NCBI RefSeq assembly: GCF_011764425.1
Contig: NZ_BLPF01000001.1
Location: forward strand, 4,269,001 to 4,333,000
Direction of reading: 5' to 3'
Source: Phytohabitans houttuyneae
GTDB taxonomy: Bacteria; Actinomycetota; Actinomycetes; Mycobacteriales; Micromonosporaceae
DNA length: 64,000 bases
The notes beneath the pieces are model-generated. The model searched no databases. It was not told the origin of the DNA and was given only the letters and a program-made list of their open reading frames with translations. This document shows positions 1 through 64,000 of this stretch, piece after piece. A program made the translations under genes and the position numbers. Every line of letters begins with the position of its first letter. The stretch's first letter is position 1.

Positions 1-12
1 CGGAGATCTGAC

Positions 13-150
13 GTGAGCAAGCGCACCTATCAGCCGAACAACCGCCGGCGTGCCAAGACCCACGGTTTCCGGCTGCGCATGCGCACCCGCGCCGGTCGTG
101 CCATCCTCGCCTCCCGCCGTTCGAAGGGCCGCACCCGCCTGTCGGCATGA
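13..150 (+). CDS. rpmH: 50S ribosomal protein L34
   Basis: The 45-residue product is the small basic protein L34 of the large ribosomal subunit. It starts at a GTG and reads [18 protein letters not shown], with the KRTYQP and HGFR signatures and the usual RAGRAIL and RRSKGR blocks. A GGAG ribosome binding site lies at 2-5. It is too short for most ORF finders. It is followed 30 bases later by rnpA, the normal actinobacterial pair next to dnaA and oriC. The expected dnaA would lie just left of the window. Confidence 0.97.
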
Positions 151-180
151 GCCCGGCGGGCTGGTCGAGGTGAGGTAGTC

Positions 181-654
181 GTGCTGGCCGCGGCGCAGCG
201 ACTGCGGCGCAGCAGCGACTTCGCCGCAGCGGTACGCGGTGGCCGCCGGGCCGGCCGCGGATCCGTGGTCGTCCACCTGACCGTCCCACAGCAGCCAGAG
301 CTTTCCGAGCCGGCGCGCACCGAGGACCTCTCGGTACGCGCCGGCTTCGTCGTGTCCAAGGCCGTCGGTGGCGCAGTGACGCGGAACACCGTTCGTCGGC
401 GCCTGCGCCACCTCGTCCGCGAGCGCATCTCCGCCCTGCCGCCGGGCAGCGTGCTGGTCGTGCGGGCGCAGCCGAGCGCGGCCGATACGCCGTACGAGCG
501 GCTCGGCACAGACCTCGACGCCGCGCTCGCCGCCGCCCGCTCGCCATCCCGCGGTCCGGGCCGCGGCCGCCCCAGCCGCTCCGGTGGTACGGGCGGCGCC
601 GGTGGTCCCGGCAGCTCCGGCGGCGCCGGTGGGAAAGGGCATGGGCATGGGTGA
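181..654 (+). CDS. rnpA: ribonuclease P protein component
   Basis: Protein subunit of RNase P, which binds the catalytic RNA and helps it trim tRNA 5' leaders. The family signature is visible near residues 60-80 ([17 protein letters not shown], the RNR-type basic motif), and the N-terminus [13 protein letters not shown] is typical. GTG start with GAGGTGAGG at 167-174. At 157 residues it is longer than the usual 115-130: the last 35-40 residues are a Gly/Ser/Arg-rich tail ending in a His-Gly repeat, probably disordered. Its stop overlaps the start of yidD by 8 bases, so translation is probably coupled. Confidence 0.96.
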
Positions 655-952
655 CGAGCAGCACGACCAGCAGGCACCGAAGGCCCGGCTCGGGATAGCG
701 GCCCGGGTGCTGAGCGCGCTGGTCATCGCGTACCGTCGTTGGATAAGCGCGGCATTGCCGGCGCGCTGCCGGTTCTACCCGTCATGTAGTGCGTATGCCC
801 TCGAGGCCATCGCCACGCACGGCGCCCTGCGGGGGACCGGCCTCGCGACCTGGCGGTTGCTGCGCTGCCACCCGTTCCACCCCGGCGGGTACGATCCCGT
901 GCCCCCACCCAAGAGCCACCGTCGTGCCGATGTGACTGGAGCCCCGAATTGA
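647..952 (+). CDS. yidD: membrane protein insertion efficiency factor YidD
   Basis: Small (101 residue) membrane-associated protein that helps YidC-dependent insertion. Family marks: [19 protein letters not shown] and HPGGYDPVP, with an amphipathic N-terminal stretch [13 protein letters not shown]. The reading frame is open back to 584, but ATG 647 is preferred because the purine-rich GGGAAAGGG (631-639) sits at the right distance. ATG 641 is too close to it. It overlaps rnpA by 8 bases and its TGA overlaps the TTG start of yidC (TTGA), so rnpA-yidD-yidC appear translationally coupled. Confidence 0.93.
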
Positions 953-1959
953 GTCTCGACTGGATCTACTGGGCGATCTCGTGGATCCTGCTGCGCTGGC
1001 ATTCGCTGTGGGAAATGATCGGCGTCCCGGATGGCACCGTCCTGGGCACCAACTGGGCCTGGATTCTCGCGATCATCTTCCTGGTCGTCACCGTCCGGGT
1101 GATCCTCTTCCCGGTCTTCGTCAAGCAGATCAAGTCGCAGCGCGCGATGCAGGCGTTGCAGCCGCAGGTCAAGGCCCTCCAGGAGAAGCACAAGGGTGAC
1201 CGGGAGACGCTCCAGAAAGAAATGATGGAGCTGTACCGGAAGGAGAAGGCCAATCCGCTCATGGGCTGCCTGCCCATGTTCCTGCAGATCCCGGTCTTCC
1301 TCGGTCTCTTCCACGTGCTCCGCCGCCTCGACCCGAGCAAGCTCAACAAGACGTTGTACGGCTGGACCGCCGAGCAGTTCGACAGCGCGGCGAGCGCGAA
1401 GCTCTTCACCGCGCCGATCGCCGGGCAGTTCGGCTCCTCGGCCGCGGAGCTGGAGCGCCTGGGCGCCAACGGCACGACGGTCAAGATCATTGCGGGTGTC
1501 CTCGTCCTCATCATGATGGGCACGACGTACCTCACCAGCCGCCAGATGATCCTCAAGACCGGCTGGGCCGAAGACCCGCAGCAGCGGATGATCCAGCGAC
1601 TGATGCTCTACGGCATCCCGGCCTCGCTGCTCGTCTCCGGCGCGATCTTCCCGATCGGCGTGATCATCTACTGGGTCACCAACAACCTCTTCACCCTCGG
1701 CCAGCAGCAGTGGGTGCTCCGCAAGTACCCGCCGCCGGTCATCAACAACAAGGACGGCAAGGCCGTGCCCGGGCCGGGCGCGCGCAAGTCCACCGGCACC
1801 CAGCAGCCGCAGGACAAGCCGAGCCGGTTCAGCCGTTCCAAGGCCAATGGCGCCGTCCAGGACACCAAGCCGGCGGTCGACGGCAAGGCCCTCGCCCCGA
1901 AGCCCGGCGCGAAGCCGGTCAATCCCAAGAAGCGGAAGCCCGCGAAGCGCCAGGGTTGA
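949..1959 (+). CDS. yidC: membrane protein insertase YidC/Oxa1
   Basis: Inserts and folds inner-membrane proteins, alone or with SecYEG. The 336-residue product has the Gram-positive type layout: a first membrane helix near residues 30-50 ([19 protein letters not shown]), a cytoplasmic helical hairpin rich in Lys/Glu (about 55-100), the conserved [20 protein letters not shown] helix (about 100-122), and further helices near 180-200 and 210-245. The tail is strongly basic ([10 protein letters not shown]), as in ribosome-binding YidC forms. TTG start, supported by GGAG at 938-941 and the TTGA overlap with yidD. Confidence 0.96.
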
Positions 1960-2128
1960 TGCGACCGGTGCCCGCCGGCTTCGGTCGGCGGGCACCGTGG
2001 GCGCTCCCCCGGCAGCCGCAAAGCCGCGCCGACAACAGACGTGCCCGTGGACGCAGGCAACACTCGCCCGCCGCGGGAAACCAGCGGACCGGAGACGGTC
2101 CAGCCGAACGAGTACGGAGATGAGACCG

Positions 2129-2713
2129 GTGACCGACACCAGCGTTCCCCAGACCGACCAGTCCCTCGACGACGAGTTGGACGCCAAGACTGAAGCGGTC
2201 GAGGACGGGGAGGACGACGACGCCAAGGAGGCGGACGCCGCCCCCAGCGACACGGATCTCTTCCGGCAGAGCGAGATCGCCGCGGACTACGTGGAGGGCC
2301 TGCTGGACATCCTCGACTACGACGGCGACATCGACGAGCTGGTCTCCGCCGGCCGGCCGGTCGTCGAGGTGGTCGGCGGGCGCCTGCAGCCGCTGGTCGG
2401 TCAGCGTGGCGCCACGCTGGAGGCGCTCCAGGAGCTGACCCGGTTGGCCGTCTTCCGGCAGACCGGCACCCCCAGCCGGCTGCTGCTCGACGTCGGTGGC
2501 TACCGGGCCAACCGGCGCAAGGAGCTCGCTGCGGTCGCCAAGAACGCCGTGGAGAAGGTGAAGGAGTACGGCGAGCCGGTGCGCCTGGAGGCGATGTCCG
2601 CGTTCGAGCGCAAGTGCGTGCACGACGTGGTCAACGCGCTCGCCGGCGTGGAGAGCGAGTCGGAGGGCGTGGAGCCCAACCGGCGCATCGTCGTACGCCC
2701 GGTCACCGACTAG
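2129..2713 (+). CDS. jag: KH-R3H RNA-binding protein Jag (KhpB)
   Basis: Single-stranded nucleic-acid binding protein always found beside yidC. The 194-residue product has an acidic N-terminus (about 1-45), a KH domain (about 55-125, with [15 protein letters not shown]) and an R3H domain (about 130-190, with [19 protein letters not shown], then [17 protein letters not shown] and NRRIVVRPV). The frame is open from 1847, but GTG 2129 is chosen because GGAG at 2116-2119 lies nine bases before it. ATG 2120 would abut that site. The 169 bases after yidC hold no gene. Confidence 0.94.
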
Positions 2714-2717
2714 CCAC

Positions 2718-3479
2718 GTGTCTCACGATCACGAAACCGGCCCGGGTGGCTTGCCACCCGGGCCGCTGTCTGCCCCGGCCCGTGACCTCTTCGGCGACCG
2801 GCTCGACGTCGCTGTCGCCTACGCGGAGCTGCTCGCGACCGAAGGGGTCGTCCGCGGCCTCATCGGCCCGCGGGAAGCTCCCCGCATATGGGATCGCCAC
2901 CTGCTCAACTGCGCCGCGGTAGCCGAGCTGATCCCGAAGGGGGCTTCTGTCGTAGACGTGGGGTCCGGTGCCGGTTTGCCCGGTATCGTGCTTGCTGTGG
3001 CCCGGCCCGACCTTATGGTCACCCTGGTCGAGCCACTGGCACGACGGACCGCCTTCCTGGCGGAGGTGGTGACGGAGCTCGACCTCGACCGGACCGTGGA
3101 AGTGGTCCGGGCGCGGGCCGAGGAGCTCGCCGGGAGGAGTCCCGCCGACATCGTCACCGCTCGGGCGGTCGCGCCACTCGATCGACTCGCAGGTTGGTGT
3201 CTACCCCTCGCCGCCATCGGTGGGCGGCTGCTCGCGCTCAAGGGCGCCTCGGCCGCCGACGAGGTTGCGGAACACCGTGACGCGGTCGGTCGGCTGGGCG
3301 GTGCCACGCCGGTCGTACGGCGATGCGGGGTCGGTCTCGTCGACCCGCCGACGACCGTCGTGGAGATCGTCCGGGAGCGCGCCGTCGGGCCGGCACGGTC
3401 AAAGGCATCGCGGGGGGCGAGCCGCCGGTCTACATCGGACGGTGGCGCCGCGCGTGGGGGTAGAGCGCGGAGGGGTTAG
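2718..3479 (+). CDS. rsmG: 16S rRNA (guanine-N7)-methyltransferase
   Basis: SAM-dependent methyltransferase that makes m7G in the 530 loop of 16S rRNA (GidB/RsmG). The SAM-binding glycine loop is [16 protein letters not shown] (about residues 75-90), followed by [14 protein letters not shown] and the later [14 protein letters not shown] and [13 protein letters not shown] motifs. 253 residues, with a basic Ser/Arg/Gly-rich tail of about 30 residues that is not part of the fold. GTG start four bases after jag. Confidence 0.95.
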
Positions 3480-3761
3480 ATGGTCGGGCGGCCGAGGACT
3501 GTTGGTGTCGGATGGCCGCCGGACGCGGTGCCAATTCTTGGTGGCGTGCTGAGGCGTGTATGCGGCTTTCTCCTGTATGTCGTACCGCCGAGTGACTCCA
3601 GTCAGGCTCATGTGTCGGACACCAATGGCCTCACGCGCCCATCGGCCGTAGGCTGGCCGCGCGTCGATAGTGTGGAACCGGCGTCGGCTTCAGTGCGGCA
3701 GCATCCCCCGCTGCCCCTCGGGCCGGACGCGTCGCCGGGGCATCTGGGCGCGAGTGCTGTT
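3480..3761 (+). other. rsmG-parA spacer, probable parA promoter region
   Basis: Between the rsmG stop and the preferred parA start. The parA frame is open throughout (from ATG 3480), so an N-terminal extension cannot be excluded. The stretch around 3530-3640 is less GC-rich than its surroundings, more like a promoter region than like the flanking coding DNA. I see no clear -35/-10 pair. Confidence 0.4.
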
Positions 3762-5240
3762 ATGGCCGACCCATCCGAAGTGGACAGGGATGACACGGTG
3801 CAGGACAACGGTAGGTACGACGATTTGGGGTTGAGCCAACCCGGCGGCTACCGCGCGGGCGGTGCCGCCGTTTCACGTGGAACCGACTACGAAGGCTGGT
3901 CCGTCGGTCGGGGCGTTCCTGGGTACGGAGGTGCGCCAATGGCCGCACAGGGTGGGGTCGACCCACACGCCGTGCCACAGCCACGCGCCGGCAGCGGCTA
4001 CGACCGCACCGCACGCCACGACGGCGTGCCGGGTCCGGCCACCGGGAGGTCAGCAGTGCCAGAGCGTTCGCCTCAGCCGCCAGCGGGTTACCCCACCGGC
4101 GCGCCCGACGACCCGCATCACCGCCCGGCCCCCACGCCGCGCCCGCAGCCATCCGCGCCGTCCTCGGCACCACCGGCCCAATCCCCTGCCGGTCCGCCTC
4201 CCGCCCGCGCGACCGCGTCGGTCAAGCCGGTCCCGGCTGCGTCGCCGTCGCCTTCTCCGGCGCCTTCTCCAGCGCAACAGGCCGACACGCCCACGCCGCC
4301 GACCAGCACTTACGGGGATGAAGGAGGGGTTGACGCGTACGTTTCACGTGAAACCCCATCACGTGAAGAGGATGATCCACCGTTGGCTATGGAGGCAATG
4401 CGCGCAGTCCAGATCCTGAATCCGAGTGGCGAGGTCACCATGCCGCGGCCCGCTCACCCCAGGATCATGTGCGTGGCAAACCAGAAGGGCGGCGTCGGTA
4501 AGACCACGACCACCGTGAACCTGGCCGTGGCGCTAGCCCTCCACGGCAATCGGGTGCTCGTGGTCGACCTCGACCCGCAGGGCAACGCCTCCACGGGGCT
4601 CAACGTGCCGCACCACGCGGGCATCCCCGACGTGTACGACTGCTTGATCGACAACGTGCCGCTGGCCGACGTTGCTCAGGCGGTCGAAGGCATCCCCAAC
4701 CTCTGGTGCGTACCCGCGACGATCGACCTTGCCGGCGCCGAGATCGAGCTCGTCTCGGTCGTCGCCCGCGAGTCCCGGCTGTCCCGCGCGATCTCGGCGC
4801 ACCCGGAAAAGTTCGACTACGTCTTCATCGACTGCCCGCCTTCGCTGGGCCTGCTGACGGTCAACGCGTTGGTCGCCGCCCAAGAGGTGCTGATCCCGAT
4901 CCAGTGCGAGTACTACGCGCTTGAGGGCCTCAACCAGCTGATCAACAACATCAACCTCGTCAAGCAGCACCTGAACCCGACGCTCGACGTCTCGACGATC
5001 CTGCTGACCATGTACGACCGCCGCACCCGCCTGGCCGACGCCGTCGAGCAGGACGTGCGCAACCACTTCGGCGAGAAGGTGCTGCACGCGGTCATCCCGC
5101 GCAACGTCCGCGTGTCGGAGGCGCCCAGCTACGGCCAGTCGGTCATGACCTACGATCCCGGTTCGCGCGGTGCCACGAGCTACTTCGAGGCCGCTCAGGA
5201 GATCGCGGAGCGTGGGGTCAAACTGGGAGGAGCGGCGTGA
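3762..5240 (+). CDS. parA: chromosome partitioning ATPase ParA (Soj)
   Basis: Walker-type ATPase that moves ParB-parS complexes. The catalytic core begins about 230 residues after this start with the deviant Walker A ANQKGGVGKTTTTVNLAVAL, then DLDPQGNASTGL, FIDCPPSLGLLTVNAL and QCEYYALEGLNQL. The C-terminus has SEAPSYGQSVMTYDP. The first 230 residues are a low-complexity Pro/Ala/Ser/Gly-rich extension, longer than in Streptomyces ParA. ATG 3762 is a choice: GTG 3798 has the better ribosome binding site (AGGGA, 3786-3790) and ATG 3480 is also in frame. Two parS-like sites lie inside the extension and encode VSRGT and VSRET. Confidence 0.93.
   Translation: MADPSEVDRDDTVQDNGRYDDLGLSQPGGYRAGGAAVSRGTDYEGWSVGRGVPGYGGAPMAAQGGVDPHAVPQPRAGSGYDRTARHDGVPGPATGRSAVPERSPQPPAGYPTGAPDDPHHRPAPTPRPQPSAPSSAPPAQSPAGPPPARATASVKPVPAASPSPSPAPSPAQQADTPTPPTSTYGDEGGVDAYVSRETPSREEDDPPLAMEAMRAVQILNPSGEVTMPRPAHPRIMCVANQKGGVGKTTTTVNLAVALALHGNRVLVVDLDPQGNASTGLNVPHHAGIPDVYDCLIDNVPLADVAQAVEGIPNLWCVPATIDLAGAEIELVSVVARESRLSRAISAHPEKFDYVFIDCPPSLGLLTVNALVAAQEVLIPIQCEYYALEGLNQLINNINLVKQHLNPTLDVSTILLTMYDRRTRLADAVEQDVRNHFGEKVLHAVIPRNVRVSEAPSYGQSVMTYDPGSRGATSYFEAAQEIAERGVKLGGAA
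3870..3883 (+). promoter_or_regulatory. parS-like site inside parA (one mismatch)
   Basis: GTTTCACGTGGAAC, one base from the palindromic parS consensus GTTTCACGTGAAAC. It lies in the coding sequence of the ParA N-terminal extension and is read as Val-Ser-Arg-Gly-Thr. Likely a ParB-binding site. Confidence 0.75.
4341..4354 (+). promoter_or_regulatory. parS site inside parA (perfect)
   Basis: Perfect GTTTCACGTGAAAC palindrome inside parA, read as Val-Ser-Arg-Glu-Thr. A weaker half-site, TCACGTGAA, follows at 4359-4367. ParB would load here about 130 bases before the ParA ATPase core. Confidence 0.93.
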
Positions 5241-5274
5241 GGCAGCCGTTCGGCGATGATCGGGAGAGTGGGGC

Positions 5275-6319
5275 ATGAAGAACCGTCCGCGCGGCGGGCT
5301 CGGACGCGGCCTGGGGCCTTGATCCCCACCGCGCCCCCGCAGCCGTCGGGTGGCGAACCGGCGGCTGACGAGACCACGTCGCCACCCGACGTGGCTGAGG
5401 TGGCTGAGGTGGCTCCGGCCAGCGCCCCGCCGGCGCACGTGCCCCCCCTGAGCTCGCCGTCACTCCCGGCGCCACGAGCCACCTCGCCCCGGTGCCCGGC
5501 GCCCGCTTCGCCGAGATCCCGGTCGGCTCGATCGTGCCCAACCCGAAGCAGCCGCGGCACGTCTTCGACGAAGAGGCGATGGAGGAGCTCAAGACCTCGA
5601 TCCAGGAGGTGGGCCTCCTCCAGCCGATCGTGGTGCGCGAGCTCGACGGCGAGAAGTACGAACTCGTCATGGGCGAGCGCCGCTGGCGAGCCGCCCAGGC
5701 GACCGGCCGCGACACGATCCCGGCCATCGTCCGCGACACCCGCGACGACGCAATGCTCCGGGACGCGCTCCTGGAAAACATCCACCGCGCCAACCTGAAC
5801 CCGCTTGAAGAGGCGGCTGCGTACCAGCAGCTGCTGGAGGAGTTCGGGGCGACGCACGAGGAGCTGGCCAAGCGCATCGGCCGGAGCCGCCCGCAGATCT
5901 CGAACACCATCCGGCTCCTGAACCTGCCGGCACAGGTACAGCGGCGGGTGGCGGCAGGCGTGCTGTCCGCGGGCCACGCCCGGGCACTGCTCGGCCTCGA
6001 GGACGCCAGCGCCCAGGAAGACCTGGCTCTGCGCATCGTGGCCGAGGGCCTCTCGGTCCGCGCGACGGAGGAGCTCGTCGCCCTGGCCGTCGCCGAGGGC
6101 CCAGGACCCGAGGCGAAGCCGGCCAAGCGGCGGGTCAAGGCACACGCCCCCGCCCTGAGCGATCTGGCCGAACGCCTGTCCGACCGCTTCGACACCCGCG
6201 TGAAGGTCGACATCGGCCGCAGCAAGGGGAAGATCACGATCGAGTTCGCGACGGTCGACGACCTTGAGCGCATCGTCGGGATCATCGGCGTTGAGCGCAC
6301 GGAGCAGCCTCCGGAGTAG
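5275..6319 (+). CDS. parB: chromosome partitioning protein ParB, frame broken twice in this sequence
   Basis: CTP-dependent clamp that loads at parS. ATG 5275 reads [14 protein letters not shown], the standard ParB N-terminus, and then meets a stop. One base later in frame the expected [15 protein letters not shown] follows, and a second shift leads into [25 protein letters not shown]. Both breaks sit in runs: G4 at 5313-5316 where five G are needed, and C7 at 5442-5448 where eight are needed. With two bases restored the gene is one frame. Downstream are GERRWRAAQ (CTPase motif), [21 protein letters not shown] (ParB box), the helix-turn-helix [20 protein letters not shown], and a C-terminal dimerisation domain. 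An intact frame runs only from GTG 5492. Probable sequencing error. Confidence 0.9.
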
Positions 6320-6337
6320 GCCACTCCCCCGGCTTCT

Positions 6338-6373
6338 CGACGGCCGCGAACCCGGGCGGGTTCGCGGCCGTCG
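6338..6373 (+). terminator. terminator hairpin after parAB
   Basis: Perfect 16-bp inverted repeat (6338-6353 and 6358-6373) with a four-base loop GGGC, 19 bases after the parB stop. There is no U-run. It ends two bases before the perfect parS site at 6376. Confidence 0.8.
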
Positions 6374-6375
6374 CC

Positions 6376-6389
6376 GTTTCACGTGAAAC
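6376..6389 (+). promoter_or_regulatory. parS site (perfect)
   Basis: Perfect GTTTCACGTGAAAC palindrome just after the parAB terminator. Left edge of the gene-free island. Confidence 0.94.
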
Positions 6390-6541
6390 GCCGGCGGGCC
6401 GCGTGCGGCCGCGATCTTGCGGGGGTTGTGGCCGTCCTTGGGGCTGGGTCGGGCGCGGCGTGCGCCGGTGGCCGGAGCGGCCCTCTCGTCGGTGTCGGCG
6501 CGGTTCGTGGTTCGGGCCACCGGTGCTTTCGGGGAGGGACC

Positions 6542-6554
6542 GTTCCACGTGAAC
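6542..6554 (+). promoter_or_regulatory. degenerate parS-like site
   Basis: GTTCCACGTGAAC keeps the CACGTG core but has shortened arms. It lies 166 bases right of the perfect site at 6376. Binding by ParB is plausible but weaker. Confidence 0.5.
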
Positions 6555-7367
6555 ACTCGTCCCGGTCGGCCGGCGGCACGGAGCTCGTCGGAATGGCACT
6601 CGGGCGGGCATGGGTGCGGGCGACGGTTGGCGCCGCGCTTCGGTCTTGGCTTGGCTCGTTTCTGCGCCACCCGGAGTCTCGTGGCTGCGACCTTCCTATC
6701 GGGCGTGGTCTGACCCTCCGGTGTCGGCGTCTCTGCCCGCGCTTGTGAGTACCCCGCCGCCCGGCTGAGAAGCTCGGTGTGTGGCTGCGGACGGCTCGTC
6801 GGGACGACCAGTTGAACGCATCGGAACCACCTCGGCTCTCTTGGCCTGCGGCCGTTCGTCGGCAGGCGGTGGCCACGTTCTTCTGTGTGCCGGCAGCCTT
6901 CAGCTGTTGGTGACCCGGCCGGCAGGGTGGCCAGGTCTGGTGGCTACCGCCGCGACTCTCGGTCGCAGCAGGTCGCCAGCTTCAGCAAGCCCTACGGGTT
7001 CCCTGCGGTTGCTCAGTCGACCGAGCGACCGCGAGACCTCGCTGACGCGTTGCTACCGGCGCCCTGTGGACCGGATGGATCGTGGGACTCACGCTGCCGA
7101 CGGGGCGGATCGTCCAGGCCCAGTCTGCTGGGCCGCCCACCGAAAGGTCCGGTGCCGTGCTTGGGTTGCCGGCGTGCACGTGCTCGCAGTAGGACGGGGT
7201 GGGATGTTCGACGGCGCGGGCCACGCCGCTGGCCCCGACCAACTCGGCGGCGTCGCGGCTCGTGCCAAACCTTGCGCCGGTTGGCCCGACGCACTGCCGC
7301 AGTCTTTGTCACTGAGCCGCCTCAGTGTCGCCGTGCGTCGGAGCCTTCCAAGAACACGTGGCTTCCG

Positions 7368-7381
7368 GTTTCCCGTGAAAC
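7368..7381 (+). promoter_or_regulatory. parS-like site (one mismatch)
   Basis: GTTTCCCGTGAAAC, one base from consensus. It shares the 18 bases GTTTCCCGTGAAACATCG with the site at 8174. Confidence 0.75.
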
Positions 7382-8173
7382 ATCGGCGGCGCGGCGCCTG
7401 TGGCCGCCGCTGTCTGAGCTTCGCGTTTCCGTGGTTCCGGTTCAGGTGTGTGCACGGCCTGTCGGCTCCTCTTAGTCAGTCGTCTCGGCAAGTCCGTCGA
7501 CGGGAGCTTGATGTCTCGGCTCGTAACGGCGGTGTGGCCGCCGGCGGGGCCTCGCTGCGCGAGCGCCGCGGGGCGCATGTCCGAGCGGTGCGTTCTGCTC
7601 TGCGTTGACCTCAGCCCGACTGCCCCTGGTGATGCGGCCTCTCACGTAGGCCGCCGCACCGCACCCTGGAGAAAGATCAGTGCCCCAGGACGACGCCGGC
7701 AACCGTCCGGTCGGGAGGACGATCCACCGTCATGACGGCCGTTGGCAGATGGGTGGACGCAGTGGTCCAACGCCGACCGTGGTGCTGCAGCCCGTCCTCG
7801 TCGACGTTGTGGTCGTCCTCGGTTCGGCGGCCGCCGGCTCCGTGGCGGCGCCCGGTCACTCTCGGAGGAGCTTCGCCAGTTCCGAGCGCGCGACTGGCAA
7901 CCACCATCTGCATTGGAACCCCCGTCTGTAGGCCCGCCCCGCACTGTGGAGCGCCTTCGCTCCTGGGAGGTCTCGGGCGTCGCGGGACCTCGACGCAAAG
8001 AGGTCTCGGCCGGACAGGCGACCACCGATCGCCTCGCTCGTCGGCCGGCTCGAAGCGGCCGGGTCGCAGCGACCGCCACCGAGGGCGCGGGTCTGCCTGG
8101 CGGACGTTGCGACCGTCCGGCGGGACTGGGAGTCGGATAGTCGCGCAACGAGTCCAAGTAAGTGGATCACCGT

Positions 8174-8187
8174 GTTTCCCGTGAAAC
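8174..8187 (+). promoter_or_regulatory. parS-like site (one mismatch)
   Basis: GTTTCCCGTGAAAC with the full outer TG...CA flanks (8173-8188). Same variant as the site at 7368. Confidence 0.78.
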
Positions 8188-9371
8188 ATCGAGCAGTCGG
8201 CCGGCGAGTCCTAAAGCGACGAGGAGGATGCGTCCCCTCGCCGTAACTCCGGTCCGCCCGTGCCACCGGACAGCTGAGGCGTCGCCGCGTGGCCGACATC
8301 GCCCCGCCACTGAGGAATGCCCAGCGGAAGGCAGAACTGGCGGCCGCCCATGCGCATTGGACGGTGTCTCCCCATCCGGCATGCCGCCGAGATGATGGGA
8401 CGTTCCACAGCCGCCGAGCTGGGTGCGAAACCACGGCAGCGTGGCATCTCCCGTCCAGTGGCGCGCCCGGCATCCTCCGGGAGCCAGGCGACAGTGGCGT
8501 GCTCGGTAGACAGAGCGGCGTGTCACCCATGTGGGTTGCCGGCCGAAGAAGGGCCGGCGCTACTGCTTCCCCAAGACGCCTACTCAAGTGAGGCGACCTG
8601 TTGGGCATCGCCGTCTGCGTCCGCCGCCGCCCGGACCGAGCCGACCCAACGACCGAGTTGGGTCGCGGAGTTGAGGCCGACGATCCTGCGGCAGGCGATT
8701 GGCAACGGCCGGTGCTTCGGCCGCCGGTTCGACTAACAGGATCTGTCGAGAGTGTCACAGTCGACGATGAGATCGCCGCGGGCGCGCTTCGCCGCGACCC
8801 CACCCTCGGCCAGGAACGCTTCGCGCCCAAGCCGCCGGGGCGAAGCGGCCTGACCGAGTGGGAACCGGCGACGTCGGTACATCACCGAGCTATGCGCCGG
8901 GCCGGCTAGTCGCCTTGCTGCTCGCAGCCCACCACGACGAGGCAGCAGAAAGGGGGAAGCCGAGGAAGCAGCCAGAACCTTCAAACTCGAAGGTCGCCGC
9001 ACAGTCGACAGCGCCCCGTCACGGCCAGCCGCACGACAGCGAGTCGACGGATGCGGACGACAAGGGCGGCACAGCTACGACGGCAGCGCGGACGATCGCA
9101 GACCCGCGCGACACCACCGGCTCAGTCCGCTCGCCCAGACAATGTCCCGGCCAGGAGCCGATGGCCGTCTTAAGGCCGGCGACGATAGCCACAGCATCGT
9201 CCACTCACGAGCCGTGAACCTCGCGACGGGCATCTCGACCGCCTAGCCATCCCCGCCACGCTTCCCCCATCCGAGTGACGGCACGAGCCGCCGCCACCGC
9301 ACGAGAAGCAAGCGGGCCACCGCGCCCAACCACCGGCTCCACTGCTGGCGAGCCCTCAACGAGCGGTTCCT

Positions 9372-9385
9372 GTTTCACGGGAAAC
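9372..9385 (+). promoter_or_regulatory. parS-like site (one mismatch, opposite orientation)
   Basis: GTTTCACGGGAAAC, which is the reverse complement of the variant at 7368 and 8174. It lies 48 bases left of the perfect site at 9420. Confidence 0.76.
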
Positions 9386-9419
9386 GGCGAGGGTGACCAC
9401 CGCCACCCAGCAGGCCCCC

Positions 9420-9433
9420 GTTTCACGTGAAAC
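9420..9433 (+). promoter_or_regulatory. parS site (perfect)
   Basis: Perfect GTTTCACGTGAAAC palindrome at the right edge of the island, 25 bases before a perfect DnaA box. Confidence 0.94.
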
Positions 9434-9457
9434 GACGGCGCTCACAATCCACAGAGG

Positions 9458-9466
9458 TTATCCACA
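9458..9466 (+). promoter_or_regulatory. DnaA box
   Basis: Perfect TTATCCACA. Looser relatives flank it (ATCCACAG near 9448 and TGTGGACAG at 9514-9522). It lies upstream of the HIT-like gene and beside two parS sites. Too few boxes for an origin; a DnaA-binding or regulatory patch is possible. Confidence 0.55.
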
Positions 9467-9586
9467 GCTAGACCGGATTCGAGAGAAAGGGCCGGTCGGG
9501 GTGGGTGGTTGCCTGTGGACAGAGACGGTGGCGTCCGCCCGAAACGGGGAAGGACAGCGGTCCTGAACTCCGTTAGGGTCAGCCTC

Positions 9587-10861
9587 GTGCCAGACACAGC
9601 ATCCCCCGTTCCTGACTTCACGAAGTGGCCCTCCTTCCCTTTCGAGGGCGACCTGCGGGTCAAGCAACTCGACGCACCGGTGGCAAAAGAGCCGGCGCGT
9701 AAGGGTGAGGACGCAGCCGACTGCAGCGCGTGCAGCGCACCCGACGAGGCGTACATCTGGGTCAGCGAGCGATGGCGTGTGCGCGCCATGGACCGGCCCA
9801 CCGGACTGCCGATGGTGCTCATCCTGGAGTCCCGCTCGCACCTCGATCTGGGCGACCTGCCCAACCTGTTGGCGGCCGAGCTCGGCGTGATGACGGTGCG
9901 GCTGGAGCGCGCCGTCCGCTCGCTCGACGGCGTCGCGCGGGTCCACGTCAACCGGTGGGGTGACGGGTCGGCACATCTGCACATGTGGTTCCTGGCCCGG
10001 CCGTACGGGCGGCTGCAGCTGCGCGGCACCTTCCTGTCGCTGTGGGACGACATCCTTCCACCGATCCCCGAGTCGACTTGGCGGGAAAACCTGGCGCTTG
10101 TCGCGGCGTGGTTGGCGGAGTTCGGCGGCAGGCCGCTCGCCGAGCCGCCGCGGATCGAGTGGCAAGCGCCGTCGAGTCTGGTCCAGCAGGCAGAGGCGGA
10201 AGCAGCGAGTCTGGCGTTGCAGGCCGAGTCCGACGACACGTCCGTGGCGCTCATTGAGGCACCAGCCGACGAAGCCACCGACGACGCGGCGACCGACGAC
10301 GCGACCGACGGCCCGGCGGCCAACGGAGCGACGACGGCGGGCAACACCACAACAGACCGCCCAACGCCCGGCAGCACAACGACAGACGGCGCCACCGCCC
10401 ACACGGCGACTGCGCACACGCCAAAAGCAGGCGCGGCAACCACGCAGGCGGCACCTACGCAAGCGTCGACAGCAGGCGGGGCAGCAGCAGGCGGGGCAAC
10501 AACAACAGCATTCGGGACAACAGCACCTGCGCCAGCAGCGGACCGAGCGACCACAATCGCGACCCCTGCCAACCAAGCACCGGCAGAAAACACAACCGCC
10601 GGACAAGCCGCGGCCGGCCCGCCGACGGCGCACGCACAAGGCGCGACAGCACACGCGGCACGAGCGGAAGAACGAAAAACCGCCATCCCCAGCCAGGCGA
10701 GCACCGCCACCCAAACTGCACCAGGAGCGGACGACGCCGAAGCCGCCACCGTCGACCTGGCTCGCCAAAACCCGGCCGCGCCCACTGTGCCAGCCGCCAG
10801 ATCAGGCGACCAGACCACCGCCCAAGGCAGCAAGCCCGAACACCAAGGCGCGCCAACCTGA
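9587..10861 (+). CDS. HIT-like protein with long low-complexity tail
   Basis: The first 220 residues from GTG 9587 (PDTASPVPDFTKWPSFPFEG) form a conserved-looking domain with two Cys in DCSACSA, GLPMVLILESRSHLDLGDLP, and GDGSAHLHMWFLARP, which resembles the HxHxH-type motif of HIT-superfamily nucleotide hydrolases or transferases, here reduced to HLH. The frame is open from 9509. The last 200 residues are almost only Ala, Thr, Asp, Pro and Gln, in a strand that is very poor in T (10561-10620 has 17 A and 1 T). Function is not established; a nucleotide-binding role is inferred from the motif alone. Confidence 0.75.
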   Translation: MPDTASPVPDFTKWPSFPFEGDLRVKQLDAPVAKEPARKGEDAADCSACSAPDEAYIWVSERWRVRAMDRPTGLPMVLILESRSHLDLGDLPNLLAAELGVMTVRLERAVRSLDGVARVHVNRWGDGSAHLHMWFLARPYGRLQLRGTFLSLWDDILPPIPESTWRENLALVAAWLAEFGGRPLAEPPRIEWQAPSSLVQQAEAEAASLALQAESDDTSVALIEAPADEATDDAATDDATDGPAANGATTAGNTTTDRPTPGSTTTDGATAHTATAHTPKAGAATTQAAPTQASTAGGAAAGGATTTAFGTTAPAPAADRATTIATPANQAPAENTTAGQAAAGPPTAHAQGATAHAARAEERKTAIPSQASTATQTAPGADDAEAATVDLARQNPAAPTVPAARSGDQTTAQGSKPEHQGAPT

Positions 10862-11030
10862 CCCGAGCCCAAAGCACCCGAGCGGCGGCCACCGCACGAG
10901 GCAGCAAGCCCGAGCAGCCACCGCCCAAGGCACCAAGGCCGAGCACCAAGGAACCGCCGACCTGACCCCAAGCACCAAGCACACCCGCACGACCAAAAGA
11001 CGCGCGAACCAAAAACGCGAACCAAAACAG

Positions 11031-11066
11031 AGCGCCCCCGCACCGGCGAACCGGTACGGGGGCGCT
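11031..11066. terminator. bidirectional terminator between convergent genes
   Basis: Nested perfect inverted repeat: outer arms AGCGCCCCCG / CGGGGGCGCT and inner arms ACCGG / CCGGT around a CGAA tetraloop. It lies between the HIT-like gene (plus) and ddl (minus) and can serve both. Confidence 0.85.
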
Positions 11067-11079
11067 GCGGATTAAGGGC

Positions 11080-12033
11080 TCAACCGCCGCGGCGTGCGGC
11101 CCGCCCCACCAGCGTCGACAGCAGCTTGCCGAAGTCGAGGCCGGCGGCCTGTACCGCCAGTGGAAGCAGCGACGTCTCGGTCATGCCGGGTGAGACGTTC
11201 ACCTCCAGGACATGAGGGCGGCCCTCCCGGTCGACGATCATGTCGACGCGGGAAAGGTCGCGCAGCCCCAGTGCCTCGTGTGCCGCGATCGCCGTGTCCG
11301 CCACCACGCCCGCCACCGCCGGGTCCAGTCGCGCGGGAGCGTGCCAGGTGGTGAGGCCGGCGGTGTAGCGAGCGGCATAGTCGTACACCCCGTTGCGCGG
11401 CACGATCTCGACGGCGGGCAGTGCCTGGGGCCCCTCGCCCTGGTCGATCACGGATACCGCCACGTCCATGCCGGCCACGTACCGCTCGACCAGCGCCGTC
11501 GAGTCGTACGCGAAACAACCCACCATCGCGGCCGGCAGTGCCGTCGCGTCCCGGACCACCGCGGCGCCCAGGCCCGATCCGCCCTGCGCGGGCTTGACCA
11601 TCAGCGGCAGCCCCAGCCGCTCGGCGATCCGGTCGAGCACCGCCACGGCGCCCAGCTCCGAGAAGCGGTCGTGCGGCAGCGCCACCCAGTCCGGCGTGGG
11701 GATGCCGGCCTCGCGCAGCACCGCCTTCGCGGACGGCTTGTCCCACGCGAGGCGGGCGGAACGCGCGTCGCAGCCCACATAGGGCACGTCGCACAGGTCG
11801 AGCACGCCGCGCAGGGAGCCGTCCTCCCCGGTCGCGCCGTGCAGTGCGATCACGACGGCGTCGGGTGGATCGGCCTGCACGGCGGGCAGCAGCGATACGT
11901 CAGCGTCGCGCAGGTCCGCCTCGATGCCGGCGCCGCGCAGCGCGTCGAGCACGCGGCGCCCGGACTTGAGGGATACGTCCCGCTCATACGAGAGGCCGCC
12001 GGCGAGGACGAGGACGCGAAGGTCCGTATTCAT
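11080..12033 (-). CDS. ddl: D-alanine--D-alanine ligase family protein
   Basis: ATP-grasp enzyme joining two D-Ala for the peptidoglycan stem. Visible: the N-terminal VLAGGLSYERDVSLKSG, ALHGATGEDGSLRG, the ATP-grasp lysine segment LPLMVKPAQGGSGLGAAVV (about residues 140-160) and the metal-binding end HVLEVNVSPGMTETSLLP. At 317 residues it is close to the short DdlB type. It is nine bases downstream of the aminotransferase and probably in an operon with it. A D-Ala-D-Lac or other dipeptide ligase cannot be ruled out from motifs. Confidence 0.9.
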   Translation of the reverse strand: MNTDLRVLVLAGGLSYERDVSLKSGRRVLDALRGAGIEADLRDADVSLLPAVQADPPDAVVIALHGATGEDGSLRGVLDLCDVPYVGCDARSARLAWDKPSAKAVLREAGIPTPDWVALPHDRFSELGAVAVLDRIAERLGLPLMVKPAQGGSGLGAAVVRDATALPAAMVGCFAYDSTALVERYVAGMDVAVSVIDQGEGPQALPAVEIVPRNGVYDYAARYTAGLTTWHAPARLDPAVAGVVADTAIAAHEALGLRDLSRVDMIVDREGRPHVLEVNVSPGMTETSLLPLAVQAAGLDFGKLLSTLVGRAARRGG

Positions 12034-12041
12034 GCCTCAGA

Positions 12042-13358
12042 TCATGCCAAGCCGGGGTCAGGGGCGTCGGCCGCGGCCTGCCCCCGCCGGCGCGCGGCGA
12101 GCCCGCTCACCGCGCCGAACACCTGCCGCATCGCCAACTCCTGCTCCATCACGCCAGCGAGCCGGCGCACGCCCTCGCGGATGCGCTCGGGCGGCGGGAA
12201 CGAGAAGTTGAGCCGCATGTGCCCCGCACCCGTGCCGTCGGCGTAGAAGCCGGTGCCCGGCACGTACGCCACGCGGGCGGCGATTGCCCGCGGCATCATC
12301 GCCTTCGCGTCGAGGCCCTCGGGGAGGGTCGCCCACACGAAGAGGCCACCCTTCGGCTCGGTCCAGGTGGTGCCGGCCGGCATGAGGTCCGCGAGGCCGG
12401 CCAGCAGCGCGTCGCGCCGCTCCCGGTAGATCTCCCGGTACGTCTTCAGCTGCTCGCGCCACGGCATGGTCGCGAGGTACGTGGTGACGGCCGCCTGCGC
12501 GTACGCACTCGGGCACAGGATCTGCGCCTCGCTGGCGATGACGAGCTTTTCCCGCACCGCGTGGGGGGCGAGGATCCAGCCCACCCGCATGCCCGGCGCG
12601 AACGTCTTCGAAAACGTGCTCAGGTAGAAAACCCCGTCGCGGCGGCGGGAGCGCAGCGGCGCGGGCGCGTCGCCGTCGAAGCTCAACTGCCCGTACGGGT
12701 CGTCCTCCACCACCAGCAGCCCCGCACGCTCGCAGATGTCGAGCACCCGCTCGCGCCGCTCCTCGGTCAGCGTCACGCCGGCCGGGTTTTGGAAAGTGGG
12801 AATCGTGTACAGGAACTTCGCCCGCCGCCCCGACCGCGCGACCTCGGCGATCGCCTGCTCCAGCGCCTCGGGCAGGATGCCGTCGTCGTCCATCGGCACG
12901 TGCACGACCTGCGCCTGCGCGGCCTGGAAGACGCCGAGGGCCCCCACATACGTCGGGCCCTCGGCGAGCACGACATCGCCCGGGTCGAGGAAGATGCGGG
13001 CCACCAGGTCGAGCGCCTGCTGCCCGCCGACGGTCACCACCACGTCTTCGGGGGATGCGCCGCAGCCGACGTCGATGCCGGAGAGCGCCATCACCTCACA
13101 GATCCGCTCGCGCAGCTCGAGCGTGCCCTGACCGATCCCGTACTGCAGGGTGGTGGGGCCGTGGTCGGCGGCGAGCTTGCCGAGCATCTCCCCCACCGCG
13201 TCGAGCGGGAGAGCGGCCACGTAGGGAGCACCACCGGCGAGCGAGACGACTTCCGGCCTGCTGGCCACGGCGAAGAGGGCACGGATCTCCGATGCCGTCA
13301 TGCCGCGGACCCGTCGGGCGTAGCGATCGGTATAGTCGTCAAGCGTCGTGCCGGTCAT
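12042..13358 (-). CDS. PLP-dependent aminotransferase (class I/II, MocR/2-aminoadipate type)
   Basis: 438 residues, fold type I aminotransferase. The PLP lysine sits in YLSTFSKTFAPGMRVGWILAP (about residue 250), with upstream LQYGIGQGTLELRERI, VTVGGQQALDLVARIFLDPGD, YTIPTFQNPAGVTLT and VVEDDPYGQLSF. It resembles LysN-type 2-aminoadipate transaminases and the catalytic half of MocR regulators, but there is no winged-helix domain, so it is a stand-alone enzyme. The substrate is not predictable. It is divergent from the GNAT gene across 240 bases. Confidence 0.88.
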   Translation of the reverse strand: MTGTTLDDYTDRYARRVRGMTASEIRALFAVASRPEVVSLAGGAPYVAALPLDAVGEMLGKLAADHGPTTLQYGIGQGTLELRERICEVMALSGIDVGCGASPEDVVVTVGGQQALDLVARIFLDPGDVVLAEGPTYVGALGVFQAAQAQVVHVPMDDDGILPEALEQAIAEVARSGRRAKFLYTIPTFQNPAGVTLTEERRERVLDICERAGLLVVEDDPYGQLSFDGDAPAPLRSRRRDGVFYLSTFSKTFAPGMRVGWILAPHAVREKLVIASEAQILCPSAYAQAAVTTYLATMPWREQLKTYREIYRERRDALLAGLADLMPAGTTWTEPKGGLFVWATLPEGLDAKAMMPRAIAARVAYVPGTGFYADGTGAGHMRLNFSFPPPERIREGVRRLAGVMEQELAMRQVFGAVSGLAARRRGQAAADAPDPGLA

Positions 13359-13598
13359 GACTCACCTGCCTCTGGCGGGAGGATTCGATCAGAAGGGGCG
13401 CAGCGACAGTGCTGGCCGATCGATCGTAATCCCGAGACTCAATCCACGCCTCTAGTTACCCCCGACCGGTTCCACATTGCGGGCCTCCGAGTGGCGTGTT
13501 GCCCGACCTCTCCCCTGACGCGAAGTTCCGGCGTACGATCTGCTGTCGGGGGCAAGGAGGCGGCGCGTGGCTGCAATCGATTCGATGAGGATCTGGCA
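13359..13598. promoter_or_regulatory. divergent promoter region
   Basis: 240 bases between the aminotransferase (minus) and the GNAT gene (plus), so it should hold promoters for both. A TACGAT hexamer near 13535 is a possible -10 for the plus gene. No clear -35 was found. Confidence 0.4.
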
Positions 13599-14258
13599 AT
13601 GTCGCGACGCTTGGTCAGTCTGACGCTCGACACGCTCGAGGACCTTCCACGCCCATGCCGCGCATGCGTGTTCTGGGAGCTGGACCCGGTGGCCGCCGAG
13701 CGCGCCTGCGCCGCCGGTGACCCCGGCCTCGAAAAAGAAGCGTGGGTATCCCAGACGCTGCTGGAGTGGGGCTCCTGCGGCAAGTTGGCGTACGTGGACG
13801 GAATGCCCGCCGGCTTCGTCATGTACGCGCCGCCGGCCTACGTGCCCCGCTCGATGGCGTTTCCCACCTCGCCGGTCTCGGCCGACGCGGCGCTGCTGAT
13901 GACCGCGCACATCGTCACGGCGTTCGCCGGCGGCGGTCTGGGGCGCATGCTCGTCCAGGGCGTCGCCCGCGATCTCACCAAGCGCGGCATCAAGGCGATC
14001 GAGGCGTTCGGCGACGCGAAGTACGGCGAGTCCGGCGACGGAGAAGACGGCTGCCTCGCGCCGGCCGACTTCTTCCTGTCGGTGGGCTTCAAGACGGTGC
14101 GACCGCACCCGCGCTTTCCGAGGCTGCGGCTGGAGCTGCGCACCGCGCTGTCGTGGAAGTCCGACGTGGAGTACGCGCTGGAGAAGCTGCTCGGGTCGAT
14201 GAGCCCGGAAAGCCTCCTGCGTCCGGTCCGCCCGGCTACACGCTCTTTGCCCGGTTAA
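13599..14258 (+). CDS. GNAT-family acetyltransferase
   Basis: 219 residues from ATG 13599 (MSRRLVSLTLDTLEDL), with GAGG at 13587-13590. The N-terminus has CRACVFWELDP. The acetyl-CoA binding region is HIVTAFAGGGLGRMLVQGVARDLTKRGIKAIEAFGD (about residues 105-140), the V/I-x-x-x-x-x-G/A-x-G motif A of GNAT enzymes in variant form, and ADFFLSVGFKTVRPHPRFPRLRLEL closes the fold. A gene of this kind sits between parB and the trx genes in other actinobacteria. Substrate unknown. Confidence 0.82.
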   Translation: MSRRLVSLTLDTLEDLPRPCRACVFWELDPVAAERACAAGDPGLEKEAWVSQTLLEWGSCGKLAYVDGMPAGFVMYAPPAYVPRSMAFPTSPVSADAALLMTAHIVTAFAGGGLGRMLVQGVARDLTKRGIKAIEAFGDAKYGESGDGEDGCLAPADFFLSVGFKTVRPHPRFPRLRLELRTALSWKSDVEYALEKLLGSMSPESLLRPVRPATRSLPG

Positions 14259-14270
14259 ATCCGGGCAAAG
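14245..14270. terminator. bidirectional terminator overlapping a stop codon
   Basis: Perfect 10-bp inverted repeat CTTTGCCCGG / CCGGGCAAAG with loop TTAAAT. The GNAT stop codon TAA (14256-14258) is in the loop. It serves the convergent GNAT and amidase genes. Confidence 0.82.
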
Positions 14271-14272
14271 GC

Positions 14273-15412
14273 TCAGGACACCGCCGCTGCCCGCAGCTGC
14301 CGCACGTCGATCGACCCGGTCGGCACATCGGCCTCCATCGGGAAGTACATGCGCTGGACCGCGGCCACGACCGCCTCCGCCACGCGGTCGCGGAAGCCCG
14401 GGTCGATCAGGCGCTCCCGGTCGGCGGGCGACGTCAGGTAGCCCACGTCGACGCGCACAGCCGGCATGCGGGTCAGCCGCAGCAGCTCCCACGTCTTCGG
14501 CTGGGTCTGGCAGTTGAGCAGGCCGGTGCGCTTGACGATCTCGCGCAGCACGAGGCCGGCCAACCGCTCCCCCACAGTGGAGGTCACGCCGTTACCCGTG
14601 CCGTAGTGGAACGCCGCGACGCCCTCGGCCTCCGGGTTGGCGTGGCCGTCGATGTGCAGCGAGATGAAGAGGTCGCCGCCCAGCTCGTTGGCCAGGTCCG
14701 CGCGGGCGAGATCGCTCAACGCCGGCCCGCCGCCAGGACCTCGGGTCAGGTGCACCCGCATGCCGGCCGCCGCCAACCGCCCCTCCAGCCGCGCCGCCAT
14801 GTCGAACGCCAGGTCGGCCTCGGTCCACCGCAGAGGCCCGTCCGGCACGACGATGCCGGGGTCGGAGCCGCCGTGGCCGGGGTCGATGACGATGACCTTT
14901 CCGATCAGGTTGGGCCCCGAGCGGCGGAAAGCCTCCGCCTCGCGCAGCCACTGCGGCCGGCCGCCCACCACCTTGCGACCGAGCCGCTTCAGCGCGTGCA
15001 TTGTCTGCGGCCCGCACGCCCCGTCGGGCTGCAGGCCCACCTCACGCTGGAACTGCGCCACCGACCGCGCGGTGTTGGGACCGAAGATGCCGTCGGCGCG
15101 ACCCACGTCGTATCCCATCTCCAACAGTCGCTCCTGGAGTGCGCGGACGTCCTCGCCGACGAGCGGCTCGGGCATCGCGTGGTAGAGCGCCCGCGCGCCC
15201 AGTCGCCAGCGGGCGGCGTCCAGCGCGCGCCACGTCTCGTCGCCGACCTCGCCGTCCACGGACAGGCCGCGGGTCTGCTGGAAGCTGCGGACGGCGCGCT
15301 CGGTGCCGCCGTCGTACTCGTCGCTGCCGCCACTCAGGAGGTCGAGCTCGGCGAGGATTTGGTTGATCTCAATGACCGCTGGGCCGCGGTCGCCACGCCG
15401 GATCGGACGCAC
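14273..15412 (-). CDS. cwlM: CwlM-like N-acetylmuramoyl-L-alanine amidase family protein
   Basis: 379 residues: two peptidoglycan-binding repeats (about 10-70 and 85-150, with VRSFQQTRGLSVDGEVG and VAQFQREVGLQPDG) and an amidase_3 domain (about 170-360) with zinc-site segments VIDPGHGGSDPG and SLHIDGHANPEAEG. No signal peptide or membrane helix is seen, so it is probably cytoplasmic like mycobacterial CwlM, a regulator of MurA. The segment usually carrying the catalytic Glu reads AVRVDVGYLTS, with Asp at that place. It is followed (on the minus strand) by the GNAT terminator. Its place between trxA and parB matches Mycobacterium. Confidence 0.88.
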   Translation of the reverse strand: MRPIRRGDRGPAVIEINQILAELDLLSGGSDEYDGGTERAVRSFQQTRGLSVDGEVGDETWRALDAARWRLGARALYHAMPEPLVGEDVRALQERLLEMGYDVGRADGIFGPNTARSVAQFQREVGLQPDGACGPQTMHALKRLGRKVVGGRPQWLREAEAFRRSGPNLIGKVIVIDPGHGGSDPGIVVPDGPLRWTEADLAFDMAARLEGRLAAAGMRVHLTRGPGGGPALSDLARADLANELGGDLFISLHIDGHANPEAEGVAAFHYGTGNGVTSTVGERLAGLVLREIVKRTGLLNCQTQPKTWELLRLTRMPAVRVDVGYLTSPADRERLIDPGFRDRVAEAVVAAVQRMYFPMEADVPTGSIDVRQLRAAAVS

Positions 15413-15511
15413 GGAGGACCTCCTCGGTGAGAACGCTTCAGGAGCCTATCCCGCCCCGCGTTACCCCGCGGCCGGACAGCGGTAACGACAAACAGCGTCC
15501 CAGGACGGCGC

Positions 15512-15550
15512 AAATAAAATCGGGGCACCCTCCAGAAGAGAGCGCCCCGA
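15512..15550 (-). terminator. intrinsic terminator of trxBA
   Basis: On the minus strand: stem TCGGGGC / GCCCCGA (15550-15520) followed directly by TTTTATTT (15519-15512). A classic Rho-independent terminator just after trxA. Confidence 0.85.
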
Positions 15551-15562
15551 CACAATTGCCTG

Positions 15563-15886
15563 TTACAGCGCGGCCTCGATGAGCTTGACCAGGTCGCCCT
15601 TCGGGCGGGCACCGGCCACCGACTGCACCGGCTGGCCGCCCTTGAAGACGGTCAGCGTGGGCACCGACATGACCCGGTACGCGCGCGCGGTCTCGGGGTT
15701 TTCGTCAATGTTCACCTTGACGATCCGCACCTTGTCGCCCATCTCGTTGGCGATCTCTTCGAGCAGCGGCGAGACCTTCTTGCACGGCGCGCACCATTCG
15801 GCCCAGAAGTCCACCAGGACGGGCGTCTCAGACTGCAGCACGTCGCTGGTGAAACTGGCGTCGGTGACCGCCTTGGTTGATCCCAC
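15563..15886 (-). CDS. trxA: thioredoxin
   Basis: 107-residue disulfide reductant of the cytoplasm. The active site is DFWAEWCAPCKKVSPLL, with WCAPC in place of the commoner WCGPC. The cis-Pro loop is VMSVPTLTVFKGG. GTG 15886 is chosen because AGGAGG (15893-15898) precedes it at the proper distance. It lies 16 bases after trxB and ends in a strong terminator, so trxB-trxA form an operon. Confidence 0.95.
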   Translation of the reverse strand: MGSTKAVTDASFTSDVLQSETPVLVDFWAEWCAPCKKVSPLLEEIANEMGDKVRIVKVNIDENPETARAYRVMSVPTLTVFKGGQPVQSVAGARPKGDLVKLIEAAL

Positions 15887-15902
15887 GAAGACCCTCCTGA
15901 AC

Positions 15903-16856
15903 TCAGACTTCCAGTGATGCGATGAACCGCTCGGCGTCCAGCGCGGCGGCACAGCCCGTGCCGGCAGCGGTGATGGCCTGGCGGTAGGTGTGGTCGACCA
16001 GGTCACCCGCGGCGAAGACGCCGGGCACGCTGGTGTGTGTGGTGGGGGCGTCCACCACGACGTACCCACTCTCGTCGAGCTCCACCTGGTCGCGGAAGAG
16101 CTCGCTGCGCGGGTCGTGACCGATCGCGACGAACACACCCGTCACGTCGAGCACTTTGCTCTCACCGGTGTGCACGTTGCGCAGGCGCACGCCGGCTACC
16201 TTGCCGTCGTCTCCGAGAACCTCTTCGACGACCGAGTTCCACTCGACGCGGATCTTCGGGTTGGCGAGCGCCCGGTCAGCCATGATCTTGCTGGCCCGGA
16301 ACTCGTCCCGGCGGTGGATGATGGTCACCGTCTCCGCGAACTTGGTCAGGAACGTGGCCTCCTCCATCGCGGAGTCGCCACCGCCCACGACCACGATGTG
16401 CTGGCCGCGGAAGAAGAAGCCGTCACACGTGGCACAGGAGGAGACGCCGTGGCCGAGCAGCTCCTGCTCGCCAGGGACGCCCAGCGGCCGCCACGCGGAT
16501 CCGGTCGTGAGGATGACCGCCTTCGCCTGGTACACCGTCTCGCCGACGTACACCTTCTGGAGCGCCGCCGAGCCGAGCCCGCCGGTGTCGACGAGCTCCA
16601 CGCGGGTCACGTCGTCCGTGAGGAACTCGGCGCCGAACCGCTCGGCCTGCTTGCGCATCGAGTCCATCAGCTCGGGACCCATGATGCCGTCGGGAAAGCC
16701 CGGGAAGTTTTCCACGTCGGTGGTCGTCATCAGCGCGCCACCGGACTGTGCGCCTTCGATGACGAGTGGCTTGAGGCTGGCACGCGCGGCGTAGACCGCG
16801 GCGGTGTAGCCGGCCGGCCCCGAGCCGATGATGATCAGATTGCGGACCTCGTCCAC
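15903..16856 (-). CDS. trxB: thioredoxin reductase
   Basis: 317-residue FAD/NADPH flavoprotein that reduces thioredoxin. The FAD loop is [18 protein letters not shown] (about residues 9-26), the redox site is [14 protein letters not shown] (CATC, about 135-150), the NADPH loop is [16 protein letters not shown], and the C-terminal FAD motif is [16 protein letters not shown]. It heads a trxB-trxA operon behind a SigR-type promoter. Confidence 0.96.
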
Positions 16857-16890
16857 TGCCGACTCCCGTAATGTTGTTTGCGCAGGGGAA

Positions 16891-16917
16891 AACCCATCGC
16901 GCGGCGCGATGATTCCC
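16891..16917 (-). promoter_or_regulatory. SigR/SigH-type promoter for trxBA
   Basis: On the minus strand GGGAAT (16917-16912), exactly 18 bases, then GTT (16893-16891), about 35 bases before the trxB start. This matches the GGAAT-N18-GTT consensus of thiol-stress ECF sigma factors (Streptomyces SigR, Mycobacterium SigH), which control trxBA in those genera. Confidence 0.8.
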
Positions 16918-16941
16918 GACCCCTTGTCCGGGTGGGTCAGC

Positions 16942-17850
16942 TCACCTTATCTGCGCGCTGCCGCGGGTGTCCGCGCCCTGCCTGGCCACGCCACAGTCCG
17001 GACCTGACGCCCATATCCACCGTGCCCCGGAACCATCGGTGAAAAACACGATCGCGGCGGGTGACCCCTCAAAGGTCGCCAAGTCCACCGTCTCGACGTC
17101 GGTGATGCCCGTCGGGTGCGCGCTCGCTATCGCGTCGATGCAGGCGGCCAGCGCGGTCGGGTTTCGCAACCTGTCGAGCGCAGGTGGCGCCCCCAGGTCG
17201 ACCTTCGGCTGGTCCTGCTCTTGGTGGGGGGCGACCGAGGTGCTGGCCAACGCCCTCGCGGCGCCTGGCGTCCCCGCGCTCGCAAAGGTCGTGGCGCGGT
17301 AGTCGACGCCACTCGCCACCAGCGGGATCGCGCCACCCGCGTAGGGAGCCATCTCCGGGCCGAGCTGTGCGTCGTCGCGGGCGGACGCGGGTGCCTCCGC
17401 GGCGGTGCCGGCAGTGTCGGCGCCGCCGTCCGCATCCCCGCCGCCGGCCTGGCTCAGCCCGAAACCGGCAAGCGCCGCGACACCAGCGGCAACAGCCGCC
17501 GGACCGGCCCACCCGGGCATGCGGCGCCGCCGCCGAGACGCGGTCCGCGCCGGTCCAGCTTGATCATTTGGTACGAGCGACAAGACTGGACGGTGCGGCT
17601 CCTGCTCCAGGGCCGTGGCGATCCGGTCGGCCACCTCGGCCGGCATCGGCTCCGCCGACTCACCCCAGGTCGCGAGGCTGGTGCTCACGCTCCCGGTCGC
17701 CTCGACAAGCGCGGCGTGCGCCTCGGTCCACACGGGCTCCTCGGCGACGCGCCGGGCTACGACCGCCTCCTCGGGCGTACCGTCCAGCGCACCGCCGACG
17801 TAGTCGGCGAGCAGGTCGAAATCGACCTCGCTGAACTCCTGCCCGGTCAC
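16942..17850 (-). CDS. membrane anti-sigma factor for the adjacent SigM
   Basis: 302 residues from GTG 17850, which overlaps the sigM stop as GTGA. Residues 1-100 are acidic and helical ([29 protein letters not shown]), fitting a sigma-binding domain, but the HxxxCxxC zinc motif of ZAS anti-sigma factors is absent. A short arginine patch ([10 protein letters not shown]) precedes one membrane helix (about 115-136). The exported part (about 140-302) is Ala/Gly-rich and holds two Cys (ALAACIDAI and GPDCGVA). It corresponds by position to mycobacterial RsmA. The role is inferred from position and layout. Confidence 0.8.
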
Positions 17851-18491
17851 TTCTCTTCCTCCACGCTCGCGGTGCGCGCCTGCGCCGTACTGGTTCGGAC
17901 GCGGTCGCCGGACCGCGGGTTCCCACCGCGGCCGCGAAGGTGACCCAGCACAACTGCCAGTTTGGCCCGGCCACGTGCGCACCGGCTCTTGACCGTGCCT
18001 TCCGCCACGCCGAGGATCACGGCCACCTCGGCGACCGGATAGCCCTGCACGTCGACGAGGATCAGCGCCGCCCGCTGCTCCTCCGGCAGCTGGCTGAGCG
18101 CCTCCCGCACGTCGAGCGCGGTGTCGTGGTCGACCAAGGGCGCCGCCGGCTCCACCGCGACAGGGCGGTCGTGCTCGGTACGGGAGCCGTCCGGCAGCGG
18201 GACGGTGGGGTGCGCCTGGCGCCGGCGGGCACGGTCGAGGCAGGCGTTTACCACGATGCGGTGCAGCCAGGTGGTGACCGCCGAGTCGCCACGGAAGCGC
18301 GCCGCCGCACGGTGCGCCGACAGCAGGGCGTCCTGCAGCGCGTCGGCTGCTTCCTCCCGGTCGGCGAGCGTACGCAGCGCCACGGCCCACAGCCGGTCGC
18401 GATGCCGGTGGAACAGCTCGGCGAACGCGTACCGATCGCCGTCGACGTGGGCGCGCAGCAGCTCGTCGTCGCTACGCGAGCTGTCGGTCAC
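17847..18491 (-). CDS. sigM: ECF RNA polymerase sigma factor SigM
   Basis: 214 residues with sigma region 2 (DRYAFAELFHRHRDRLWAVALRTLADREEAADALQDALL, about 17-57, then FRGDSAVTTWLHRIVVNACLD) and region 4 (LSQLPEEQRAALILVDVQGYPVAEVAVILGVAEGTVKSR, about 135-173). Position between the anti-sigma gene and the pseudokinase/murJ genes matches SigM of Mycobacterium and Streptomyces. It starts ten bases after the pseudokinase gene. The tail after region 4 is basic and disordered. Confidence 0.92.
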   Translation of the reverse strand: MTDSSRSDDELLRAHVDGDRYAFAELFHRHRDRLWAVALRTLADREEAADALQDALLSAHRAAARFRGDSAVTTWLHRIVVNACLDRARRRQAHPTVPLPDGSRTEHDRPVAVEPAAPLVDHDTALDVREALSQLPEEQRAALILVDVQGYPVAEVAVILGVAEGTVKSRCARGRAKLAVVLGHLRGRGGNPRSGDRVRTSTAQARTASVEEEK

Positions 18492-18500
18492 GGCTGCACA

Positions 18501-20075
18501 CTAGCTCAGCCCGGCGACCACGATTTCCTGCACGCCGACCTTGAACGGCCACTGACTGTCACCTGTACGAGGCATCTCGGTGATGAAGAAGAGCAGGTAC
18601 TGGTACTTCTGGTCCGGGTCGAAGTCGGTGAAGCTCATCTTCGTCGCGTCGAACGCCTCGAAGGGGTCGCCCACGCGCTTGAACGAGGAAACCACCTGCT
18701 TGTCGCCCGCCGCGCTGCTGCCAGGGTCGCTCCCGCCGGCCTTGAGCTCGGCGGATGCCCCACCGTTGGAGAGCGTCACGTGCACGGCGCTGACCGTGCG
18801 GGGCTCGCCGAGGTCGATGAGGATGCCCATGCCCGTCTTGAGGTTGCCGAACTTTGAGGACTTGTAACCGTTGGGCTCCCAGCCGGTGTTTTCGTTGCCG
18901 TCGACGACAGCGTCGGCGCCCTCCAGCTCGTTGCGCTGGCCGTCCGACGGGTCGACGATGCGCACCTGGTTGGCGCTGATCGCGAAGTTTTTCGGCTGCC
19001 CGCTGACCGCGCCGCCGGTGGCGGGGTCGTTGCCAGAGGTGGCCGGTGCGTTTGACGGCGGGGACGCCGTGTCGTCGGAGTCGCCGTTGCCACCCAGCGC
19101 GCTGATCCCGAAGAGCAGGCCGGCGACCGCGATGGCGAGGAGCCCCGCGACACCTGCGGCGATCTTGCGAAGCGTCGCTCGCTGGGGCTCTGGACGCACA
19201 CCGCCCGGCTCGACCGTCGCGGCGACGTCGCGAGGGCCGGACAGGAACCGCAGCGGCCCGGCCTCCTCGTAATACGGCTCGTCGGCGGCGCTGTCGAGCC
19301 GGCCCAGCTCGGCCGCCAGCACGTCGGCGGCCGGCAGCGCGAGGCGGCTGTCGAGCAGGTCCATGGTGAGGTCGTCGAGGTACGCCGGGACACCCGCGCG
19401 GATCTGGCGGGGCGCGGCAACCGCGCCGCTCGCGTCGCGCACCGCGTCGGGGAGGTTGGAGCGGCCGGCCTCGGCGTGCGGCCAGTGGCCGGTGAGCGCG
19501 AAGTAGAGGACGCCACCGATAGCCCGAACGTCGGTGTCTTGCGTGTCGGCGTTGTCGGCTCGCGCGTCGGCGAGCACGACGCGGCCGTCGTCACCGATCA
19601 GGACCGTGCCGGGGTGGATGTTGCCGTGGACCATGCCGGTCGCGTGCATCGCGGCGACCGCCTCGGCGACCGCGTGCGCCACAGTGGTGGTGCGGGTCGG
19701 GTCGAGCGGCTCCTCGGCCACGATCTCGCGCAGCGACTCGCCGTCGACCCACTCGCGCACGACATAGGCCCGGTCGGCCTCGTCGATCGCGTCGTAGACA
19801 CCGACGAGGCTTGGGTGGATCACGCGGCTCGCGGCGACCGCGGCCTGCAGCATCTCCATCGCGGAGTCGCCGCCGGGATAGCGCAGCACGACCGCGACCG
19901 GGCGCCGGAGCACAACGTCGACACCCCGCCAGACCTGCCGGCCGGCGCTGTCGTTGTTGATGTGCTCCGCCAGCTCGTACCTCTCGGCCAGAATCTCACC
20001 GAGGGTGGGCGCACCGAAGGTCATGACCTGAGGCGCGCTCTCGCTCGCCTCCTGACCTTCGCCGACCTGGGTCAC
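18501..20075 (-). CDS. membrane pseudokinase (MviN/MurJ partner type)
   Basis: 524 residues: degenerate protein kinase domain (about 25-265), a membrane helix (about 310-330), a Ser/Pro/Asp linker, and an exported C-terminal domain (about 365-524) that looks like a carbohydrate-binding jelly roll (VVDGNENTGWEPN, ILIDLGEPRTVSAVHVTL). Key kinase residues are lost: the VAIK lysine region reads VAVVLR, the HRDxKxxN loop reads HGNIHPGTV, and DFG reads LADARA. In Mycobacterium the same pseudokinase is fused to MurJ and, once phosphorylated, recruits FhaA. Here it is separate from murJ. Confidence 0.85.
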   Translation of the reverse strand: MTQVGEGQEASESAPQVMTFGAPTLGEILAERYELAEHINNDSAGRQVWRGVDVVLRRPVAVVLRYPGGDSAMEMLQAAVAASRVIHPSLVGVYDAIDEADRAYVVREWVDGESLREIVAEEPLDPTRTTTVAHAVAEAVAAMHATGMVHGNIHPGTVLIGDDGRVVLADARADNADTQDTDVRAIGGVLYFALTGHWPHAEAGRSNLPDAVRDASGAVAAPRQIRAGVPAYLDDLTMDLLDSRLALPAADVLAAELGRLDSAADEPYYEEAGPLRFLSGPRDVAATVEPGGVRPEPQRATLRKIAAGVAGLLAIAVAGLLFGISALGGNGDSDDTASPPSNAPATSGNDPATGGAVSGQPKNFAISANQVRIVDPSDGQRNELEGADAVVDGNENTGWEPNGYKSSKFGNLKTGMGILIDLGEPRTVSAVHVTLSNGGASAELKAGGSDPGSSAAGDKQVVSSFKRVGDPFEAFDATKMSFTDFDPDQKYQYLLFFITEMPRTGDSQWPFKVGVQEIVVAGLS

Positions 20076-20359
20076 CCCGTCCTCCCTCGGTGATCGTGTC
20101 GATCAGTGGACCCGCACGCTGTCTTGCGATCTGACCGCTTTTGCCGGCGCCGGCATCCCGGCGGCAGGCACAACTCATAGCGTAGGCGCTACCCGCACCC
20201 GACGAGTGCGACCTTACCTGGGTCATGCGACCTCTCGACACGTCATCTTGGCGTGGCAACCGGCCTGATGCGAGTCGTCGAGTCGGGCTTGACCGCTAAG
20301 TTGCAATCGTCCCGCTTTGAAGCGTCCTGCAAATAGTGCCTTATAGGTACGCTTTTGCC
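20076..20359. promoter_or_regulatory. divergent promoter region
   Basis: 284 bases between the pseudokinase (minus) and the ATPase gene (plus). The last 60 bases are AT-richer, with TATAGGT at 20343-20349 as a possible -10 close to ATG 20360; a very short leader is possible. Nothing else recognised. Confidence 0.35.
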
Positions 20360-21931
20360 ATGTCTGATCTTGCGGGACAGGTGCGCGACGGGTACGCCTT
20401 CGACGGGCCGGCCCTGGACCTTGGCGCGCTCGTAGTGGACGGTCGTGGCGATCCCGGCGCGAAGGTGCGCATCCCGCTCGGCATGCTCAACCGGCACGGC
20501 TTGGTGGCGGGCGCCACAGGCACCGGCAAGACCAAGACCCTCCAGGTGATGGCCGAGCAGCTCAGCGCCGCCGGCGTGCCCGTTTTTCTCGCCGACATCA
20601 AGGGCGACGTCTCGGGCATGTCGGTCGCCGGTACCGCTAACGAGAAGATCACCGCCAGGGCCGCCGAGATCGGGCAGGACTGGCAGCCGGTGGCGTACCC
20701 GGTCGAGTTCTACGCGCTGGGCGGGCATGGAACGGGTATCCCGGTGCGGGCGACGATCACCTCGTTCGGCCCGGTGCTTCTGTCCAAGGTGCTCGGGCTT
20801 TCGGACGTACAGTCGTCGTCCCTGAACCTGATCTTCCACTTCGCCGACGCGAACGGATTGCCGCTGCTGGACATCAAGGACCTGCGGTCCGTCATCCAGT
20901 ACCTGGTCTCCGACGAGGGAGCCGAACAACTGCGGTCGCTCGGCGGGCTCTCCAAGCAGACTGCGGGAGTCCTGCTGCGTGAGCTGGTGGCGTTTTCCGA
21001 CGCGGGCGCGGACGACTTCTTCGGCGAACCCGAGTTCGACACCGCCGACCTGATGCGGACGGCACCCGACGGGCGGGGTGTGGCCTCGATCCTGGAGCTG
21101 CCCGGCGTTGTGGCACAGCCGGCGCTCTTCTCCTCTTTTCTTATGTGGCTGCTCGCCGACCTCTTCCAGGACCTGCCTGAGGTCGGCGACGTCGACAAGC
21201 CGAAGCTGGTGTTCTTCTTCGACGAGGCGCACCTTCTCTTCAAGGACGCGTCCAAGGACTTCCTGGAGTCGATCACGCAGACGGTGCGGCTGATCCGCTC
21301 CAAGGGGGTTGGCGTCTTCTTCGTGACCCAGACGCCCAAGGACGTGCACCCTGACGTGCTCGCCCAGCTGGGCAACCGGGTGCAGCACGCGCTCCGGGCG
21401 TACACGCCGGACGACGCAAAGGCACTCAAGGCGACCGCCTCGACGTTCCCCCGCTCGGCGTACGACCTGGAGGAGGTGCTCACCCAGCTCGGCACCGGTG
21501 AGGCGATCGTGACCGTGCTGTCGGAGAACGGTGCGCCGACACCGGTCGCCTGGACCCGCCTCTGCGCACCCCGCTCGCTGATGGGCGCCGCCGACGCCGC
21601 GGCGATGACGGCGGCCGTGAAGGGCTCGTCGCTGTACCCGAAGTACGCCGAGCCGGTCGACCGGGAGTCCGCGTACGAGAAGCTGGCCGCCCGCGTGGCA
21701 CCGCCGTCCACAGGCAGTTATCCACAGGGCTCAACCGCGCCCGACGCTCCTCCCGCACAGAGTTATCCACAGGGCGACAAGCCACCGAAGGCGCAAAAGG
21801 ACGAGCCCAACATGGTCGAGAAGGTGCTCGGCTCCACCGCCACGAAGTCGTTCGTCCGAGCCGCCGCCACAGCCGCCGGCGCCGCAATAGCCCGACAGAT
21901 CTTCGGCACCGCCAAACGCCGCCGCCGCTAG
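20360..21931 (+). CDS. HerA/DUF853-type ATPase
   Basis: 523 residues from ATG 20360 (MSDLAGQVRDGYAFDGPAL). P-loop GLVAGATGTGKTKTLQVMAEQL (about residues 49-70), Walker B KLVFFFDEAHLLF, an arginine-rich segment TVRLIRSKGVGVFFVTQTP, and NRVQHALRAYTPDDAKALKATA. This is the bacterial HerA-like helicase/translocase family often called DUF853; the biochemical role is not established. The C-terminal linker has two SYPQG motifs whose codons contain perfect DnaA boxes, then ends with a basic tail. It lies on plus inside a minus-strand block, between murJ and its pseudokinase. Confidence 0.88.
   Translation: MSDLAGQVRDGYAFDGPALDLGALVVDGRGDPGAKVRIPLGMLNRHGLVAGATGTGKTKTLQVMAEQLSAAGVPVFLADIKGDVSGMSVAGTANEKITARAAEIGQDWQPVAYPVEFYALGGHGTGIPVRATITSFGPVLLSKVLGLSDVQSSSLNLIFHFADANGLPLLDIKDLRSVIQYLVSDEGAEQLRSLGGLSKQTAGVLLRELVAFSDAGADDFFGEPEFDTADLMRTAPDGRGVASILELPGVVAQPALFSSFLMWLLADLFQDLPEVGDVDKPKLVFFFDEAHLLFKDASKDFLESITQTVRLIRSKGVGVFFVTQTPKDVHPDVLAQLGNRVQHALRAYTPDDAKALKATASTFPRSAYDLEEVLTQLGTGEAIVTVLSENGAPTPVAWTRLCAPRSLMGAADAAAMTAAVKGSSLYPKYAEPVDRESAYEKLAARVAPPSTGSYPQGSTAPDAPPAQSYPQGDKPPKAQKDEPNMVEKVLGSTATKSFVRAAATAAGAAIARQIFGTAKRRRR
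21718..21726 (+). promoter_or_regulatory. DnaA box inside the ATPase gene
   Basis: Perfect TTATCCACA in coding DNA (Ser-Tyr-Pro-Gln-Gly). A second copy lies 55 bases on, within the same 15-base word AGTTATCCACAGGGC. Confidence 0.4.
21773..21781 (+). promoter_or_regulatory. DnaA box inside the ATPase gene
   Basis: Second perfect TTATCCACA, again read as Tyr-Pro-Gln. It uses TAT and CCA, where most of the gene prefers TAC and CCG/CCC. Confidence 0.4.
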
Positions 21932-22007
21932 CCGCACTCCGCGCGCCGCCAGCCGCCAGCAGGCTGATCAACCGCGAGCAGTGCGGCAGGGCGGCAGCGG
22001 CGCGGGG

Positions 22008-23774
22008 CTAGCGGCGGATCTTGCGGCGCACCAGCGCGAACACGCTGTTGATCTCGGAGACCTTCAGGCCCAGCGCGATGGCTATATAAGTGCCGACGAT
22101 CGCCACGCCGCCTACCGCCAGCTGGAGCAGCGACTCGGGCTTGCTGGGTGTCCAGCCGCCGGGCAGCACGTACATCACGGCGAGGCCGACCACTGTCGCG
22201 CCGACGGCGGCCACGCCGACCTTGACGAACGTGACAAGGATTCCGCCCAGCCCGATCGCCCCGATCCGGCGGTGCATCAGCCAGGCGGTGATCAGGCCCG
22301 AGGCGGCGAACGACAGCGCGTTGGCGAACATCAGCCCCGGCGCCGCGAACGCCGCCGAGAAGAGCGCGAACACGATCAGCTGCACGAGGATCCGCAGGCC
22401 CACCACCGGAAGGTTGACCAGCGCGGCGGCCTTCGTCTCCTGCCGCGCGTACAGCCCGACCGTGAAGAGCTGGCTGATCGAGAAGGGCACCAGCGCGACC
22501 GCGGTCGCGACGAGCACCACCGCGGTCTCGGTCGCGTCCTCCTGCGTGTAGGCACCGCTGCGGAACAGTGCCACGGAGATCGGCGCGGCCAGCACCGCGT
22601 AGCAGATCGCGACCGGCGTCAGGACGGCCGTGATCATGCGGGTGCCGCGGGCGAGGTCGGCGGCCATGTCCCCATGCCGATGGTCGGCCGCCGCCGAGCT
22701 CATCCGCGGGGTGAGGGCCGTGATGATGGAGACGCCGATGATGCCGTGCGCCATGTACATCAAAAGGAAGACGTTGTTGTAGATGGCTGGACCGGCGGCG
22801 TCCTCCTCCCCGGCGCGGTTGAGGAGGTTGATAGCGACCGCCTGGCCGATCTGGGTGACCACGACGTAGCAGAGCGCCCAGCCACCGATCCGGCCGAGCT
22901 CGCGAAGGCCGAGTGCGCGGAAGTCGAAGCGCCACTTCCAGCGGTAGCCCACCTTGCGCAGCGCGGGCAGCAGGCCGACGCTCTGGATCACGACGCCGAG
23001 CAGCGTGCCGCCGCCGAGAAGGAGTATCTGACCGGTGGTCATCTGCTCGGGCCGCAGCGCCTCGGCGCCGTAAATGATCATGTACACGATGCCGGTCGCG
23101 ATCACGACCAGGTTGTTGAGGATCGGCGTGAACATCGGCGTCGCGAAGTGGCCGCGCGTGTTCAGCACCGCGGTGAGGATGCCGGAGACACCGATGAAGA
23201 AGATCATCGGAAGCATCAGGTACGAGAGCTTCGTGACCAGGTCCTGGAAGGCCTCGCTGGACTTATCGCTCGTGTAGAGCACGGTCAACACCGACGCTGT
23301 CGCCGTCACGAGCACCGCGGCGCCGCCGAGCACCAGCACGGTGAGGGTCACGAGCCGCTGGGTGTACGCCTCGCCGCGATCCGCGTCAGCCTTCCGCCGC
23401 CGGACCAGCACCGGGATGATCGTGCTGCTCAGCAGCGCGCCGAGCAGCAGCTCGTACACGATGCCGGGCAGGACCTGCGCGGTCGTGTACGCGTTGTTGA
23501 TCGCGCCGCCGCCGAGCGCGGCGGCAAGGATCACCGTGCGGAGGAAGCCGGTGCCGCGGCTGACCAGGCTTCCGACCGCCATGATCGCGCTGTTGCTCGC
23601 CGCGCTCCCCTGCTCGACCTCGACGGCCGGCTCGAGATCGGGAGAGGACTCGAGGCCGGGGGCGGGGTGCATGCCGGGCGGCATCGCCTGGGTGGAAATC
23701 AGCACGGCACCATCCGGGTACTGCTGGTGTGCGCTGTGCCCCGCGTTGGCACTCTTATAGAGGCCGCCGCCCAT
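22008..23774 (-). CDS. murJ: lipid II flippase MurJ (MviN)
   Basis: 588 residues from ATG 23774, starting right after the stop of the upstream gene. After a hydrophilic N-terminus of about 70 residues there are about 14 predicted membrane helices, beginning AIMAVGSLVSRGTGFLRTVILAAALG, the MviN hallmark, and including NAYTTAQVLPGIVYELLLGALLSSTIIPVLVRR. It flips lipid-linked peptidoglycan precursor across the membrane. It lacks the fused pseudokinase domain of mycobacterial MviN; that domain is encoded separately at 18501-20075. Confidence 0.94.
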   Translation of the reverse strand: MGGGLYKSANAGHSAHQQYPDGAVLISTQAMPPGMHPAPGLESSPDLEPAVEVEQGSAASNSAIMAVGSLVSRGTGFLRTVILAAALGGGAINNAYTTAQVLPGIVYELLLGALLSSTIIPVLVRRRKADADRGEAYTQRLVTLTVLVLGGAAVLVTATASVLTVLYTSDKSSEAFQDLVTKLSYLMLPMIFFIGVSGILTAVLNTRGHFATPMFTPILNNLVVIATGIVYMIIYGAEALRPEQMTTGQILLLGGGTLLGVVIQSVGLLPALRKVGYRWKWRFDFRALGLRELGRIGGWALCYVVVTQIGQAVAINLLNRAGEEDAAGPAIYNNVFLLMYMAHGIIGVSIITALTPRMSSAAADHRHGDMAADLARGTRMITAVLTPVAICYAVLAAPISVALFRSGAYTQEDATETAVVLVATAVALVPFSISQLFTVGLYARQETKAAALVNLPVVGLRILVQLIVFALFSAAFAAPGLMFANALSFAASGLITAWLMHRRIGAIGLGGILVTFVKVGVAAVGATVVGLAVMYVLPGGWTPSKPESLLQLAVGGVAIVGTYIAIALGLKVSEINSVFALVRRKIRR

Positions 23775-23775
23775 C

Positions 23776-24624
23776 TCAACCCCGCTTCTGATCGCTGCCG
23801 TCCCGAGGCAAGGGTACGGGCACTCCGCCCGCCAGGACGTCCACGACCCAGGCGGCTTCGGCGGGTGCGACCGGGTCGGCGAGCGCGTCGAGGAGGGTGG
23901 GGTGATCGCACCCGGCCGACTCCAGCGCGTCGAGCAGTGCGGCCCTGTCACCGACCCGGGCGAGCGCGCGAACCCGCTCGGTGCACCACGGCTCGGCGGC
24001 CAGCCGCGCCACCCGCAGCCGCGCCAGCCGTACCAGCTCCGCCAGGCCGTCAAAGGGAAAGACGTCGCTTCCCGCGTACCGCAACGTGCCCGCCACACCC
24101 TCACCCGGCACGCCGAGGTAGTCGGTCACCTGGTCCTCGGTCAGCACCCGCGGCGAGTACGCGAAAAGCGGCTCCTGCTCGTCCGGCGGCACCGGCACCC
24201 GGAGCGACCGCAGCGCGGTGCCGAGCAGGTCGCGTACCGCCGCGGCGTCGTCCTCGGGCGTGATCGGCGCAAACCGGCACAGCAGCGCGACCGGCAGCCC
24301 GGGGTGCGGCAGCGACGGGTCGTCGAGCGCCACCACTCGGCCCACAAGGTCCAGCTCGGGCCAGAGCAGGCCGTGCGGGTGCCACCGCGAGCGGTCGTCC
24401 CACGCCATCGGTATCGGCTCGGGGCTCACCGGTGTGCGCAGGCCGAGCGCGTACGTGCCGTACTGCCGGTCGAGGTCCAGCACCAGCGCGTAGCCGCCGG
24501 CGATCGGGAACGTCGCGCGCAGCTCCGCGGGGTCCGGATCGGGGTCAGCGGGGGCGCGGAAGAAGTAGTCGGCCCAGAACGCCGGATCGTGACTGAGCGT
24601 CCGCAGGGCATCGGGTACCGGCAC
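23776..24624 (-). CDS. conserved hypothetical protein beside murJ
   Basis: 282 residues, soluble, no signal peptide. Repeated acidic/Pro-rich stretches and motifs such as DPAFWADYFFRAP, GYALVLDLDRQYGTYALGLRTP and WDDRSRWHPHGLLWPELDL. The last 70 residues look like short helical repeats (RVRALARVGDRAALLDALESAG, HPTLLDALADPVAP). I do not recognise the family. It sits between cca (divergent) and murJ, with one base between its stop and the murJ ATG, so the two are coupled. A role in envelope growth is only suggested by position. Confidence 0.7.
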   Translation of the reverse strand: MPVPDALRTLSHDPAFWADYFFRAPADPDPDPAELRATFPIAGGYALVLDLDRQYGTYALGLRTPVSPEPIPMAWDDRSRWHPHGLLWPELDLVGRVVALDDPSLPHPGLPVALLCRFAPITPEDDAAAVRDLLGTALRSLRVPVPPDEQEPLFAYSPRVLTEDQVTDYLGVPGEGVAGTLRYAGSDVFPFDGLAELVRLARLRVARLAAEPWCTERVRALARVGDRAALLDALESAGCDHPTLLDALADPVAPAEAAWVVDVLAGGVPVPLPRDGSDQKRG

Positions 24625-24662
24625 GTTGTGACATCCTGCCCCACCGATAGGCTGGCTGTCCC

Positions 24663-26108
24663 ATGTCCAAGACTTCGAACGCCACGGGGCTCACCGATGC
24701 GCAGCGCAACGCCGTGGCCGAGCTGATGCGGGTCTCCCCGATCGCCGACGAGCTCGGCCGCCGCTTCGCCAAAGCCGGGTACGAGCTGCACCTGGTCGGC
24801 GGTTCCGTGCGCGACGCGCTGCTCGGCAGGCTCGGTGACGACCTGGACTTCACCACCGACGCCAGGCCGGACGACATTCTCCGCGTGATCAAGGGGTGGG
24901 CCGAGACCACCTGGGAGACCGGCCGCGAGTTCGGCACGATCGGCGCCCAGCGGCACGGCCTGCGGCTGGAGATCACCACGTTCCGCTCGGAGGCGTACGA
25001 CGGGGTGACCCGCAACCCCGTCGTGCAGTACGGCGACAACCTCCTGGACGACCTGCGCCGCCGCGACTTCACGGTGAACGCGATGGCGGTGAGCCTGCCC
25101 GAGCACCGGTTCACCGATCCCTACGGTGGGCTCGACGACCTCGCCGGCCGGCGCCTGCGGACTCCGGGCACACCGCAGGAGTCGTTCGGCGACGACCCGC
25201 TGCGGATGCTGCGTGCCGCGCGCTTCGCCGCCCAGCTGCGCTTCGCGGTCGACCCGGACGTGGTCGCGGCGATGACCGCGATGGCGGCCGACCTCGACCG
25301 CATCACCGTCGAGCGGATCCGCGACGAGTTCACCAAGCTGCTCAGCGGCGCCGACCCGGTCACCGGGCTGCGGCTGCTGGTCGACACCGGCCTGGCCGAC
25401 CACTTCCTGCCCGAGCTGCCCGGGCTCAAGCTCGCGATCGACGAGCACGCGCAGCACAAGGACGTGTACGAGCACACGCTCACCGTCGTGAGCAACGCGG
25501 TGCGGCTGGAGGGCGACGGCGGGCCGGACTTCATCCTGCGGATGGCCGCGCTCATGCACGACGTGGGCAAGCCGGCCACAAAGGCGGTCGGCTCCGACAA
25601 CCGGGTCAGCTTCCACCACCACGAGGTGGTCGGCGCGCGCATGACCAAGCTGCGGATGAAGGAGCTGCGCTACCCCAAGGACGTGACGTCCGACGTGGTC
25701 AAGCTTGTCGCGCTCCACCTTCGCTTTTACGGGTACGGGCGGGGAGAGTGGACCGACTCTGCGGTGCGGCGGTACGTCACCGACGCCGGTGACCTCCTCC
25801 CCCGCCTGCACAAGCTCACGCGCTCGGACTGCACGACGCGTAACCGGCGCAAGGCGGCTCAGCTGGCCTCCGACTACGACGCGCTGGAGGAACGGATCGC
25901 GCAGATCCAGGAGGCGGAGGACCTGGCGCGGGTCCGCCCCGACCTCGACGGCAACGCGATCATGGAATTGCTCGGCGTGCCGCCCGGCCCCATCGTCGGC
26001 CGCGCGTGGCGCCACCTCAAGGAGGTCCGCCTGGAGCACGGGCCGCTCGACCGGGACGAGGCCGAGGCCGAGCTGCTGCGGTGGGCGCGCGACCAAGGTG
26101 TGATCTAG
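24663..26108 (+). CDS. cca: CCA tRNA nucleotidyltransferase
   Basis: 481 residues. Adds CCA to tRNA 3' ends. The class II nucleotidyltransferase head domain is at about 40-180 (HLVGGSVRDALLGRLGDDLDFTTDARPD with the catalytic DxD, then RDFTVNAMAVSL and GDDPLRMLRAARFAAQLRF). A central HD domain follows (HAQHKDVYEHTLTV, AALMHDVGKPATKA, about 260-310), as in the CCA-adding HD subfamily of actinobacteria. The C-terminal RRKAAQLASDYDALEERI is helical. Its start is 38 bases from the divergent hypothetical gene. Confidence 0.95.
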   Translation: MSKTSNATGLTDAQRNAVAELMRVSPIADELGRRFAKAGYELHLVGGSVRDALLGRLGDDLDFTTDARPDDILRVIKGWAETTWETGREFGTIGAQRHGLRLEITTFRSEAYDGVTRNPVVQYGDNLLDDLRRRDFTVNAMAVSLPEHRFTDPYGGLDDLAGRRLRTPGTPQESFGDDPLRMLRAARFAAQLRFAVDPDVVAAMTAMAADLDRITVERIRDEFTKLLSGADPVTGLRLLVDTGLADHFLPELPGLKLAIDEHAQHKDVYEHTLTVVSNAVRLEGDGGPDFILRMAALMHDVGKPATKAVGSDNRVSFHHHEVVGARMTKLRMKELRYPKDVTSDVVKLVALHLRFYGYGRGEWTDSAVRRYVTDAGDLLPRLHKLTRSDCTTRNRRKAAQLASDYDALEERIAQIQEAEDLARVRPDLDGNAIMELLGVPPGPIVGRAWRHLKEVRLEHGPLDRDEAEAELLRWARDQGVI

Positions 26109-26224
26109 CCAGTCGGACGGGTCTCAAAGGCCAGCCGGTTTGTTGGTTACCGGGCGTGGCGCGCCTCGACTACCGTCGCTCGCGAAGTGGGGGCGACATT
26201 TCCGTGCGGTGGGGGAGGTAGCTG

Positions 26225-27094
26225 ATGCAGCCGTGTGCGGTCTGCGGGGGCGTACAGGTGGACGCCGCTGGCTACTGCACGCAGTGCCGCACGTTCCGGG
26301 GAGTACCGCAGCCTCCACCTGGTTATCCACAGGCACCCCCGCCGGCGTACACCGGTTATCCACAGCCCGGCAGCCCACCGGCGTACCCGACGAGCGTGCC
26401 GCCGGCGGGATATCCGACGAGCGTGCCGCCGTCGTACGCGCAGCAGACCAGCGGCGGTGGCTACCCCGGTTACCCACAGCAGCAGCCGCAGCGCGGCCGC
26501 TCCTTCCTCGTTCCCCTGGTCGCCCTCGCCTCGACGCTTGTGGTCCTGGTTGTCGCGATCGTGATCGTGGCCGCGGTCCGCGGGGGTGACGAAGAGCCGG
26601 TTGGCAGCCCCACGACCAGCGCTCCCACCAGCGCGGGGCCGGGCGAGAGCCAGAGTGCCGCGCCCGCCGGCGACATCGACCAGTGCGTGATCGGCACCTG
26701 GCAGGTCACGTCGCACCGGGAGGACGTGCCGGTCGAGGGCGTGGGAAAGGTGACGTTCATCGGTGGTGAGGGCGCCACACTCCAGCTCAACGCGGACGGC
26801 ACCGGCGAGACCGACTACCGCAGCGGCACCGAGTTCCAGGGCACGACCGGCGGCCGGACGTACAAGCTGGAGGTCTCCGGCAAGCTGACCTTCGAGTACA
26901 CGGCGCGCAGCGGCAGTGCCGAGTTCACCGACGTCAACTCGAACGCGAGCGGCAAGCTCTTCATCGACGGCGAGCAGTACGGCGGCTCGATCCCGTTCAA
27001 CGCCGAGGCGGACACCTCCACGTACACGTGCTCGACCGGCCTGCTGACGCAGAAGACGTTCCTCTACACCACCGAGTACGAGCGGGTCAGCTGA
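26225..27094 (+). CDS. zinc-ribbon membrane protein with exported beta-rich domain
   Basis: 289 residues, four parts. Residues 1-25 are a zinc ribbon (CAVCGGVQVDAAGYCTQC). Residues 25-95 are a Pro/Tyr/Gly-rich linker with repeated GYPQ and AYPTS. One membrane helix follows (about 98-120, LVPLVALASTLVVLVVAIVIVAAV). The exported part (about 150-289) starts with CVIGTWQVTSH and looks like a lipocalin-type beta barrel; it has one Cys pair (CVIG and TCSTG). GGGGGAGG precedes the ATG. The ligand is unknown. Two perfect DnaA boxes lie in the GYPQ codons. Confidence 0.75.
   Translation: MQPCAVCGGVQVDAAGYCTQCRTFRGVPQPPPGYPQAPPPAYTGYPQPGSPPAYPTSVPPAGYPTSVPPSYAQQTSGGGYPGYPQQQPQRGRSFLVPLVALASTLVVLVVAIVIVAAVRGGDEEPVGSPTTSAPTSAGPGESQSAAPAGDIDQCVIGTWQVTSHREDVPVEGVGKVTFIGGEGATLQLNADGTGETDYRSGTEFQGTTGGRTYKLEVSGKLTFEYTARSGSAEFTDVNSNASGKLFIDGEQYGGSIPFNAEADTSTYTCSTGLLTQKTFLYTTEYERVS
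26333..26341 (+). promoter_or_regulatory. DnaA box in the GYPQ linker
   Basis: Perfect TTATCCACA read as Tyr-Pro-Gln in the zinc-ribbon membrane gene. Confidence 0.38.
26356..26364 (+). promoter_or_regulatory. DnaA box in the GYPQ linker
   Basis: Second perfect TTATCCACA, 23 bases after the first, same Tyr-Pro-Gln reading. A weaker TTACCCACA follows about 110 bases later. Confidence 0.38.
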
Positions 27095-27129
27095 GCGACG
27101 CTGTCGTACCCCCGGGCAAGAATGGGGTC

Positions 27130-27609
27130 ATGCGCTGGGTGGTAATCGACTCGCCGATCGACGAGCTCTCCGTCGCCGTTGACGGCACCGGTGTGTGCGG
27201 CGTGCATTTCGGCGCGGTCGACGACGCCGGCGAGGCCGACGACCCTCGCCTGGATGAGGCGATTGCCGAGCTCCGGGCGTATTTCGCGGGCGAGCTCACC
27301 GACTTCACGGTGCCGCTGTCGGTGCGCCGCGGCAGCGAGTTCGAGCGCGCGGTGTGGCACCAGATGACACTGATTCCTTATGGGGAGATGCGGACCTACG
27401 GTGAGATAGCCGCTGCGGTCGGCGACCCTGGTGGCGCCCGCGCTGTCGGCGTCGCCTGCAATCGCAACCCGATCCCGGTCATCGTGCCCTGCCACCGCAT
27501 CGTGGGTGCGGGCGGCAAGCTCGTCGGCTTCGGCGGTGGCCTCCCCCGCAAGCGCTACCTGCTCGAGCTCGAAGCCCGTGTCGCCCTCCAGCGCTCCTGG
27601 GGTGCCTGA
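27130..27609 (+). CDS. ogt: methylated-DNA--[protein]-cysteine S-methyltransferase
   Basis: 159-residue suicide repair protein that takes alkyl groups from O6-alkylguanine. The acceptor cysteine is in PVIVPCHRIVGAGG (PCHR, about residue 125). The DNA-binding segment is MRTYGEIAAAVGDPGGARAVGVACNRNPIP. ATG 27130 (MRWVVIDSPIDELSVAV) is chosen over the upstream open frame, which overlaps the previous gene. It ends in a strong terminator shared with ino1. Confidence 0.93.
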   Translation: MRWVVIDSPIDELSVAVDGTGVCGVHFGAVDDAGEADDPRLDEAIAELRAYFAGELTDFTVPLSVRRGSEFERAVWHQMTLIPYGEMRTYGEIAAAVGDPGGARAVGVACNRNPIPVIVPCHRIVGAGGKLVGFGGGLPRKRYLLELEARVALQRSWGA

Positions 27610-27617
27610 GCCAAGCA

Positions 27618-27646
27618 AGCGGGCCGGGACAATGTCCCGGCCCGCT
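27618..27646. terminator. bidirectional terminator ogt/ino1
   Basis: Perfect 12-bp inverted repeat AGCGGGCCGGGA / TCCCGGCCCGCT with five-base loop CAATG, between convergent genes. Confidence 0.86.
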
Positions 27647-27661
27647 GTTGCTCGTGCTTGA

Positions 27662-28741
27662 TCAGCGCTCGATTTCGCCCTTGATGAAGGCCTCGACGGC
27701 GGCGTGCGCCTCGTGGTCCGCGTACTGGACCGGCGGCGACTTCATGAAGTACGACGAGGCCGACAGGATCGGTCCGCCGATGCCGCGGTCCTTGGCGATC
27801 TTCGCGGCGCGGAGGGCGTCGATGATGACGCCAGCCGAGTTGGGCGAGTCCCAGACCTCGAGCTTGAGCTCGGCGTTCAGCGGGGTGTCGCCGAACGACT
27901 TGCCCTCCAGCCGGATGTACGCCCACTTGCGGTCATCGAGCCACGGCACGTGGTCGGACGGTCCGATGTGGACGTCGGACTTGGCCATCTCGTGCGGCAC
28001 CTGGGACGTGACCGACTGCGTCTTCGAAATCTTCTTCGAGACGAGGCGGCTGCGCTCCAGCATGTTCATGAAGTCCATGTTGCCGCCGAAGTTCAGCTGG
28101 TACGTGCGGAGCAGCTCGACACCGCGGTCCTCGAAGAGCTTGGCCAGCGCGCGGTGCACGATCGTGGCACCGACCTGGCTCTTGATGTCGTCGCCGACGA
28201 TCGGCAGGCCGGCGTCCTCGAACTTCTTGGCCCACACCGGGTCGGAGGCGATGAACACCGGGAGCGCGTTGACGAAGGCGCAGCCCGCGTCGATCGCCGC
28301 CTGTGCGTAGAACTTGTCGGCCTGCTCGGAGCCGACCGGCAGGTACGACACGACCACGTCGACCTGCGCGTCGCGCAGAGCCTTGACGACGTCGACCGGG
28401 GAGTCGTCGGACTCCTCGATGATCTCGCGGTAGTACTGGCCCAGGCCGTCGAAGGTCGGGCCACGCTGCACCTGCACGCCGGTCGGCGGCACGTCGCAGA
28501 GCTTGATGGTGTTGTTTTCGCTGGCGACAATCGCCTCAGCGAGGTCTCGACCCACCTTCTTGGCGTCCACGTCGAACGCCGCGACGAACTCCACGTCAGA
28601 CACGTGGTAGTCGCCGAAGGTGACGTGCATGAGACCCGGGACGCGGTCGGTGGGGTCGGCGTTCCGGTAGAACTCCACGCCCTGCACCAGAGACGAGGCG
28701 CAGTTTCCGACACCGACGATGGCCACGCGTACGGAGCCCAT
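27662..28741 (-). CDS. ino1: myo-inositol-1-phosphate synthase
   Basis: 359 residues from ATG 28741. Converts glucose 6-phosphate to myo-inositol 1-phosphate with NAD, the first step to phosphatidylinositol, mannosides and mycothiol. The Rossmann loop is [17 protein letters not shown] (about 5-21). Family marks are [48 protein letters not shown] and [18 protein letters not shown] lies about ten bases upstream. It follows the PadR gene with a short gap and is likely in the same transcript. Confidence 0.96.
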
Positions 28742-28764
28742 CGCGTTTGCCTCCTTCTTGTTCA

Positions 28765-29394
28765 TCACGGCCGCTCCGGCATGTCCTTGGTAGACCGAGG
28801 CGGGCTGTCTTCAACTTGTGGGCTGCCTGAGGCCTTGGCCTCGGGTGCCCGGCCGGAGCGCTCGTTGGCGATGAGCTCCTCCAGCCAGCGGACCTCGCGC
28901 TCGCAGGCGTCGAGTCCGTGGCGTTGCAGCTCGAGCGTGTAGGCATCGAGCCGCTCGGTGGCGCGGGCCAGCACGTCGCGCAGACCCTCCCGGCGCTCCT
29001 CCACCTTGCGGCGGCGGCCCTCCAGGATGCGCAGCCGGGTGGCGCGGTCGGTGCGGGCGAAGAAGGCGAAGTGAACGCCGAAGCCGGCGTCGTCGTAAGT
29101 CTCCGGCCCGGCCTGCGCCAGCAGGTCCGCGAAGCGCTCCTTGCCTTCCGCTGTGATCTTGTAAACAACGCGACCTCGGCGGGTGGTCAGCGGCGGGACC
29201 TCTTCGGCACCGACGGCCGCTTCACCCGCCTCGGTGATCCAGCCGGCGCTCTGCAACCGCCGCAACGTGGGGTACAGCGTGCCGTAACTGATCGCCGCGC
29301 GGATCGCGCCGAGCTTTGTGGCCAGCTCCTTGCGCAGCTCATAGCCGTGCATAGGAGCCTCTTGCAGCAGGCCAAGGATGGCGAGCTCGAGCAC
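28765..29394 (-). CDS. PadR-family transcriptional regulator
   Basis: 209 residues from GTG 29394. The N-terminal winged helix is [22 protein letters not shown], then [18 protein letters not shown], and the beta-wing [18 protein letters not shown]. The C-terminal helices (about 110-175) should form the dimer. The tail is Pro/Ser/Arg-rich. It sits directly upstream of ino1, an association kept in other actinobacteria. A perfect inverted repeat at 29439-29461 before its start is its likely operator, so it may autoregulate and control ino1. The effector is unknown. Confidence 0.9.
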
Positions 29395-29438
29395 GTCCCC
29401 ATCCCCCTTACCCGCTCGTGGACTTGTGTTAACCGAGG

Positions 29439-29461
29439 CGATGTATCGCCCCGATACATCG
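29439..29461 (-). promoter_or_regulatory. candidate PadR operator
   Basis: Perfect inverted repeat CGATGTATCG-CCC-CGATACATCG, 45 bases before the PadR start. It contains the ATGT...ACAT half-sites typical of PadR operators. It also lies between padR and the divergent DUF5318 gene. Confidence 0.78.
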
Positions 29462-29568
29462 CACGGTAGCGCGCAGGTGGCCGGAGGGCAAACATCAGAA
29501 TCGAGTCGTCCGGTAGCGGAAAGTGACGGTTGTCGCCTCCTCGGCCGGAACCGCGTACCCTCGTCCGC

Positions 29569-30048
29569 ATGCGCACGCAGCGACAGGTTGTCGACTACTC
29601 GCTTCAAAAGCGAGCGCTGCTGCGTGAGGTGCTTTCCGGCCGTCTGGGGACGTATGAAGTCTGCGACGCCTCTCCTTACTTGAAGAACGCCGCCCGCTTC
29701 CACGGCGAGCCGACCGACCGGCGCTGCCCGATCTGCCGTCGGGAAAACCTGACGCTCGTCCACTACATCTATGGGGATGAGCTCAAGCAGTCGGCCGGAC
29801 AGGCCCGCACCCGCACGGAGCTGCCGGTGCTGGCGATGACTTTCCGTGAGTTCCAGGTGTATGTGGTGGAGGTCTGCCGCGCCTGCGCCTGGAACCACCT
29901 TGTCGAGCAGTTCCTGCTCGGCCGCGACGGGCTGAACGATGAGCCCGGCGCCGAGGCGGCCGCTGCCGTCGGCTCATCCACTTCCGGTTCATCCGCTACC
30001 GGCGTTGGGGCGCCGGCGACCAAGCGAAGGCGAGAGGCCCGACGGTGA
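29569..30048 (+). CDS. DUF5318-type zinc-binding protein
   Basis: 159 residues from ATG 29569 (MRTQRQVVDYSLQKRALLREV). A treble-clef-like zinc site is seen: CDASPYLKNAARFHGEPTDRRCPICRRENLTLVHYIYGDELK, followed by VVEVCRACAWNHLVEQFLLG, four Cys in CPIC and CRAC pairs. The last 35 residues are Ser/Ala/Gly-rich with a basic end. Found beside ino1/padR in many actinobacteria. The function is unknown; the Cys pairs suggest a structural zinc. Confidence 0.82.
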   Translation: MRTQRQVVDYSLQKRALLREVLSGRLGTYEVCDASPYLKNAARFHGEPTDRRCPICRRENLTLVHYIYGDELKQSAGQARTRTELPVLAMTFREFQVYVVEVCRACAWNHLVEQFLLGRDGLNDEPGAEAAAAVGSSTSGSSATGVGAPATKRRREARR

Positions 30049-30242
30049 CCGAGGCTTGCCCGAACGACGGGGTGGAGGACCCGAAGTGGCGGGGCAGGCA
30101 ATCACTCGTTAATCGGATAAGTCCGAATTTGTCGGGCGAAGCCTCGTTCGGCCATGTGGCCGAGCTGGCGTCAGAAGGTGTCCTAACTCACCGCAACACG
30201 GTGGCGTCGCGGAAGCGCGCCATCGCGACCGGCAGGGTGTGA
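30045..30242 (+). CDS. possible small protein between DUF5318 and the PBP
   Basis: A 65-codon frame from GTG 30045 that overlaps the DUF5318 stop as GTGA and ends three bases before the PBP ATG. Its first and last 18 codons have the high third-position GC of real genes here; the middle is AT-richer and could instead be a promoter. No domain is recognised. It may be a coupling peptide or just open spacer. Confidence 0.3.
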   Translation: MTEACPNDGVEDPKWRGRQSLVNRISPNLSGEASFGHVAELASEGVLTHRNTVASRKRAIATGRV

Positions 30243-30245
30243 CGA

Positions 30246-32999
30246 ATGAACTCGTACGACGACCCTAGTTCCGCGCGCGGTCGGGCTGATTTCCCTGGCC
30301 CGTCCGACGACTACGGGGCACCACGCGCCCGTGGATCGGCACGCGGCGGCTCCGAGGGTGGCTGGTCCCGAAGCAGCGACGGGTACGGCTCGGCGCCGGG
30401 CCCCCGCCCCACGTCGGGCCGTGCGCCCGCGGGTTCCTCGGGACGGGCATCGGTCGGCTCTTCGGGCCGCGCATCGGTTGGCGCATCGCCCGGGCGGGCC
30501 TCCGCCGGCCGGGCACAGGTCGGCGCGGCACCGCCCGGCGCGGCACCGCCTGGTACGGCCGGACGCGCGTCCGTCGCCGGCAGCGCAGGCAGGGCCACGG
30601 TCGGCCGCGCGTCGGTTCGGCCGGTGTCGCCGGCGGGCCCGGAGTTCGGCCGCCCCGACGTCATGGAAGGTCCCGGTGGACCCGGCGGTCCCGGTGGGCC
30701 GACCGGCCCCGGGCGCAGGGCCGCGCGTGGTGGCAAGGGCGACCCCGCGGCGATCAAGCGGGCCAAGCGGCGCAAGCGGATCAACTGGATCGTCGCCGCG
30801 TTCGCCGTCGTCGTCATGGCGGCGGGCGCCGGCGTGGTCGGCCTGACCTGGTTCTACGACGATGTCCCGGCGTATGACACGACGGAGCTCCAGGCGACCT
30901 CGATCGTCTACGCCGACGGCAAGACCGAGCTGGCCAAGCTCGGCGAGGTCAACCGCACGCTCGTGCCCGCCGAAAAGATCTCCCCGGTGGTCAAGAACGC
31001 CGTGATGGCGGCCGAGGACAAAAACTTCCTCGACCACGAGGGCATCGACCTCAAGGGCATCGCCCGCGCCGCGTGGAACAACTTCACCGGCGGCGACACC
31101 CAAGGTGCCTCCACCATCACCCAGCAGTACGCGCGGCACGCGGCCGACCTCAGCGGCATCAACTACAACCGCAAGATCCGCGAGGCGGTGCTGGCCCGGA
31201 AGCTGGAGCAGGACCTCACCAAGGACCAGATCCTGGGGTACTACCTCAACGCGATCTACTTCGGCCGCGGTGCCAACGGTGTCGAGGCGGCCGCGCAGAT
31301 GTACTTCCGCAAGTCCGTGCTGACGCCGCCCGGCCAGAAGGGCGCGCTCACCAAGGAAGAGGCGGCGGTACTCGCGGCGGTGATCAAGCAGCCGGAGCCG
31401 GACCAGGCGACGGGCCACAAGGGCTACGACCCGGCGACCAACAAAGAGGCGGCCGTCGAGCGGTGGAACTACACCCTCGGCAACATGGTCGAAAAGGGTT
31501 GGATGACCGCCGAGGAGCGGGCCAAGGCCGTCTACCCGGAAAAGACGCTGCAGAAGTACGACCCGAAGAAGTGCAACATCGGGTGCGGCATCGACAAGCC
31601 GACCGGCAACGTCGTCAACTACGTCCGCGACGAGCTCGAGGCCATGGGCATCCCTTCGACCGAGTGGAAGAAGGGCGGGTACCGGATCACCACCACGATC
31701 AACCCGCAGGCGCAGAAGTCGGCGGAGGAGGCGGCCCGCTGGGCGTCCAAGACCTCCCCGATGAGCAAGCTGCCGAAGTACTACAAGGCGGCGCTGGTGG
31801 CGATCGACCCGTCGAACGGTCGAGTGCTCGCGTACTACGGCGGTGAAAACGGTACGGGCTACGACTACGCCGGCCTCAACGACGGCGGCAAGTCGGGCGG
31901 CCACGCGGCGGGTTCGACCTTCAAGATCTACACTCTCGCGGCGGCGCTGCGGGCGGAGATCCCGATGGACTCCCGCTGGGACGCGCTCAAGGACGACGAC
32001 AACGGGCGGAAGATCTCGAACGCGGGCCGCGACGCCGGCGACATCCGGTGTGGCCACAGCTGCACGCTCGAGCAGTCGACGATCTCTTCGTACAACGTCC
32101 CGTTCTACTGGATCGCCGATGGGCTCGGGCCGGACAAGGTTGTGGCCGCCGCGCGCGACGCGGGTATCCGCACGATGTTCGACACGAGCAAGGGTGCGCC
32201 GCACGACCTCACCAAGACCAAGCCGGAGAAGTTGGCACCGGCCGAGTTCGACAACGAGGTCGCCTTCGGCCAGTACCCGGTCACGGTGCTCGACCACGCC
32301 AACGGCGTCGCCACCCTCGCCAACCGTGGCGTCTACAACAAGGCGCACTTCATCCTCTCGGTGGAAAAGCGCGACGCCAACGGCAAGTTCGTCAAGATCG
32401 CTGGCAAGGGCGAGAAGCTCAACCCGCAGCAGCGGTTCGAGGCCAACCAGATGGACGACATCAACTCCGTGCTCCAGAAGATCCCGGACAACATCGGCAA
32501 GGATCTGAAGGGTGACCGGCCGGCGACCGGCAAGACCGGTACCTGGGAGCTCAACCAGGACCGCAGCGACAACGGCGACGCCTGGATGGTCGGCGCGACG
32601 CCGCAGGTGGCCGCTGCGGTCTGGGTCGGCACCGAGGGCAAGCGGCGGGCGATCAAGGAAACCAGCGGCAAGAAGATGTCGGGTTCGGGCACGCCGGCCT
32701 CGATCTGGGAAATCTTCATGGACCTGGTGCACGAGCGGATGAAGCTCGACGTCAAGCGGTTCGAGGACCGGAAGAACACCGGCAATCCGGACAGCGAGTA
32801 CCCGAACGGCCAGTCGCCGCCACCGCCGACGCAAGGCCCCGGCAACAACAACTGTGGCCTGCTGCCTGACATCCTGTGCCCGGACCGCAACCGCGACCGG
32901 GGCGGCAACGACAACAACAACGGCAACGGCAACCAGGGGCCGGGCGCGGGCATTCCGTCGACGGCTCCACCACCGCCAAATACGTTCCCGGGCGGCTAG
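30246..32999 (+). CDS. ponA: bifunctional penicillin-binding protein (transglycosylase/transpeptidase)
   Basis: 917 residues. Builds and cross-links peptidoglycan. Residues 1-170 are a cytoplasmic Gly/Ser/Pro/Ala-rich region with repeats such as SSGRASVG. A membrane helix is at about 178-206. The GT51 domain follows with EDKNFLDHEGID (about 256) and QGASTITQQYAR. The transpeptidase has the serine in GSTFKIY (about 556), SSYN (about 614) and TGKTGTWE (about 762). The C-terminal 80 residues are Asn/Gly/Pro-rich. The start is three bases after the possible small gene. Confidence 0.95.
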   Translation: MNSYDDPSSARGRADFPGPSDDYGAPRARGSARGGSEGGWSRSSDGYGSAPGPRPTSGRAPAGSSGRASVGSSGRASVGASPGRASAGRAQVGAAPPGAAPPGTAGRASVAGSAGRATVGRASVRPVSPAGPEFGRPDVMEGPGGPGGPGGPTGPGRRAARGGKGDPAAIKRAKRRKRINWIVAAFAVVVMAAGAGVVGLTWFYDDVPAYDTTELQATSIVYADGKTELAKLGEVNRTLVPAEKISPVVKNAVMAAEDKNFLDHEGIDLKGIARAAWNNFTGGDTQGASTITQQYARHAADLSGINYNRKIREAVLARKLEQDLTKDQILGYYLNAIYFGRGANGVEAAAQMYFRKSVLTPPGQKGALTKEEAAVLAAVIKQPEPDQATGHKGYDPATNKEAAVERWNYTLGNMVEKGWMTAEERAKAVYPEKTLQKYDPKKCNIGCGIDKPTGNVVNYVRDELEAMGIPSTEWKKGGYRITTTINPQAQKSAEEAARWASKTSPMSKLPKYYKAALVAIDPSNGRVLAYYGGENGTGYDYAGLNDGGKSGGHAAGSTFKIYTLAAALRAEIPMDSRWDALKDDDNGRKISNAGRDAGDIRCGHSCTLEQSTISSYNVPFYWIADGLGPDKVVAAARDAGIRTMFDTSKGAPHDLTKTKPEKLAPAEFDNEVAFGQYPVTVLDHANGVATLANRGVYNKAHFILSVEKRDANGKFVKIAGKGEKLNPQQRFEANQMDDINSVLQKIPDNIGKDLKGDRPATGKTGTWELNQDRSDNGDAWMVGATPQVAAAVWVGTEGKRRAIKETSGKKMSGSGTPASIWEIFMDLVHERMKLDVKRFEDRKNTGNPDSEYPNGQSPPPPTQGPGNNNCGLLPDILCPDRNRDRGGNDNNNGNGNQGPGAGIPSTAPPPPNTFPGG

Positions 33000-33027
33000 C
33001 GCAGCTGCTGCCTACTCGACGATTACT

Positions 33028-33058
33028 GGGATCCGCGCGGTCAGACCGCGCGGATCCC
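33028..33058 (+). terminator. terminator after the PBP gene
   Basis: Perfect 13-bp stem GGGATCCGCGCGG / CCGCGCGGATCCC with loop TCAGA. It separates the PBP gene from the next plus-strand gene. Confidence 0.82.
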
Positions 33059-33085
33059 GCCGTTGATAGGGCATGATGCCTCCTT

Positions 33086-34618
33086 ATGAGCGTGCGGACG
33101 ACCGGCATCGATGGATCTGAACGTGTAGATCACCCGGGGCAGTCGGACACCTTCGTTCGCGGCCTTTCCGAGGCCATCGGCGGGCCCCTGGGCGAGCATG
33201 CGGCGGGCTACGACAAGCCACAGACCCAGTGGGGCGGCCGCTTCTGGACCGCCACCCGCATCGTCATCGCGCTGACCTGCCTGACGCTCGCCCTGCACTG
33301 GGTGCAGAAGTCGCCCTGCCGTGACGGCGCCTGGGCAAACCACATCCAGTACACGCGCTTCTGCTACACCGACGTGCTGGCGCTGTACTACGCCGAGCGG
33401 CTCAACGAGGGCGCCGTGCCGTACCGCGACCACGCGGTCGAGTACCCGGTGCTGACCGGCTACTTCATGGGTGCCCTCGGGCTGCCGGTGCACGAGTTCG
33501 GCAAGAGCCGTCCGGATCTCAACCAGGCGTTGTGGTTCTACGATGCCAACGCCCTGGTGCTCGGGGCGCTCGCGGTCGCCACTGTCGCCATGATCCTGGC
33601 TGTGCGACGACGACGACCCTGGGACGCGGCGCTGTTCGCCCTCTCTCCAGCGCTCTTCGTCACCGCGACGGTCAACTGGGACTTCCTCGCCATCGGGCTG
33701 GCCGCATTCGGCATGTACGCCTGGGCCAAGCGACATCCCGTGGCCGCGGGCATCCTCTTGGGGCTCGCAGGCGCGGCGAAGATGTGGCCACTGTTCATCC
33801 TCGGGCCGATACTCGTGCTCGGCCTGCGCACCGAGCGGCTGCGGCAGGCGCTCATCGCCACCGGCACCGCGCTGGTCACACTCGTTGCCGTCAACCTGCC
33901 GGTCGCCATCCCGTACCGGGAAAATTGGGACCGCTTCTTCGAACTCAATACCGAGCGCCCCATCGACTGGGGCACGCTGTGGTACATCGGGCGATATCTG
34001 GACGGCAAGTGGAACTCCGGCGGACCCGGTGACATGGGGCCGTTCCAGTGGCTGAGCAACCACGTGCCGACGCTCAACTACGTGACGTACGGGCTGTTCG
34101 GCCTCTGCTGCCTCGGTGTCGCGGCGCTGGCCCTCTTCGCGCCGCGAAAGCCCCGGCTCGCCGCGCTCGCCTTCCTGGTGGTGGCCTCGTTCCTGATCTT
34201 CAGCAAGGTCTGGTCCCAGCAGTACGTGCTGTGGCTGCTGCCGCTCGCCGTCCTGGCCCGCCCGCGGTGGGGTGCCTTCCTGGCCTGGCAGATCGCCGAG
34301 GTGCTGTACTTCGTCTCCTTCTACGGCGAGCTGCTCGGTGCCTCCGGCAAACCGGTCTTCCCCGAGGGCGTCTTCGTGCTCGCGTCAACGCTCCGCCTCG
34401 TCACCGTCGCAGTCCTGTGTGGACTGATCGTCCGCGACATCCTGCGCCCGGAGCGTGACCCGGTGCGCCAGACGTACGAGGACGATCCCGACGGCGGCAT
34501 CTTCGACGGTGCCGACGACGCGCCATGGCTGGTCCGATGGCGTGAGCGGCGCGCGCTGGCCGATGGCAGCCGACCCTCGGACAACCCGCCGCAGGACCGC
34601 GAGCCCGTGACCGTCTGA
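33086..34618 (+). CDS. GT87/GT-C type membrane glycosyltransferase
   Basis: 510 residues with about ten membrane helices and soluble ends. The first loop after helix 1 carries CRDGAWANHIQYTRFCYTDVLALYYAERLNEGAVPYRDHAVEYPV, typical of polyprenyl-phosphate-mannose dependent mannosyltransferases of the DUF2029/GT87 class. Later LLGLAGAAKMWPLFIL and FSKVWSQQYVLWLLPLA fit the family. The substrate is unknown; synthesis of a mannosylated lipid or glycan at the membrane is an inference. It ends at a terminator shared with the next, convergent gene. Confidence 0.82.
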   Translation: MSVRTTGIDGSERVDHPGQSDTFVRGLSEAIGGPLGEHAAGYDKPQTQWGGRFWTATRIVIALTCLTLALHWVQKSPCRDGAWANHIQYTRFCYTDVLALYYAERLNEGAVPYRDHAVEYPVLTGYFMGALGLPVHEFGKSRPDLNQALWFYDANALVLGALAVATVAMILAVRRRRPWDAALFALSPALFVTATVNWDFLAIGLAAFGMYAWAKRHPVAAGILLGLAGAAKMWPLFILGPILVLGLRTERLRQALIATGTALVTLVAVNLPVAIPYRENWDRFFELNTERPIDWGTLWYIGRYLDGKWNSGGPGDMGPFQWLSNHVPTLNYVTYGLFGLCCLGVAALALFAPRKPRLAALAFLVVASFLIFSKVWSQQYVLWLLPLAVLARPRWGAFLAWQIAEVLYFVSFYGELLGASGKPVFPEGVFVLASTLRLVTVAVLCGLIVRDILRPERDPVRQTYEDDPDGGIFDGADDAPWLVRWRERRALADGSRPSDNPPQDREPVTV

Positions 34619-34619
34619 T

Positions 34620-34656
34620 TCCAGCCGCCGCTCCCGACTCGGGGACGGCGGCTGGA
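34620..34656. terminator. bidirectional terminator
   Basis: 11-bp arms TCCAGCCGCCG / CGGCGGCTGGA with an inner CTCCC/GGGGA stem, between two convergent membrane-protein genes. Confidence 0.78.
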
Positions 34657-34660
34657 TCTT

Positions 34661-37282
34661 TCAGAGGCGGTACACGATCGTGTTGCCGATCTCCTCACGC
34701 TGGATGCCGAGCGAGTCGACCGGCAGGTCGACGGCGGCCTGCCACGGTGTACCGGAGAGCGCGTCGCGCAGCAGCACCACGGTCCGGACGCCGAGCTCGC
34801 GCAGGTAGTCGACGCTCGCCTGGTCGGGGAACGTCTTCACAGCCTCACGCGTGCGCTCCTGCCGCACCGGCGTAAAGCCGCTGCCGCCGTTGACCACCGG
34901 CTGGAAGCGCGTGGTCGTCCAGAGCATGACGGCCTGCTCGTAGGTCAGGTTGAAGGGCAGCACCATCATCGGTCCGTCGTCGGTGCGCATCACCTCGGGC
35001 TGCCTGGGCACGACCGGGTGCGGCGTCGTGTTCAGCCCTTCGACAAGCACGAGCAGCAGGGGTACGAGCGTGACCAGGCGGAGCAGCAGGCCCGGCCGCA
35101 GCGTCACCCGCGTGGCGGCGATGTCGTTGACGCGGCGCACGAGCGCGCTGACGGTGCCGGCCGCGAGGATGCCCAGCAGCAGCGTCGTCCACAGCATGAG
35201 CCGGCCAGGTGTGCGCAGGCCGTCCCAACCCGGCAGGTGGTTGAAGAGCGGCAGGTAGGTGTACGTGCCGCCGAAGAAGTTGGGGCCCATCGCGAGAATC
35301 GCGGTGACCAGGACGCCGGCGAGCAGCAGCAGCCTGTGGCGCACCTTCCAGATCGAGAAGAACAGGCCGGCGATCGCGAGCGCGTACAGGACATATCCCG
35401 GCAGCACGGTCATCTCGGCCGGCCACCGGAGCCCGTCACGCACGTTTTCGTGCAGGTCACCCCAGATGAGCGACTCGGGCGGCGCGATGAAGAAGCCGCT
35501 CGGCGGCGGCGCGTACGCCTCCAGGTCCTGCACCCGGCGGGTCGCTTCCGGATATTTGTGCGCCACGTCGAAGTACGGCAGCGCGAGCAGCGCCCCGGTG
35601 CCCGCGAAGACAAGCCCACCGAGCAGGTCGGCGATGACGAGCCGCTCGCCCCAGGGCCGACGGATCCGCCACTGCCGCACCCGTCGCCCGACGCGGATCG
35701 CGATGGTGACGATCGCGATGACGCCCAGCACGTACCCGAAGACCAGGCCGATGCCGAAGCCGAGGCTGATCTGCCACGCCGCGACAAGCCAGCCGGCGAA
35801 CGCCCATCCCGCGTGCCGCCGCTCCGGACGGAAGCCGTGCGCCAGCGACCAGCCATGCCCGCGGGCAAGCATCGCCAGCGCGAGCGGGATGCCGCCGTTG
35901 GAGACGATGTGCAGGTGGCCGGCCTGGGCCAGCATCCAGGGAGCGTAGGTGTAAGCCGCGCCGGCCACGATCGCGCCGGTGCGGCCCGCGCCGAGCTGGC
36001 GGACCAGCGCGTACGCCCCGAAGGTCGCCAGCGCATGGGCCAGCACAAACATGATGTTGTACCGGAGGATCGCCGCAGCCGGGCCGTCACCGATCAGCCC
36101 CGCCGGCGCGTATCCGAGCAGGGTGTCGGAGAACGCGAAGCTCAGCGGTTCCGGAAAGAACGTGTTGGAGTCCCACAACCGGCCCGGGTCGCTGATCAGG
36201 ATGTGGCCGGACCACGCCATCTGCCACGCCTGCAGCGCCGGGTCGTGAAAGTCCTGCGGGAGCGTGTGCAGCGGGTAGCGCAGCGTGGGCCAGGTCATCA
36301 GCACCGCGAGCACGAGCGAACCGACGCTGGCGAGCGTCCACTCGTGAATCAGGAAGCGCCCGACCGCGCGCACCGCCCGCCGGCGCCGGGTGGGCACGCG
36401 CTCCGGCTCAGGCGCGAACGCGGCGAACGGATCACGCGGCGGCTCCACCTTGGTCGCGTCGACCTTGGTGTCGCTGTCCTTGCGCTCGTCGCCCTTGCCC
36501 TCCTTGCGTTCCTCGCCGTCCTTGCCCTCCTTGACCGCGTCGCCCTTGCCCGCAACGCCGGCCTTCGTGGGGGTGTCATCCTTGGCGTCGCCATCAGCAG
36601 CCTTGTCGGCGCTGGTCTCGTCGCCTTCGGCCTTCGCGTCGCCGTCAGTCTTCGCGCCGCTAGCCGACTTCGCGTCGCTGGCGGAGGCGCTCTCGTCGGG
36701 CTTGAGGCGCTGGTGTGGGGGCTCGGCTTCGGCGACCTCGCCAGTCTTCGCTGCCGCGCCGCCCGTGCCCTCGGCATCAGCTTCGGGCGAGCCACCGGTG
36801 ATCCGACCGCTGCTCCTGGGCGCCACACCGGCCTCGGCCAAGCCGTCCCCGCCAGACGCAGCCCCGCTGTCGCCCGTGGGCAAGCCGCCGGCCGTCGCCC
36901 CGCCGTCGCCCTTGGATGAGCCGCCGGCCGCAGCCCCGCTGCCACCCTTGGATGAGCCATTGGACACGGCTCCGCCGTCATCCTTGGGCAAGCCGCTGGA
37001 GGCGGCCCCGCCGTCGCCCCCAGCTTCACCGCCGACCTTGGGATTGCCGCCGCCCCCAGATGCAGCCCCGACCTTGGGCTCGCCCCCGTCCCCACTTCCA
37101 GCCCCGACCTTGGGATCAGCCCCGACCTTGGGATCAGCCCGGACCGCGGGATCAGCCCCGCCCCTGCGGTCGGCGTCAGCCGTGGGATCGGCCCCGACCG
37201 CCAAGGGGTCGACGGGGTCGGGTGGGCTCGACTCCGGAACCGTCGGATCGTCCTTGACGACCTGCGGCTGCTCCGCGCTCAT
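34661..37282 (-). CDS. large GT-C type membrane protein with low-complexity N-terminus
   Basis: 873 residues from ATG 37282 (GTG 37315, overlapping nfo, is also possible). Residues 1-290 are repetitive and probably disordered: DPKVGADPKVGA blocks, GSSKGDGG/GGAA blocks, then a Lys/Glu/Asp-rich stretch. From about 320 there are ten to twelve membrane helices, with QDFHDPALQAWQMAWSGH after the first, the usual loop of GT-C glycosyltransferases. The C-terminal 150 residues form a soluble domain (VLPFNLTYEQAVMLWTTTRF, VDYLRELGVRTVVLL). Substrate unknown. Confidence 0.78.
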   Translation of the reverse strand: MSAEQPQVVKDDPTVPESSPPDPVDPLAVGADPTADADRRGGADPAVRADPKVGADPKVGAGSGDGGEPKVGAASGGGGNPKVGGEAGGDGGAASSGLPKDDGGAVSNGSSKGGSGAAAGGSSKGDGGATAGGLPTGDSGAASGGDGLAEAGVAPRSSGRITGGSPEADAEGTGGAAAKTGEVAEAEPPHQRLKPDESASASDAKSASGAKTDGDAKAEGDETSADKAADGDAKDDTPTKAGVAGKGDAVKEGKDGEERKEGKGDERKDSDTKVDATKVEPPRDPFAAFAPEPERVPTRRRRAVRAVGRFLIHEWTLASVGSLVLAVLMTWPTLRYPLHTLPQDFHDPALQAWQMAWSGHILISDPGRLWDSNTFFPEPLSFAFSDTLLGYAPAGLIGDGPAAAILRYNIMFVLAHALATFGAYALVRQLGAGRTGAIVAGAAYTYAPWMLAQAGHLHIVSNGGIPLALAMLARGHGWSLAHGFRPERRHAGWAFAGWLVAAWQISLGFGIGLVFGYVLGVIAIVTIAIRVGRRVRQWRIRRPWGERLVIADLLGGLVFAGTGALLALPYFDVAHKYPEATRRVQDLEAYAPPPSGFFIAPPESLIWGDLHENVRDGLRWPAEMTVLPGYVLYALAIAGLFFSIWKVRHRLLLLAGVLVTAILAMGPNFFGGTYTYLPLFNHLPGWDGLRTPGRLMLWTTLLLGILAAGTVSALVRRVNDIAATRVTLRPGLLLRLVTLVPLLLVLVEGLNTTPHPVVPRQPEVMRTDDGPMMVLPFNLTYEQAVMLWTTTRFQPVVNGGSGFTPVRQERTREAVKTFPDQASVDYLRELGVRTVVLLRDALSGTPWQAAVDLPVDSLGIQREEIGNTIVYRL

Positions 37283-37295
37283 CGAAATGGGGTCC

Positions 37296-38072
37296 CTATC
37301 GGCCGACTCGGTCACGCAGGAAGGTGATGTCGGCGGCCTGGCCCTCCACGCCGCCCGGCGTTTCCACGACCACCGGGGCGCCCGCCGCGCGGACCACGGC
37401 CACCACCAACTCGGGGTCGATCCTGCCGCTCCCCAGGTTGTCGTGTCGATCCCGCCCCGAGTCGAAGTCGTCCTTTGAGTCGTTGGCGTGGATCAGGTCG
37501 ATGCGGCCGGTGATCGCCTTGATGCGGTCGACCGCGGTGAGTAGGTCTTCACCACCGGCGTGGGCGTGGCAGGTGTCCAGGCAGAAGCCCGGCTCGAACT
37601 CGCCGATCGCGTCCCACAGCCGGGCCAGCGCGTCGAACCGCCGGGCGCAGGCGTTGTCGCCGCCAGCGGTGTTTTCGATCAGGACCGGGGTGGCGAAGCC
37701 GCCGGCCTTCGCCGCGTACTCAAAGGCCTTGCGCCAGTTGTCGAAGCCGGTGGCGATGTCCTCCACCTTTTCGACGTGTCCACCGTGGACGATGATGCCC
37801 TTGGCCCCGACGGCGGCCGCGCCCGCGGCGTGGCTCATCAGCAGCTTGCGGCTGGGGATCCGGATGCGGTTGTTGAGCGTCGCCACATTGATCCGGTACG
37901 GCGCGTGGATGTAGACGTCGAGGCCCGATGCGCGCAGCGCCTCGGCGTCGTCACGCGGCACCGGGTCCTTCCACGCCTGCGGGTCGGTCAGGAAGAACTG
38001 CACCGTGTCGGCGTCGCGGGCGGTCGCGGCGCCCAGCGGGTCGGTCGAGTCGACGTGGGCTCCGATACGCAT
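37296..38072 (-). CDS. nfo: deoxyribonuclease IV (AP endonuclease family 2)
   Basis: 258 residues. Cuts DNA 5' of abasic sites using zinc ions in a TIM barrel. Segments with metal ligands are [60 protein letters not shown] and [24 protein letters not shown]. The last is the family signature. Slightly shorter than E. coli Nfo (285). It starts divergently from the secreted protein gene. Confidence 0.92.
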
Positions 38073-38235
38073 GGGGCGAGCCTACTGAAGAGGGCTGACG
38101 GTCCGTCATCGAGCGGCGGTTCGTGACAAATCACCCGTCACCGGCGACTCGCCCGATTCGTTACTTCGAGTAGATCCGAGCCCGGGAGGTCCATAAGTGC
38201 GGCCTCCCGGGCGCGCCTCCGACCTGGGGAGATGA

Positions 38236-39033
38236 ATGCCGCCGCTGGCCCGACACCGCGCCGCGGCCACCGTGGTGGCCGCGCTCTTCGCCGCCACGCC
38301 GCTGCTGGTCGCCGCCGCTGCGCAGGCCGCACCGACGCCGGACCCGATGCCGGCGGAGAGTGGCAAGGAGGTCGTGTTCAGCGGCGACCGAGGGCTGCTC
38401 GGCGTCTCGTGCGCGGCCAACCCCAGTACGAGCTCGGTCACGATTCCGGCGGAGACCACGCTACGGGTGGTCAACAAGACGGGGTACCGCGCGAAGCTGC
38501 TCCTGGACGGCGCCTCGCAGGGTGAGCTCGCCGACGGCGCCGCCGCCCCGGTGGTGTTCCACCGCGGCCCGGTGACACTCGGGCTCAAGCCGAGCTGCAT
38601 GCTGTCCGACGAGTCGGCGGTGCGCGTGGAGGTGGTTCCGGCGCGAAACGCCACGGCGCCCGGCACCAAGCCCCGGACCGGTTCGGCGCCGCGACCGGCC
38701 GGCGGCGCCCGCGGCCAGCAGGAGGAGCAGCCGGAGGCCGAGCCCTCGGCCCAGCCGACTCCCACCGCCGCCGCCGCGACCGAGACACCCGAACCGGCGA
38801 CCGTGGGCGAAGACGGTGGCGACTCGGGCGAGGCCGTGGCTACCGTTGAGGACACATCGGGTACCGGCGACGAGGGTGTTGCCGCCGAGGCGCTTTCCTC
38901 GGTCCAGCCGGTACGTAAGAGTGGACCAATCGGACTTCTAGCGCTCATCGCCACTGTCTGTGTGGTGGGTGTCTCGGCCGGCGCAATTCGGGCAATTATC
39001 GCCCAACGTGCAACCCGGACGAGTGTGGCGTAA
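38236..39033 (+). CDS. secreted, C-terminally anchored hypothetical protein
   Basis: 265 residues: signal peptide (about 1-32, AATVVAALFAATPLLVAAAAQAAP), a small beta domain (about 40-135) starting VVFSGDRGLLGVSCAANPSTSSVTIPAETTLRVVNKTG and holding two Cys (SCAAN and PSCML), reminiscent of cupredoxin-like folds but without the copper His/Cys/Met set, then a long Pro/Ala/Glu/Thr linker (about 140-230) and one membrane helix near the C-terminus (GLLALIATVCVVGVSAGAIRAII). GGGGAG precedes the ATG. No LPxTG motif. Probably stretches the small domain through the cell wall. Function unknown. Confidence 0.75.
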   Translation: MPPLARHRAAATVVAALFAATPLLVAAAAQAAPTPDPMPAESGKEVVFSGDRGLLGVSCAANPSTSSVTIPAETTLRVVNKTGYRAKLLLDGASQGELADGAAAPVVFHRGPVTLGLKPSCMLSDESAVRVEVVPARNATAPGTKPRTGSAPRPAGGARGQQEEQPEAEPSAQPTPTAAAATETPEPATVGEDGGDSGEAVATVEDTSGTGDEGVAAEALSSVQPVRKSGPIGLLALIATVCVVGVSAGAIRAIIAQRATRTSVA

Positions 39034-39283
39034 TATATAAATCAACACAGGCTCCGCGGGGCGCCTTCTATCCAACCTCGTCGGTGTGGTCGTTCCTCCC
39101 CAGGTCCCACCCAAAGAAGCGGATAGGGCGCCCCGCGGCTCTTCATGCCGGGGCAGCCCGGTATCCTGGTTCGGTTCGCCTCGGCGCCGTGGGCCTATCC
39201 CACGGCGTCACTTGTGCGAACAGACGCACGACCTCCTGCCACGGATGGACCGTGGCCACTAGCCCATAGGAGGTGAGCACGTC
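39034..39283 (+). promoter_or_regulatory. structured leader of the rpsF operon
   Basis: 250 bases with an AT-rich start (TAATATATAAATCAA at 39032-39046), suggesting a promoter. It holds three inverted repeats: CCGCGGGGCGCC (39055-39066) with GGCGCCCCGCGG (39127-39138); a 9-bp hairpin CGCCGTGGG-CCTAT-CCCACGGCG (39185-39207); and GCCACGG-ATGGA-CCGTGGC (39238-39256). The ribosome binding site AGGAGGTGAG (39268-39277) follows the last hairpin. Many bacteria have an S6:S18-binding leader before rpsF; this may be one, inferred from position. Confidence 0.55.
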
Positions 39284-39574
39284 TTGCGTCATTACGAGAT
39301 CATGGTGATCCTCGATCCAAGCCTCGAGGAGCGCACCGTCGCCCCGTCGCTCGACACGTATCTCAACGTGATTCGGACCGCGGGTGGCTCGGTGGAGAAG
39401 CTCGACGTCTGGGGTCGCAGGCGTCTGCAGTTCGAGATCAAGAAGAAGGCCGAAGGCATCTACGCGGTCATCGATCTGCAGGCATCCCCTGAGGCGGTTG
39501 CGGAGTTGGACCGTCAGCTGCGGCTGAACGAGTCCGTTCTGCGTACCAAGGTCATCCGGCCGGACGTCCGCTGA
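39284..39574 (+). CDS. rpsF: 30S ribosomal protein S6
   Basis: 96 residues. TTG start, six bases after AGGAGGTGAG. Family marks: [44 protein letters not shown] and [16 protein letters not shown]. It partners S18 on the ribosome, encoded two genes on. First gene of the rpsF-ssb-rpsR-rplI operon. Confidence 0.96.
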
Positions 39575-39664
39575 CGCGGCGCCGGCTCGCCCGGATCAGC
39601 CTCATCGGGTTGTCGTAGGGCTCTGGGAGCCTGTGGCAAGCGATGAGTGCGCGAGGAGTTGGTC

Positions 39665-40186
39665 ATGGCAGGAGACACCACCATCACGGTCATCGGCAAC
39701 CTGACCGATGACCCCGAGTTGCGCTTCACCCCGTCGGGTGCGGCGGTCGCCAAGTTCCGGGTCGCTTCGACGCCGCGGATCATGGACCGCCAGTCCGGCG
39801 AGTGGAAGGACGGCGAGCCGCTGTTCCTTTCCTGCACCGTGTGGCGGCAGGCGGCGGAAAACGTCGCGGAGTCGCTCCAGCGCGGCGCCCGCGTGATCGT
39901 CTCGGGCCGGCTCAAGCAGCGGTCGTACGAGACCCGTGAGGGTGAGAAGCGCACGGTCATTGAGCTGGAGGTCGACGAGATCGGCCCCTCGCTGCGGTAC
40001 GCCACGGCGAAGGTGCAGAAGATGTCGCGCTCCGGCGGTGGCGGCGGTGGCTTCGGCTCCGGTGGTGGCGGCGGCCAGGGCGGCGGCGGAGGAAACTTCG
40101 ACGACCCCTGGGCGACGGCGGCTCCGGCCTCTTCCGGCTCCGGTTCGGGCGGTGGCAGCAACTTCGACGACGAGCCCCCGTTCTAA
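39665..40186 (+). CDS. ssb: single-stranded DNA-binding protein
   Basis: 173 residues from ATG 39665. OB fold at about 1-115 ([58 protein letters not shown]), a Gly-rich flexible linker (about 120-160) and the acidic tip DDEPPF that recruits repair and replication proteins. It precedes rpsR and rplI, with dnaB nearby. Confidence 0.96.
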
Positions 40187-40234
40187 GGCGGCAGCCCCGG
40201 CGCGGGCTGCGCAGGATCATCAGGAGCAAGAGCA

Positions 40235-40474
40235 ATGGCTAAGGCTGCGGCACTTCGCAAGCCGAAGAAGAAGGTGAACCCTCTCGACAAGGAGGGCATC
40301 ACCTACATCGACTACAAGGACACCGCGCTGCTGCGCAAGTTCATCTCCGACCGCGGCAAGATCCGTGCTCGGCGGGTGACCGGCGTTACGTCGCAGCAGC
40401 AGCGGCAGATCGCACGCGCGGTCAAGAACGCCCGCGAGATGGCGCTTCTGCCGTACACGGCGACGGCGCGCTGA
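40235..40474 (+). CDS. rpsR: 30S ribosomal protein S18
   Basis: 79 residues: basic N-terminus, INYIDYKD-like [30 protein letters not shown], and [22 protein letters not shown]. No CxxC zinc motif (the zinc-free C- form). Third gene of the operon. Confidence 0.96.
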
Positions 40475-40488
40475 GGGGAGGCACCACG

Positions 40489-40941
40489 ATGAAGATCATT
40501 CTGACTCAGGAGGTGTCCGGCCTCGGCGCTCCTGGTGACGTGGTGGAGGTCAAGGACGGCTACGGCCGTAACTACCTGCTCCCGCAGGGCTTCGCCATCA
40601 CCTGGTCGAAGGGCGCGGAAAAGCAGGTCAGCGTGATCCGTCGGGCCCGTGAGGCCCGGGAGATCCGCGACCTCGGCCACGCCAACGAGATCAAGGCCCA
40701 GCTCGAGGGCCTCTCGAAGGTCACGCTGTCGGCTCGCGCCGGCGACGGTGGCCGTCTCTTCGGTTCGGTCACCCCGGCCGAGGTCGTCGAGGCCGTCCGC
40801 GCCGCGGGTGGTCCGGCCCTCGACCGTCGCCGGCTGGAGCTCTCCGGGCACATCAAGTCGCTCGGCGCCCACCCGGTCCGGGTCAAGCTGCACCCGGAGG
40901 TAACGGCCCGCTTCGACCTGACGGTGGTCAAGGCCAAGTAA
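40489..40941 (+). CDS. rplI: 50S ribosomal protein L9
   Basis: 150 residues with the N-terminal signature [36 protein letters not shown], a connecting helix (about 40-75), and a C-terminal domain with [21 protein letters not shown]. Last gene of the operon, followed by an intrinsic terminator. Confidence 0.96.
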
Positions 40942-40958
40942 GGCACGCACAGCGAAAT

Positions 40959-40983
40959 GGGGGCGCTCCGGCGCCCCCGTTTT
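40959..40983 (+). terminator. intrinsic terminator after rplI
   Basis: Stem GGGGGCGC / GCGCCCCC (40959-40978) with loop TCCG, followed by GTTTT. It also faces the convergent minus-strand gene. Confidence 0.85.
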
Positions 40984-41033
40984 CGTATCCGCAAGAGACC
41001 GGCGCGGTCAGCGCACCGCCACCGTCGGATGCT

Positions 41034-42938
41034 TCAGCCGCCCAGCGGCTGGCCGCTGAGTGCGGAGAGCAGCACAGTGGACAGTCCACCGCCCACCACG
41101 GCCGCGGCGAGGCCGACGCTGATCGAGCGCCAGGTATTGCTCACCCAGCGCAGAAGCACGGCCACCACGAGGCTGACCGCGAGCGCCGCGCCGAAGCGGG
41201 TGAGCCCGCCGGCCAGCGAGCCGAGCACCTGGGACTCCTCGCCCTGGACGACCGTGTAGACGGCGAAGAGCAGCAACGGCACCGCGTACCAGGCGAGGGT
41301 CGCCACCACCGCGGCGAAGACGCCGCCAGGTGCCCGGTTGAACTGGTCTTCCAGCTCGTCCGGCGTCGCCACCCGGCGGATGGCGGAGCCCAGCCCGCGC
41401 TCGCGGCCCGCGTCGGCCGCGGGTGGGCGCCAGTCGGCGGCGGGAGCGGCGCCACGGCCGGACACCTGAGCCCTCCCGCGCTCGATGGCCGGGACGGTCG
41501 TGGGTGCACGCCAGTCGGTGGGAGCGGCCGCCCGCGCCGACGCCGCGGCCGGACCGCGCTCGCTGCCGGGCGCCGCCGTGGGCGCCCGCCACTCGGTGGG
41601 TGCCTCGATGGCGCGGGCCTGGTAGGCGGTGGGCGTGTCGTCCCGGTACACCGTGGAGGAGCCGGCGTCGCCGCGGCGCTGGGCCGGCGGCATGCCCGCT
41701 CCCCGCAGGTCGTCATCCCGGTAGGTCGTCGGGGTGGCCCGGGCGGCGGGACGGTCGTCGTAGTCGAACTCGGGCTCGTCGGGGAAAGCCACCGCGGGCG
41801 AGCGCGGTGCCGACGACGGGATGCCCACCCAGCGGGGATCGTCTTCGGAGAGCCGGGCGTCGCGCGCGCCCGACCACCGCGCCGCGGGCTCGTCGCTCCG
41901 GCTGACCTCCGCCCGCCCGGACCAGCGGGACGAGTCTGCCACCCCGGAGACGGGAGCGCTGCTCGACCAGCGGGACGTGTCTGCCACCCCGGAGACGGGA
42001 GCGCTGCTCGACCAGCGGGACGTGTCCGCCACCCCGGAAACCGGAGCGCTGCTCGACCAGCTCCCGGAAGGCTCGTCGGCGCGGTCGCTTTCGGGACGAG
42101 TGCTCGGCCACCGCGCCTCGGTCTGGTCCTGCCACGACCGGCGCCGGCGACCGGTCGCCGACGACGGGTCCATCCCGACTGCCCAGTCGGGCCGGCGCGG
42201 GCGGGACGCCTGGCCGCCGCCGGCAGGCTCGCCGCGCTGAGGGGTCCACTCGCTCGTGTCCGTGAAGCTGTCGCGCTGCGGCGGGACCGCGGGTCGGCGG
42301 TCGTCCTGGCCACTGGGCAGTGCGGGCAGCTCGCGCCAGTCGGGCGCGGCCCGGCGCCGCCGTCCGCCGCCGCCCGGCTCATCGCGGCGGGCACTGTCCG
42401 AACGGGACGGTGTCAGCGGCTCACCGGTGTCGCGGTGCCACTCGCCCGTGAAGTCGCCACGATTCCACTCGCCCGTGTATGCCTCGCGGGTCCACTCGCT
42501 CTGGCTCGCGGCGCCGACCCAACCACTGGTGGGTGCCGCCGGCGGGGTCCAGCCGCTCGTCGGGGCTATCTCAGGCGTCCAGCCACCCGCGTGGCGGCCG
42601 CCGCGGTCGTCAGGCTCCTCGTACCGGCTGAAGGTGCCGGTGGCGTCTTCCTCGCCTTGCTGCCAGCGGGTGCGGGCACTGCGACGCCCGAACGGGCGGT
42701 CGTCGGCAACCGCGTCGTCCTGCTGGCGTCGGCGGCCGCGGTAGATGCTGCCGGACGAGTACGCACTTGATGACGAAGAGTAGGAGGTGTAGTCACCCTC
42801 GCCGCCTCGGCGCGCACCGCTCGGCCGCTCGAGGCCCGAGATCTCGCCGGTGTAATCCCAGCTCTGAGGGTGCGCGTCATCAGCGGACCGGCGCTCGCGC
42901 GGGCCGCGAGAGTCGTACCCCCAGTCCCGGTAGTCCAC
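41034..42938 (-). CDS. repeat-rich protein with C-terminal membrane helices
   Basis: 634 residues from GTG 42938, with AGGAAAGG upstream; the frame is open to 42983. Residues 1-500 are low complexity, rich in Arg, Ser, Trp, Asp and Pro, with many short Trp-centred repeats (SGWTPPAAPTSGW, TGEWNRGDFTGEW, DWRAPT) and three tandem copies of a 15-residue unit WSSSAPVSGVADTSR. The last 130 residues hold four membrane helices (VFAAVVATLAWYAVPLLLFAVYTVV, ALAVSLVVAVLLRWV, AAVVGGGLSTVLLSAL). A gene of this place between rplI and dnaB is kept in related actinobacteria. No function recognised. Confidence 0.75.
   Translation of the reverse strand: MDYRDWGYDSRGPRERRSADDAHPQSWDYTGEISGLERPSGARRGGEGDYTSYSSSSSAYSSGSIYRGRRRQQDDAVADDRPFGRRSARTRWQQGEEDATGTFSRYEEPDDRGGRHAGGWTPEIAPTSGWTPPAAPTSGWVGAASQSEWTREAYTGEWNRGDFTGEWHRDTGEPLTPSRSDSARRDEPGGGGRRRRAAPDWRELPALPSGQDDRRPAVPPQRDSFTDTSEWTPQRGEPAGGGQASRPRRPDWAVGMDPSSATGRRRRSWQDQTEARWPSTRPESDRADEPSGSWSSSAPVSGVADTSRWSSSAPVSGVADTSRWSSSAPVSGVADSSRWSGRAEVSRSDEPAARWSGARDARLSEDDPRWVGIPSSAPRSPAVAFPDEPEFDYDDRPAARATPTTYRDDDLRGAGMPPAQRRGDAGSSTVYRDDTPTAYQARAIEAPTEWRAPTAAPGSERGPAAASARAAAPTDWRAPTTVPAIERGRAQVSGRGAAPAADWRPPAADAGRERGLGSAIRRVATPDELEDQFNRAPGGVFAAVVATLAWYAVPLLLFAVYTVVQGEESQVLGSLAGGLTRFGAALAVSLVVAVLLRWVSNTWRSISVGLAAAVVGGGLSTVLLSALSGQPLGG
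41920..42060 (-). repeat. three 45-bp tandem repeats in the 41034-42938 gene
   Basis: Three near-identical 45-base units, each coding WSSSAPVSGVADTSR. The copies differ by a few bases (for example GACGAGTCT against GACGTGTCT, GAGACGGGA against GAAACCGGA), so they are a recent expansion that could vary between strains. Confidence 0.9.
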
Positions 42939-43299
42939 GTGACCTTTCCTGCTGTCCTCACGACGCGAAAGTCCTTGAGGCACATCTGTCGATGGTCATG
43001 ATATGCCGGAAACAGGCTTCCGGCAGGCCCGGAATCTTTCCTCCACACCTTGGGGACCAAGTCCGCCCACGTCACACCCTACCGGGCGGGTAATCCCCAA
43101 TGGTTATACACAGCCTGTGCACAGGCTGCACACACCCCCTCGGGTGACTGTCCACAGGTTGTCCCAAGACTCGTCCACCGACGCATTTGAGGTCTTGACC
43201 AGCGTTTTCGTATCGTGTCGGCTCGACCTCCATGCGAACTTGTCGTACCCGTACGGTTCGCTGTGCAGAAGTCGATCACGTGTGGGGGAGGGGGACGGG
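42939..43299. promoter_or_regulatory. dnaB upstream region with DnaA-box-like sites and a palindrome
   Basis: 361 bases between the divergent repeat-rich gene and dnaB. It holds TTATACACA (43104-43112), a known DnaA-box variant, joined to a perfect 18-bp palindrome CAGCCTGTG/CACAGGCTG (43111-43128), and CTGTCCACA (43148-43156). A loose TTGAGG / TATCGT pair (43187-43192 and 43211-43216, 18-base spacing) could be a promoter. A purine-rich ribosome binding region lies just before GTG 43300. Confidence 0.5.
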
Positions 43300-44715
43300 G
43301 TGTCGGTCACCGACGACGTCCGGCCGGCTGGTCGCCCACCGGTAGATCCCCCGCCACCCGGCGGGCCCGGCGGATTCGACGGGCAGTTCGACAAGACGCC
43401 GCCCCAGGACGTCGCCGCGGAGCAGTGCGTGCTCGGCGGCATGCTGCTGTCAAAGGACGCGATCGCCGACGTCGTCGAGATCCTCAAGCCCGGCGACTTC
43501 TACCGTCCGGTCCACGCGACCATCTTCGACGCGGTCCTCGACCTCTACGGGCGGGGTGAGCCGGCAGACCCCATCACGGTCGCCGCCGCGCTGGCCGACA
43601 CCGGCGACCTGGGACGCGTCGGTGGCGCGCCCTACCTGCACACGCTGATCGCGAGCGTGCCGACGGCCGCCAACGCGTCGTACTACGCACGCATCGTCGG
43701 CGAGCGCGCCGTGCTGCGCCGCCTCGTCGAGGCCGGCACCCGCATCGTGCAGCTCGGCTACGGTGCGGCCTCCGGCGCGGGTCGCGACGTCGACGACGTG
43801 GTCGACCTGGCCCAGCAGGCTGTGTACGACGTGACCGAGCGGCGCGTCAGCGAAGACTTCGCGGTGCTCGCCGACATGCTGCAGCCGACGCTCGACGAGA
43901 TCGAGGCGGTGGGCGCGCAGGGCGGCGTGATGACCGGCGTGCCGACCGGCTTCACGGATTTGGACCGCCTGCTCAACGGGCTCCACGCCGGCCAGCTGGT
44001 GATCGTCGCCGGCCGACCCGGTCTGGGTAAGTCCACCGTTTCAATGGACTTTGCCCGAAACGCCGCCATCCGTCATAACTGCGCCAGCGCGATCTTCTCG
44101 CTGGAAATGAGCAAGGTCGAGATCGTCATGCGACTTCTCTCGGCCGAGGCGCGGGTGCCGCTGCACGTGCTCCGTTCCGGCCAGCTGTCCGATGACGACT
44201 GGACGAAGCTCGCCCGTCGCATGGGCGAGATCAGCGAGGCCCCGCTGTACGTCGACGACACGCCGAGCATGAACCTCATGGAGATCCGGGCCAAGGCCCG
44301 CCGCCTCAAGCAGCGCCACGATCTCAAGCTCATCGTCGTCGACTACCTGCAGCTGATGTCCTCGCCCAAGCGCACCGAGAGCCGCCAGCAGGAGGTCGCC
44401 GAGCTGTCGCGTGGTCTCAAGCTGCTGGCCAAGGAGGTCGAATGCCCGGTGATCGCGGTGAGTCAGCTCAACCGTGGTCCCGAGCAGCGCACGGACAAGC
44501 GCCCGCAGCTCTCCGACCTGCGTGAGTCCGGCTCGATCGAGCAGGACGCCGACGTCGTCATCCTGCTCCACCGCGACGACTACTACGACAAGGAGTCACC
44601 GCGGGCGGGCGAGGCCGACTTCATCGTGGCGAAGCATCGAAATGGACCGACCGACACCGTCACGGTGGCGGCTCAGCTGCACCTGTCGCGCTTCGTCGAC
44701 ATGGCGATCGTCTGA
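43300..44715 (+). CDS. dnaB: replicative DNA helicase
   Basis: 471 residues from GTG 43300. Hexameric fork helicase. Residues 1-35 are a Pro/Gly-rich leader; the DnaB N-terminal domain is at about 40-140 (PPQDVAAEQCVLGGMLLSKDAIADVVEIL). The RecA-like domain has Walker A VIVAGRPGLGKSTVSMDFARN (about 232-252), EMSKVEIVMRLLSAEARV, Walker B LIVVDYLQLM, AVSQLNRGPEQR, DLRESGSIEQDADVVILLHRDDYY and an arginine-finger region. No intein is present. Confidence 0.96.
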   Translation: MSVTDDVRPAGRPPVDPPPPGGPGGFDGQFDKTPPQDVAAEQCVLGGMLLSKDAIADVVEILKPGDFYRPVHATIFDAVLDLYGRGEPADPITVAAALADTGDLGRVGGAPYLHTLIASVPTAANASYYARIVGERAVLRRLVEAGTRIVQLGYGAASGAGRDVDDVVDLAQQAVYDVTERRVSEDFAVLADMLQPTLDEIEAVGAQGGVMTGVPTGFTDLDRLLNGLHAGQLVIVAGRPGLGKSTVSMDFARNAAIRHNCASAIFSLEMSKVEIVMRLLSAEARVPLHVLRSGQLSDDDWTKLARRMGEISEAPLYVDDTPSMNLMEIRAKARRLKQRHDLKLIVVDYLQLMSSPKRTESRQQEVAELSRGLKLLAKEVECPVIAVSQLNRGPEQRTDKRPQLSDLRESGSIEQDADVVILLHRDDYYDKESPRAGEADFIVAKHRNGPTDTVTVAAQLHLSRFVDMAIV

Positions 44716-44728
44716 CGCCCGAGCGGGT

Positions 44729-44758
44729 GGGCGCCCCGCGACGGTGAGCGGGACGCCC
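44729..44758. terminator. terminator between dnaB and the convergent zinc-ribbon gene
   Basis: Imperfect inverted repeat GGGCGCCCCGC / GCGGGACGCCC with an eight-base loop. Confidence 0.65.
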
Positions 44759-44772
44759 GGTGCTCGCGGAGC

Positions 44773-45144
44773 TCAGTCGAAGAGCTCGCCGAGGAAGCCG
44801 CGGTGCTTCTTCCGCCGGTAGTGCCCGTGGTAGCCGTAGTGCTGGCCACCACCGCCGTACGCCGGGGCGGGCGCGGGATAGCCGTGAGCCGGCGCGGGCG
44901 GCGGCGGAGGAGCGTACCCACCGGGCGGCGGCGGGGGCGGCGGCGCGTACCCACCGCTGGCGGGAGCCGGCGGGCGCTGGGCCGCGGCCGCGGGGTGCTG
45001 CTGGTTCCAGTTGGCCTCGGCCTCGAAGAGCTTCTCCAGCTCACCCCGGTCGAGAAAAATCCCACGGCACTCGGTGCACTGGTCAACGGTGACGCCACTG
45101 CGCTCGTACGTGCGCATCTCGCCACGGCATTTCGGACAGGTCAT
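44773..45144 (-). CDS. TFIIB-type zinc-ribbon protein
   Basis: 123 residues from ATG 45144, chosen because GAGGG at 45152-45156 fits it better than ATG 45150. The N-terminal zinc ribbon MTCPKCRGEMRTYERSGVTVDQCTECRGIFLDRGELEKLFEAE (CPKC and CTEC) is the zf-TFIIB family. The rest is Pro/Tyr/Gly/Ala-rich with repeated GGYAPPPPPP, ending RRKKHRGFLGELFD. Role unknown. Confidence 0.85.
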   Translation of the reverse strand: MTCPKCRGEMRTYERSGVTVDQCTECRGIFLDRGELEKLFEAEANWNQQHPAAAAQRPPAPASGGYAPPPPPPPGGYAPPPPPAPAHGYPAPAPAYGGGGQHYGYHGHYRRKKHRGFLGELFD

Positions 45145-45172
45145 CTGCATCCCTCGACGGTACCGGGTGACT

Positions 45173-45819
45173 TCACTCGCGGCCCGGTGCGCGATCGCCC
45201 AGAGCGGCGTCGACCTCGTCGTCGGTGACCTGGTGGAAGTCGAGGTAGTAGCGGCTCACCGCGCCGAAATCCACCGCACAGATGGGGCACACGATTTCGT
45301 CGGCCACCGCGGCGAGGCTCTCGCACGCCTCAGCGGCGCCGACCGGCACGGCCAGCACGATGCGCTCGGCCCCAGCCGGTGCGCGACCACCACGGCCGCC
45401 CGCGCGGTGGCGCCGGTGGCGAGCCCGTCGTCGACGATCACCGCGGTGCGCCCGGCGAGGTCGAGGGGCGGGCGTGCGCCGCGGTAGCGCGCCTCCCGGC
45501 GTGATCGCTCAACTTCCTCCCGATGGGTGACGTCGGCGATCTGGTACGGCTCGAGCCGGCCGGCGATGTCGTCGTTGAGCACGCGCACACCCTGCGGGCC
45601 GAGCGCCCCGAACGCCACCTCGGGCGCCCAGGGCACGCCGAGCTTGCGGATCACCAGCACGTCGAGTGGGCTGCGGAGCCGGGACGCCACCTCGGCGGCC
45701 ACCGGTACGCCGCCGCGGACCAGGCCGAGCACGACCGTCTCAGGCCTTCCGGCGTAGGGCTCCAGCCGGTCGGCGAGCACCGCGCCGGCCGCCCGGCGGT
45801 CGCGGTATTCGGCTCCCAT
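45173..45819 (-). CDS. phosphoribosyltransferase-family protein, frame broken once in this sequence
   Basis: COG1926-type PRTase. The first frame from 45819 (MGAEYRDRRAAGAVLADRL, LGLVRGGVPVAAEVA, VIRKLGVPWAPEVAFGA) contains the PRPP loop VIVDDGLATGATARAAV (about residues 122-138), then turns to nonsense after VAHRLG. One base later in frame the expected ERIVLAVPVGAAEACESLAAVADEIVCPICAVDFGAVSRYYLDFHQVTDDEV follows to the stop at 45173. The break is at a run of four G on the minus strand (near 45373-45376) where five are needed. Restoring one base gives about 215 residues. The substrate base is unknown. Confidence 0.85.
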
Positions 45820-45873
45820 GCCTCCAGGTGTACGCCCATCCGGCCGGCCACGCGACCCATGCGCTGCACAAAC

Positions 45874-46212
45874 TCAAAGTGCCCTGCCGATGGCCACACC
45901 GAGGACAGCCGCCGCGATGCCGGCGACAAGCGTCACCGTTACATAGCGGGCGGCGGTCGACCGGGCGCGTGAGCGGCCCAGCTCGACCGCCTCCAGCGCG
46001 AAGGTGGAGTACGTCGTCAGCGCCCCGCAGAAGCCCACCCCGACAAGCGTGCCCACCCAGCCCGGCAGCGTGCTGCCGAGCCCGGCGAGCAGGCCGAGGA
46101 GGGCCGAGCCGGCGACGTTCACCCAGATGGTGGACCAGGGGACCACCCAGCGGACCAGGTAGCGCGCGAGCGCACCGACCGCGCCGCCGGCGAGGACCAG
46201 CACGAGCGTCAT
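45874..46212 (-). CDS. crcB: fluoride channel CrcB/Fluc, first subunit gene
   Basis: 112 residues, four membrane helices. Fluc signatures are GGAVGALARYLV (about 9-20), VNVAGSALLGLL with the central Asn, and GFCGALTTYSTFALE. It exports fluoride as a dual-topology dimer. Its ATG overlaps the stop of the second crcB as ATGA. Two unlike crcB genes side by side usually make a heterodimer. Confidence 0.93.
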   Translation of the reverse strand: MTLVLVLAGGAVGALARYLVRWVVPWSTIWVNVAGSALLGLLAGLGSTLPGWVGTLVGVGFCGALTTYSTFALEAVELGRSRARSTAARYVTVTLVAGIAAAVLGVAIGRAL

Positions 46213-46589
46213 GCGTGACTCCGATGTGGACGCAGGCCCACCCACACGGCGGCGACGGCGGCGGCCAGCGTTCCGGCCACGTAGGCACCTGCCGCGAGCG
46301 GGCGGCCGGCATCGGCGAGGGTCCACGCGTCCACCGCGTACGTGGAGAAGGTCGTGAAGCCGCCGAGCACGCCCGTGCCCACGAACGGCCACACAAGACG
46401 GTGCGTGGGCGCCCGCCGGGCCAGCACACCGATCGCCAGGCAACCCAGCACGTTGACGCCGAGCGTGGCCCACGGGAAGCCGCCGGCGTCGTGCGGCAGG
46501 GCCAGGCCCACGCCGTACCGCGCGGCGGCGCCGAGCGACCCGCCCGCGGCGACGACGGCGAGCACGTCCCAGGATGGGCGGTGGCTCAT
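46209..46589 (-). CDS. crcB: fluoride channel CrcB/Fluc, second subunit gene
   Basis: 126 residues, four helices: GGSLGAAARYGVGLALP, LGVNVLGCLAIGVL and GTGVLGGFTTFSTYAVD. It partners the adjacent crcB. Its ATG overlaps the stop of the upstream membrane protein gene as ATGA. Confidence 0.93.
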   Translation of the reverse strand: MSHRPSWDVLAVVAAGGSLGAAARYGVGLALPHDAGGFPWATLGVNVLGCLAIGVLARRAPTHRLVWPFVGTGVLGGFTTFSTYAVDAWTLADAGRPLAAGAYVAGTLAAAVAAVWVGLRPHRSHA

Positions 46590-47785
46590 GCGGGACGCCG
46601 CAGCGCGGGCACCCACGCCAGGAACGCGACCGGATACAGCAGATAGCCGAACCGCGTCGACGGCATGAGCAGGATGGCCGCGAGCAGCCCGTACCCGCAG
46701 ACTGCCGCCGCCGCGGCGGCCGTGCGGGGCGGGCGGCGGGCGAGCCAGACGGCGATTGCCACCGCCGCGGCGGCGAGCAGCGCGGCGGCGATGGCCCGCC
46801 CACCGGGCAGGTTTTCGGCGATCAGGTAGCCGGGGAACGGGGACTGCGCCGGGCTCGTCACCACGCCCTCGCCGAGCGGGAAGCGGATCACGTTGTCGAC
46901 GAACGCGGTGGCGTCCACCAGCACCGCGGGCAGCAGCGCCGCCGCGGGCAGCCCGATCGCGCCGGCCGCCAGCCGCGCCGCCGGCCGGCGCCCGGCCGTC
47001 AGTGCGTGCACCAGCAGCACGGCCACGACCGGCCAGGCGAAAAGCTTGAGCGCGGCGGCCAGCCCCACCGCGATCCCCGCCGCGCCGTAACGGCGCGTCG
47101 CACACAGAGCCAGAGCCAGAAGACACAGCGAGAGTACGGGTATGTCGTCCCCACCCGTTGACAGCGTGAGTGGCACGAGGGGGATCACGGTGCCGAGCTG
47201 GAGGGCGCGCAGGAGCGCGGGTCCCCACTGCAGCTGCCGGATCGCGAGTGCCAGCGCGGCGATCGTGACCACCGCGAACCAGATCCGCGCGTCCGTCCAC
47301 CAGGCGTCGCCGGCGGCAGCGCGGGGCAGGCCGAAGAGGGCCATGCCCGGCTGGTACGGCAGGTAGCCGAGCAACTGCTCGCCCGGTGGCAGCGTGGCGA
47401 TGGTGTCGCTCGACAGGTACGGCGTGCCGTGCTCCAGGAGCCGCTCGCCGCCGTGCTCGACGACGACGACCTCCTCCTGCGCGCGATCGGTGCGCCCGTT
47501 CGCCCGCTGCACCGCCTGGATCACCATCGGCAGCAGGGCGGTGGCGGCGAAGGCGAAGGCGGCCACGAGCGCGCGTTCCCGGGTACCCCATCGCCGGCGG
47601 ACGAGCTGGACCACGACGGCGATGGCCGCCACCGCGTAGCCGGCGGTGGCCACCGCGCCCCACGCCCGGTGTGGCAGCAGAGTCGACGTGGCCGCGGTGA
47701 TTGCGGCAAATGCAGCAGAGAGTCCGTAGATCGCCAGGTCGATGCCGAGCGTCCGGGTTTGGGTACCTTCCGCGACCGCGATCAC
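46586..47785 (-). CDS. GT87/DUF2029-type membrane protein
   Basis: 399 residues with about ten membrane helices. The first loop HGGERLLEHGTPYLSSDTIATLPPGEQLLGYLPYQPGMALFGLP and the later AAALKLFAWPVVAVLLVHAL are typical of the mannosyltransferase-like DUF2029 group. Its GTG start overlaps the stop of the GGDEF-EAL gene (GTGA) and its stop overlaps crcB (ATGA). Substrate unknown. Confidence 0.78.
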   Translation of the reverse strand: MIAVAEGTQTRTLGIDLAIYGLSAAFAAITAATSTLLPHRAWGAVATAGYAVAAIAVVVQLVRRRWGTRERALVAAFAFAATALLPMVIQAVQRANGRTDRAQEEVVVVEHGGERLLEHGTPYLSSDTIATLPPGEQLLGYLPYQPGMALFGLPRAAAGDAWWTDARIWFAVVTIAALALAIRQLQWGPALLRALQLGTVIPLVPLTLSTGGDDIPVLSLCLLALALCATRRYGAAGIAVGLAAALKLFAWPVVAVLLVHALTAGRRPAARLAAGAIGLPAAALLPAVLVDATAFVDNVIRFPLGEGVVTSPAQSPFPGYLIAENLPGGRAIAAALLAAAAVAIAVWLARRPPRTAAAAAAVCGYGLLAAILLMPSTRFGYLLYPVAFLAWVPALRRPA

Positions 47786-50334
47786 GCCGGCAAGTGTGGC
47801 AGGCGGTCACCCCTGTTGCGGCCGGCGGCCCGGCGGTTGGGCGAGAGCCGGATGACCGAGCCCTCGTCGTGCAGGGCCGGCGCGAGCGTGCCGGGGCGAC
47901 CGCCGGAGCCGCGATGCAGCGCGGCGAGCAGGCGGGCCGAGGGCATCGGCCGGGCGAAGAGGTGGCCCTGGCCGGCCGTGCAGCCCATCTCCCACAGCGC
48001 CCGCCGCTGCGGCTCGCTCTCGACACCTTCGGCGACCACGACGAGGTTGAGGCTGCGGCCGAGGTCCAATGTGGAGCGGATGACGGCGGTGGCCTCCGCC
48101 GAGGTCTCCATCTCCCGCACGAAGCCCCGGTCGATCTTGAGCTCGTGCACGGGGATGCGGGAGAGCACCGACAGCGACGAGTAGCCGGTGCCGAAGTCGT
48201 CAAGTGCCAGCCGGACGCCCGCGTCGCGCAGCTGGCCCAGCACCTGGTCGACGACCTCCAGCTGGCTGATCGTGAGCGTCTCGGTCAGCTCCAGGAAGAG
48301 GCGGTCCGGTGGCAGGTCGTGTGCGCGCAGCCGGGCCACCACCGAGCTGGGAAAGCGCGGGTCGAGCAGGCTGCGCGGCGAGACGTTGACCGCGACCGGC
48401 AGGTCGAACCCGGCGTCACGCCAGGTGCCCGCCGCGACGAGCGACTGGTCGAGCACCGCGTCGGCGAACGCGGGCAGCAGGCCGGAGCGCTCCACCGTCT
48501 CCAGGAAGCGCAGCGGGTCGAGGTTGCCCCGGTCGGGGTGGTGCCACCGGGCCAGCGCCTCAGCGCCCACCACCTCGCCCGTGCCGAGGTCGACGATCGG
48601 CTGGAACGTCACGGTGAACTCGTGCTGTGTCAGCGCCCTGGGCAGGTCGCCGCCGAGCGCGAGGCGGCCGACGTCGGCGGTGTCGCGGGCCCGCGCGTAC
48701 GTCGCGGTGCGCTGGCCCGAGCGCTTCGCCTGGTACATCGCGACGTCCGCCCGGCGCAGCAGCTCGGCCATCCCCCCGCTGCCCGGCGCGACCGCGATGC
48801 CGCCGCAGGCCTCGACGCTGATCCGCATCCCGTCCAGCGACATCGGCTCGTGCAGCGCGGCGAGCAGGCCCTCCGCCCGGTGCGCCGCGATGGCGGGCGC
48901 GGGCAGCCCGGTGATGAGCACGGCGAACTCGTCGCCGCCCAGCCGCGCGACAAGGTCGTCGGGGCGTGCCTCCCGGCGCAGCCGCGACGCCACCTCGACG
49001 AGCACCCGGTCGCCGGCGGCGTGCCCGAGCGTGTCGTTTACCTCTTTGAAGTGGTTGAGGTCGATCAGCACCAGCGCGGTGACGCCGTCGACGTGGCGGT
49101 TGGCGAGGATCTCGGTGCCGTGCTCCAGCAGCTGCCGCCGGTTGGCCAGGCCGGTCAGCGCGTCGTGCGCCGCGGCCCGCGCGTGCTCGGCGGCGACCCG
49201 GGTCAGCTCCTCGTACGCCGAGGCGTTGCGGACGGCCGTGCAGAGCGCGGAGGCGAAGGTGCGCAGCGTGTAGCTCTCCCGCTCGGAGAGCTTTACCTGG
49301 CCGTTGACGCGCAGCCGCAGCTCGCCGACGTCAGCGGTGCCGTCGTGCCCCTCCAGCGCGCTGGGGATGACGGTGCCGGTGGTGGCCGGCGCCTCCGGCG
49401 CGGGCCCGTCGTACGTGATGCCCTTCGCGTTGCCCCGCACGAGGCGGGGACGGTCGTGCAGCTCGACCTCGACCTCGTCGACGGAGAAAAGCTCGGCGGC
49501 GCGGGTGACCGCACTGCTCAGCACGGCGTCCAGGTCGACGTCGTTGAGCGCGTCGGTGGCCAGCGCCAGCCGCTGCCACGCGTCCCGCTCGACGCGGTAG
49601 CGCACGCGTGACGCGTACGCCAAGTGGAGGCTGATGATCAGTGGTGGCACGGCCAGGAGCAGTCGCGGATCGGCCTGCAGGATCATCACCGTGCACAGGA
49701 CCACGATCAGGCGACCGATGCCGCCGCCCAGGCGGAGGTCGAGATCCTGCCGGAAGAGCTTGCGGAGCTCGGTGCCGGTCGCGAGCCCGATCACGGGAAG
49801 CGTGAGGAGCTCGTCCAGCACGACGGCCGTCAGGTAGGCGAGGGCGAACGGCCCCACGACCTCCAACGCGTGGTCAGCCGGCCGGGTCCACCCCGCGAGG
49901 TGCAGCGCGGCACCCGCCGCGCCGGCCAGCAGCATGTTCTTCGCGACGCCGAAGGCGGCCTTCTGCACCGGCATCTTGTTCATGACAGCGCCGATGGCCA
50001 CGCCGAGGCCGGTGCAGAGCACGACCCACTCCGCCGGTGCGACGGCCAGGCCGATCACGATGACCGTCTCGGACCAGGAGAAGTCGTGGTTTGTCGACCT
50101 GATCCGGATCCGGACCTTGATCCGGAAGCCGGCCGCGGCCAGGAAGACGAGGGTGGCGGCGAGGCCCAGGTCGCCGAGCGACGGAGCGGTCGGTGCGGTG
50201 ACTGCTACGCCCAGTGAGTGCCCGCCGAGCAGGACAGCGCAAATGACGATGAGACCGACAAGCAGCGGAAGCCGCCGATCGGTCTCAGCATCGCGTCGGT
50301 CTGGGCGAGTCACGCAGGTCCTTTTGGTCGCCAC
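47782..50334 (-). CDS. membrane GGDEF-EAL protein (cyclic di-GMP turnover)
   Basis: 850 residues: N-terminal membrane region (about 20-245, seven or so helices), a GAF-like segment (about 260-385), GGDEF domain (about 400-555) with intact RLGGDEFAVLI and substrate motif LIDLNHFKEVNDTLGHAAGD, and EAL domain (about 580-825) with EALARWHHP, ELTET, DDFGTGYSSLS, KIDRGFV and VAEGVES all present. Both cyclase and phosphodiesterase could therefore be active. It heads a minus-strand operon with a GT87-like gene and two crcB genes, each overlapping the next by four bases. Confidence 0.93.
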   Translation of the reverse strand: MATKRTCVTRPDRRDAETDRRLPLLVGLIVICAVLLGGHSLGVAVTAPTAPSLGDLGLAATLVFLAAAGFRIKVRIRIRSTNHDFSWSETVIVIGLAVAPAEWVVLCTGLGVAIGAVMNKMPVQKAAFGVAKNMLLAGAAGAALHLAGWTRPADHALEVVGPFALAYLTAVVLDELLTLPVIGLATGTELRKLFRQDLDLRLGGGIGRLIVVLCTVMILQADPRLLLAVPPLIISLHLAYASRVRYRVERDAWQRLALATDALNDVDLDAVLSSAVTRAAELFSVDEVEVELHDRPRLVRGNAKGITYDGPAPEAPATTGTVIPSALEGHDGTADVGELRLRVNGQVKLSERESYTLRTFASALCTAVRNASAYEELTRVAAEHARAAAHDALTGLANRRQLLEHGTEILANRHVDGVTALVLIDLNHFKEVNDTLGHAAGDRVLVEVASRLRREARPDDLVARLGGDEFAVLITGLPAPAIAAHRAEGLLAALHEPMSLDGMRISVEACGGIAVAPGSGGMAELLRRADVAMYQAKRSGQRTATYARARDTADVGRLALGGDLPRALTQHEFTVTFQPIVDLGTGEVVGAEALARWHHPDRGNLDPLRFLETVERSGLLPAFADAVLDQSLVAAGTWRDAGFDLPVAVNVSPRSLLDPRFPSSVVARLRAHDLPPDRLFLELTETLTISQLEVVDQVLGQLRDAGVRLALDDFGTGYSSLSVLSRIPVHELKIDRGFVREMETSAEATAVIRSTLDLGRSLNLVVVAEGVESEPQRRALWEMGCTAGQGHLFARPMPSARLLAALHRGSGGRPGTLAPALHDEGSVIRLSPNRRAAGRNRGDRLPHLPA

Positions 50335-50970
50335 GCGGTGGCGGTGCAGTGCCTCGCCAGACTACTTCCAGTCGCCCTGGTGTGTCAGTGGGTCTCAGCC
50401 CCATTCGTGCGCACGCATGACGTCTCCCTCGGCATACATGCACAAGAGGCGAAAACTGATCGCCGCTTTGTGCCAGTCCAGCCCCCGTCTTACTGAGAAG
50501 GAGCCTAAGGGAAGCATCTAGCGGTTAACACCGATAAGTGTCTTAATGCGCAGCATCAGCAACTATGGCCCGGATTGTCACGCCCTGTCCGTGGACATGA
50601 ACGGAGCGCAATCGTCGTCGTATCAGAACCGTTTCCGCTACATCTACAGTTACGCGTTTCGTCGCCTAACGGAAGACTCGATCTTGTAGATGGCCTGATC
50701 ACGTGCTGTGGCGCAAAGCGCTATCACCATAGCGGCTCGTCCGATAGGTGCGTTGTTGGCCGGTCTCATATGCGGATGCAAGGTCGCTTCCTCCGCCTAT
50801 TTGATCAGATCGATAAGTCCTTCATGCTCTTATGGTGAGAGGCGCCAAAGCTCCCCCACTGCAACCGGACGGAAACGCAACCCGCCGCTTCGAAGCCGTT
50901 CCTGCCGCCGGTTACCCTGCATACTTGGTGGCCCGACACTATATCGATCCTTCTCTCTGGGAGACAAACG
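50335..50970. other. lower-GC intergenic region upstream of the SARP-like gene
   Basis: 636 bases, visibly less GC-rich than its neighbours (for example 50500-50720), between two divergent genes. Short open frames are present on plus (50575-50838 for one), without domains or good starts. It should hold promoters for the GGDEF-EAL gene and the SARP-like regulator. I found no clear terminator or repeat. Confidence 0.5.
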
Positions 50971-53900
50971 GTGTTGGAGGTGCGCGTCCTAGGGCCGTTG
51001 GAAGTCCTGGCCAACGGTGCGACATTGCCGTTGGGTACTCGCAAGCAGCAGACGGTCCTGGCGATGTTGGCGGTCCAATCCGGGCGTGTGGTCGGCCTCG
51101 AAGAGTTGATCGATGAGCTGTGGCCGGCCGATCCACCCGCCTCAGCCGTGCCCAACGCGCGCACGTACGCGGCGAACCTCCGCCGGCTCTTCGACGCCAC
51201 CGGGCCGGCCAGCGGCCTGATCCGGCGCCAGGGCGACGGCTACCTGCTGGTGGCCGAGCGCTCCGACGTCGACCTGCACGCCTTCCTCGACGACTGCCAG
51301 GCCGCCCGCGACCTGCGAGCCGGTGGCGAGCCGCTCAAGGCGGCCACGGTCCTGGCCGGCGCGCTCGCCCGGTGGCGCGGACCGATGCTCGCCGGCGTGA
51401 CCCAGGGCCCGGTGCTCGCCGCCCGCAGCGCCGCGCTGGAGGAGGAGCGGCTGGTCGCCACCGAAGACCTCGCCGACATCCACCTCGAGCTGGGCCAGCC
51501 GGCCGAGGCCGCCCGGCTCATGCGCGACCACACCCACATGCACCCGCTGCGCGAGCGGGCGTATGGGCTGCTGATGCGTGCCCAGGTGGCCGCGGGGGAC
51601 GTGGCCGGTGCGCTGCGGGCGTACACGGCCGCGAGGCGAGCGCTCGGCGAGGAGCTCGGCATCGAGCCCGGTCCCGAGCTGCGCCGGCTGCACCGGGCCG
51701 CGCTGAAACCGGCCGCCGAGCCGGTACCTGTCGCGCCTCCCGAGCCGCCGGCGCCGGTACCGAGCTGGCTGCCCCGCCGGGTCGCCGACTTCACCGGCCG
51801 GTCGCACCTGGTGGCCCGCCTCCTGCGGGCGGGGCGGGAAGCGGGTGACCACCCGGTCATCCAGGTGATCGACGGGATGGCCGGCAGCGGCAAGACGGCG
51901 CTGGCGGTACACGTCGCGCACCAGCTCGCCGAGCACTACCCGGACGCGCAGCTCTTCATCGACCTGCAGGGCCACGGCGAGAGCAGCCCTGTCGAGCCCG
52001 CGGCGGCGCTGGTCACGCTGCTGCGGCAGATCGGCGTACCGGCCGAGCGGATCCCGGCCGACGTCTACGACCGGATCGCCCTGTGGCGCAACGAGCTGGC
52101 CCGCCGGCGGACCGTCGTCGTGCTCGACAACGCGGCCGGCACCGACCAGGTCACCCCACTGCTGCCCACTGCGCCGGGATCCGTGGTCTTGGTCACCAGC
52201 CGGCGCCGCCTCGCCGCGCTCGAGGGCGGCCACCTGGAGTCGCTGCCGCTGCTGCCGCCCGGTGAGGCGATCGACCTGCTGGCCAACGCGGTCGGTCCGG
52301 AGCGGGTGCGCGCCGAGCCGGAGGCGGCCGGCCGGGTGGTGGCCCGCTGCGGCTACCTGCCGCTGGCGATCCGGCTGGCCGGCGCGCGGCTCGCCCACCG
52401 GCCCGGCTGGCGCCTCGCCGACCTCGCTGACCGGCTCGGCCACCAGGCCACCGTGCTGGCCGAGCTGACCGCGGAAAACCGCTCGATCGCCAGCGCGTTC
52501 GGCCTCTCGTACGCGCCGCTGCGCGAGCCGGCCAAGAAGATGTTCCGGCTGCTGGGCCTGTGGCCGGGCGAGCACTTCCCGATCGAGGCGGCCGCCGCCC
52601 TCAGCGGGCTGACGCTCGCCGAGGCGCGGCGGGTGATCGACGAGCTCGTCGACCGGCATCTCGTCGAGGAGCCGGACGCCGGCCGGTTCCGCCTGCACGA
52701 CCTGATGCGCGAGTACGCGCAGGCGCTCGCTCTGGCCGTCGATCGGCCGGCCGAGCGGGAGGCGGCCGTACGCGGCGTGCTCGACCACTACCTGCAGTCC
52801 GTGGCGGCGGTGACCGAGCCGATGGAGCCGGCCGCCCTGCGCCGGCACATCGCTCTGGGCCAGCCGCTGCGCCCGGACCTCCTCGACGAGCAGGGAGTGG
52901 TCGACAGCGACTGGCTGGAGCGCGAAAACGGCAACGTCCGGGCGCTGGTACGCCACGCGGAGCAGACCGGCCACGACGAGTACGCGTGGCGGATGGCCCG
53001 CGCGCCCTGGCGCTTCCACTACCTGCGCGGCTACATCGACGACATCGTGGAGCTGCACGAGTGCGGGCTCCGTGCCGCCGAGCGGCTCAAAGACGACACC
53101 GCGATCGCCTCAATGCACAACTACCTGGCCTCCGGCCTCCAGCGCGTGGGCCGTTCCCAGGAGGCGGTGCACCACCTGGAGATCGCGATCAAGCTGCGGG
53201 AGCGCACGGGCGACCTGGGTGGGGCCGGTCAGAGCAGGGCGAACGCGGCGAGCGTGTACTGGATGCTCGGACGGTTCGAGGAGGCGGCCTCGATCAACCT
53301 GATGGCGCTGGCCGAGAGCTGGCGCCTGGGTGGCGACCTGTCGGTCCTGCTGATCCTGCCCAACCTCGGCATCCCGCTCATGTACCTGGGGCGCCTGGAC
53401 GAAGCCCTCCGGGCGCATCGCTGGCACCTGTTCCTGGCTCGCCAGCAGGGCGACTACTACCACATGGCGCAGGCGCTCGGTCACATCGGCGCGGTGCGTG
53501 TGCGGATGGACGACCCGCTCGGCGCGATCCGCGTCATCAAGGCGTCGGTGGCGCTGAAGAAGCGCATCGGCATCCGGCTCGGCGTGGCCGAGTCCTTCAA
53601 CGACCTTGGCTGCGCGTACCAGCGCCTCGGTCACCTGGTCGAAGCCGAGCGGATGCACCGGCTGGCGCTGGTGGAGGCGGCGGCCGTGGGTCACCGGAGC
53701 ATCGACGTCACCACCCTGAACGACCTTGGCTTGACGCTGGCCCTCGGCGACCGGTGCCGTGCCGCGATCGAGACCCACGAGCAGGCACTGGCGCTGGCCA
53801 CCCGGATCGGAAACCCGTACGAGCAGGGGCGGGCGCTCTCCGGCATCGCCGCGTGCCGGGTCGACGAAAACCCCGTCGAGGCACGCCGCCACTGGGAGCG

Positions 53901-53991
53901 GGCGCTCGCCCTGTTCCGGCAGATGAACGTGCCGGAGCAGCACGAGGTCGAGCGCCGCCTCGCGGGCCTGGCGCCCGCCGTCCCCCACTGA
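50971..53991 (+). CDS. AfsR/SARP-type regulator with NB-ARC and TPR domains
   Basis: 1006 residues. The winged-helix OmpR-like DNA-binding domain is at about 1-90 (LEVRVLGPLEVLANGATLPLGTRKQQTVLAML), then the bacterial transcriptional activation domain (about 95-245, DVDLHAFLDDCQAARDL, YTAARRALGEELGIEPGPEL). The NB-ARC STAND NTPase follows with Walker A IDGMAGSGKTALAVHVA (about 300), Walker B RRTVVVLDNA and SVVLVTSRRRLAAL, then a winged helix and TPR repeats from about 690 to the end. GGGAGA precedes GTG 50971. Such proteins activate secondary-metabolite or stress genes; no biosynthetic cluster is next to it. The target is unknown. Confidence 0.9.
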   Translation: MLEVRVLGPLEVLANGATLPLGTRKQQTVLAMLAVQSGRVVGLEELIDELWPADPPASAVPNARTYAANLRRLFDATGPASGLIRRQGDGYLLVAERSDVDLHAFLDDCQAARDLRAGGEPLKAATVLAGALARWRGPMLAGVTQGPVLAARSAALEEERLVATEDLADIHLELGQPAEAARLMRDHTHMHPLRERAYGLLMRAQVAAGDVAGALRAYTAARRALGEELGIEPGPELRRLHRAALKPAAEPVPVAPPEPPAPVPSWLPRRVADFTGRSHLVARLLRAGREAGDHPVIQVIDGMAGSGKTALAVHVAHQLAEHYPDAQLFIDLQGHGESSPVEPAAALVTLLRQIGVPAERIPADVYDRIALWRNELARRRTVVVLDNAAGTDQVTPLLPTAPGSVVLVTSRRRLAALEGGHLESLPLLPPGEAIDLLANAVGPERVRAEPEAAGRVVARCGYLPLAIRLAGARLAHRPGWRLADLADRLGHQATVLAELTAENRSIASAFGLSYAPLREPAKKMFRLLGLWPGEHFPIEAAAALSGLTLAEARRVIDELVDRHLVEEPDAGRFRLHDLMREYAQALALAVDRPAEREAAVRGVLDHYLQSVAAVTEPMEPAALRRHIALGQPLRPDLLDEQGVVDSDWLERENGNVRALVRHAEQTGHDEYAWRMARAPWRFHYLRGYIDDIVELHECGLRAAERLKDDTAIASMHNYLASGLQRVGRSQEAVHHLEIAIKLRERTGDLGGAGQSRANAASVYWMLGRFEEAASINLMALAESWRLGGDLSVLLILPNLGIPLMYLGRLDEALRAHRWHLFLARQQGDYYHMAQALGHIGAVRVRMDDPLGAIRVIKASVALKKRIGIRLGVAESFNDLGCAYQRLGHLVEAERMHRLALVEAAAVGHRSIDVTTLNDLGLTLALGDRCRAAIETHEQALALATRIGNPYEQGRALSGIAACRVDENPVEARRHWERALALFRQMNVPEQHEVERRLAGLAPAVPH

Positions 53992-54089
53992 CCTATCGCC
54001 GCCTTATCGATTTCTTGTCGGACTCCTGCTCGCGGCCCCCGTACGGTCGCCTGCGTGCCCGTGGCAAGGCGCACAGGGAGGCGTGAAAG

Positions 54090-55451
54090 ATGGGGCGGCC
54101 AGAGCGCGGGCTCGATGCGATCGACGGGCCCGTGGAGAGTTTCGTCGCCGAGCTTCGAGATCTACGACGGACAGCCGGAAACCCGAGCTACCGGGAGCTG
54201 GCCAAGCGAGCACACTACGCACCGACGACGTTCTCCTCGGCCGTCTCCGGGTACCGGCTGCCGACCCTCGACGTGACGCTCGCGTTCGTGAGCGCGTGCG
54301 AGGGCGACGTCAGCCGGTGGGAGGAGCGGTGGCGGGAGGCGGACAGCCAGACGCGGGCCGCGTCCACCCGGTCGACCGAGGGGGTCGCCCGCGCCCCGTA
54401 CCGCGGGCTCGGGCCGTACCAGCCGCACCACGCGGAGTGGTTCTTCGGCCGTGACCGGCTGGTCAACAGGCTGTCCGCCCTGCTGCCGATGCGGCGGGTG
54501 GTGGTCGTGTCCGGCCACAGCGGCACGGGCAAGTCGTCGCTGCTCCGGGCGGGGCTCATCCCCCGCCTCAACGCCGCGGCGGCACGGCCGGCGTGGCTGC
54601 CGGTCCTGCTGACGCCGGGCCGCCAGCCGGCCGCCGAGCTGGCCCGGCGGGTGCGCGACGCGATCACCCGTACCCCTCATGAGGTGGCCCTGACCGTCGT
54701 CATCGACCAGTTCGAAGAGCTCTTCACGCGCGGGGTCGGCGAGGCCGAGCAGGCCGAGTTCCTCGCCGCGCTGCGCGGGCTCGTCCGGGCGCCGCACGGC
54801 CGGCACCGGGTCGTTGTGGGGGTCCGCACCGAGTACGCCGAGCGCACCGCCGACCTGCTGGCCGGCGCGGCGAACGGCGTGGGCCGGCTCGCCGTCGACG
54901 AGATGACCGGTCCGGAGCTGCGGGAGTCGATCGTGCGCGCGGCGCGGCAGGCCGGGCTCGCGGTGGAACGCTCACTCGTCGCCCGCATCGCGGCCGCCGC
55001 ACCGGGCACGCCGCACGCGCTCCCGCGCATCTCACACGCGCTGCTCGAGGCTTGGCGCCGGCGGCGCGGCGTGATCATCACGCTGGCCGGCTACGAGGCG
55101 GCGGGCGGAATCTCCGGCGCTGTCGAGCAGACCGCGGAGAGCGTGCACACAGGTCTCGGCGGGCCGGAGCGGCAGGCCCTGCGCTGGACGATGCAGCAGC
55201 TTGCACGGATGGACAGCACGGGCAAGGTCTCACTTCTCGGGCACGCTCCGGCCGGCACCAGCCCTGCCGCGGTGACCGCGGTCGGCCGCATGGCGGTCGC
55301 TGGCCTGCTCACGGCCACTCCGGAGACCGTGGAGATCCCGCACGCCGCGCTCGTGACGGCCTGGCCGCGCCTGCGGGGGTGGCTCCGCGACGACGCCACC
55401 AACCAGCCGCGTATCGCGCAATTGTCGAGTTCGTATCGATCGGCCTCCTAG
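54090..55451 (+). CDS. HTH-nSTAND1 NTPase, short form
   Basis: 453 residues. N-terminal Xre-like helix-turn-helix (about 20-80, AGNPSYRELAKRAHYAPTTFSSAVSG), then an nSTAND1 domain opening with PYRGLGPYQPHHAEWFFGRDRLVNRL, Walker A VSGHSGTGKSSLLRAGL (about 143-158), Walker B LTVVIDQFEELF, and the closing winged-helix part IPHAALVTAWPRLRGWL. Relatives usually go on into WD40 repeats or membrane helices; this one stops 20 residues after RGWL, so it looks truncated or is a minimal form. It follows the SARP-like gene in the same direction after 98 bases. Confidence 0.85.
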   Translation: MGRPERGLDAIDGPVESFVAELRDLRRTAGNPSYRELAKRAHYAPTTFSSAVSGYRLPTLDVTLAFVSACEGDVSRWEERWREADSQTRAASTRSTEGVARAPYRGLGPYQPHHAEWFFGRDRLVNRLSALLPMRRVVVVSGHSGTGKSSLLRAGLIPRLNAAAARPAWLPVLLTPGRQPAAELARRVRDAITRTPHEVALTVVIDQFEELFTRGVGEAEQAEFLAALRGLVRAPHGRHRVVVGVRTEYAERTADLLAGAANGVGRLAVDEMTGPELRESIVRAARQAGLAVERSLVARIAAAAPGTPHALPRISHALLEAWRRRRGVIITLAGYEAAGGISGAVEQTAESVHTGLGGPERQALRWTMQQLARMDSTGKVSLLGHAPAGTSPAAVTAVGRMAVAGLLTATPETVEIPHAALVTAWPRLRGWLRDDATNQPRIAQLSSSYRSAS

Positions 55452-55495
55452 GGTCGCTTGGCCGCGACCGGCCCGCAGCCCGAGGCAGGGCCATC

Positions 55496-55537
55496 ACCCG
55501 GGGAAGGGGTGTCACGGGGGCGCTCCCTTCCCCGGGT
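55496..55537 (+). terminator. hairpin before moaC
   Basis: Perfect 13-bp inverted repeat ACCCGGGGAAGGG / CCCTTCCCCGGGT with a 16-base loop, 45 bases after the nSTAND gene and 19 before moaC. Most likely the terminator of the upstream gene; a regulatory leader for moaC is the alternative. Confidence 0.72.
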
Positions 55538-55556
55538 CGGCGAATAAGCTCACCTG

Positions 55557-56048
55557 GTGACGGATTCCGCCCATCTCACCCACGTCGACGACGCCGGCGC
55601 AGCCCGCATGGTGGACGTCTCGGCCAAGTCGGTTTCGGTGCGCCGCGCGGTCGCCGCCGGGCGCCTGCGCACCACCGCCGAGGTCGTCGACCTGCTCCGC
55701 CGCGACGGCCTGCCCAAGGGCGACGCGCTGGCCGTGGCCCGGATCGCCGGGATCATGGGCGCCAAGCGCACGCCCGACATCGTCCCGCTGTGCCACCCGA
55801 TCGCGCTGCACGGCGTCACGGTCGACTTCGAGCTGACCGCCGAGACCGTGGAAATCACCGCGAGTGCCAAGACCGCCGATCGCACCGGCGTGGAGATGGA
55901 GGCCTTGACGGCCGTGGCCGCCGCCGGGCTCGCGCTTGTCGACATGGTCAAGGCCGTCGACCCGGCAGCTTCCATCGAGGGGGTACGGGTGATGAGCAAA
56001 GAGGGCGGCAAGACCGGCGACTGGCTCCGCCCCGAGGATCGGCAGTGA
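55557..56048 (+). CDS. moaC: cyclic pyranopterin monophosphate synthase
   Basis: 163 residues. Makes cPMP with MoaA in molybdenum cofactor synthesis. Motifs: ARMVDVSAKSVSVRRAVAAG, GDALAVARIAGIMGAKRTPDIVPLCHPIAL, and DRTGVEMEALTAVAAAGLALVDMVKAVD. GTG start, weak ribosome binding site. First of four overlapping or closely spaced cofactor genes. No moaA or moaD is in the window. Confidence 0.96.
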   Translation: MTDSAHLTHVDDAGAARMVDVSAKSVSVRRAVAAGRLRTTAEVVDLLRRDGLPKGDALAVARIAGIMGAKRTPDIVPLCHPIALHGVTVDFELTAETVEITASAKTADRTGVEMEALTAVAAAGLALVDMVKAVDPAASIEGVRVMSKEGGKTGDWLRPEDRQ

Positions 56049-56533
56049 TCAGGGCGCGCGTGGTCGTCGCTTCCAATCGCGCCTCCGCGGGCGTCTACGC
56101 CGACACCAGCGGCCCGCTGCTCGTCGAGGGCCTGCGCGGCCTCGGCTGCGAGGTGGGCGACCCGGTGGTCGTGCCGGACGGCGAGCCGGTCGCCAGCGAG
56201 CTGCGCCGCGCCGTGGCCGAGGGCCTCGACGTGGTGCTGACAAGTGGCGGCACCGGCATCAGCCCGACCGATCGCACTCCGGACGTGACCCGCGAGCTGC
56301 TCGACTACGAGGTGCCGGGCATCGCCGAGGCGATCCGGGCGTACGGGCGGGACAAGGTGCCCACCGCCGCGCTGTCCCGAGGGCTGGCCGGGGTCGCCGG
56401 CCGTACCCTCGTCGTCAACCTGCCGGGCTCCAAGGGTGGGGCGCGCGACGGCCTCGCCGTGCTCGGGCCGTTGCTGGCACACGCCGTTGATCAGCTCCGC
56501 GGTGGCGACCACGCGAGCCAGCCACAGGGATAG
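56045..56533 (+). CDS. mogA: molybdopterin adenylyltransferase (MogA/MoaB type)
   Basis: 162 residues from GTG 56045, overlapping moaC as GTGA. MoCF domain with VVVASNRASAGVYADTSGPLL, VVLTSGGTGISPTDRTPDVTRELLD and TLVVNLPGSKGGARDGLAVL. Activates molybdopterin by adenylation before metal insertion by MoeA. Confidence 0.93.
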   Translation: MIRARVVVASNRASAGVYADTSGPLLVEGLRGLGCEVGDPVVVPDGEPVASELRRAVAEGLDVVLTSGGTGISPTDRTPDVTRELLDYEVPGIAEAIRAYGRDKVPTAALSRGLAGVAGRTLVVNLPGSKGGARDGLAVLGPLLAHAVDQLRGGDHASQPQG

Positions 56534-56542
56534 GCTCGGCGG

Positions 56543-57763
56543 GTGAGCACGCAGACAGCGCCGGTCTCGTGGGCCCGGGCGCGGTCGCTGGTCTACACGG
56601 CCGGCTTGGCCGCCGCCCAGCCGGCGGTGCAGGTGCCGCTGGCCGAGGCCGACGGGCACACGCTCGCCGAGCCACTGACCACGCTGACCGACCTGCCCGC
56701 GTTCCCGACCTCCAGTGTGGACGGTTGGGCGGTGCGCGGCCCGGGGCCGTGGCGGGTGGTCGGTCGGGTGCTGGCCGGCAGCAGCCCGGCACCGCTCGAC
56801 GAAGACGGCACCACGGTCGAGATCGCCACCGGCGCGATGCTGCCCGAAGGCGCCACCGCCGTGCTCCGCGTCGAGGAGTCGGCGCACACGCCCGACGGGC
56901 TGGTGACCGGCACGCCGAGGGCGCAGCCCGAGTGGCGGGTGCCCGGCGACGAGGCGCACAGCGGCGAGGTGCTGCTGCCGGCCGGCGCCGCCGTCAACCC
57001 GGGAGTCATCGGCCTCGCCGCCTCCTGCGGCTACGACACGCTGCCGGTCCGCCGCCCGCCACGCTCGGCCCTGCTGGTCTTCGGCGACGAGCTGCTCACC
57101 ACCGGCCTGCCCGGCGCCGGCCGCGTGCGTGACGCGCTCGGCGCGCCGGTGCCGGCCTGGCTCCGGCGGTACGGCGCGGAGCCCGGCCTCTTCGTCGGAC
57201 CGGTCGAGGACACGCTCGCGGCGCACGTCGCCGCCATCCGCAAGGCGCTCGACGGCGCGGAGCTTGTCTGCACGACCGGCGGCACGATGCGTGGCCCGGT
57301 CGACCACCTCCACCCGGCCCTTCGCGAGCTGGGCGGGGAGTACGTGGTGAACACCGTCGCGGTCCGCCCCGGCTTTCCGATGCTGCTGGCCCGGGTGCCC
57401 GGCCCTGACGGGCGGTCCCGTTTCCTGGCCGGCCTCCCGGGCAACCCGCAGTCCGCGATCGTCGCGCTGGTGTCGCTGGTCGCCCCACTGATCGCCGGCC
57501 TGCACGGGCGGCCCGAGCCGGTGCTGCCCACGATCACGCTGGCCGAGGCGGTGCCGGGCCGCGGTGAGTACACGCATCTGGCGCTCGTCCGCGTCGACCC
57601 GGTCGACCACGTCGCGCATCCGGTACGGCACGTCGGCTCGGCGATGCTGCGCGGGCTGGCACAGGCCGACGGGTTCGCGGTGATCGAGCCGGGCACCACC
57701 GGTGAGGCGGGCGCGGTCGTCCCGTTCGCCCCACTCCCCCTCTTTTCTGGAGAGCGGCCATGA
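56543..57763 (+). CDS. moeA: molybdopterin molybdenumtransferase
   Basis: 406 residues. Inserts molybdate into adenylated molybdopterin. Domains: an N-terminal part with LPAFPTSSVDGWAVRG (family form SxMDGYA), VEIATGAMLPEGATAVLRVEES, a MoCF domain with FGDELLTTG and CTTGGTMRGPVDHLHPAL, FLAGLPGNPQSAIVAL, and a C-terminal beta domain. The usual TGDEL and TSGGVS signatures are altered, so this is a divergent MoeA. GTG start ten bases after mogA. Confidence 0.9.
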   Translation: MSTQTAPVSWARARSLVYTAGLAAAQPAVQVPLAEADGHTLAEPLTTLTDLPAFPTSSVDGWAVRGPGPWRVVGRVLAGSSPAPLDEDGTTVEIATGAMLPEGATAVLRVEESAHTPDGLVTGTPRAQPEWRVPGDEAHSGEVLLPAGAAVNPGVIGLAASCGYDTLPVRRPPRSALLVFGDELLTTGLPGAGRVRDALGAPVPAWLRRYGAEPGLFVGPVEDTLAAHVAAIRKALDGAELVCTTGGTMRGPVDHLHPALRELGGEYVVNTVAVRPGFPMLLARVPGPDGRSRFLAGLPGNPQSAIVALVSLVAPLIAGLHGRPEPVLPTITLAEAVPGRGEYTHLALVRVDPVDHVAHPVRHVGSAMLRGLAQADGFAVIEPGTTGEAGAVVPFAPLPLFSGERP

Positions 57764-58191
57764 CCGGCAGTGGTGCGATCGTCCTGCTCGCGGTCACCGA
57801 CAAGCCGCTCGACCTCGCCGCGCACGAGGCCGCGGTCGCCGAGCGGCGGGCCGGCGCGGTGGTGTCGTTTCAGGGCGTGGTGCGCGACCACGACCACGGC
57901 CGCTCGGTGACCAAGCTGGAGTACGAAGGCCACCCCTCCGCCGAAGCGGTGCTCCGCGAGGTGGCCGCCGAGATCTGCGCCGACCCCGAGGTGTACGCGG
58001 TGGCGGTGTCGCACCGCGTCGGTCCACTCGAGATCGGCGACGCCGCGCTCGTGGCGGCCGTCAGCACAGCACACCGGGCCGCCGCCTTCGCTGCCTGCGC
58101 CCGCCTCGTCGACGAGGTGAAGGCGCGACTGCCGATCTGGAAGCACCAGATCTTCAGCGACGGCACCGACGAGTGGGTCAACTGCCCCTGA
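57760..58191 (+). CDS. moaE: molybdopterin synthase catalytic subunit
   Basis: 143 residues. Transfers sulfur from MoaD thiocarboxylate to cPMP. Motifs: GAVVSFQGVVRDHDHGRSVTKLEYEGHPSAE, VAVSHRVGPLEIGDAALVAAVSTAHRAAAFAAC, and the catalytic-lysine end VKARLPIWKHQIFSDG. The ATG overlaps moeA as ATGA. Its 3' end overlaps the convergent gene by 14 bases. Confidence 0.95.
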   Translation: MTGSGAIVLLAVTDKPLDLAAHEAAVAERRAGAVVSFQGVVRDHDHGRSVTKLEYEGHPSAEAVLREVAAEICADPEVYAVAVSHRVGPLEIGDAALVAAVSTAHRAAAFAACARLVDEVKARLPIWKHQIFSDGTDEWVNCP

Positions 58192-59710
58192 GCGCCTCGT
58201 CCGCCTGGCGTGGCTCCACCGGCTCCGCCGCCCTGCGGGCCGGGCCGCTGCGGGAGACCTCGTGCGTGCGGCGCGGGCGGAGCACCGTGTTGCCCACCGC
58301 GTAGGCCGGGCCGTTGAAGACCGGCTCGGCCCCGGGGCGCCACGGCAGGGCGGCCACCAGCACGATGATCGCCAGCGCGAGGGAGTTTTCCATCAGCGCG
58401 CCCCAGAGCCCGTCCGCGTAGTGCGAGACCTGCGGCAGCTGGTGCTCGTACGGCCAGATGGGCGAGCGCACGAAGAGCAGGAAGAGTCCCACAGCCGCCA
58501 GCGCGTGGCGCATGCCGGCCAGCGCGGGGAACCAGGACGGTGCGCGGAGGCCGGTCAGCGCGGTCAGTCCGGAGGTGACCGGGCCCGGCCGCCGGATGGG
58601 CCCTCGGCTGGCATCCCGGCGCCGCAGCGTGGCGTCGAACAGGATGATCATGACCGGGAGCACGTAGAGCAGGTGGTGCGACCACGAGATCGGGCTGATC
58701 ACGTTGGTCGTCAGGCCCACCAGCGTGAACGCGGTCAGCTCGTCACCGTCGGCGTGCGCGTGCGAAGCCCGGGAGAGCCCGACCGCGAGCAGCAGCAGCG
58801 AAAACGTGAGCCACAGCAGGGTGGGCGCGGTCACCGAGTCGTACATCCGGGCGAGCACGCCGGCGAGTGACTGGTTGGGCGTCATGTCGGCCTGACCCAC
58901 GCGCTCGGTCTGCCAGAGCACGCTCGTCCAGTACGTCGTGGACTCGCGCCCGGCGATCGCGAACGTGGCCATGGTCACACCCACAGCGGTGCCGATCGCG
59001 GTGAAGGCGACCCGCCACTGTCGAGTGAAGATCAGGTACACGATGAACAGCGCGGGCGTCAGCTTGATCGAAGTGGCCAGGCCGATGCCGGCACCGGCCC
59101 ACGCGCCGCTGGCGAAAAAGCGGGCCAGCTGCCCGCGTCCACTGAGGAGCGGGTTGCTGCGGCCACGGGACCGCCAGCGCAGCGCCACGAGGTCGGCGAA
59201 GATCAGCGCGAACAACAGCAGGTTGACCTGGCCGAAGCCCAGCGTCTCGCGGACCGGCTCGGTGGCCGTGGCCAGCGCTGTCGCGATGCCCACGACAAAC
59301 CACAGGGACCAGCCGTATCGCCGGGTGATCGGCGCGAGCAGGGCGGCCAGCACGAGCGCGAGCGCCGAGAGGCTGACCACGATGTTGATGACGCCCGCCG
59401 CCTTCACCGGCACCAGTGCCAGCGGCATCATCATGATGCCCGCGAAGGGTGGATATGTGTAGCCGATGGTCATGCCTGGAGCGATGAACTCGTATAGCTC
59501 GTTGCCGCCTGCCCACCAGACCACCGCGCCGTGGTAGATCTTCATGTCGAAGAAGTCGTAGAACCGCCCGTACGCCTCGATGGCGCGCCAGGCGGCGTAG
59601 AAGGTAACGGCGACGATGCCGACCCGTACGACCAACCAGAGATCGATCCCACTGAGCACACGGCGGACTCGGGCAAGGCGGCCCATCCGTCTCCCGACGG
59701 TCGCCGGCAT
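58178..59710 (-). CDS. GT87 mannosyltransferase-like membrane protein
   Basis: 510 residues from ATG 59710 (purine-rich GGGGGTGG upstream; the frame is open to 59824). About ten membrane helices. The first loop FYDFFDMKIYHGAVVWWAGGNELYEFIAPGMTIGYTYPPFAGIMMMPL carries the Asp and the TYPPF motif of polyprenyl-phosphate-mannose mannosyltransferases of the PimE/DUF2029 kind, and LATSIKLTPALFIVYL and TNVISPISWSHHLLYVLPV are also typical. The acceptor is unknown; phosphatidylinositol mannosides are one possibility, consistent with the ino1 gene in the window. Confidence 0.86.
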   Translation of the reverse strand: MPATVGRRMGRLARVRRVLSGIDLWLVVRVGIVAVTFYAAWRAIEAYGRFYDFFDMKIYHGAVVWWAGGNELYEFIAPGMTIGYTYPPFAGIMMMPLALVPVKAAGVINIVVSLSALALVLAALLAPITRRYGWSLWFVVGIATALATATEPVRETLGFGQVNLLLFALIFADLVALRWRSRGRSNPLLSGRGQLARFFASGAWAGAGIGLATSIKLTPALFIVYLIFTRQWRVAFTAIGTAVGVTMATFAIAGRESTTYWTSVLWQTERVGQADMTPNQSLAGVLARMYDSVTAPTLLWLTFSLLLLAVGLSRASHAHADGDELTAFTLVGLTTNVISPISWSHHLLYVLPVMIILFDATLRRRDASRGPIRRPGPVTSGLTALTGLRAPSWFPALAGMRHALAAVGLFLLFVRSPIWPYEHQLPQVSHYADGLWGALMENSLALAIIVLVAALPWRPGAEPVFNGPAYAVGNTVLRPRRTHEVSRSGPARRAAEPVEPRQADEALRGS

Positions 59711-59884
59711 GGCGTGGCCACCCCCGTACCAATGTCGTACTTCCCACCCAGGTCCGCCTAGAAGCCTAGAACGGCCTGTCACTCCAGTACCTCCTGCGTT
59801 ACCCGACCGTGTCCGATCCCACACTGGTTCGCGACATTTCCAACGGGTTAACGTACGGCGTGTAGTTCAGGTGATTCGTGTGAG

Positions 59885-60430
59885 TTATCCCGGCAGGTGC
59901 CGGCCCACAGACGCCGACTTCACGGCGATTCGCGCGTCCCGCCGGGCGGCCCGGACACCACGCTTTATTGAACGCCGTCGATCCCCCACGAAGCGCCCCG
60001 TACGGTAGCGCAGGCTCGGTCGCCCCTCGGTGTCGGCGACCGCCAGCAGCAGTCCGCCGAGCAGCCCGATGTTCTTCAAGAAGTGGATCTGCTGGGTCCG
60101 GCGCTCGGCCGGGTCGTCGTGCTCCCAGAACGCGTGGCCCGCGAGCGTGGTCGGCACGAGCGTACCGGCCAGCACCGCCGCGGCACCGCGACTCCCCCGG
60201 CCGGTGGCCAGCAGCAGCCCGGCGACCGCCTGGACAGCGCCGTTGACGCGGACCAGCGTCCGCGCGTCGGTCGGCAGTTGAGCAGGCACTTTCTCGATGA
60301 GCGGAGAGACCCGGTCCGTGACCCGCTTGGCCCTCGGGACCAGCGGGTCCGGGTTAATGATCGCGTGCGCACCATTGGCCACGAAGATGGCGCTGAGCAT
60401 GGCACGTGCCGCGCCGCGTACGGGTCTCAT
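59885..60430 (-). CDS. DoxX-family membrane protein
   Basis: 181 residues from ATG 60430. Short DoxX/DUF417-like four-helix membrane protein: AMLSAIFVANGAHAIINPD, VNGAVQAVAGLLLATG, AAVLAGTLVPTTLAGHAFWEHDDPAERRTQQIHFLKNIGLLGGLLLAVADTEG. The C-terminal 40 residues are basic. Some family members work with redox partners; nothing here fixes a role. Confidence 0.85.
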   Translation of the reverse strand: MRPVRGAARAMLSAIFVANGAHAIINPDPLVPRAKRVTDRVSPLIEKVPAQLPTDARTLVRVNGAVQAVAGLLLATGRGSRGAAAVLAGTLVPTTLAGHAFWEHDDPAERRTQQIHFLKNIGLLGGLLLAVADTEGRPSLRYRTGRFVGDRRRSIKRGVRAARRDARIAVKSASVGRHLPG

Positions 60431-60459
60431 GCGCTCTTCATACCCGGTCGCGCTGCTGC

Positions 60460-61674
60460 TTATCCCACTGTTCGCAGGTATCGGCCGAAGTGCGGCACGG
60501 TGAACGCGACGGTCCCACGCTCGCCGGAGTAGATGAGCCCTTTCTTGATGAGCGCGTCGCGGGCCGGCGACAGGCTGGCCGGCTTGCGCCCCAACTGCTT
60601 GGCGATCTCGGCCGTGGGCACGGCGGCGTCCATGTCGTCGGTCGGCTCGTTCACCGACAGCGCCGCCATCGCCCGCATGTACTCGCGCTCGGCCGGGGTG
60701 GCCCGCTCGTACCGCGAGCCGAAGAAGCCCACCGCCAACTCCCCCTCGGCCTCCGGCGCGGCCACCCGCACGTCTTCGGCCGTGATCGGCGAGCGCGGCG
60801 CGTGATCCCAGGTGGCCTTGCCGTACGCCTGGACGAAGTACGGATAGCCGCCGGACTTCTCGTAGAGCAGGTCGAGCGCCTTCTGCTCGTACTCGACCTC
60901 CTCGCGCGAGGCCGGAGCGCCGAGCGCCTGGTCGGCCGAGAGCCGGTCGAGCCGGTCGATCCGCTGGTACCGGAAGAGCCGCTCGGAGTACGACTTGGCG
61001 GCGGAGAGGACGGCCGGCAGGTGCGGCAGGCCCGCGCCGACCACGATCAGTGGCGCGCCGAGCTGCGAAAGCTCGTGGCAGGCGGCGCAGAGTGCCGAGA
61101 CGTCCTCCGCGCCGAGGTCCTGCATCTCGTCGATGAAGAGCGCGATGCCGGTGCCGACGTCGGTCGCCACGCTGGCCGCGTCGCTGAAGAGCTCGACCAG
61201 GTCGATCTCGATGTCGCCGGAGTCGGCCCGCCCGGCCCGCACCGGCGCGTCGATGCCGGGCTGCCAGCGGTCGCGCAGCTTGGCGTTGGACGCGTTGGCG
61301 CGCAGGGCGAACGCCTTGAGCACGCCGAGGAAGTCGTCGATCCGGTCGGGTGCGCGGTGATGCGGGGCCAGCTCGCGCACCGCCATGTGCAGGGCGGCGC
61401 TCACCGGACGGCGCAGCGACTGGTCGGGGCGGGCCTCGATCTTGCCGGTGCCCCACAGCCGGCCGATGGCCTGCGAACGCAGCGTGTTGAGCAGGACGGT
61501 CTTGCCGACGCCGCGCAGGCCGGTGAGCATCAGGCTGCGCTCGGGGCGGCCGCGGGCCACCCGCTCCAGCACGACGTCAAAGACCTCCAGCTCGCGGTCG
61601 CGGCCGGCGAGCTCGGGCGGGCGCTGCCCGGCGCCGGGGGCGTAGGGGTTGCGGACCGGATCCACGTATCGCAC
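60460..61674 (-). CDS. AAA-type ATPase with C-terminal winged helix
   Basis: 404 residues: Walker A LTGLRGVGKTVLLNTLRSQA (about 50-69), Walker B IALFIDEMQDL (about 175-185), sensor-like GAPLIVVGAGLPHLPAVL, and a C-terminal winged helix (about 335-404, ERGTVAFTVPHFGRYLRTVG). It resembles the ORC/Cdc6-like or ATPase_2 group common in actinobacteria. Target unknown. Confidence 0.85.
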   Translation of the reverse strand: MRYVDPVRNPYAPGAGQRPPELAGRDRELEVFDVVLERVARGRPERSLMLTGLRGVGKTVLLNTLRSQAIGRLWGTGKIEARPDQSLRRPVSAALHMAVRELAPHHRAPDRIDDFLGVLKAFALRANASNAKLRDRWQPGIDAPVRAGRADSGDIEIDLVELFSDAASVATDVGTGIALFIDEMQDLGAEDVSALCAACHELSQLGAPLIVVGAGLPHLPAVLSAAKSYSERLFRYQRIDRLDRLSADQALGAPASREEVEYEQKALDLLYEKSGGYPYFVQAYGKATWDHAPRSPITAEDVRVAAPEAEGELAVGFFGSRYERATPAEREYMRAMAALSVNEPTDDMDAAVPTAEIAKQLGRKPASLSPARDALIKKGLIYSGERGTVAFTVPHFGRYLRTVG

Positions 61675-61746
61675 CGTATCGGCTCGTCTACGGCAGACCC
61701 TAGATTGCCGAATACATGGGTGTGTCGCGGCAAGTCGACAAATAAA

Positions 61747-61780
61747 TAGCGCCGTCTAGCCTTATCGCTAGACGGCGCTA
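61747..61780 (-). terminator. intrinsic terminator of the LppU-type gene
   Basis: Perfect 13-bp inverted repeat TAGCGCCGTCTAG / CTAGACGGCGCTA with an eight-base loop. On the minus strand it is followed by a T-rich run (TTTATT), as in a Rho-independent terminator. Confidence 0.82.
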
Positions 61781-61793
61781 TAGAGGGCTATCG

Positions 61794-62638
61794 CTATCGC
61801 TGCTTCATGCAGAGCACGAAGTCGAGCGGGTTGAGCTCACTGTCGAAGAAGTAGTGGAACTGGTAGCCCTTGACGTCCTTGCACTTGGCCTCGTAGTCGA
61901 TCGTGCCGTCGAAGCGGGCCAGCACCTCGAAGCTCTTCGCGCGGCAATCAACGATCTTGAGCTCCGGTGCGTCGTTGGAGCCCTCGTTGACCACGCACTG
62001 GCCGGCCTTGACAAAGCGGGCGTCAGTGGAGCTTTCCGGCGCCGGGCTTGCGTCACCCGAAGGGTCTGCCTGCCCGCTGGGGTCGGCGGACGCGGACGAG
62101 CTGGGCAGCGCAGTGCCCGGGTCGCCGTCGGATCCGCCCAGCTTGATCACGGCCGCCGCGCCGCCGGCAACCACCAGCAGCGCGAGCGCCACGATCACGA
62201 AGATCAGCGCCCGGTTGCCCTTCTTGCGCGGCGGCGGTGGCACCGGCTGGCCCCACACCGGCTCGGTCGCGGGCGGCGGGTAGCCCCCGGCTGCTCGTAC
62301 TGCCTGGTGGACGGGTAGCCGGGGCCCTGGTCGTAACCCGGACCCTGGTCGTAGCCACCGCCCTGCTGGTAGCCGCCGCCACCCTGCTGGTAACCGCCCT
62401 GGTCGTATCCGCCGCGGTCATATCCCCCGCGGTCGTAGCCGCCGCCCTGGTCGTACCCCGGGTAGCCACCCGGCGACGTGGGACCGGCAGGTGGCGTCGA
62501 CGAGGGCGTGCCTCCCCATGGGTCCGGCTGTCCGCCCCAAGGGTCGGACGGCTGCCCGTACGGCTCCTGCGGCTGATGCGGCTGCTGCCTCCCCCAGGGC
62601 TCCTGTGGCGGGCCGGAGTAAGACCCGTAGTTCGACAT
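61794..62638 (-). CDS. LppU/SCO3897-type membrane protein, frame broken once in this sequence
   Basis: From ATG 62638: residues 1-115 are Gly/Tyr/Gln/Asp/Pro-rich with repeats YDRGGYDRGGYDQGGYQQGG, then EQPGG, where the frame fails. The next frame gives VWGQPVPPPPRKKGNRALIFVIVALALL (basic stretch and one membrane helix), a Ser/Pro/Asp linker, and the exported domain FVKAGQCVVNEGSNDAPELKIVDC to the end FDSELNPLDFVLCMKQR, four Cys, of the LppU/SCO3897 family. The break is in the G5 run (plus-strand C5) near 62285-62289, where six are needed. With one base added it is about 280 residues. Confidence 0.85.
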
Positions 62639-62737
62639 GTGAACAGCCCTCCCGACACTGCGATGCTCCCGGTCACCGTAGCGTGGTGACCCCCTGGCCA
62701 TACCTCCCGGAAGCGCGCCAATCTCCAGCGCATCCGA

Positions 62738-64000
62738 TCACAGGAGGCGCAGCTGGCGGTCTTTCGGACGTCGTGGACCGGAGTCGCCGAGACGATCGAA
62801 GAGGCCGCCGTCGATCGCGTCCAGAAACGGGGTCGGCCGGGCCTCGCGCTCGGTGCCGAAGCGGGTGCGGCGGGAGGCGTGGCTGATGTACAGCCGGTCC
62901 TGCGCCCGGGTGACGCCGACGAAGAAGAGGCGGCGCTCCTCGGCCAGCTCCTCGTCCGTCGCCGGCTTGCCCGGAAGCCGCATCGGCAGCAGCCCGTCCT
63001 CGCAGCCGACCAGGAAGACGACCGGAAACTCAAGGCCCTTCGCGGCGTGCAGCGTGAGCAGCGTGACCGCCTCGGCACGCGGGTCGAGCGCGTCCACCTC
63101 CGCGCCGGTGGCCAGCTGCGACAGGAAAAGCTCAAGGTCGTCGCCGCACCGCTGAGCGAGCGGGGTGAGCACCTCGACGGCCGCCCAGATGTCCTCCGGC
63201 GTGTTGGCCGCGGGCGCGTCGAGCGTTGGCGCGGTGAAGCGCTGGGCCAGAACCTGGCCGGCCAGCCGCACCCGGGCGGCGATCGAACCGCCCAGCCCAC
63301 CGGCGTGACGCAGCTCACGCGCGATGGCGCCGACGCCTGCCCGGTCGCGCAGCCGGTTGTGCGAGCGCTTCTGTACCGGGATGCCGGCGCGGGAGAGCGC
63401 CTCGATGACCGGCGCGGCCTGCGCGTCAGTGCGGTACAGGACGGCGATGTCGGAGAACCCGATCGTGGAGGCGCGACCGTCGATCCGCCCCGAGTCGAGC
63501 GAGCGGTGCGAGACGCCGCCGACCAGCTCGTCGACGGTGCGGCGGACGAAGTCGGCCTCGTCGCCGGCAGATCCCGCCGGGAAGAGGCCGATCAGCGGTG
63601 CCTCGGGGTCGAGCCGGGCGGGGTCCAGCCGCCGCCCGCTGACCAGGGTGGTCGGCGCGATCGCCTGCACCGCCGCCGCGACGATGGGCGCCGCCGAGCG
63701 GTAGTTGCGGGTCAGCCGCACCAGCCGGGCGTCGATGAAGTCCTGGGAGAAGCGCAGGAAGTAGGTGACGTCGGCGCCACGGAACGAGTAGATCGCCTGG
63801 TCGGGGTCGCCGATCGCGCAGAGGTTGCCGTCGGCGGGGCTGAGCAGCCGGAGCAGCTCGTACTGGGTCGCGTCGACGTCCTGGTACTCGTCCACGAAGA
63901 TCCAGCGCCACCGCGTGCGGTACGTCTCGACAAGCTCGGGGTCGTCGCGCAGCAGGGCCACCGGCAGCTCGACAAGCTCGTCGAGGTCGACGAGGTTTTG
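62738..64000 (-). CDS. UvrD/PcrA-type superfamily 1 DNA helicase, 5' end outside the window
   Basis: 420 residues of the C-terminal part of an ATP-dependent 3'-5' helicase. The frame is open to the window edge, so the N-terminus with Walker A is missing. Motifs: VDEYQDVDATQYELLRLL (II), AIGDPDQAIYSFRGAD (III), LTRNYRS (IV), VLYRTDAQAAPVIEAL, TLHAAKGLEFPVVFLVGCEDGLLP (V) and EERRLFFVGVTRAQDRLYIS (VI). The end LRLL is a short natural C-terminus. It probably works in nucleotide-excision or mismatch-linked repair. Confidence 0.92.
   Translation of the reverse strand, partial: QNLVDLDELVELPVALLRDDPELVETYRTRWRWIFVDEYQDVDATQYELLRLLSPADGNLCAIGDPDQAIYSFRGADVTYFLRFSQDFIDARLVRLTRNYRSAAPIVAAAVQAIAPTTLVSGRRLDPARLDPEAPLIGLFPAGSAGDEADFVRRTVDELVGGVSHRSLDSGRIDGRASTIGFSDIAVLYRTDAQAAPVIEALSRAGIPVQKRSHNRLRDRAGVGAIARELRHAGGLGGSIAARVRLAGQVLAQRFTAPTLDAPAANTPEDIWAAVEVLTPLAQRCGDDLELFLSQLATGAEVDALDPRAEAVTLLTLHAAKGLEFPVVFLVGCEDGLLPMRLPGKPATDEELAEERRLFFVGVTRAQDRLYISHASRRTRFGTEREARPTPFLDAIDGGLFDRLGDSGPRRPKDRQLRLL

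Follow-up and report, generated by a model that had tools for sequence, protein, structure and literature searches.

The stretch of DNA analysed here (the window, 64 kb) belongs to an 11.3-Mb genome of the family Micromonosporaceae, assembled in five contigs. Its gene order comprises rpmH, rnpA, yidD, yidC, jag and rsmG (names assigned by eye), followed by parA, parB, an island, a conserved gene and, beyond the latter on the opposite strand, ddl. The parA gene (3480..5240, forward strand) encodes a ParA-family ATPase (Pfam AAA_31, 1e-59); its 5' part, which contains two parS sites, yields a weak signal in the coding profile. The parB gene (5275..6319, forward strand) matches the Pfam ParB_N, HTH_ParB and ParB_C families, so that a ParA-type ATPase and a ParB with N-terminal, HTH and dimerisation domains adjoin the sites described below. 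Alignment against congeners revealed at least two single-base losses in the parB frame, near 5315 and 5442, with the domains intact from 5492. The ParB translation presents the GERR motif, which we take to be linked to CTP. A GC-rich perfect hairpin with 17-bp arms and a 2-bp loop lies 3' of parB (6338..6373, forward strand) and may act as a terminator. The right border of the island is defined by the conserved gene (9587..10861, forward strand), which tblastn located after parB in 145 loci; it appears HIT-like by eye only, and searches returned no family match for it. The window begins just downstream of dnaN and dnaA, both confirmed by Pfam. Four DnaA 8-mers are found in the gap separating these two genes (about -2.7 to -2.4 kb), and their position places the island some 9-12 kb from oriC.

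The interval between parB and the conserved gene had been described in the first-pass annotation as lacking any convincing gene, and the analysis bears this out. Positions 6274-9765 constitute the longest low-coding run of the 64-kb window (3.5 kb, the next reaching 1.1 kb), and the mean coding score, which is independent of open frames, is -0.16 in the island compared with 0.13 to 0.53 in eight genes. The four longest island ORFs present codon-position GC contents of ~0.7/0.7/0.7, compared with roughly 0.75/0.5/0.87 in four neighbouring genes. Searches up to E = 1 returned no Pfam match for six island ORFs and no Rfam match for the island. Among the 45 frames that run for 50 aa or more from stop to stop, those matching relatives are confined to the DNA-conserved ends of the island, with strong matches beside the following gene and weak ones (E 0.001-0.008) beside parB; protein conservation of the long open frames is hence absent outside these ends. 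An 83-aa ORF (7680-7931) passes the filter for coding-like ORFs and is not conserved. Assembly errors are an unlikely cause for the absence of genes, because the score works without open frames and a similar picture is seen in other genomes. Hidden genes or RNAs in the island thus have little support, and its central part (6390..9371) is best described as an elastic, strongly diverged, low-coding spacer, T-rich on its left and A-rich on its right.

parS sites and spacer turnover

Searches with a parS 16-mer allowing up to three mismatches identified seven matches in the window, all within 3869-9434, and none in 100 shuffles. A genome-wide search with the 14-mer, allowing one mismatch, returned eight sites, seven of them between parA and the island end and the eighth 18 kb upstream of the window start. 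These parS palindromes cluster near oriC beyond chance. Both searches recovered the two sites previously proposed within parA. The first (3870..3883, GTTTCACGTGGAAC, one mismatch) has a counterpart in all five genus relatives, with the same variant in L036-L038 and a perfect site in L039-L040, and the second (4341..4354) is perfect here and in the same five genomes. In the island itself, five of the six parS-like sites initially proposed were upheld. They encompass a perfect site at the parB end (6376..6389), two instances of the one-mismatch variant GTTTCCCGTGAAAC (7368..7381 and 8174..8187) sharing 18 identical nucleotides, a further one-mismatch variant, GTTTCACGGGAAAC (9372..9385), and a perfect terminal site (9420..9433) within the conserved last ~170 bp. 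The copy at 8174 is kept in L036, L037 and L038 amid unalignable DNA, and no second GTTTCCCGTGAAAC-type site, like that at 7368, was found in these three genomes.

The sixth proposed site (6542..6555) probably reflects chance: it carries mismatches at 3 of 14 positions, has no nearby counterpart with up to two mismatches in three long-island congeners, and by-hand estimates yield ~0.1 such matches per 3.3 kb. Its rejection agrees with the accessible text of a study in C. glutamicum, in which ParB was not recruited to degenerate sites carrying three or more mismatches (PMC7083940). The symmetric arrangement suggested for the island sites was rejected as lacking significance: six uniformly placed sites give P = 0.20, and holding the three conserved sites fixed gives 0.07.

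The suggestion that a gene-poor parS array adjoining parAB is unusual was substantiated by comparison with other actinobacteria. Across the window's genome and 12 relatives of our choosing, with 5-14 sites each, 93 of 114 sites with up to one mismatch (counted by hand) fall in a single block that starts at parA, closes at the gene following the island and does not exceed 11 kb; they lie largely in one non-coding spacer directly 3' of parB. This is not the distribution of Streptomyces, where the sites are more widely spread, with a mean of 22.8 parS per chromosome and 45% of them in an origin island of ~50 kb, as given in the accessible part of PMC8743542. In 39 loci from other actinobacterial groups only 10 of 118 sites, again counted by hand, lie 3' of parB, all of them with one mismatch.

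The family-wide comparison encompassed 145 loci, after four duplicates had been removed, together with 13 loci whose next gene could not be located. Ten of these 13 had just 0.7-5.1 kb of sequence 3' of parB, and the remaining three (L096, L223 and L224) presented no recognisable next gene despite ~10 kb downstream. One duplicate, L071, deposited as Micromonospora sp. CPCC 205371, corresponds to L040, a member of the window's genus. The spacer between parB and the next gene spans 222-8,413 bp (median 1,596 bp), reaching at least 1 kb in 113 of the 145 loci, at least 3 kb in 25, and no more than 604 bp in 21; six Catellatospora loci present spacers of 6.9-8.4 kb. Coding-like ORFs occupy 8.7% of the 302 kb of spacer, against 3.8% in a reversed control. 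At least one such ORF occurs in 35 of the 145 spacers, the window's included, and a few spacers (e.g. L221, L065 and L217) are largely covered by them. One or more parS sites with up to one mismatch were identified in 143 spacers, the exceptions being L216 and L222, and the number of sites correlates with spacer length (r = 0.75, uncorrected for kinship). The comparison among related Micromonosporaceae proposed in the first-pass annotation thus shows that parS sites and low coding content are kept and that length is not. Two of the six members of the window's genus have spacers of just 257 and 303 bp, in which parS sites and DnaA boxes are retained. A long platform is therefore not obligatory, and this weakens the earlier notion of an arm devoted to ParB spreading.

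Spacer DNA changes rapidly between species. In pairs with spacers of at least 800 bp, the median alignable share of the spacer was 92% at 97-100% identity of the flanking gene DNA (2 pairs), 62% at 95-97% (20 pairs) and 27% at 93-95% (33 pairs). We aligned 23 close pairs of our choosing, of which nine served to assess site conservation and four were provided with flank controls. Spacer differences in these four pairs were 22.0, 33.0, 28.5 and 38.5%, with differences of 7.9, 10.3, 9.0 and 11.5% at fourfold sites (3,271-4,671 sites). Pooled neighbouring intergenic stretches (10-13 per pair) differed by 7.0, 5.0, 4.2 and 5.4%, values lowered by the simple gene caller used, since several long stretches with ~2% difference are probably missed genes. 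Two single control stretches in two pairs differed by 0.40 and 0.455, with large length differences, and fast turnover is consequently not unique to the island. When only blastn-aligned parts were considered, spacer identity in the two closest pairs was 76-83%, with flanks at 97%.

The parS sites stand apart from this turnover. Of the 32 sites compared across the nine close pairs, 30 were matched by a site in the partner genome, and all 30 were letter-identical; some of the 32 are terminal sites inside the conserved block described below. Mismatches and gaps amounted to 4.5% within the 14-mer, 16-22% a few bases beside it and 23-32% farther away. The parS sites are hence under selection. Within the window's genus, long spacers are unalignable except for three patches: the parB end (~50-60 bp around the first island site, in L036 and L037), ~30-45 bp surrounding a single site in the middle, and the final ~172 bp. 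Given that L036-L038 keep the same two imperfect variants despite this divergence, GTTTCCCGTGAAAC at a middle site and GTTTCACGGGAAAC close to the island's end, selection on the exact words is the simplest explanation.

These observations raise the question of whether the DNA between the sites has any role. In a first reading, only the parS sites and the terminal element would be functional, and the intervening DNA would be idle, tolerated because ParB spreading or repression deters genes. The 38-fold length range, the two congeners that nearly lack this DNA, and the failure to find sequence constraint outside the parS flanks and the island ends all speak for such idleness. Against it, the raw spacer difference is about three times that at fourfold sites, exceeding plain neutrality unless the fourfold sites are themselves constrained, and length and site number increase together. 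Furthermore, the slope of the AT skew has the same, positive sign in 94 of the 113 spacers of at least 1 kb. The skew in these spacers is -0.26 in the first tenth after parB and drifts to around zero or slightly A-rich; GC content decreases to about 0.65 in the last fifth. We consider idle DNA a serious possibility, falling somewhat short of probable.

The terminal DnaA-parS block

The island closes with a conserved block (9415..9586) that contains the terminal parS, DnaA boxes and a promoter-like end, and shows 91-94% identity with three long-island congeners. To the right of the parS lie a near DnaA box identified by eye, CAATCCACA (9445..9453, forward strand), the same words of which occur in the congener block, and the DnaA box TTATCCACA (9458..9466, forward strand), found at the same place in L036-L040. 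They are followed by a one-mismatch box, CTGTCCACA (9514..9522, reverse strand), also identified by eye, with an exact 8-mer nearby in L039 and L040. The -10-like element TTAGGGTC (9573..9580, forward strand) lies shortly before the GTG start of the next gene, suggesting a leaderless type of promoter.

This organisation recurs throughout the family. In the final 250 bp of the spacer, 270 DnaA boxes (TTRTCCAC) are distributed over 124 of the 145 loci; 20 mononucleotide shuffles gave 0.9 on average, and the remaining 266 kb of spacer contains 50 boxes. The 9-mers AGGGTCAGC (107 loci) and CCCTAACCG (78 loci) recur in the same 250 bp, and the block often closes with TTAGGGTCAGC adjoining the GTG start. 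The boxes point inward on the terminal parS, those on the left being forward and those on the right reversed, at spacings of mostly -32 and -19 (or one base off) on the left and mostly +38, often +74, on the right. The terminal parS is flanked by inward boxes on both sides in 96 of the 145 loci and on at least one side in 126, leaving 19 loci with no box in the expected orientation. Because Micromonospora supplies 79 of the 145 loci, counts by group, assigned by hand, are fairer: 11 of 29 groups present the two-sided case and 22 of 29 a box on at least one side. The window's genus does not contribute to the former (0/6 in the two-sided test), its conserved boxes lying to the right of the parS.

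The proximity of this block to a start codon suggests an interpretation in which it would be only the DnaA-controlled promoter region of the next gene, unrelated to segregation. That the block ends at the recurring TTAGGGTCAGC-GTG start agrees with such a role, and the accessible text of PMC6399470 provides a precedent in the DnaA-box promoter of sda in B. subtilis. A promoter function by itself would not readily account for a parS that several genera place amid the boxes at a nearly constant distance, nor for the association of the boxes with this particular parS: two-sided boxes flank 1 of 296 non-terminal island parS (one or both sides, 8/296) and none of 117 parS outside the family (one or both sides, 10/117). 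A promoter unconnected with segregation is therefore possible, if doubtful.

A candidate centromere

We consider it probable that the species uses this interval as its main chromosomal centromere, a ParABS locus on elastic DNA that is indifferent to sequence and ends in a conserved DnaA-parS element. According to this model, ParB-CTP dimers would load at the parS sites within parA, immediately 3' of parB, along the island and at its far end, and would then slide and bridge across the gene-free DNA between them, so that ParA and SMC might act on a single block of ~6 kb. The gene-free stretch would offer less obstruction and allow several loading sites to feed one complex. Selection would maintain the parS 14-mers and both island ends, with the filler nearly free in sequence and length and therefore growing, shrinking and diverging fast. 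Since the spacer shrinks to a few hundred bases in relatives, any effect of length is treated as optional. At the last parS, among the DnaA boxes upstream of the conserved gene, DnaA and ParB may meet, and their meeting could couple the replication state to segregation or to transcription of the next gene. It is established that ParB-CTP clamps load at parS and slide; the accessible part of PMC9242446 reports that bound proteins block sliding and that bypass requires recruitment in trans, although ParB occupancy in published ChIP-seq data changes little near genes and operons.

A further alternative concerns the origin of the divergence. The island could be a mutational or recombinational hotspot, in which mutations and indels arise faster owing to ParB/SMC loading, transcription read-through or fork conflicts. 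Fourfold K values of 0.08-0.18 were obtained for 15 of the 23 pairs aligned; these 15 present island K values of 0.26-0.74 and 15-125 inferred indel events per pair. The two highest K values (0.71 and 0.74) come from largely unalignable pairs; global alignments of unalignable spacers (p about 0.5) are noise, and misalignment inflates p in closer pairs as well. The decay of the T-rich skew away from the parB end and the presence of 56-bp tandem repeats in L054 and L055 also fit a hotspot. Polarised substitutions (153 and 80 changes), however, reveal no clear strand bias, with 31 C>T against 19 G>A in the first half and 15 against 15 in the second, and lend no clear support to strand-specific mutation as the source of the AT skew. 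Some other intergenic stretches are equally diverged, and we regard a hotspot as somewhat unlikely. The last alternative, a decayed gene region or one frameshifted in the assembly, with parS sites there by accident of position, draws on the single-base losses in parB, on island frames of up to 341 codons stop to stop and on the coding-like 83-aa ORF, and is largely refuted and very improbable in the face of a frame-independent coding score that is low throughout the island, frames without conservation in relatives beyond the DNA-conserved ends, and spacers that are likewise non-coding in most other genomes.

The centromere reading admits a stronger form, a regional centromere in which selection would act on the parS words, the amount of gene-free DNA and the DnaA-parS gate, with the filler being renewed abnormally fast. 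We advance this form tentatively and deem it unlikely; if true, a bacterial family would have its own form of the centromere paradox. Eukaryotic centromeres, the subject of PMC7482064 and PMC7644871, combine a conserved function with rapidly changing DNA. The persistence of predicted parS sites while most spacer bases change between species recalls those of animals and plants, an analogy of behaviour without homology, and one that differs in that short parS words are strictly kept here.

The system as such is of a known kind, ParABS, in an unusual form. As in the chromosomal systems of Streptomyces and Corynebacterium, ParA and ParB are canonical, the parS core is the same and the sites are close to oriC. 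For C. glutamicum, the text available from PMC7083940 reports an intergenic location within 35 kb for 9 of 10 parS. The terminal block resembles the centromere of Caulobacter, where DnaA bound at parS acts on segregation and low DnaA levels move the centromere without replication (Mera et al. 2014, as reported in the accessible part of PMC6399470). DnaA boxes likewise accompany the terminal parS in most Micromonosporaceae loci, where DnaA may act in a comparable manner; the resemblance would be one of function only, Caulobacter belonging to another phylum and the boxes here lying at one parS upstream of a gene, apart from the classical oriC. In V. cholerae, rctA/parS2 is also a centromere that binds a replication initiator, in a locus thought to encode no functional protein, but the initiator is RctB rather than DnaA and the chromosome is the secondary one, as far as the same part of PMC6399470 describes it. 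Full-text searches, covering titles and the beginnings of abstracts and leaving subscription literature mostly outside, returned no description of the island or its terminal element in the Micromonosporaceae among the matches listed.

Overall, the initial observation of a gene-free parS island is partly confirmed and its interpretation as a loading or spreading platform partly supported. What is firmly added is a family-wide, mostly non-coding and fast-turning spacer with fixed parS words, and a DnaA-parS element at its end; the functions of both, including binding by ParB and DnaA, are inferred. According to the accessible text of PMC9242446, the spreading of ParB on DNA occupied by many genes and proteins has been a puzzle. 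The 145 loci, with the same proteins and spacers of 0.2-8.4 kb, constitute a natural series in which any influence of gene-free length, site number or site spacing on ParB complexes can be tested directly. The terminal block, in turn, would provide an actinobacterial DnaA-parS element for probing the link between replication and segregation.

Composition and right border of the island

Along the gene-poor, parS-bearing island between parB and the next gene, the AT skew shifts from strongly T-rich to A-rich (window 6400-9600), and the sign of this slope is shared by 94 of the 113 Micromonosporaceae parAB loci with spacers of at least 1 kb. Tandem repeats of 56 bp were detected in the spacers of two loci from different genera, spanning spacer positions 1932-2562 in L054 and 5050-5254 in L055.

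The gene adjoining the island (window 9587-10861) recurs across the family. Sequence searches with this gene against Pfam, NCBIfam and PDB returned no matches, and inspection of its sequence by eye revealed an A-rich, low-complexity 3' half.

The parB reading frame

Comparison with four congeners over window positions 5275-5492 identified two single-base losses, near 5315 and 5442, that interrupt the parB frame and are probably assembly indels.

parS sites within and beyond the spacer

A search allowing at most one mismatch identified 48 parS-like sites genome-wide in G031, a genome of group g27, as opposed to 2-16 in each of the other genomes in that search presenting any such site. Twelve parS sites lie within the G031 spacer.

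The genome of the window (G000) carries the parS variant GTTTCACGTGCAAC at G000:C1:4250597, a position that precedes the window by about 18 kb. In G000, G001, G003, G005, G205 and G008 this variant lies upstream of the parAB block, at a distance of approximately 20-44 kb, and could possibly constitute a conserved outlying parS site.
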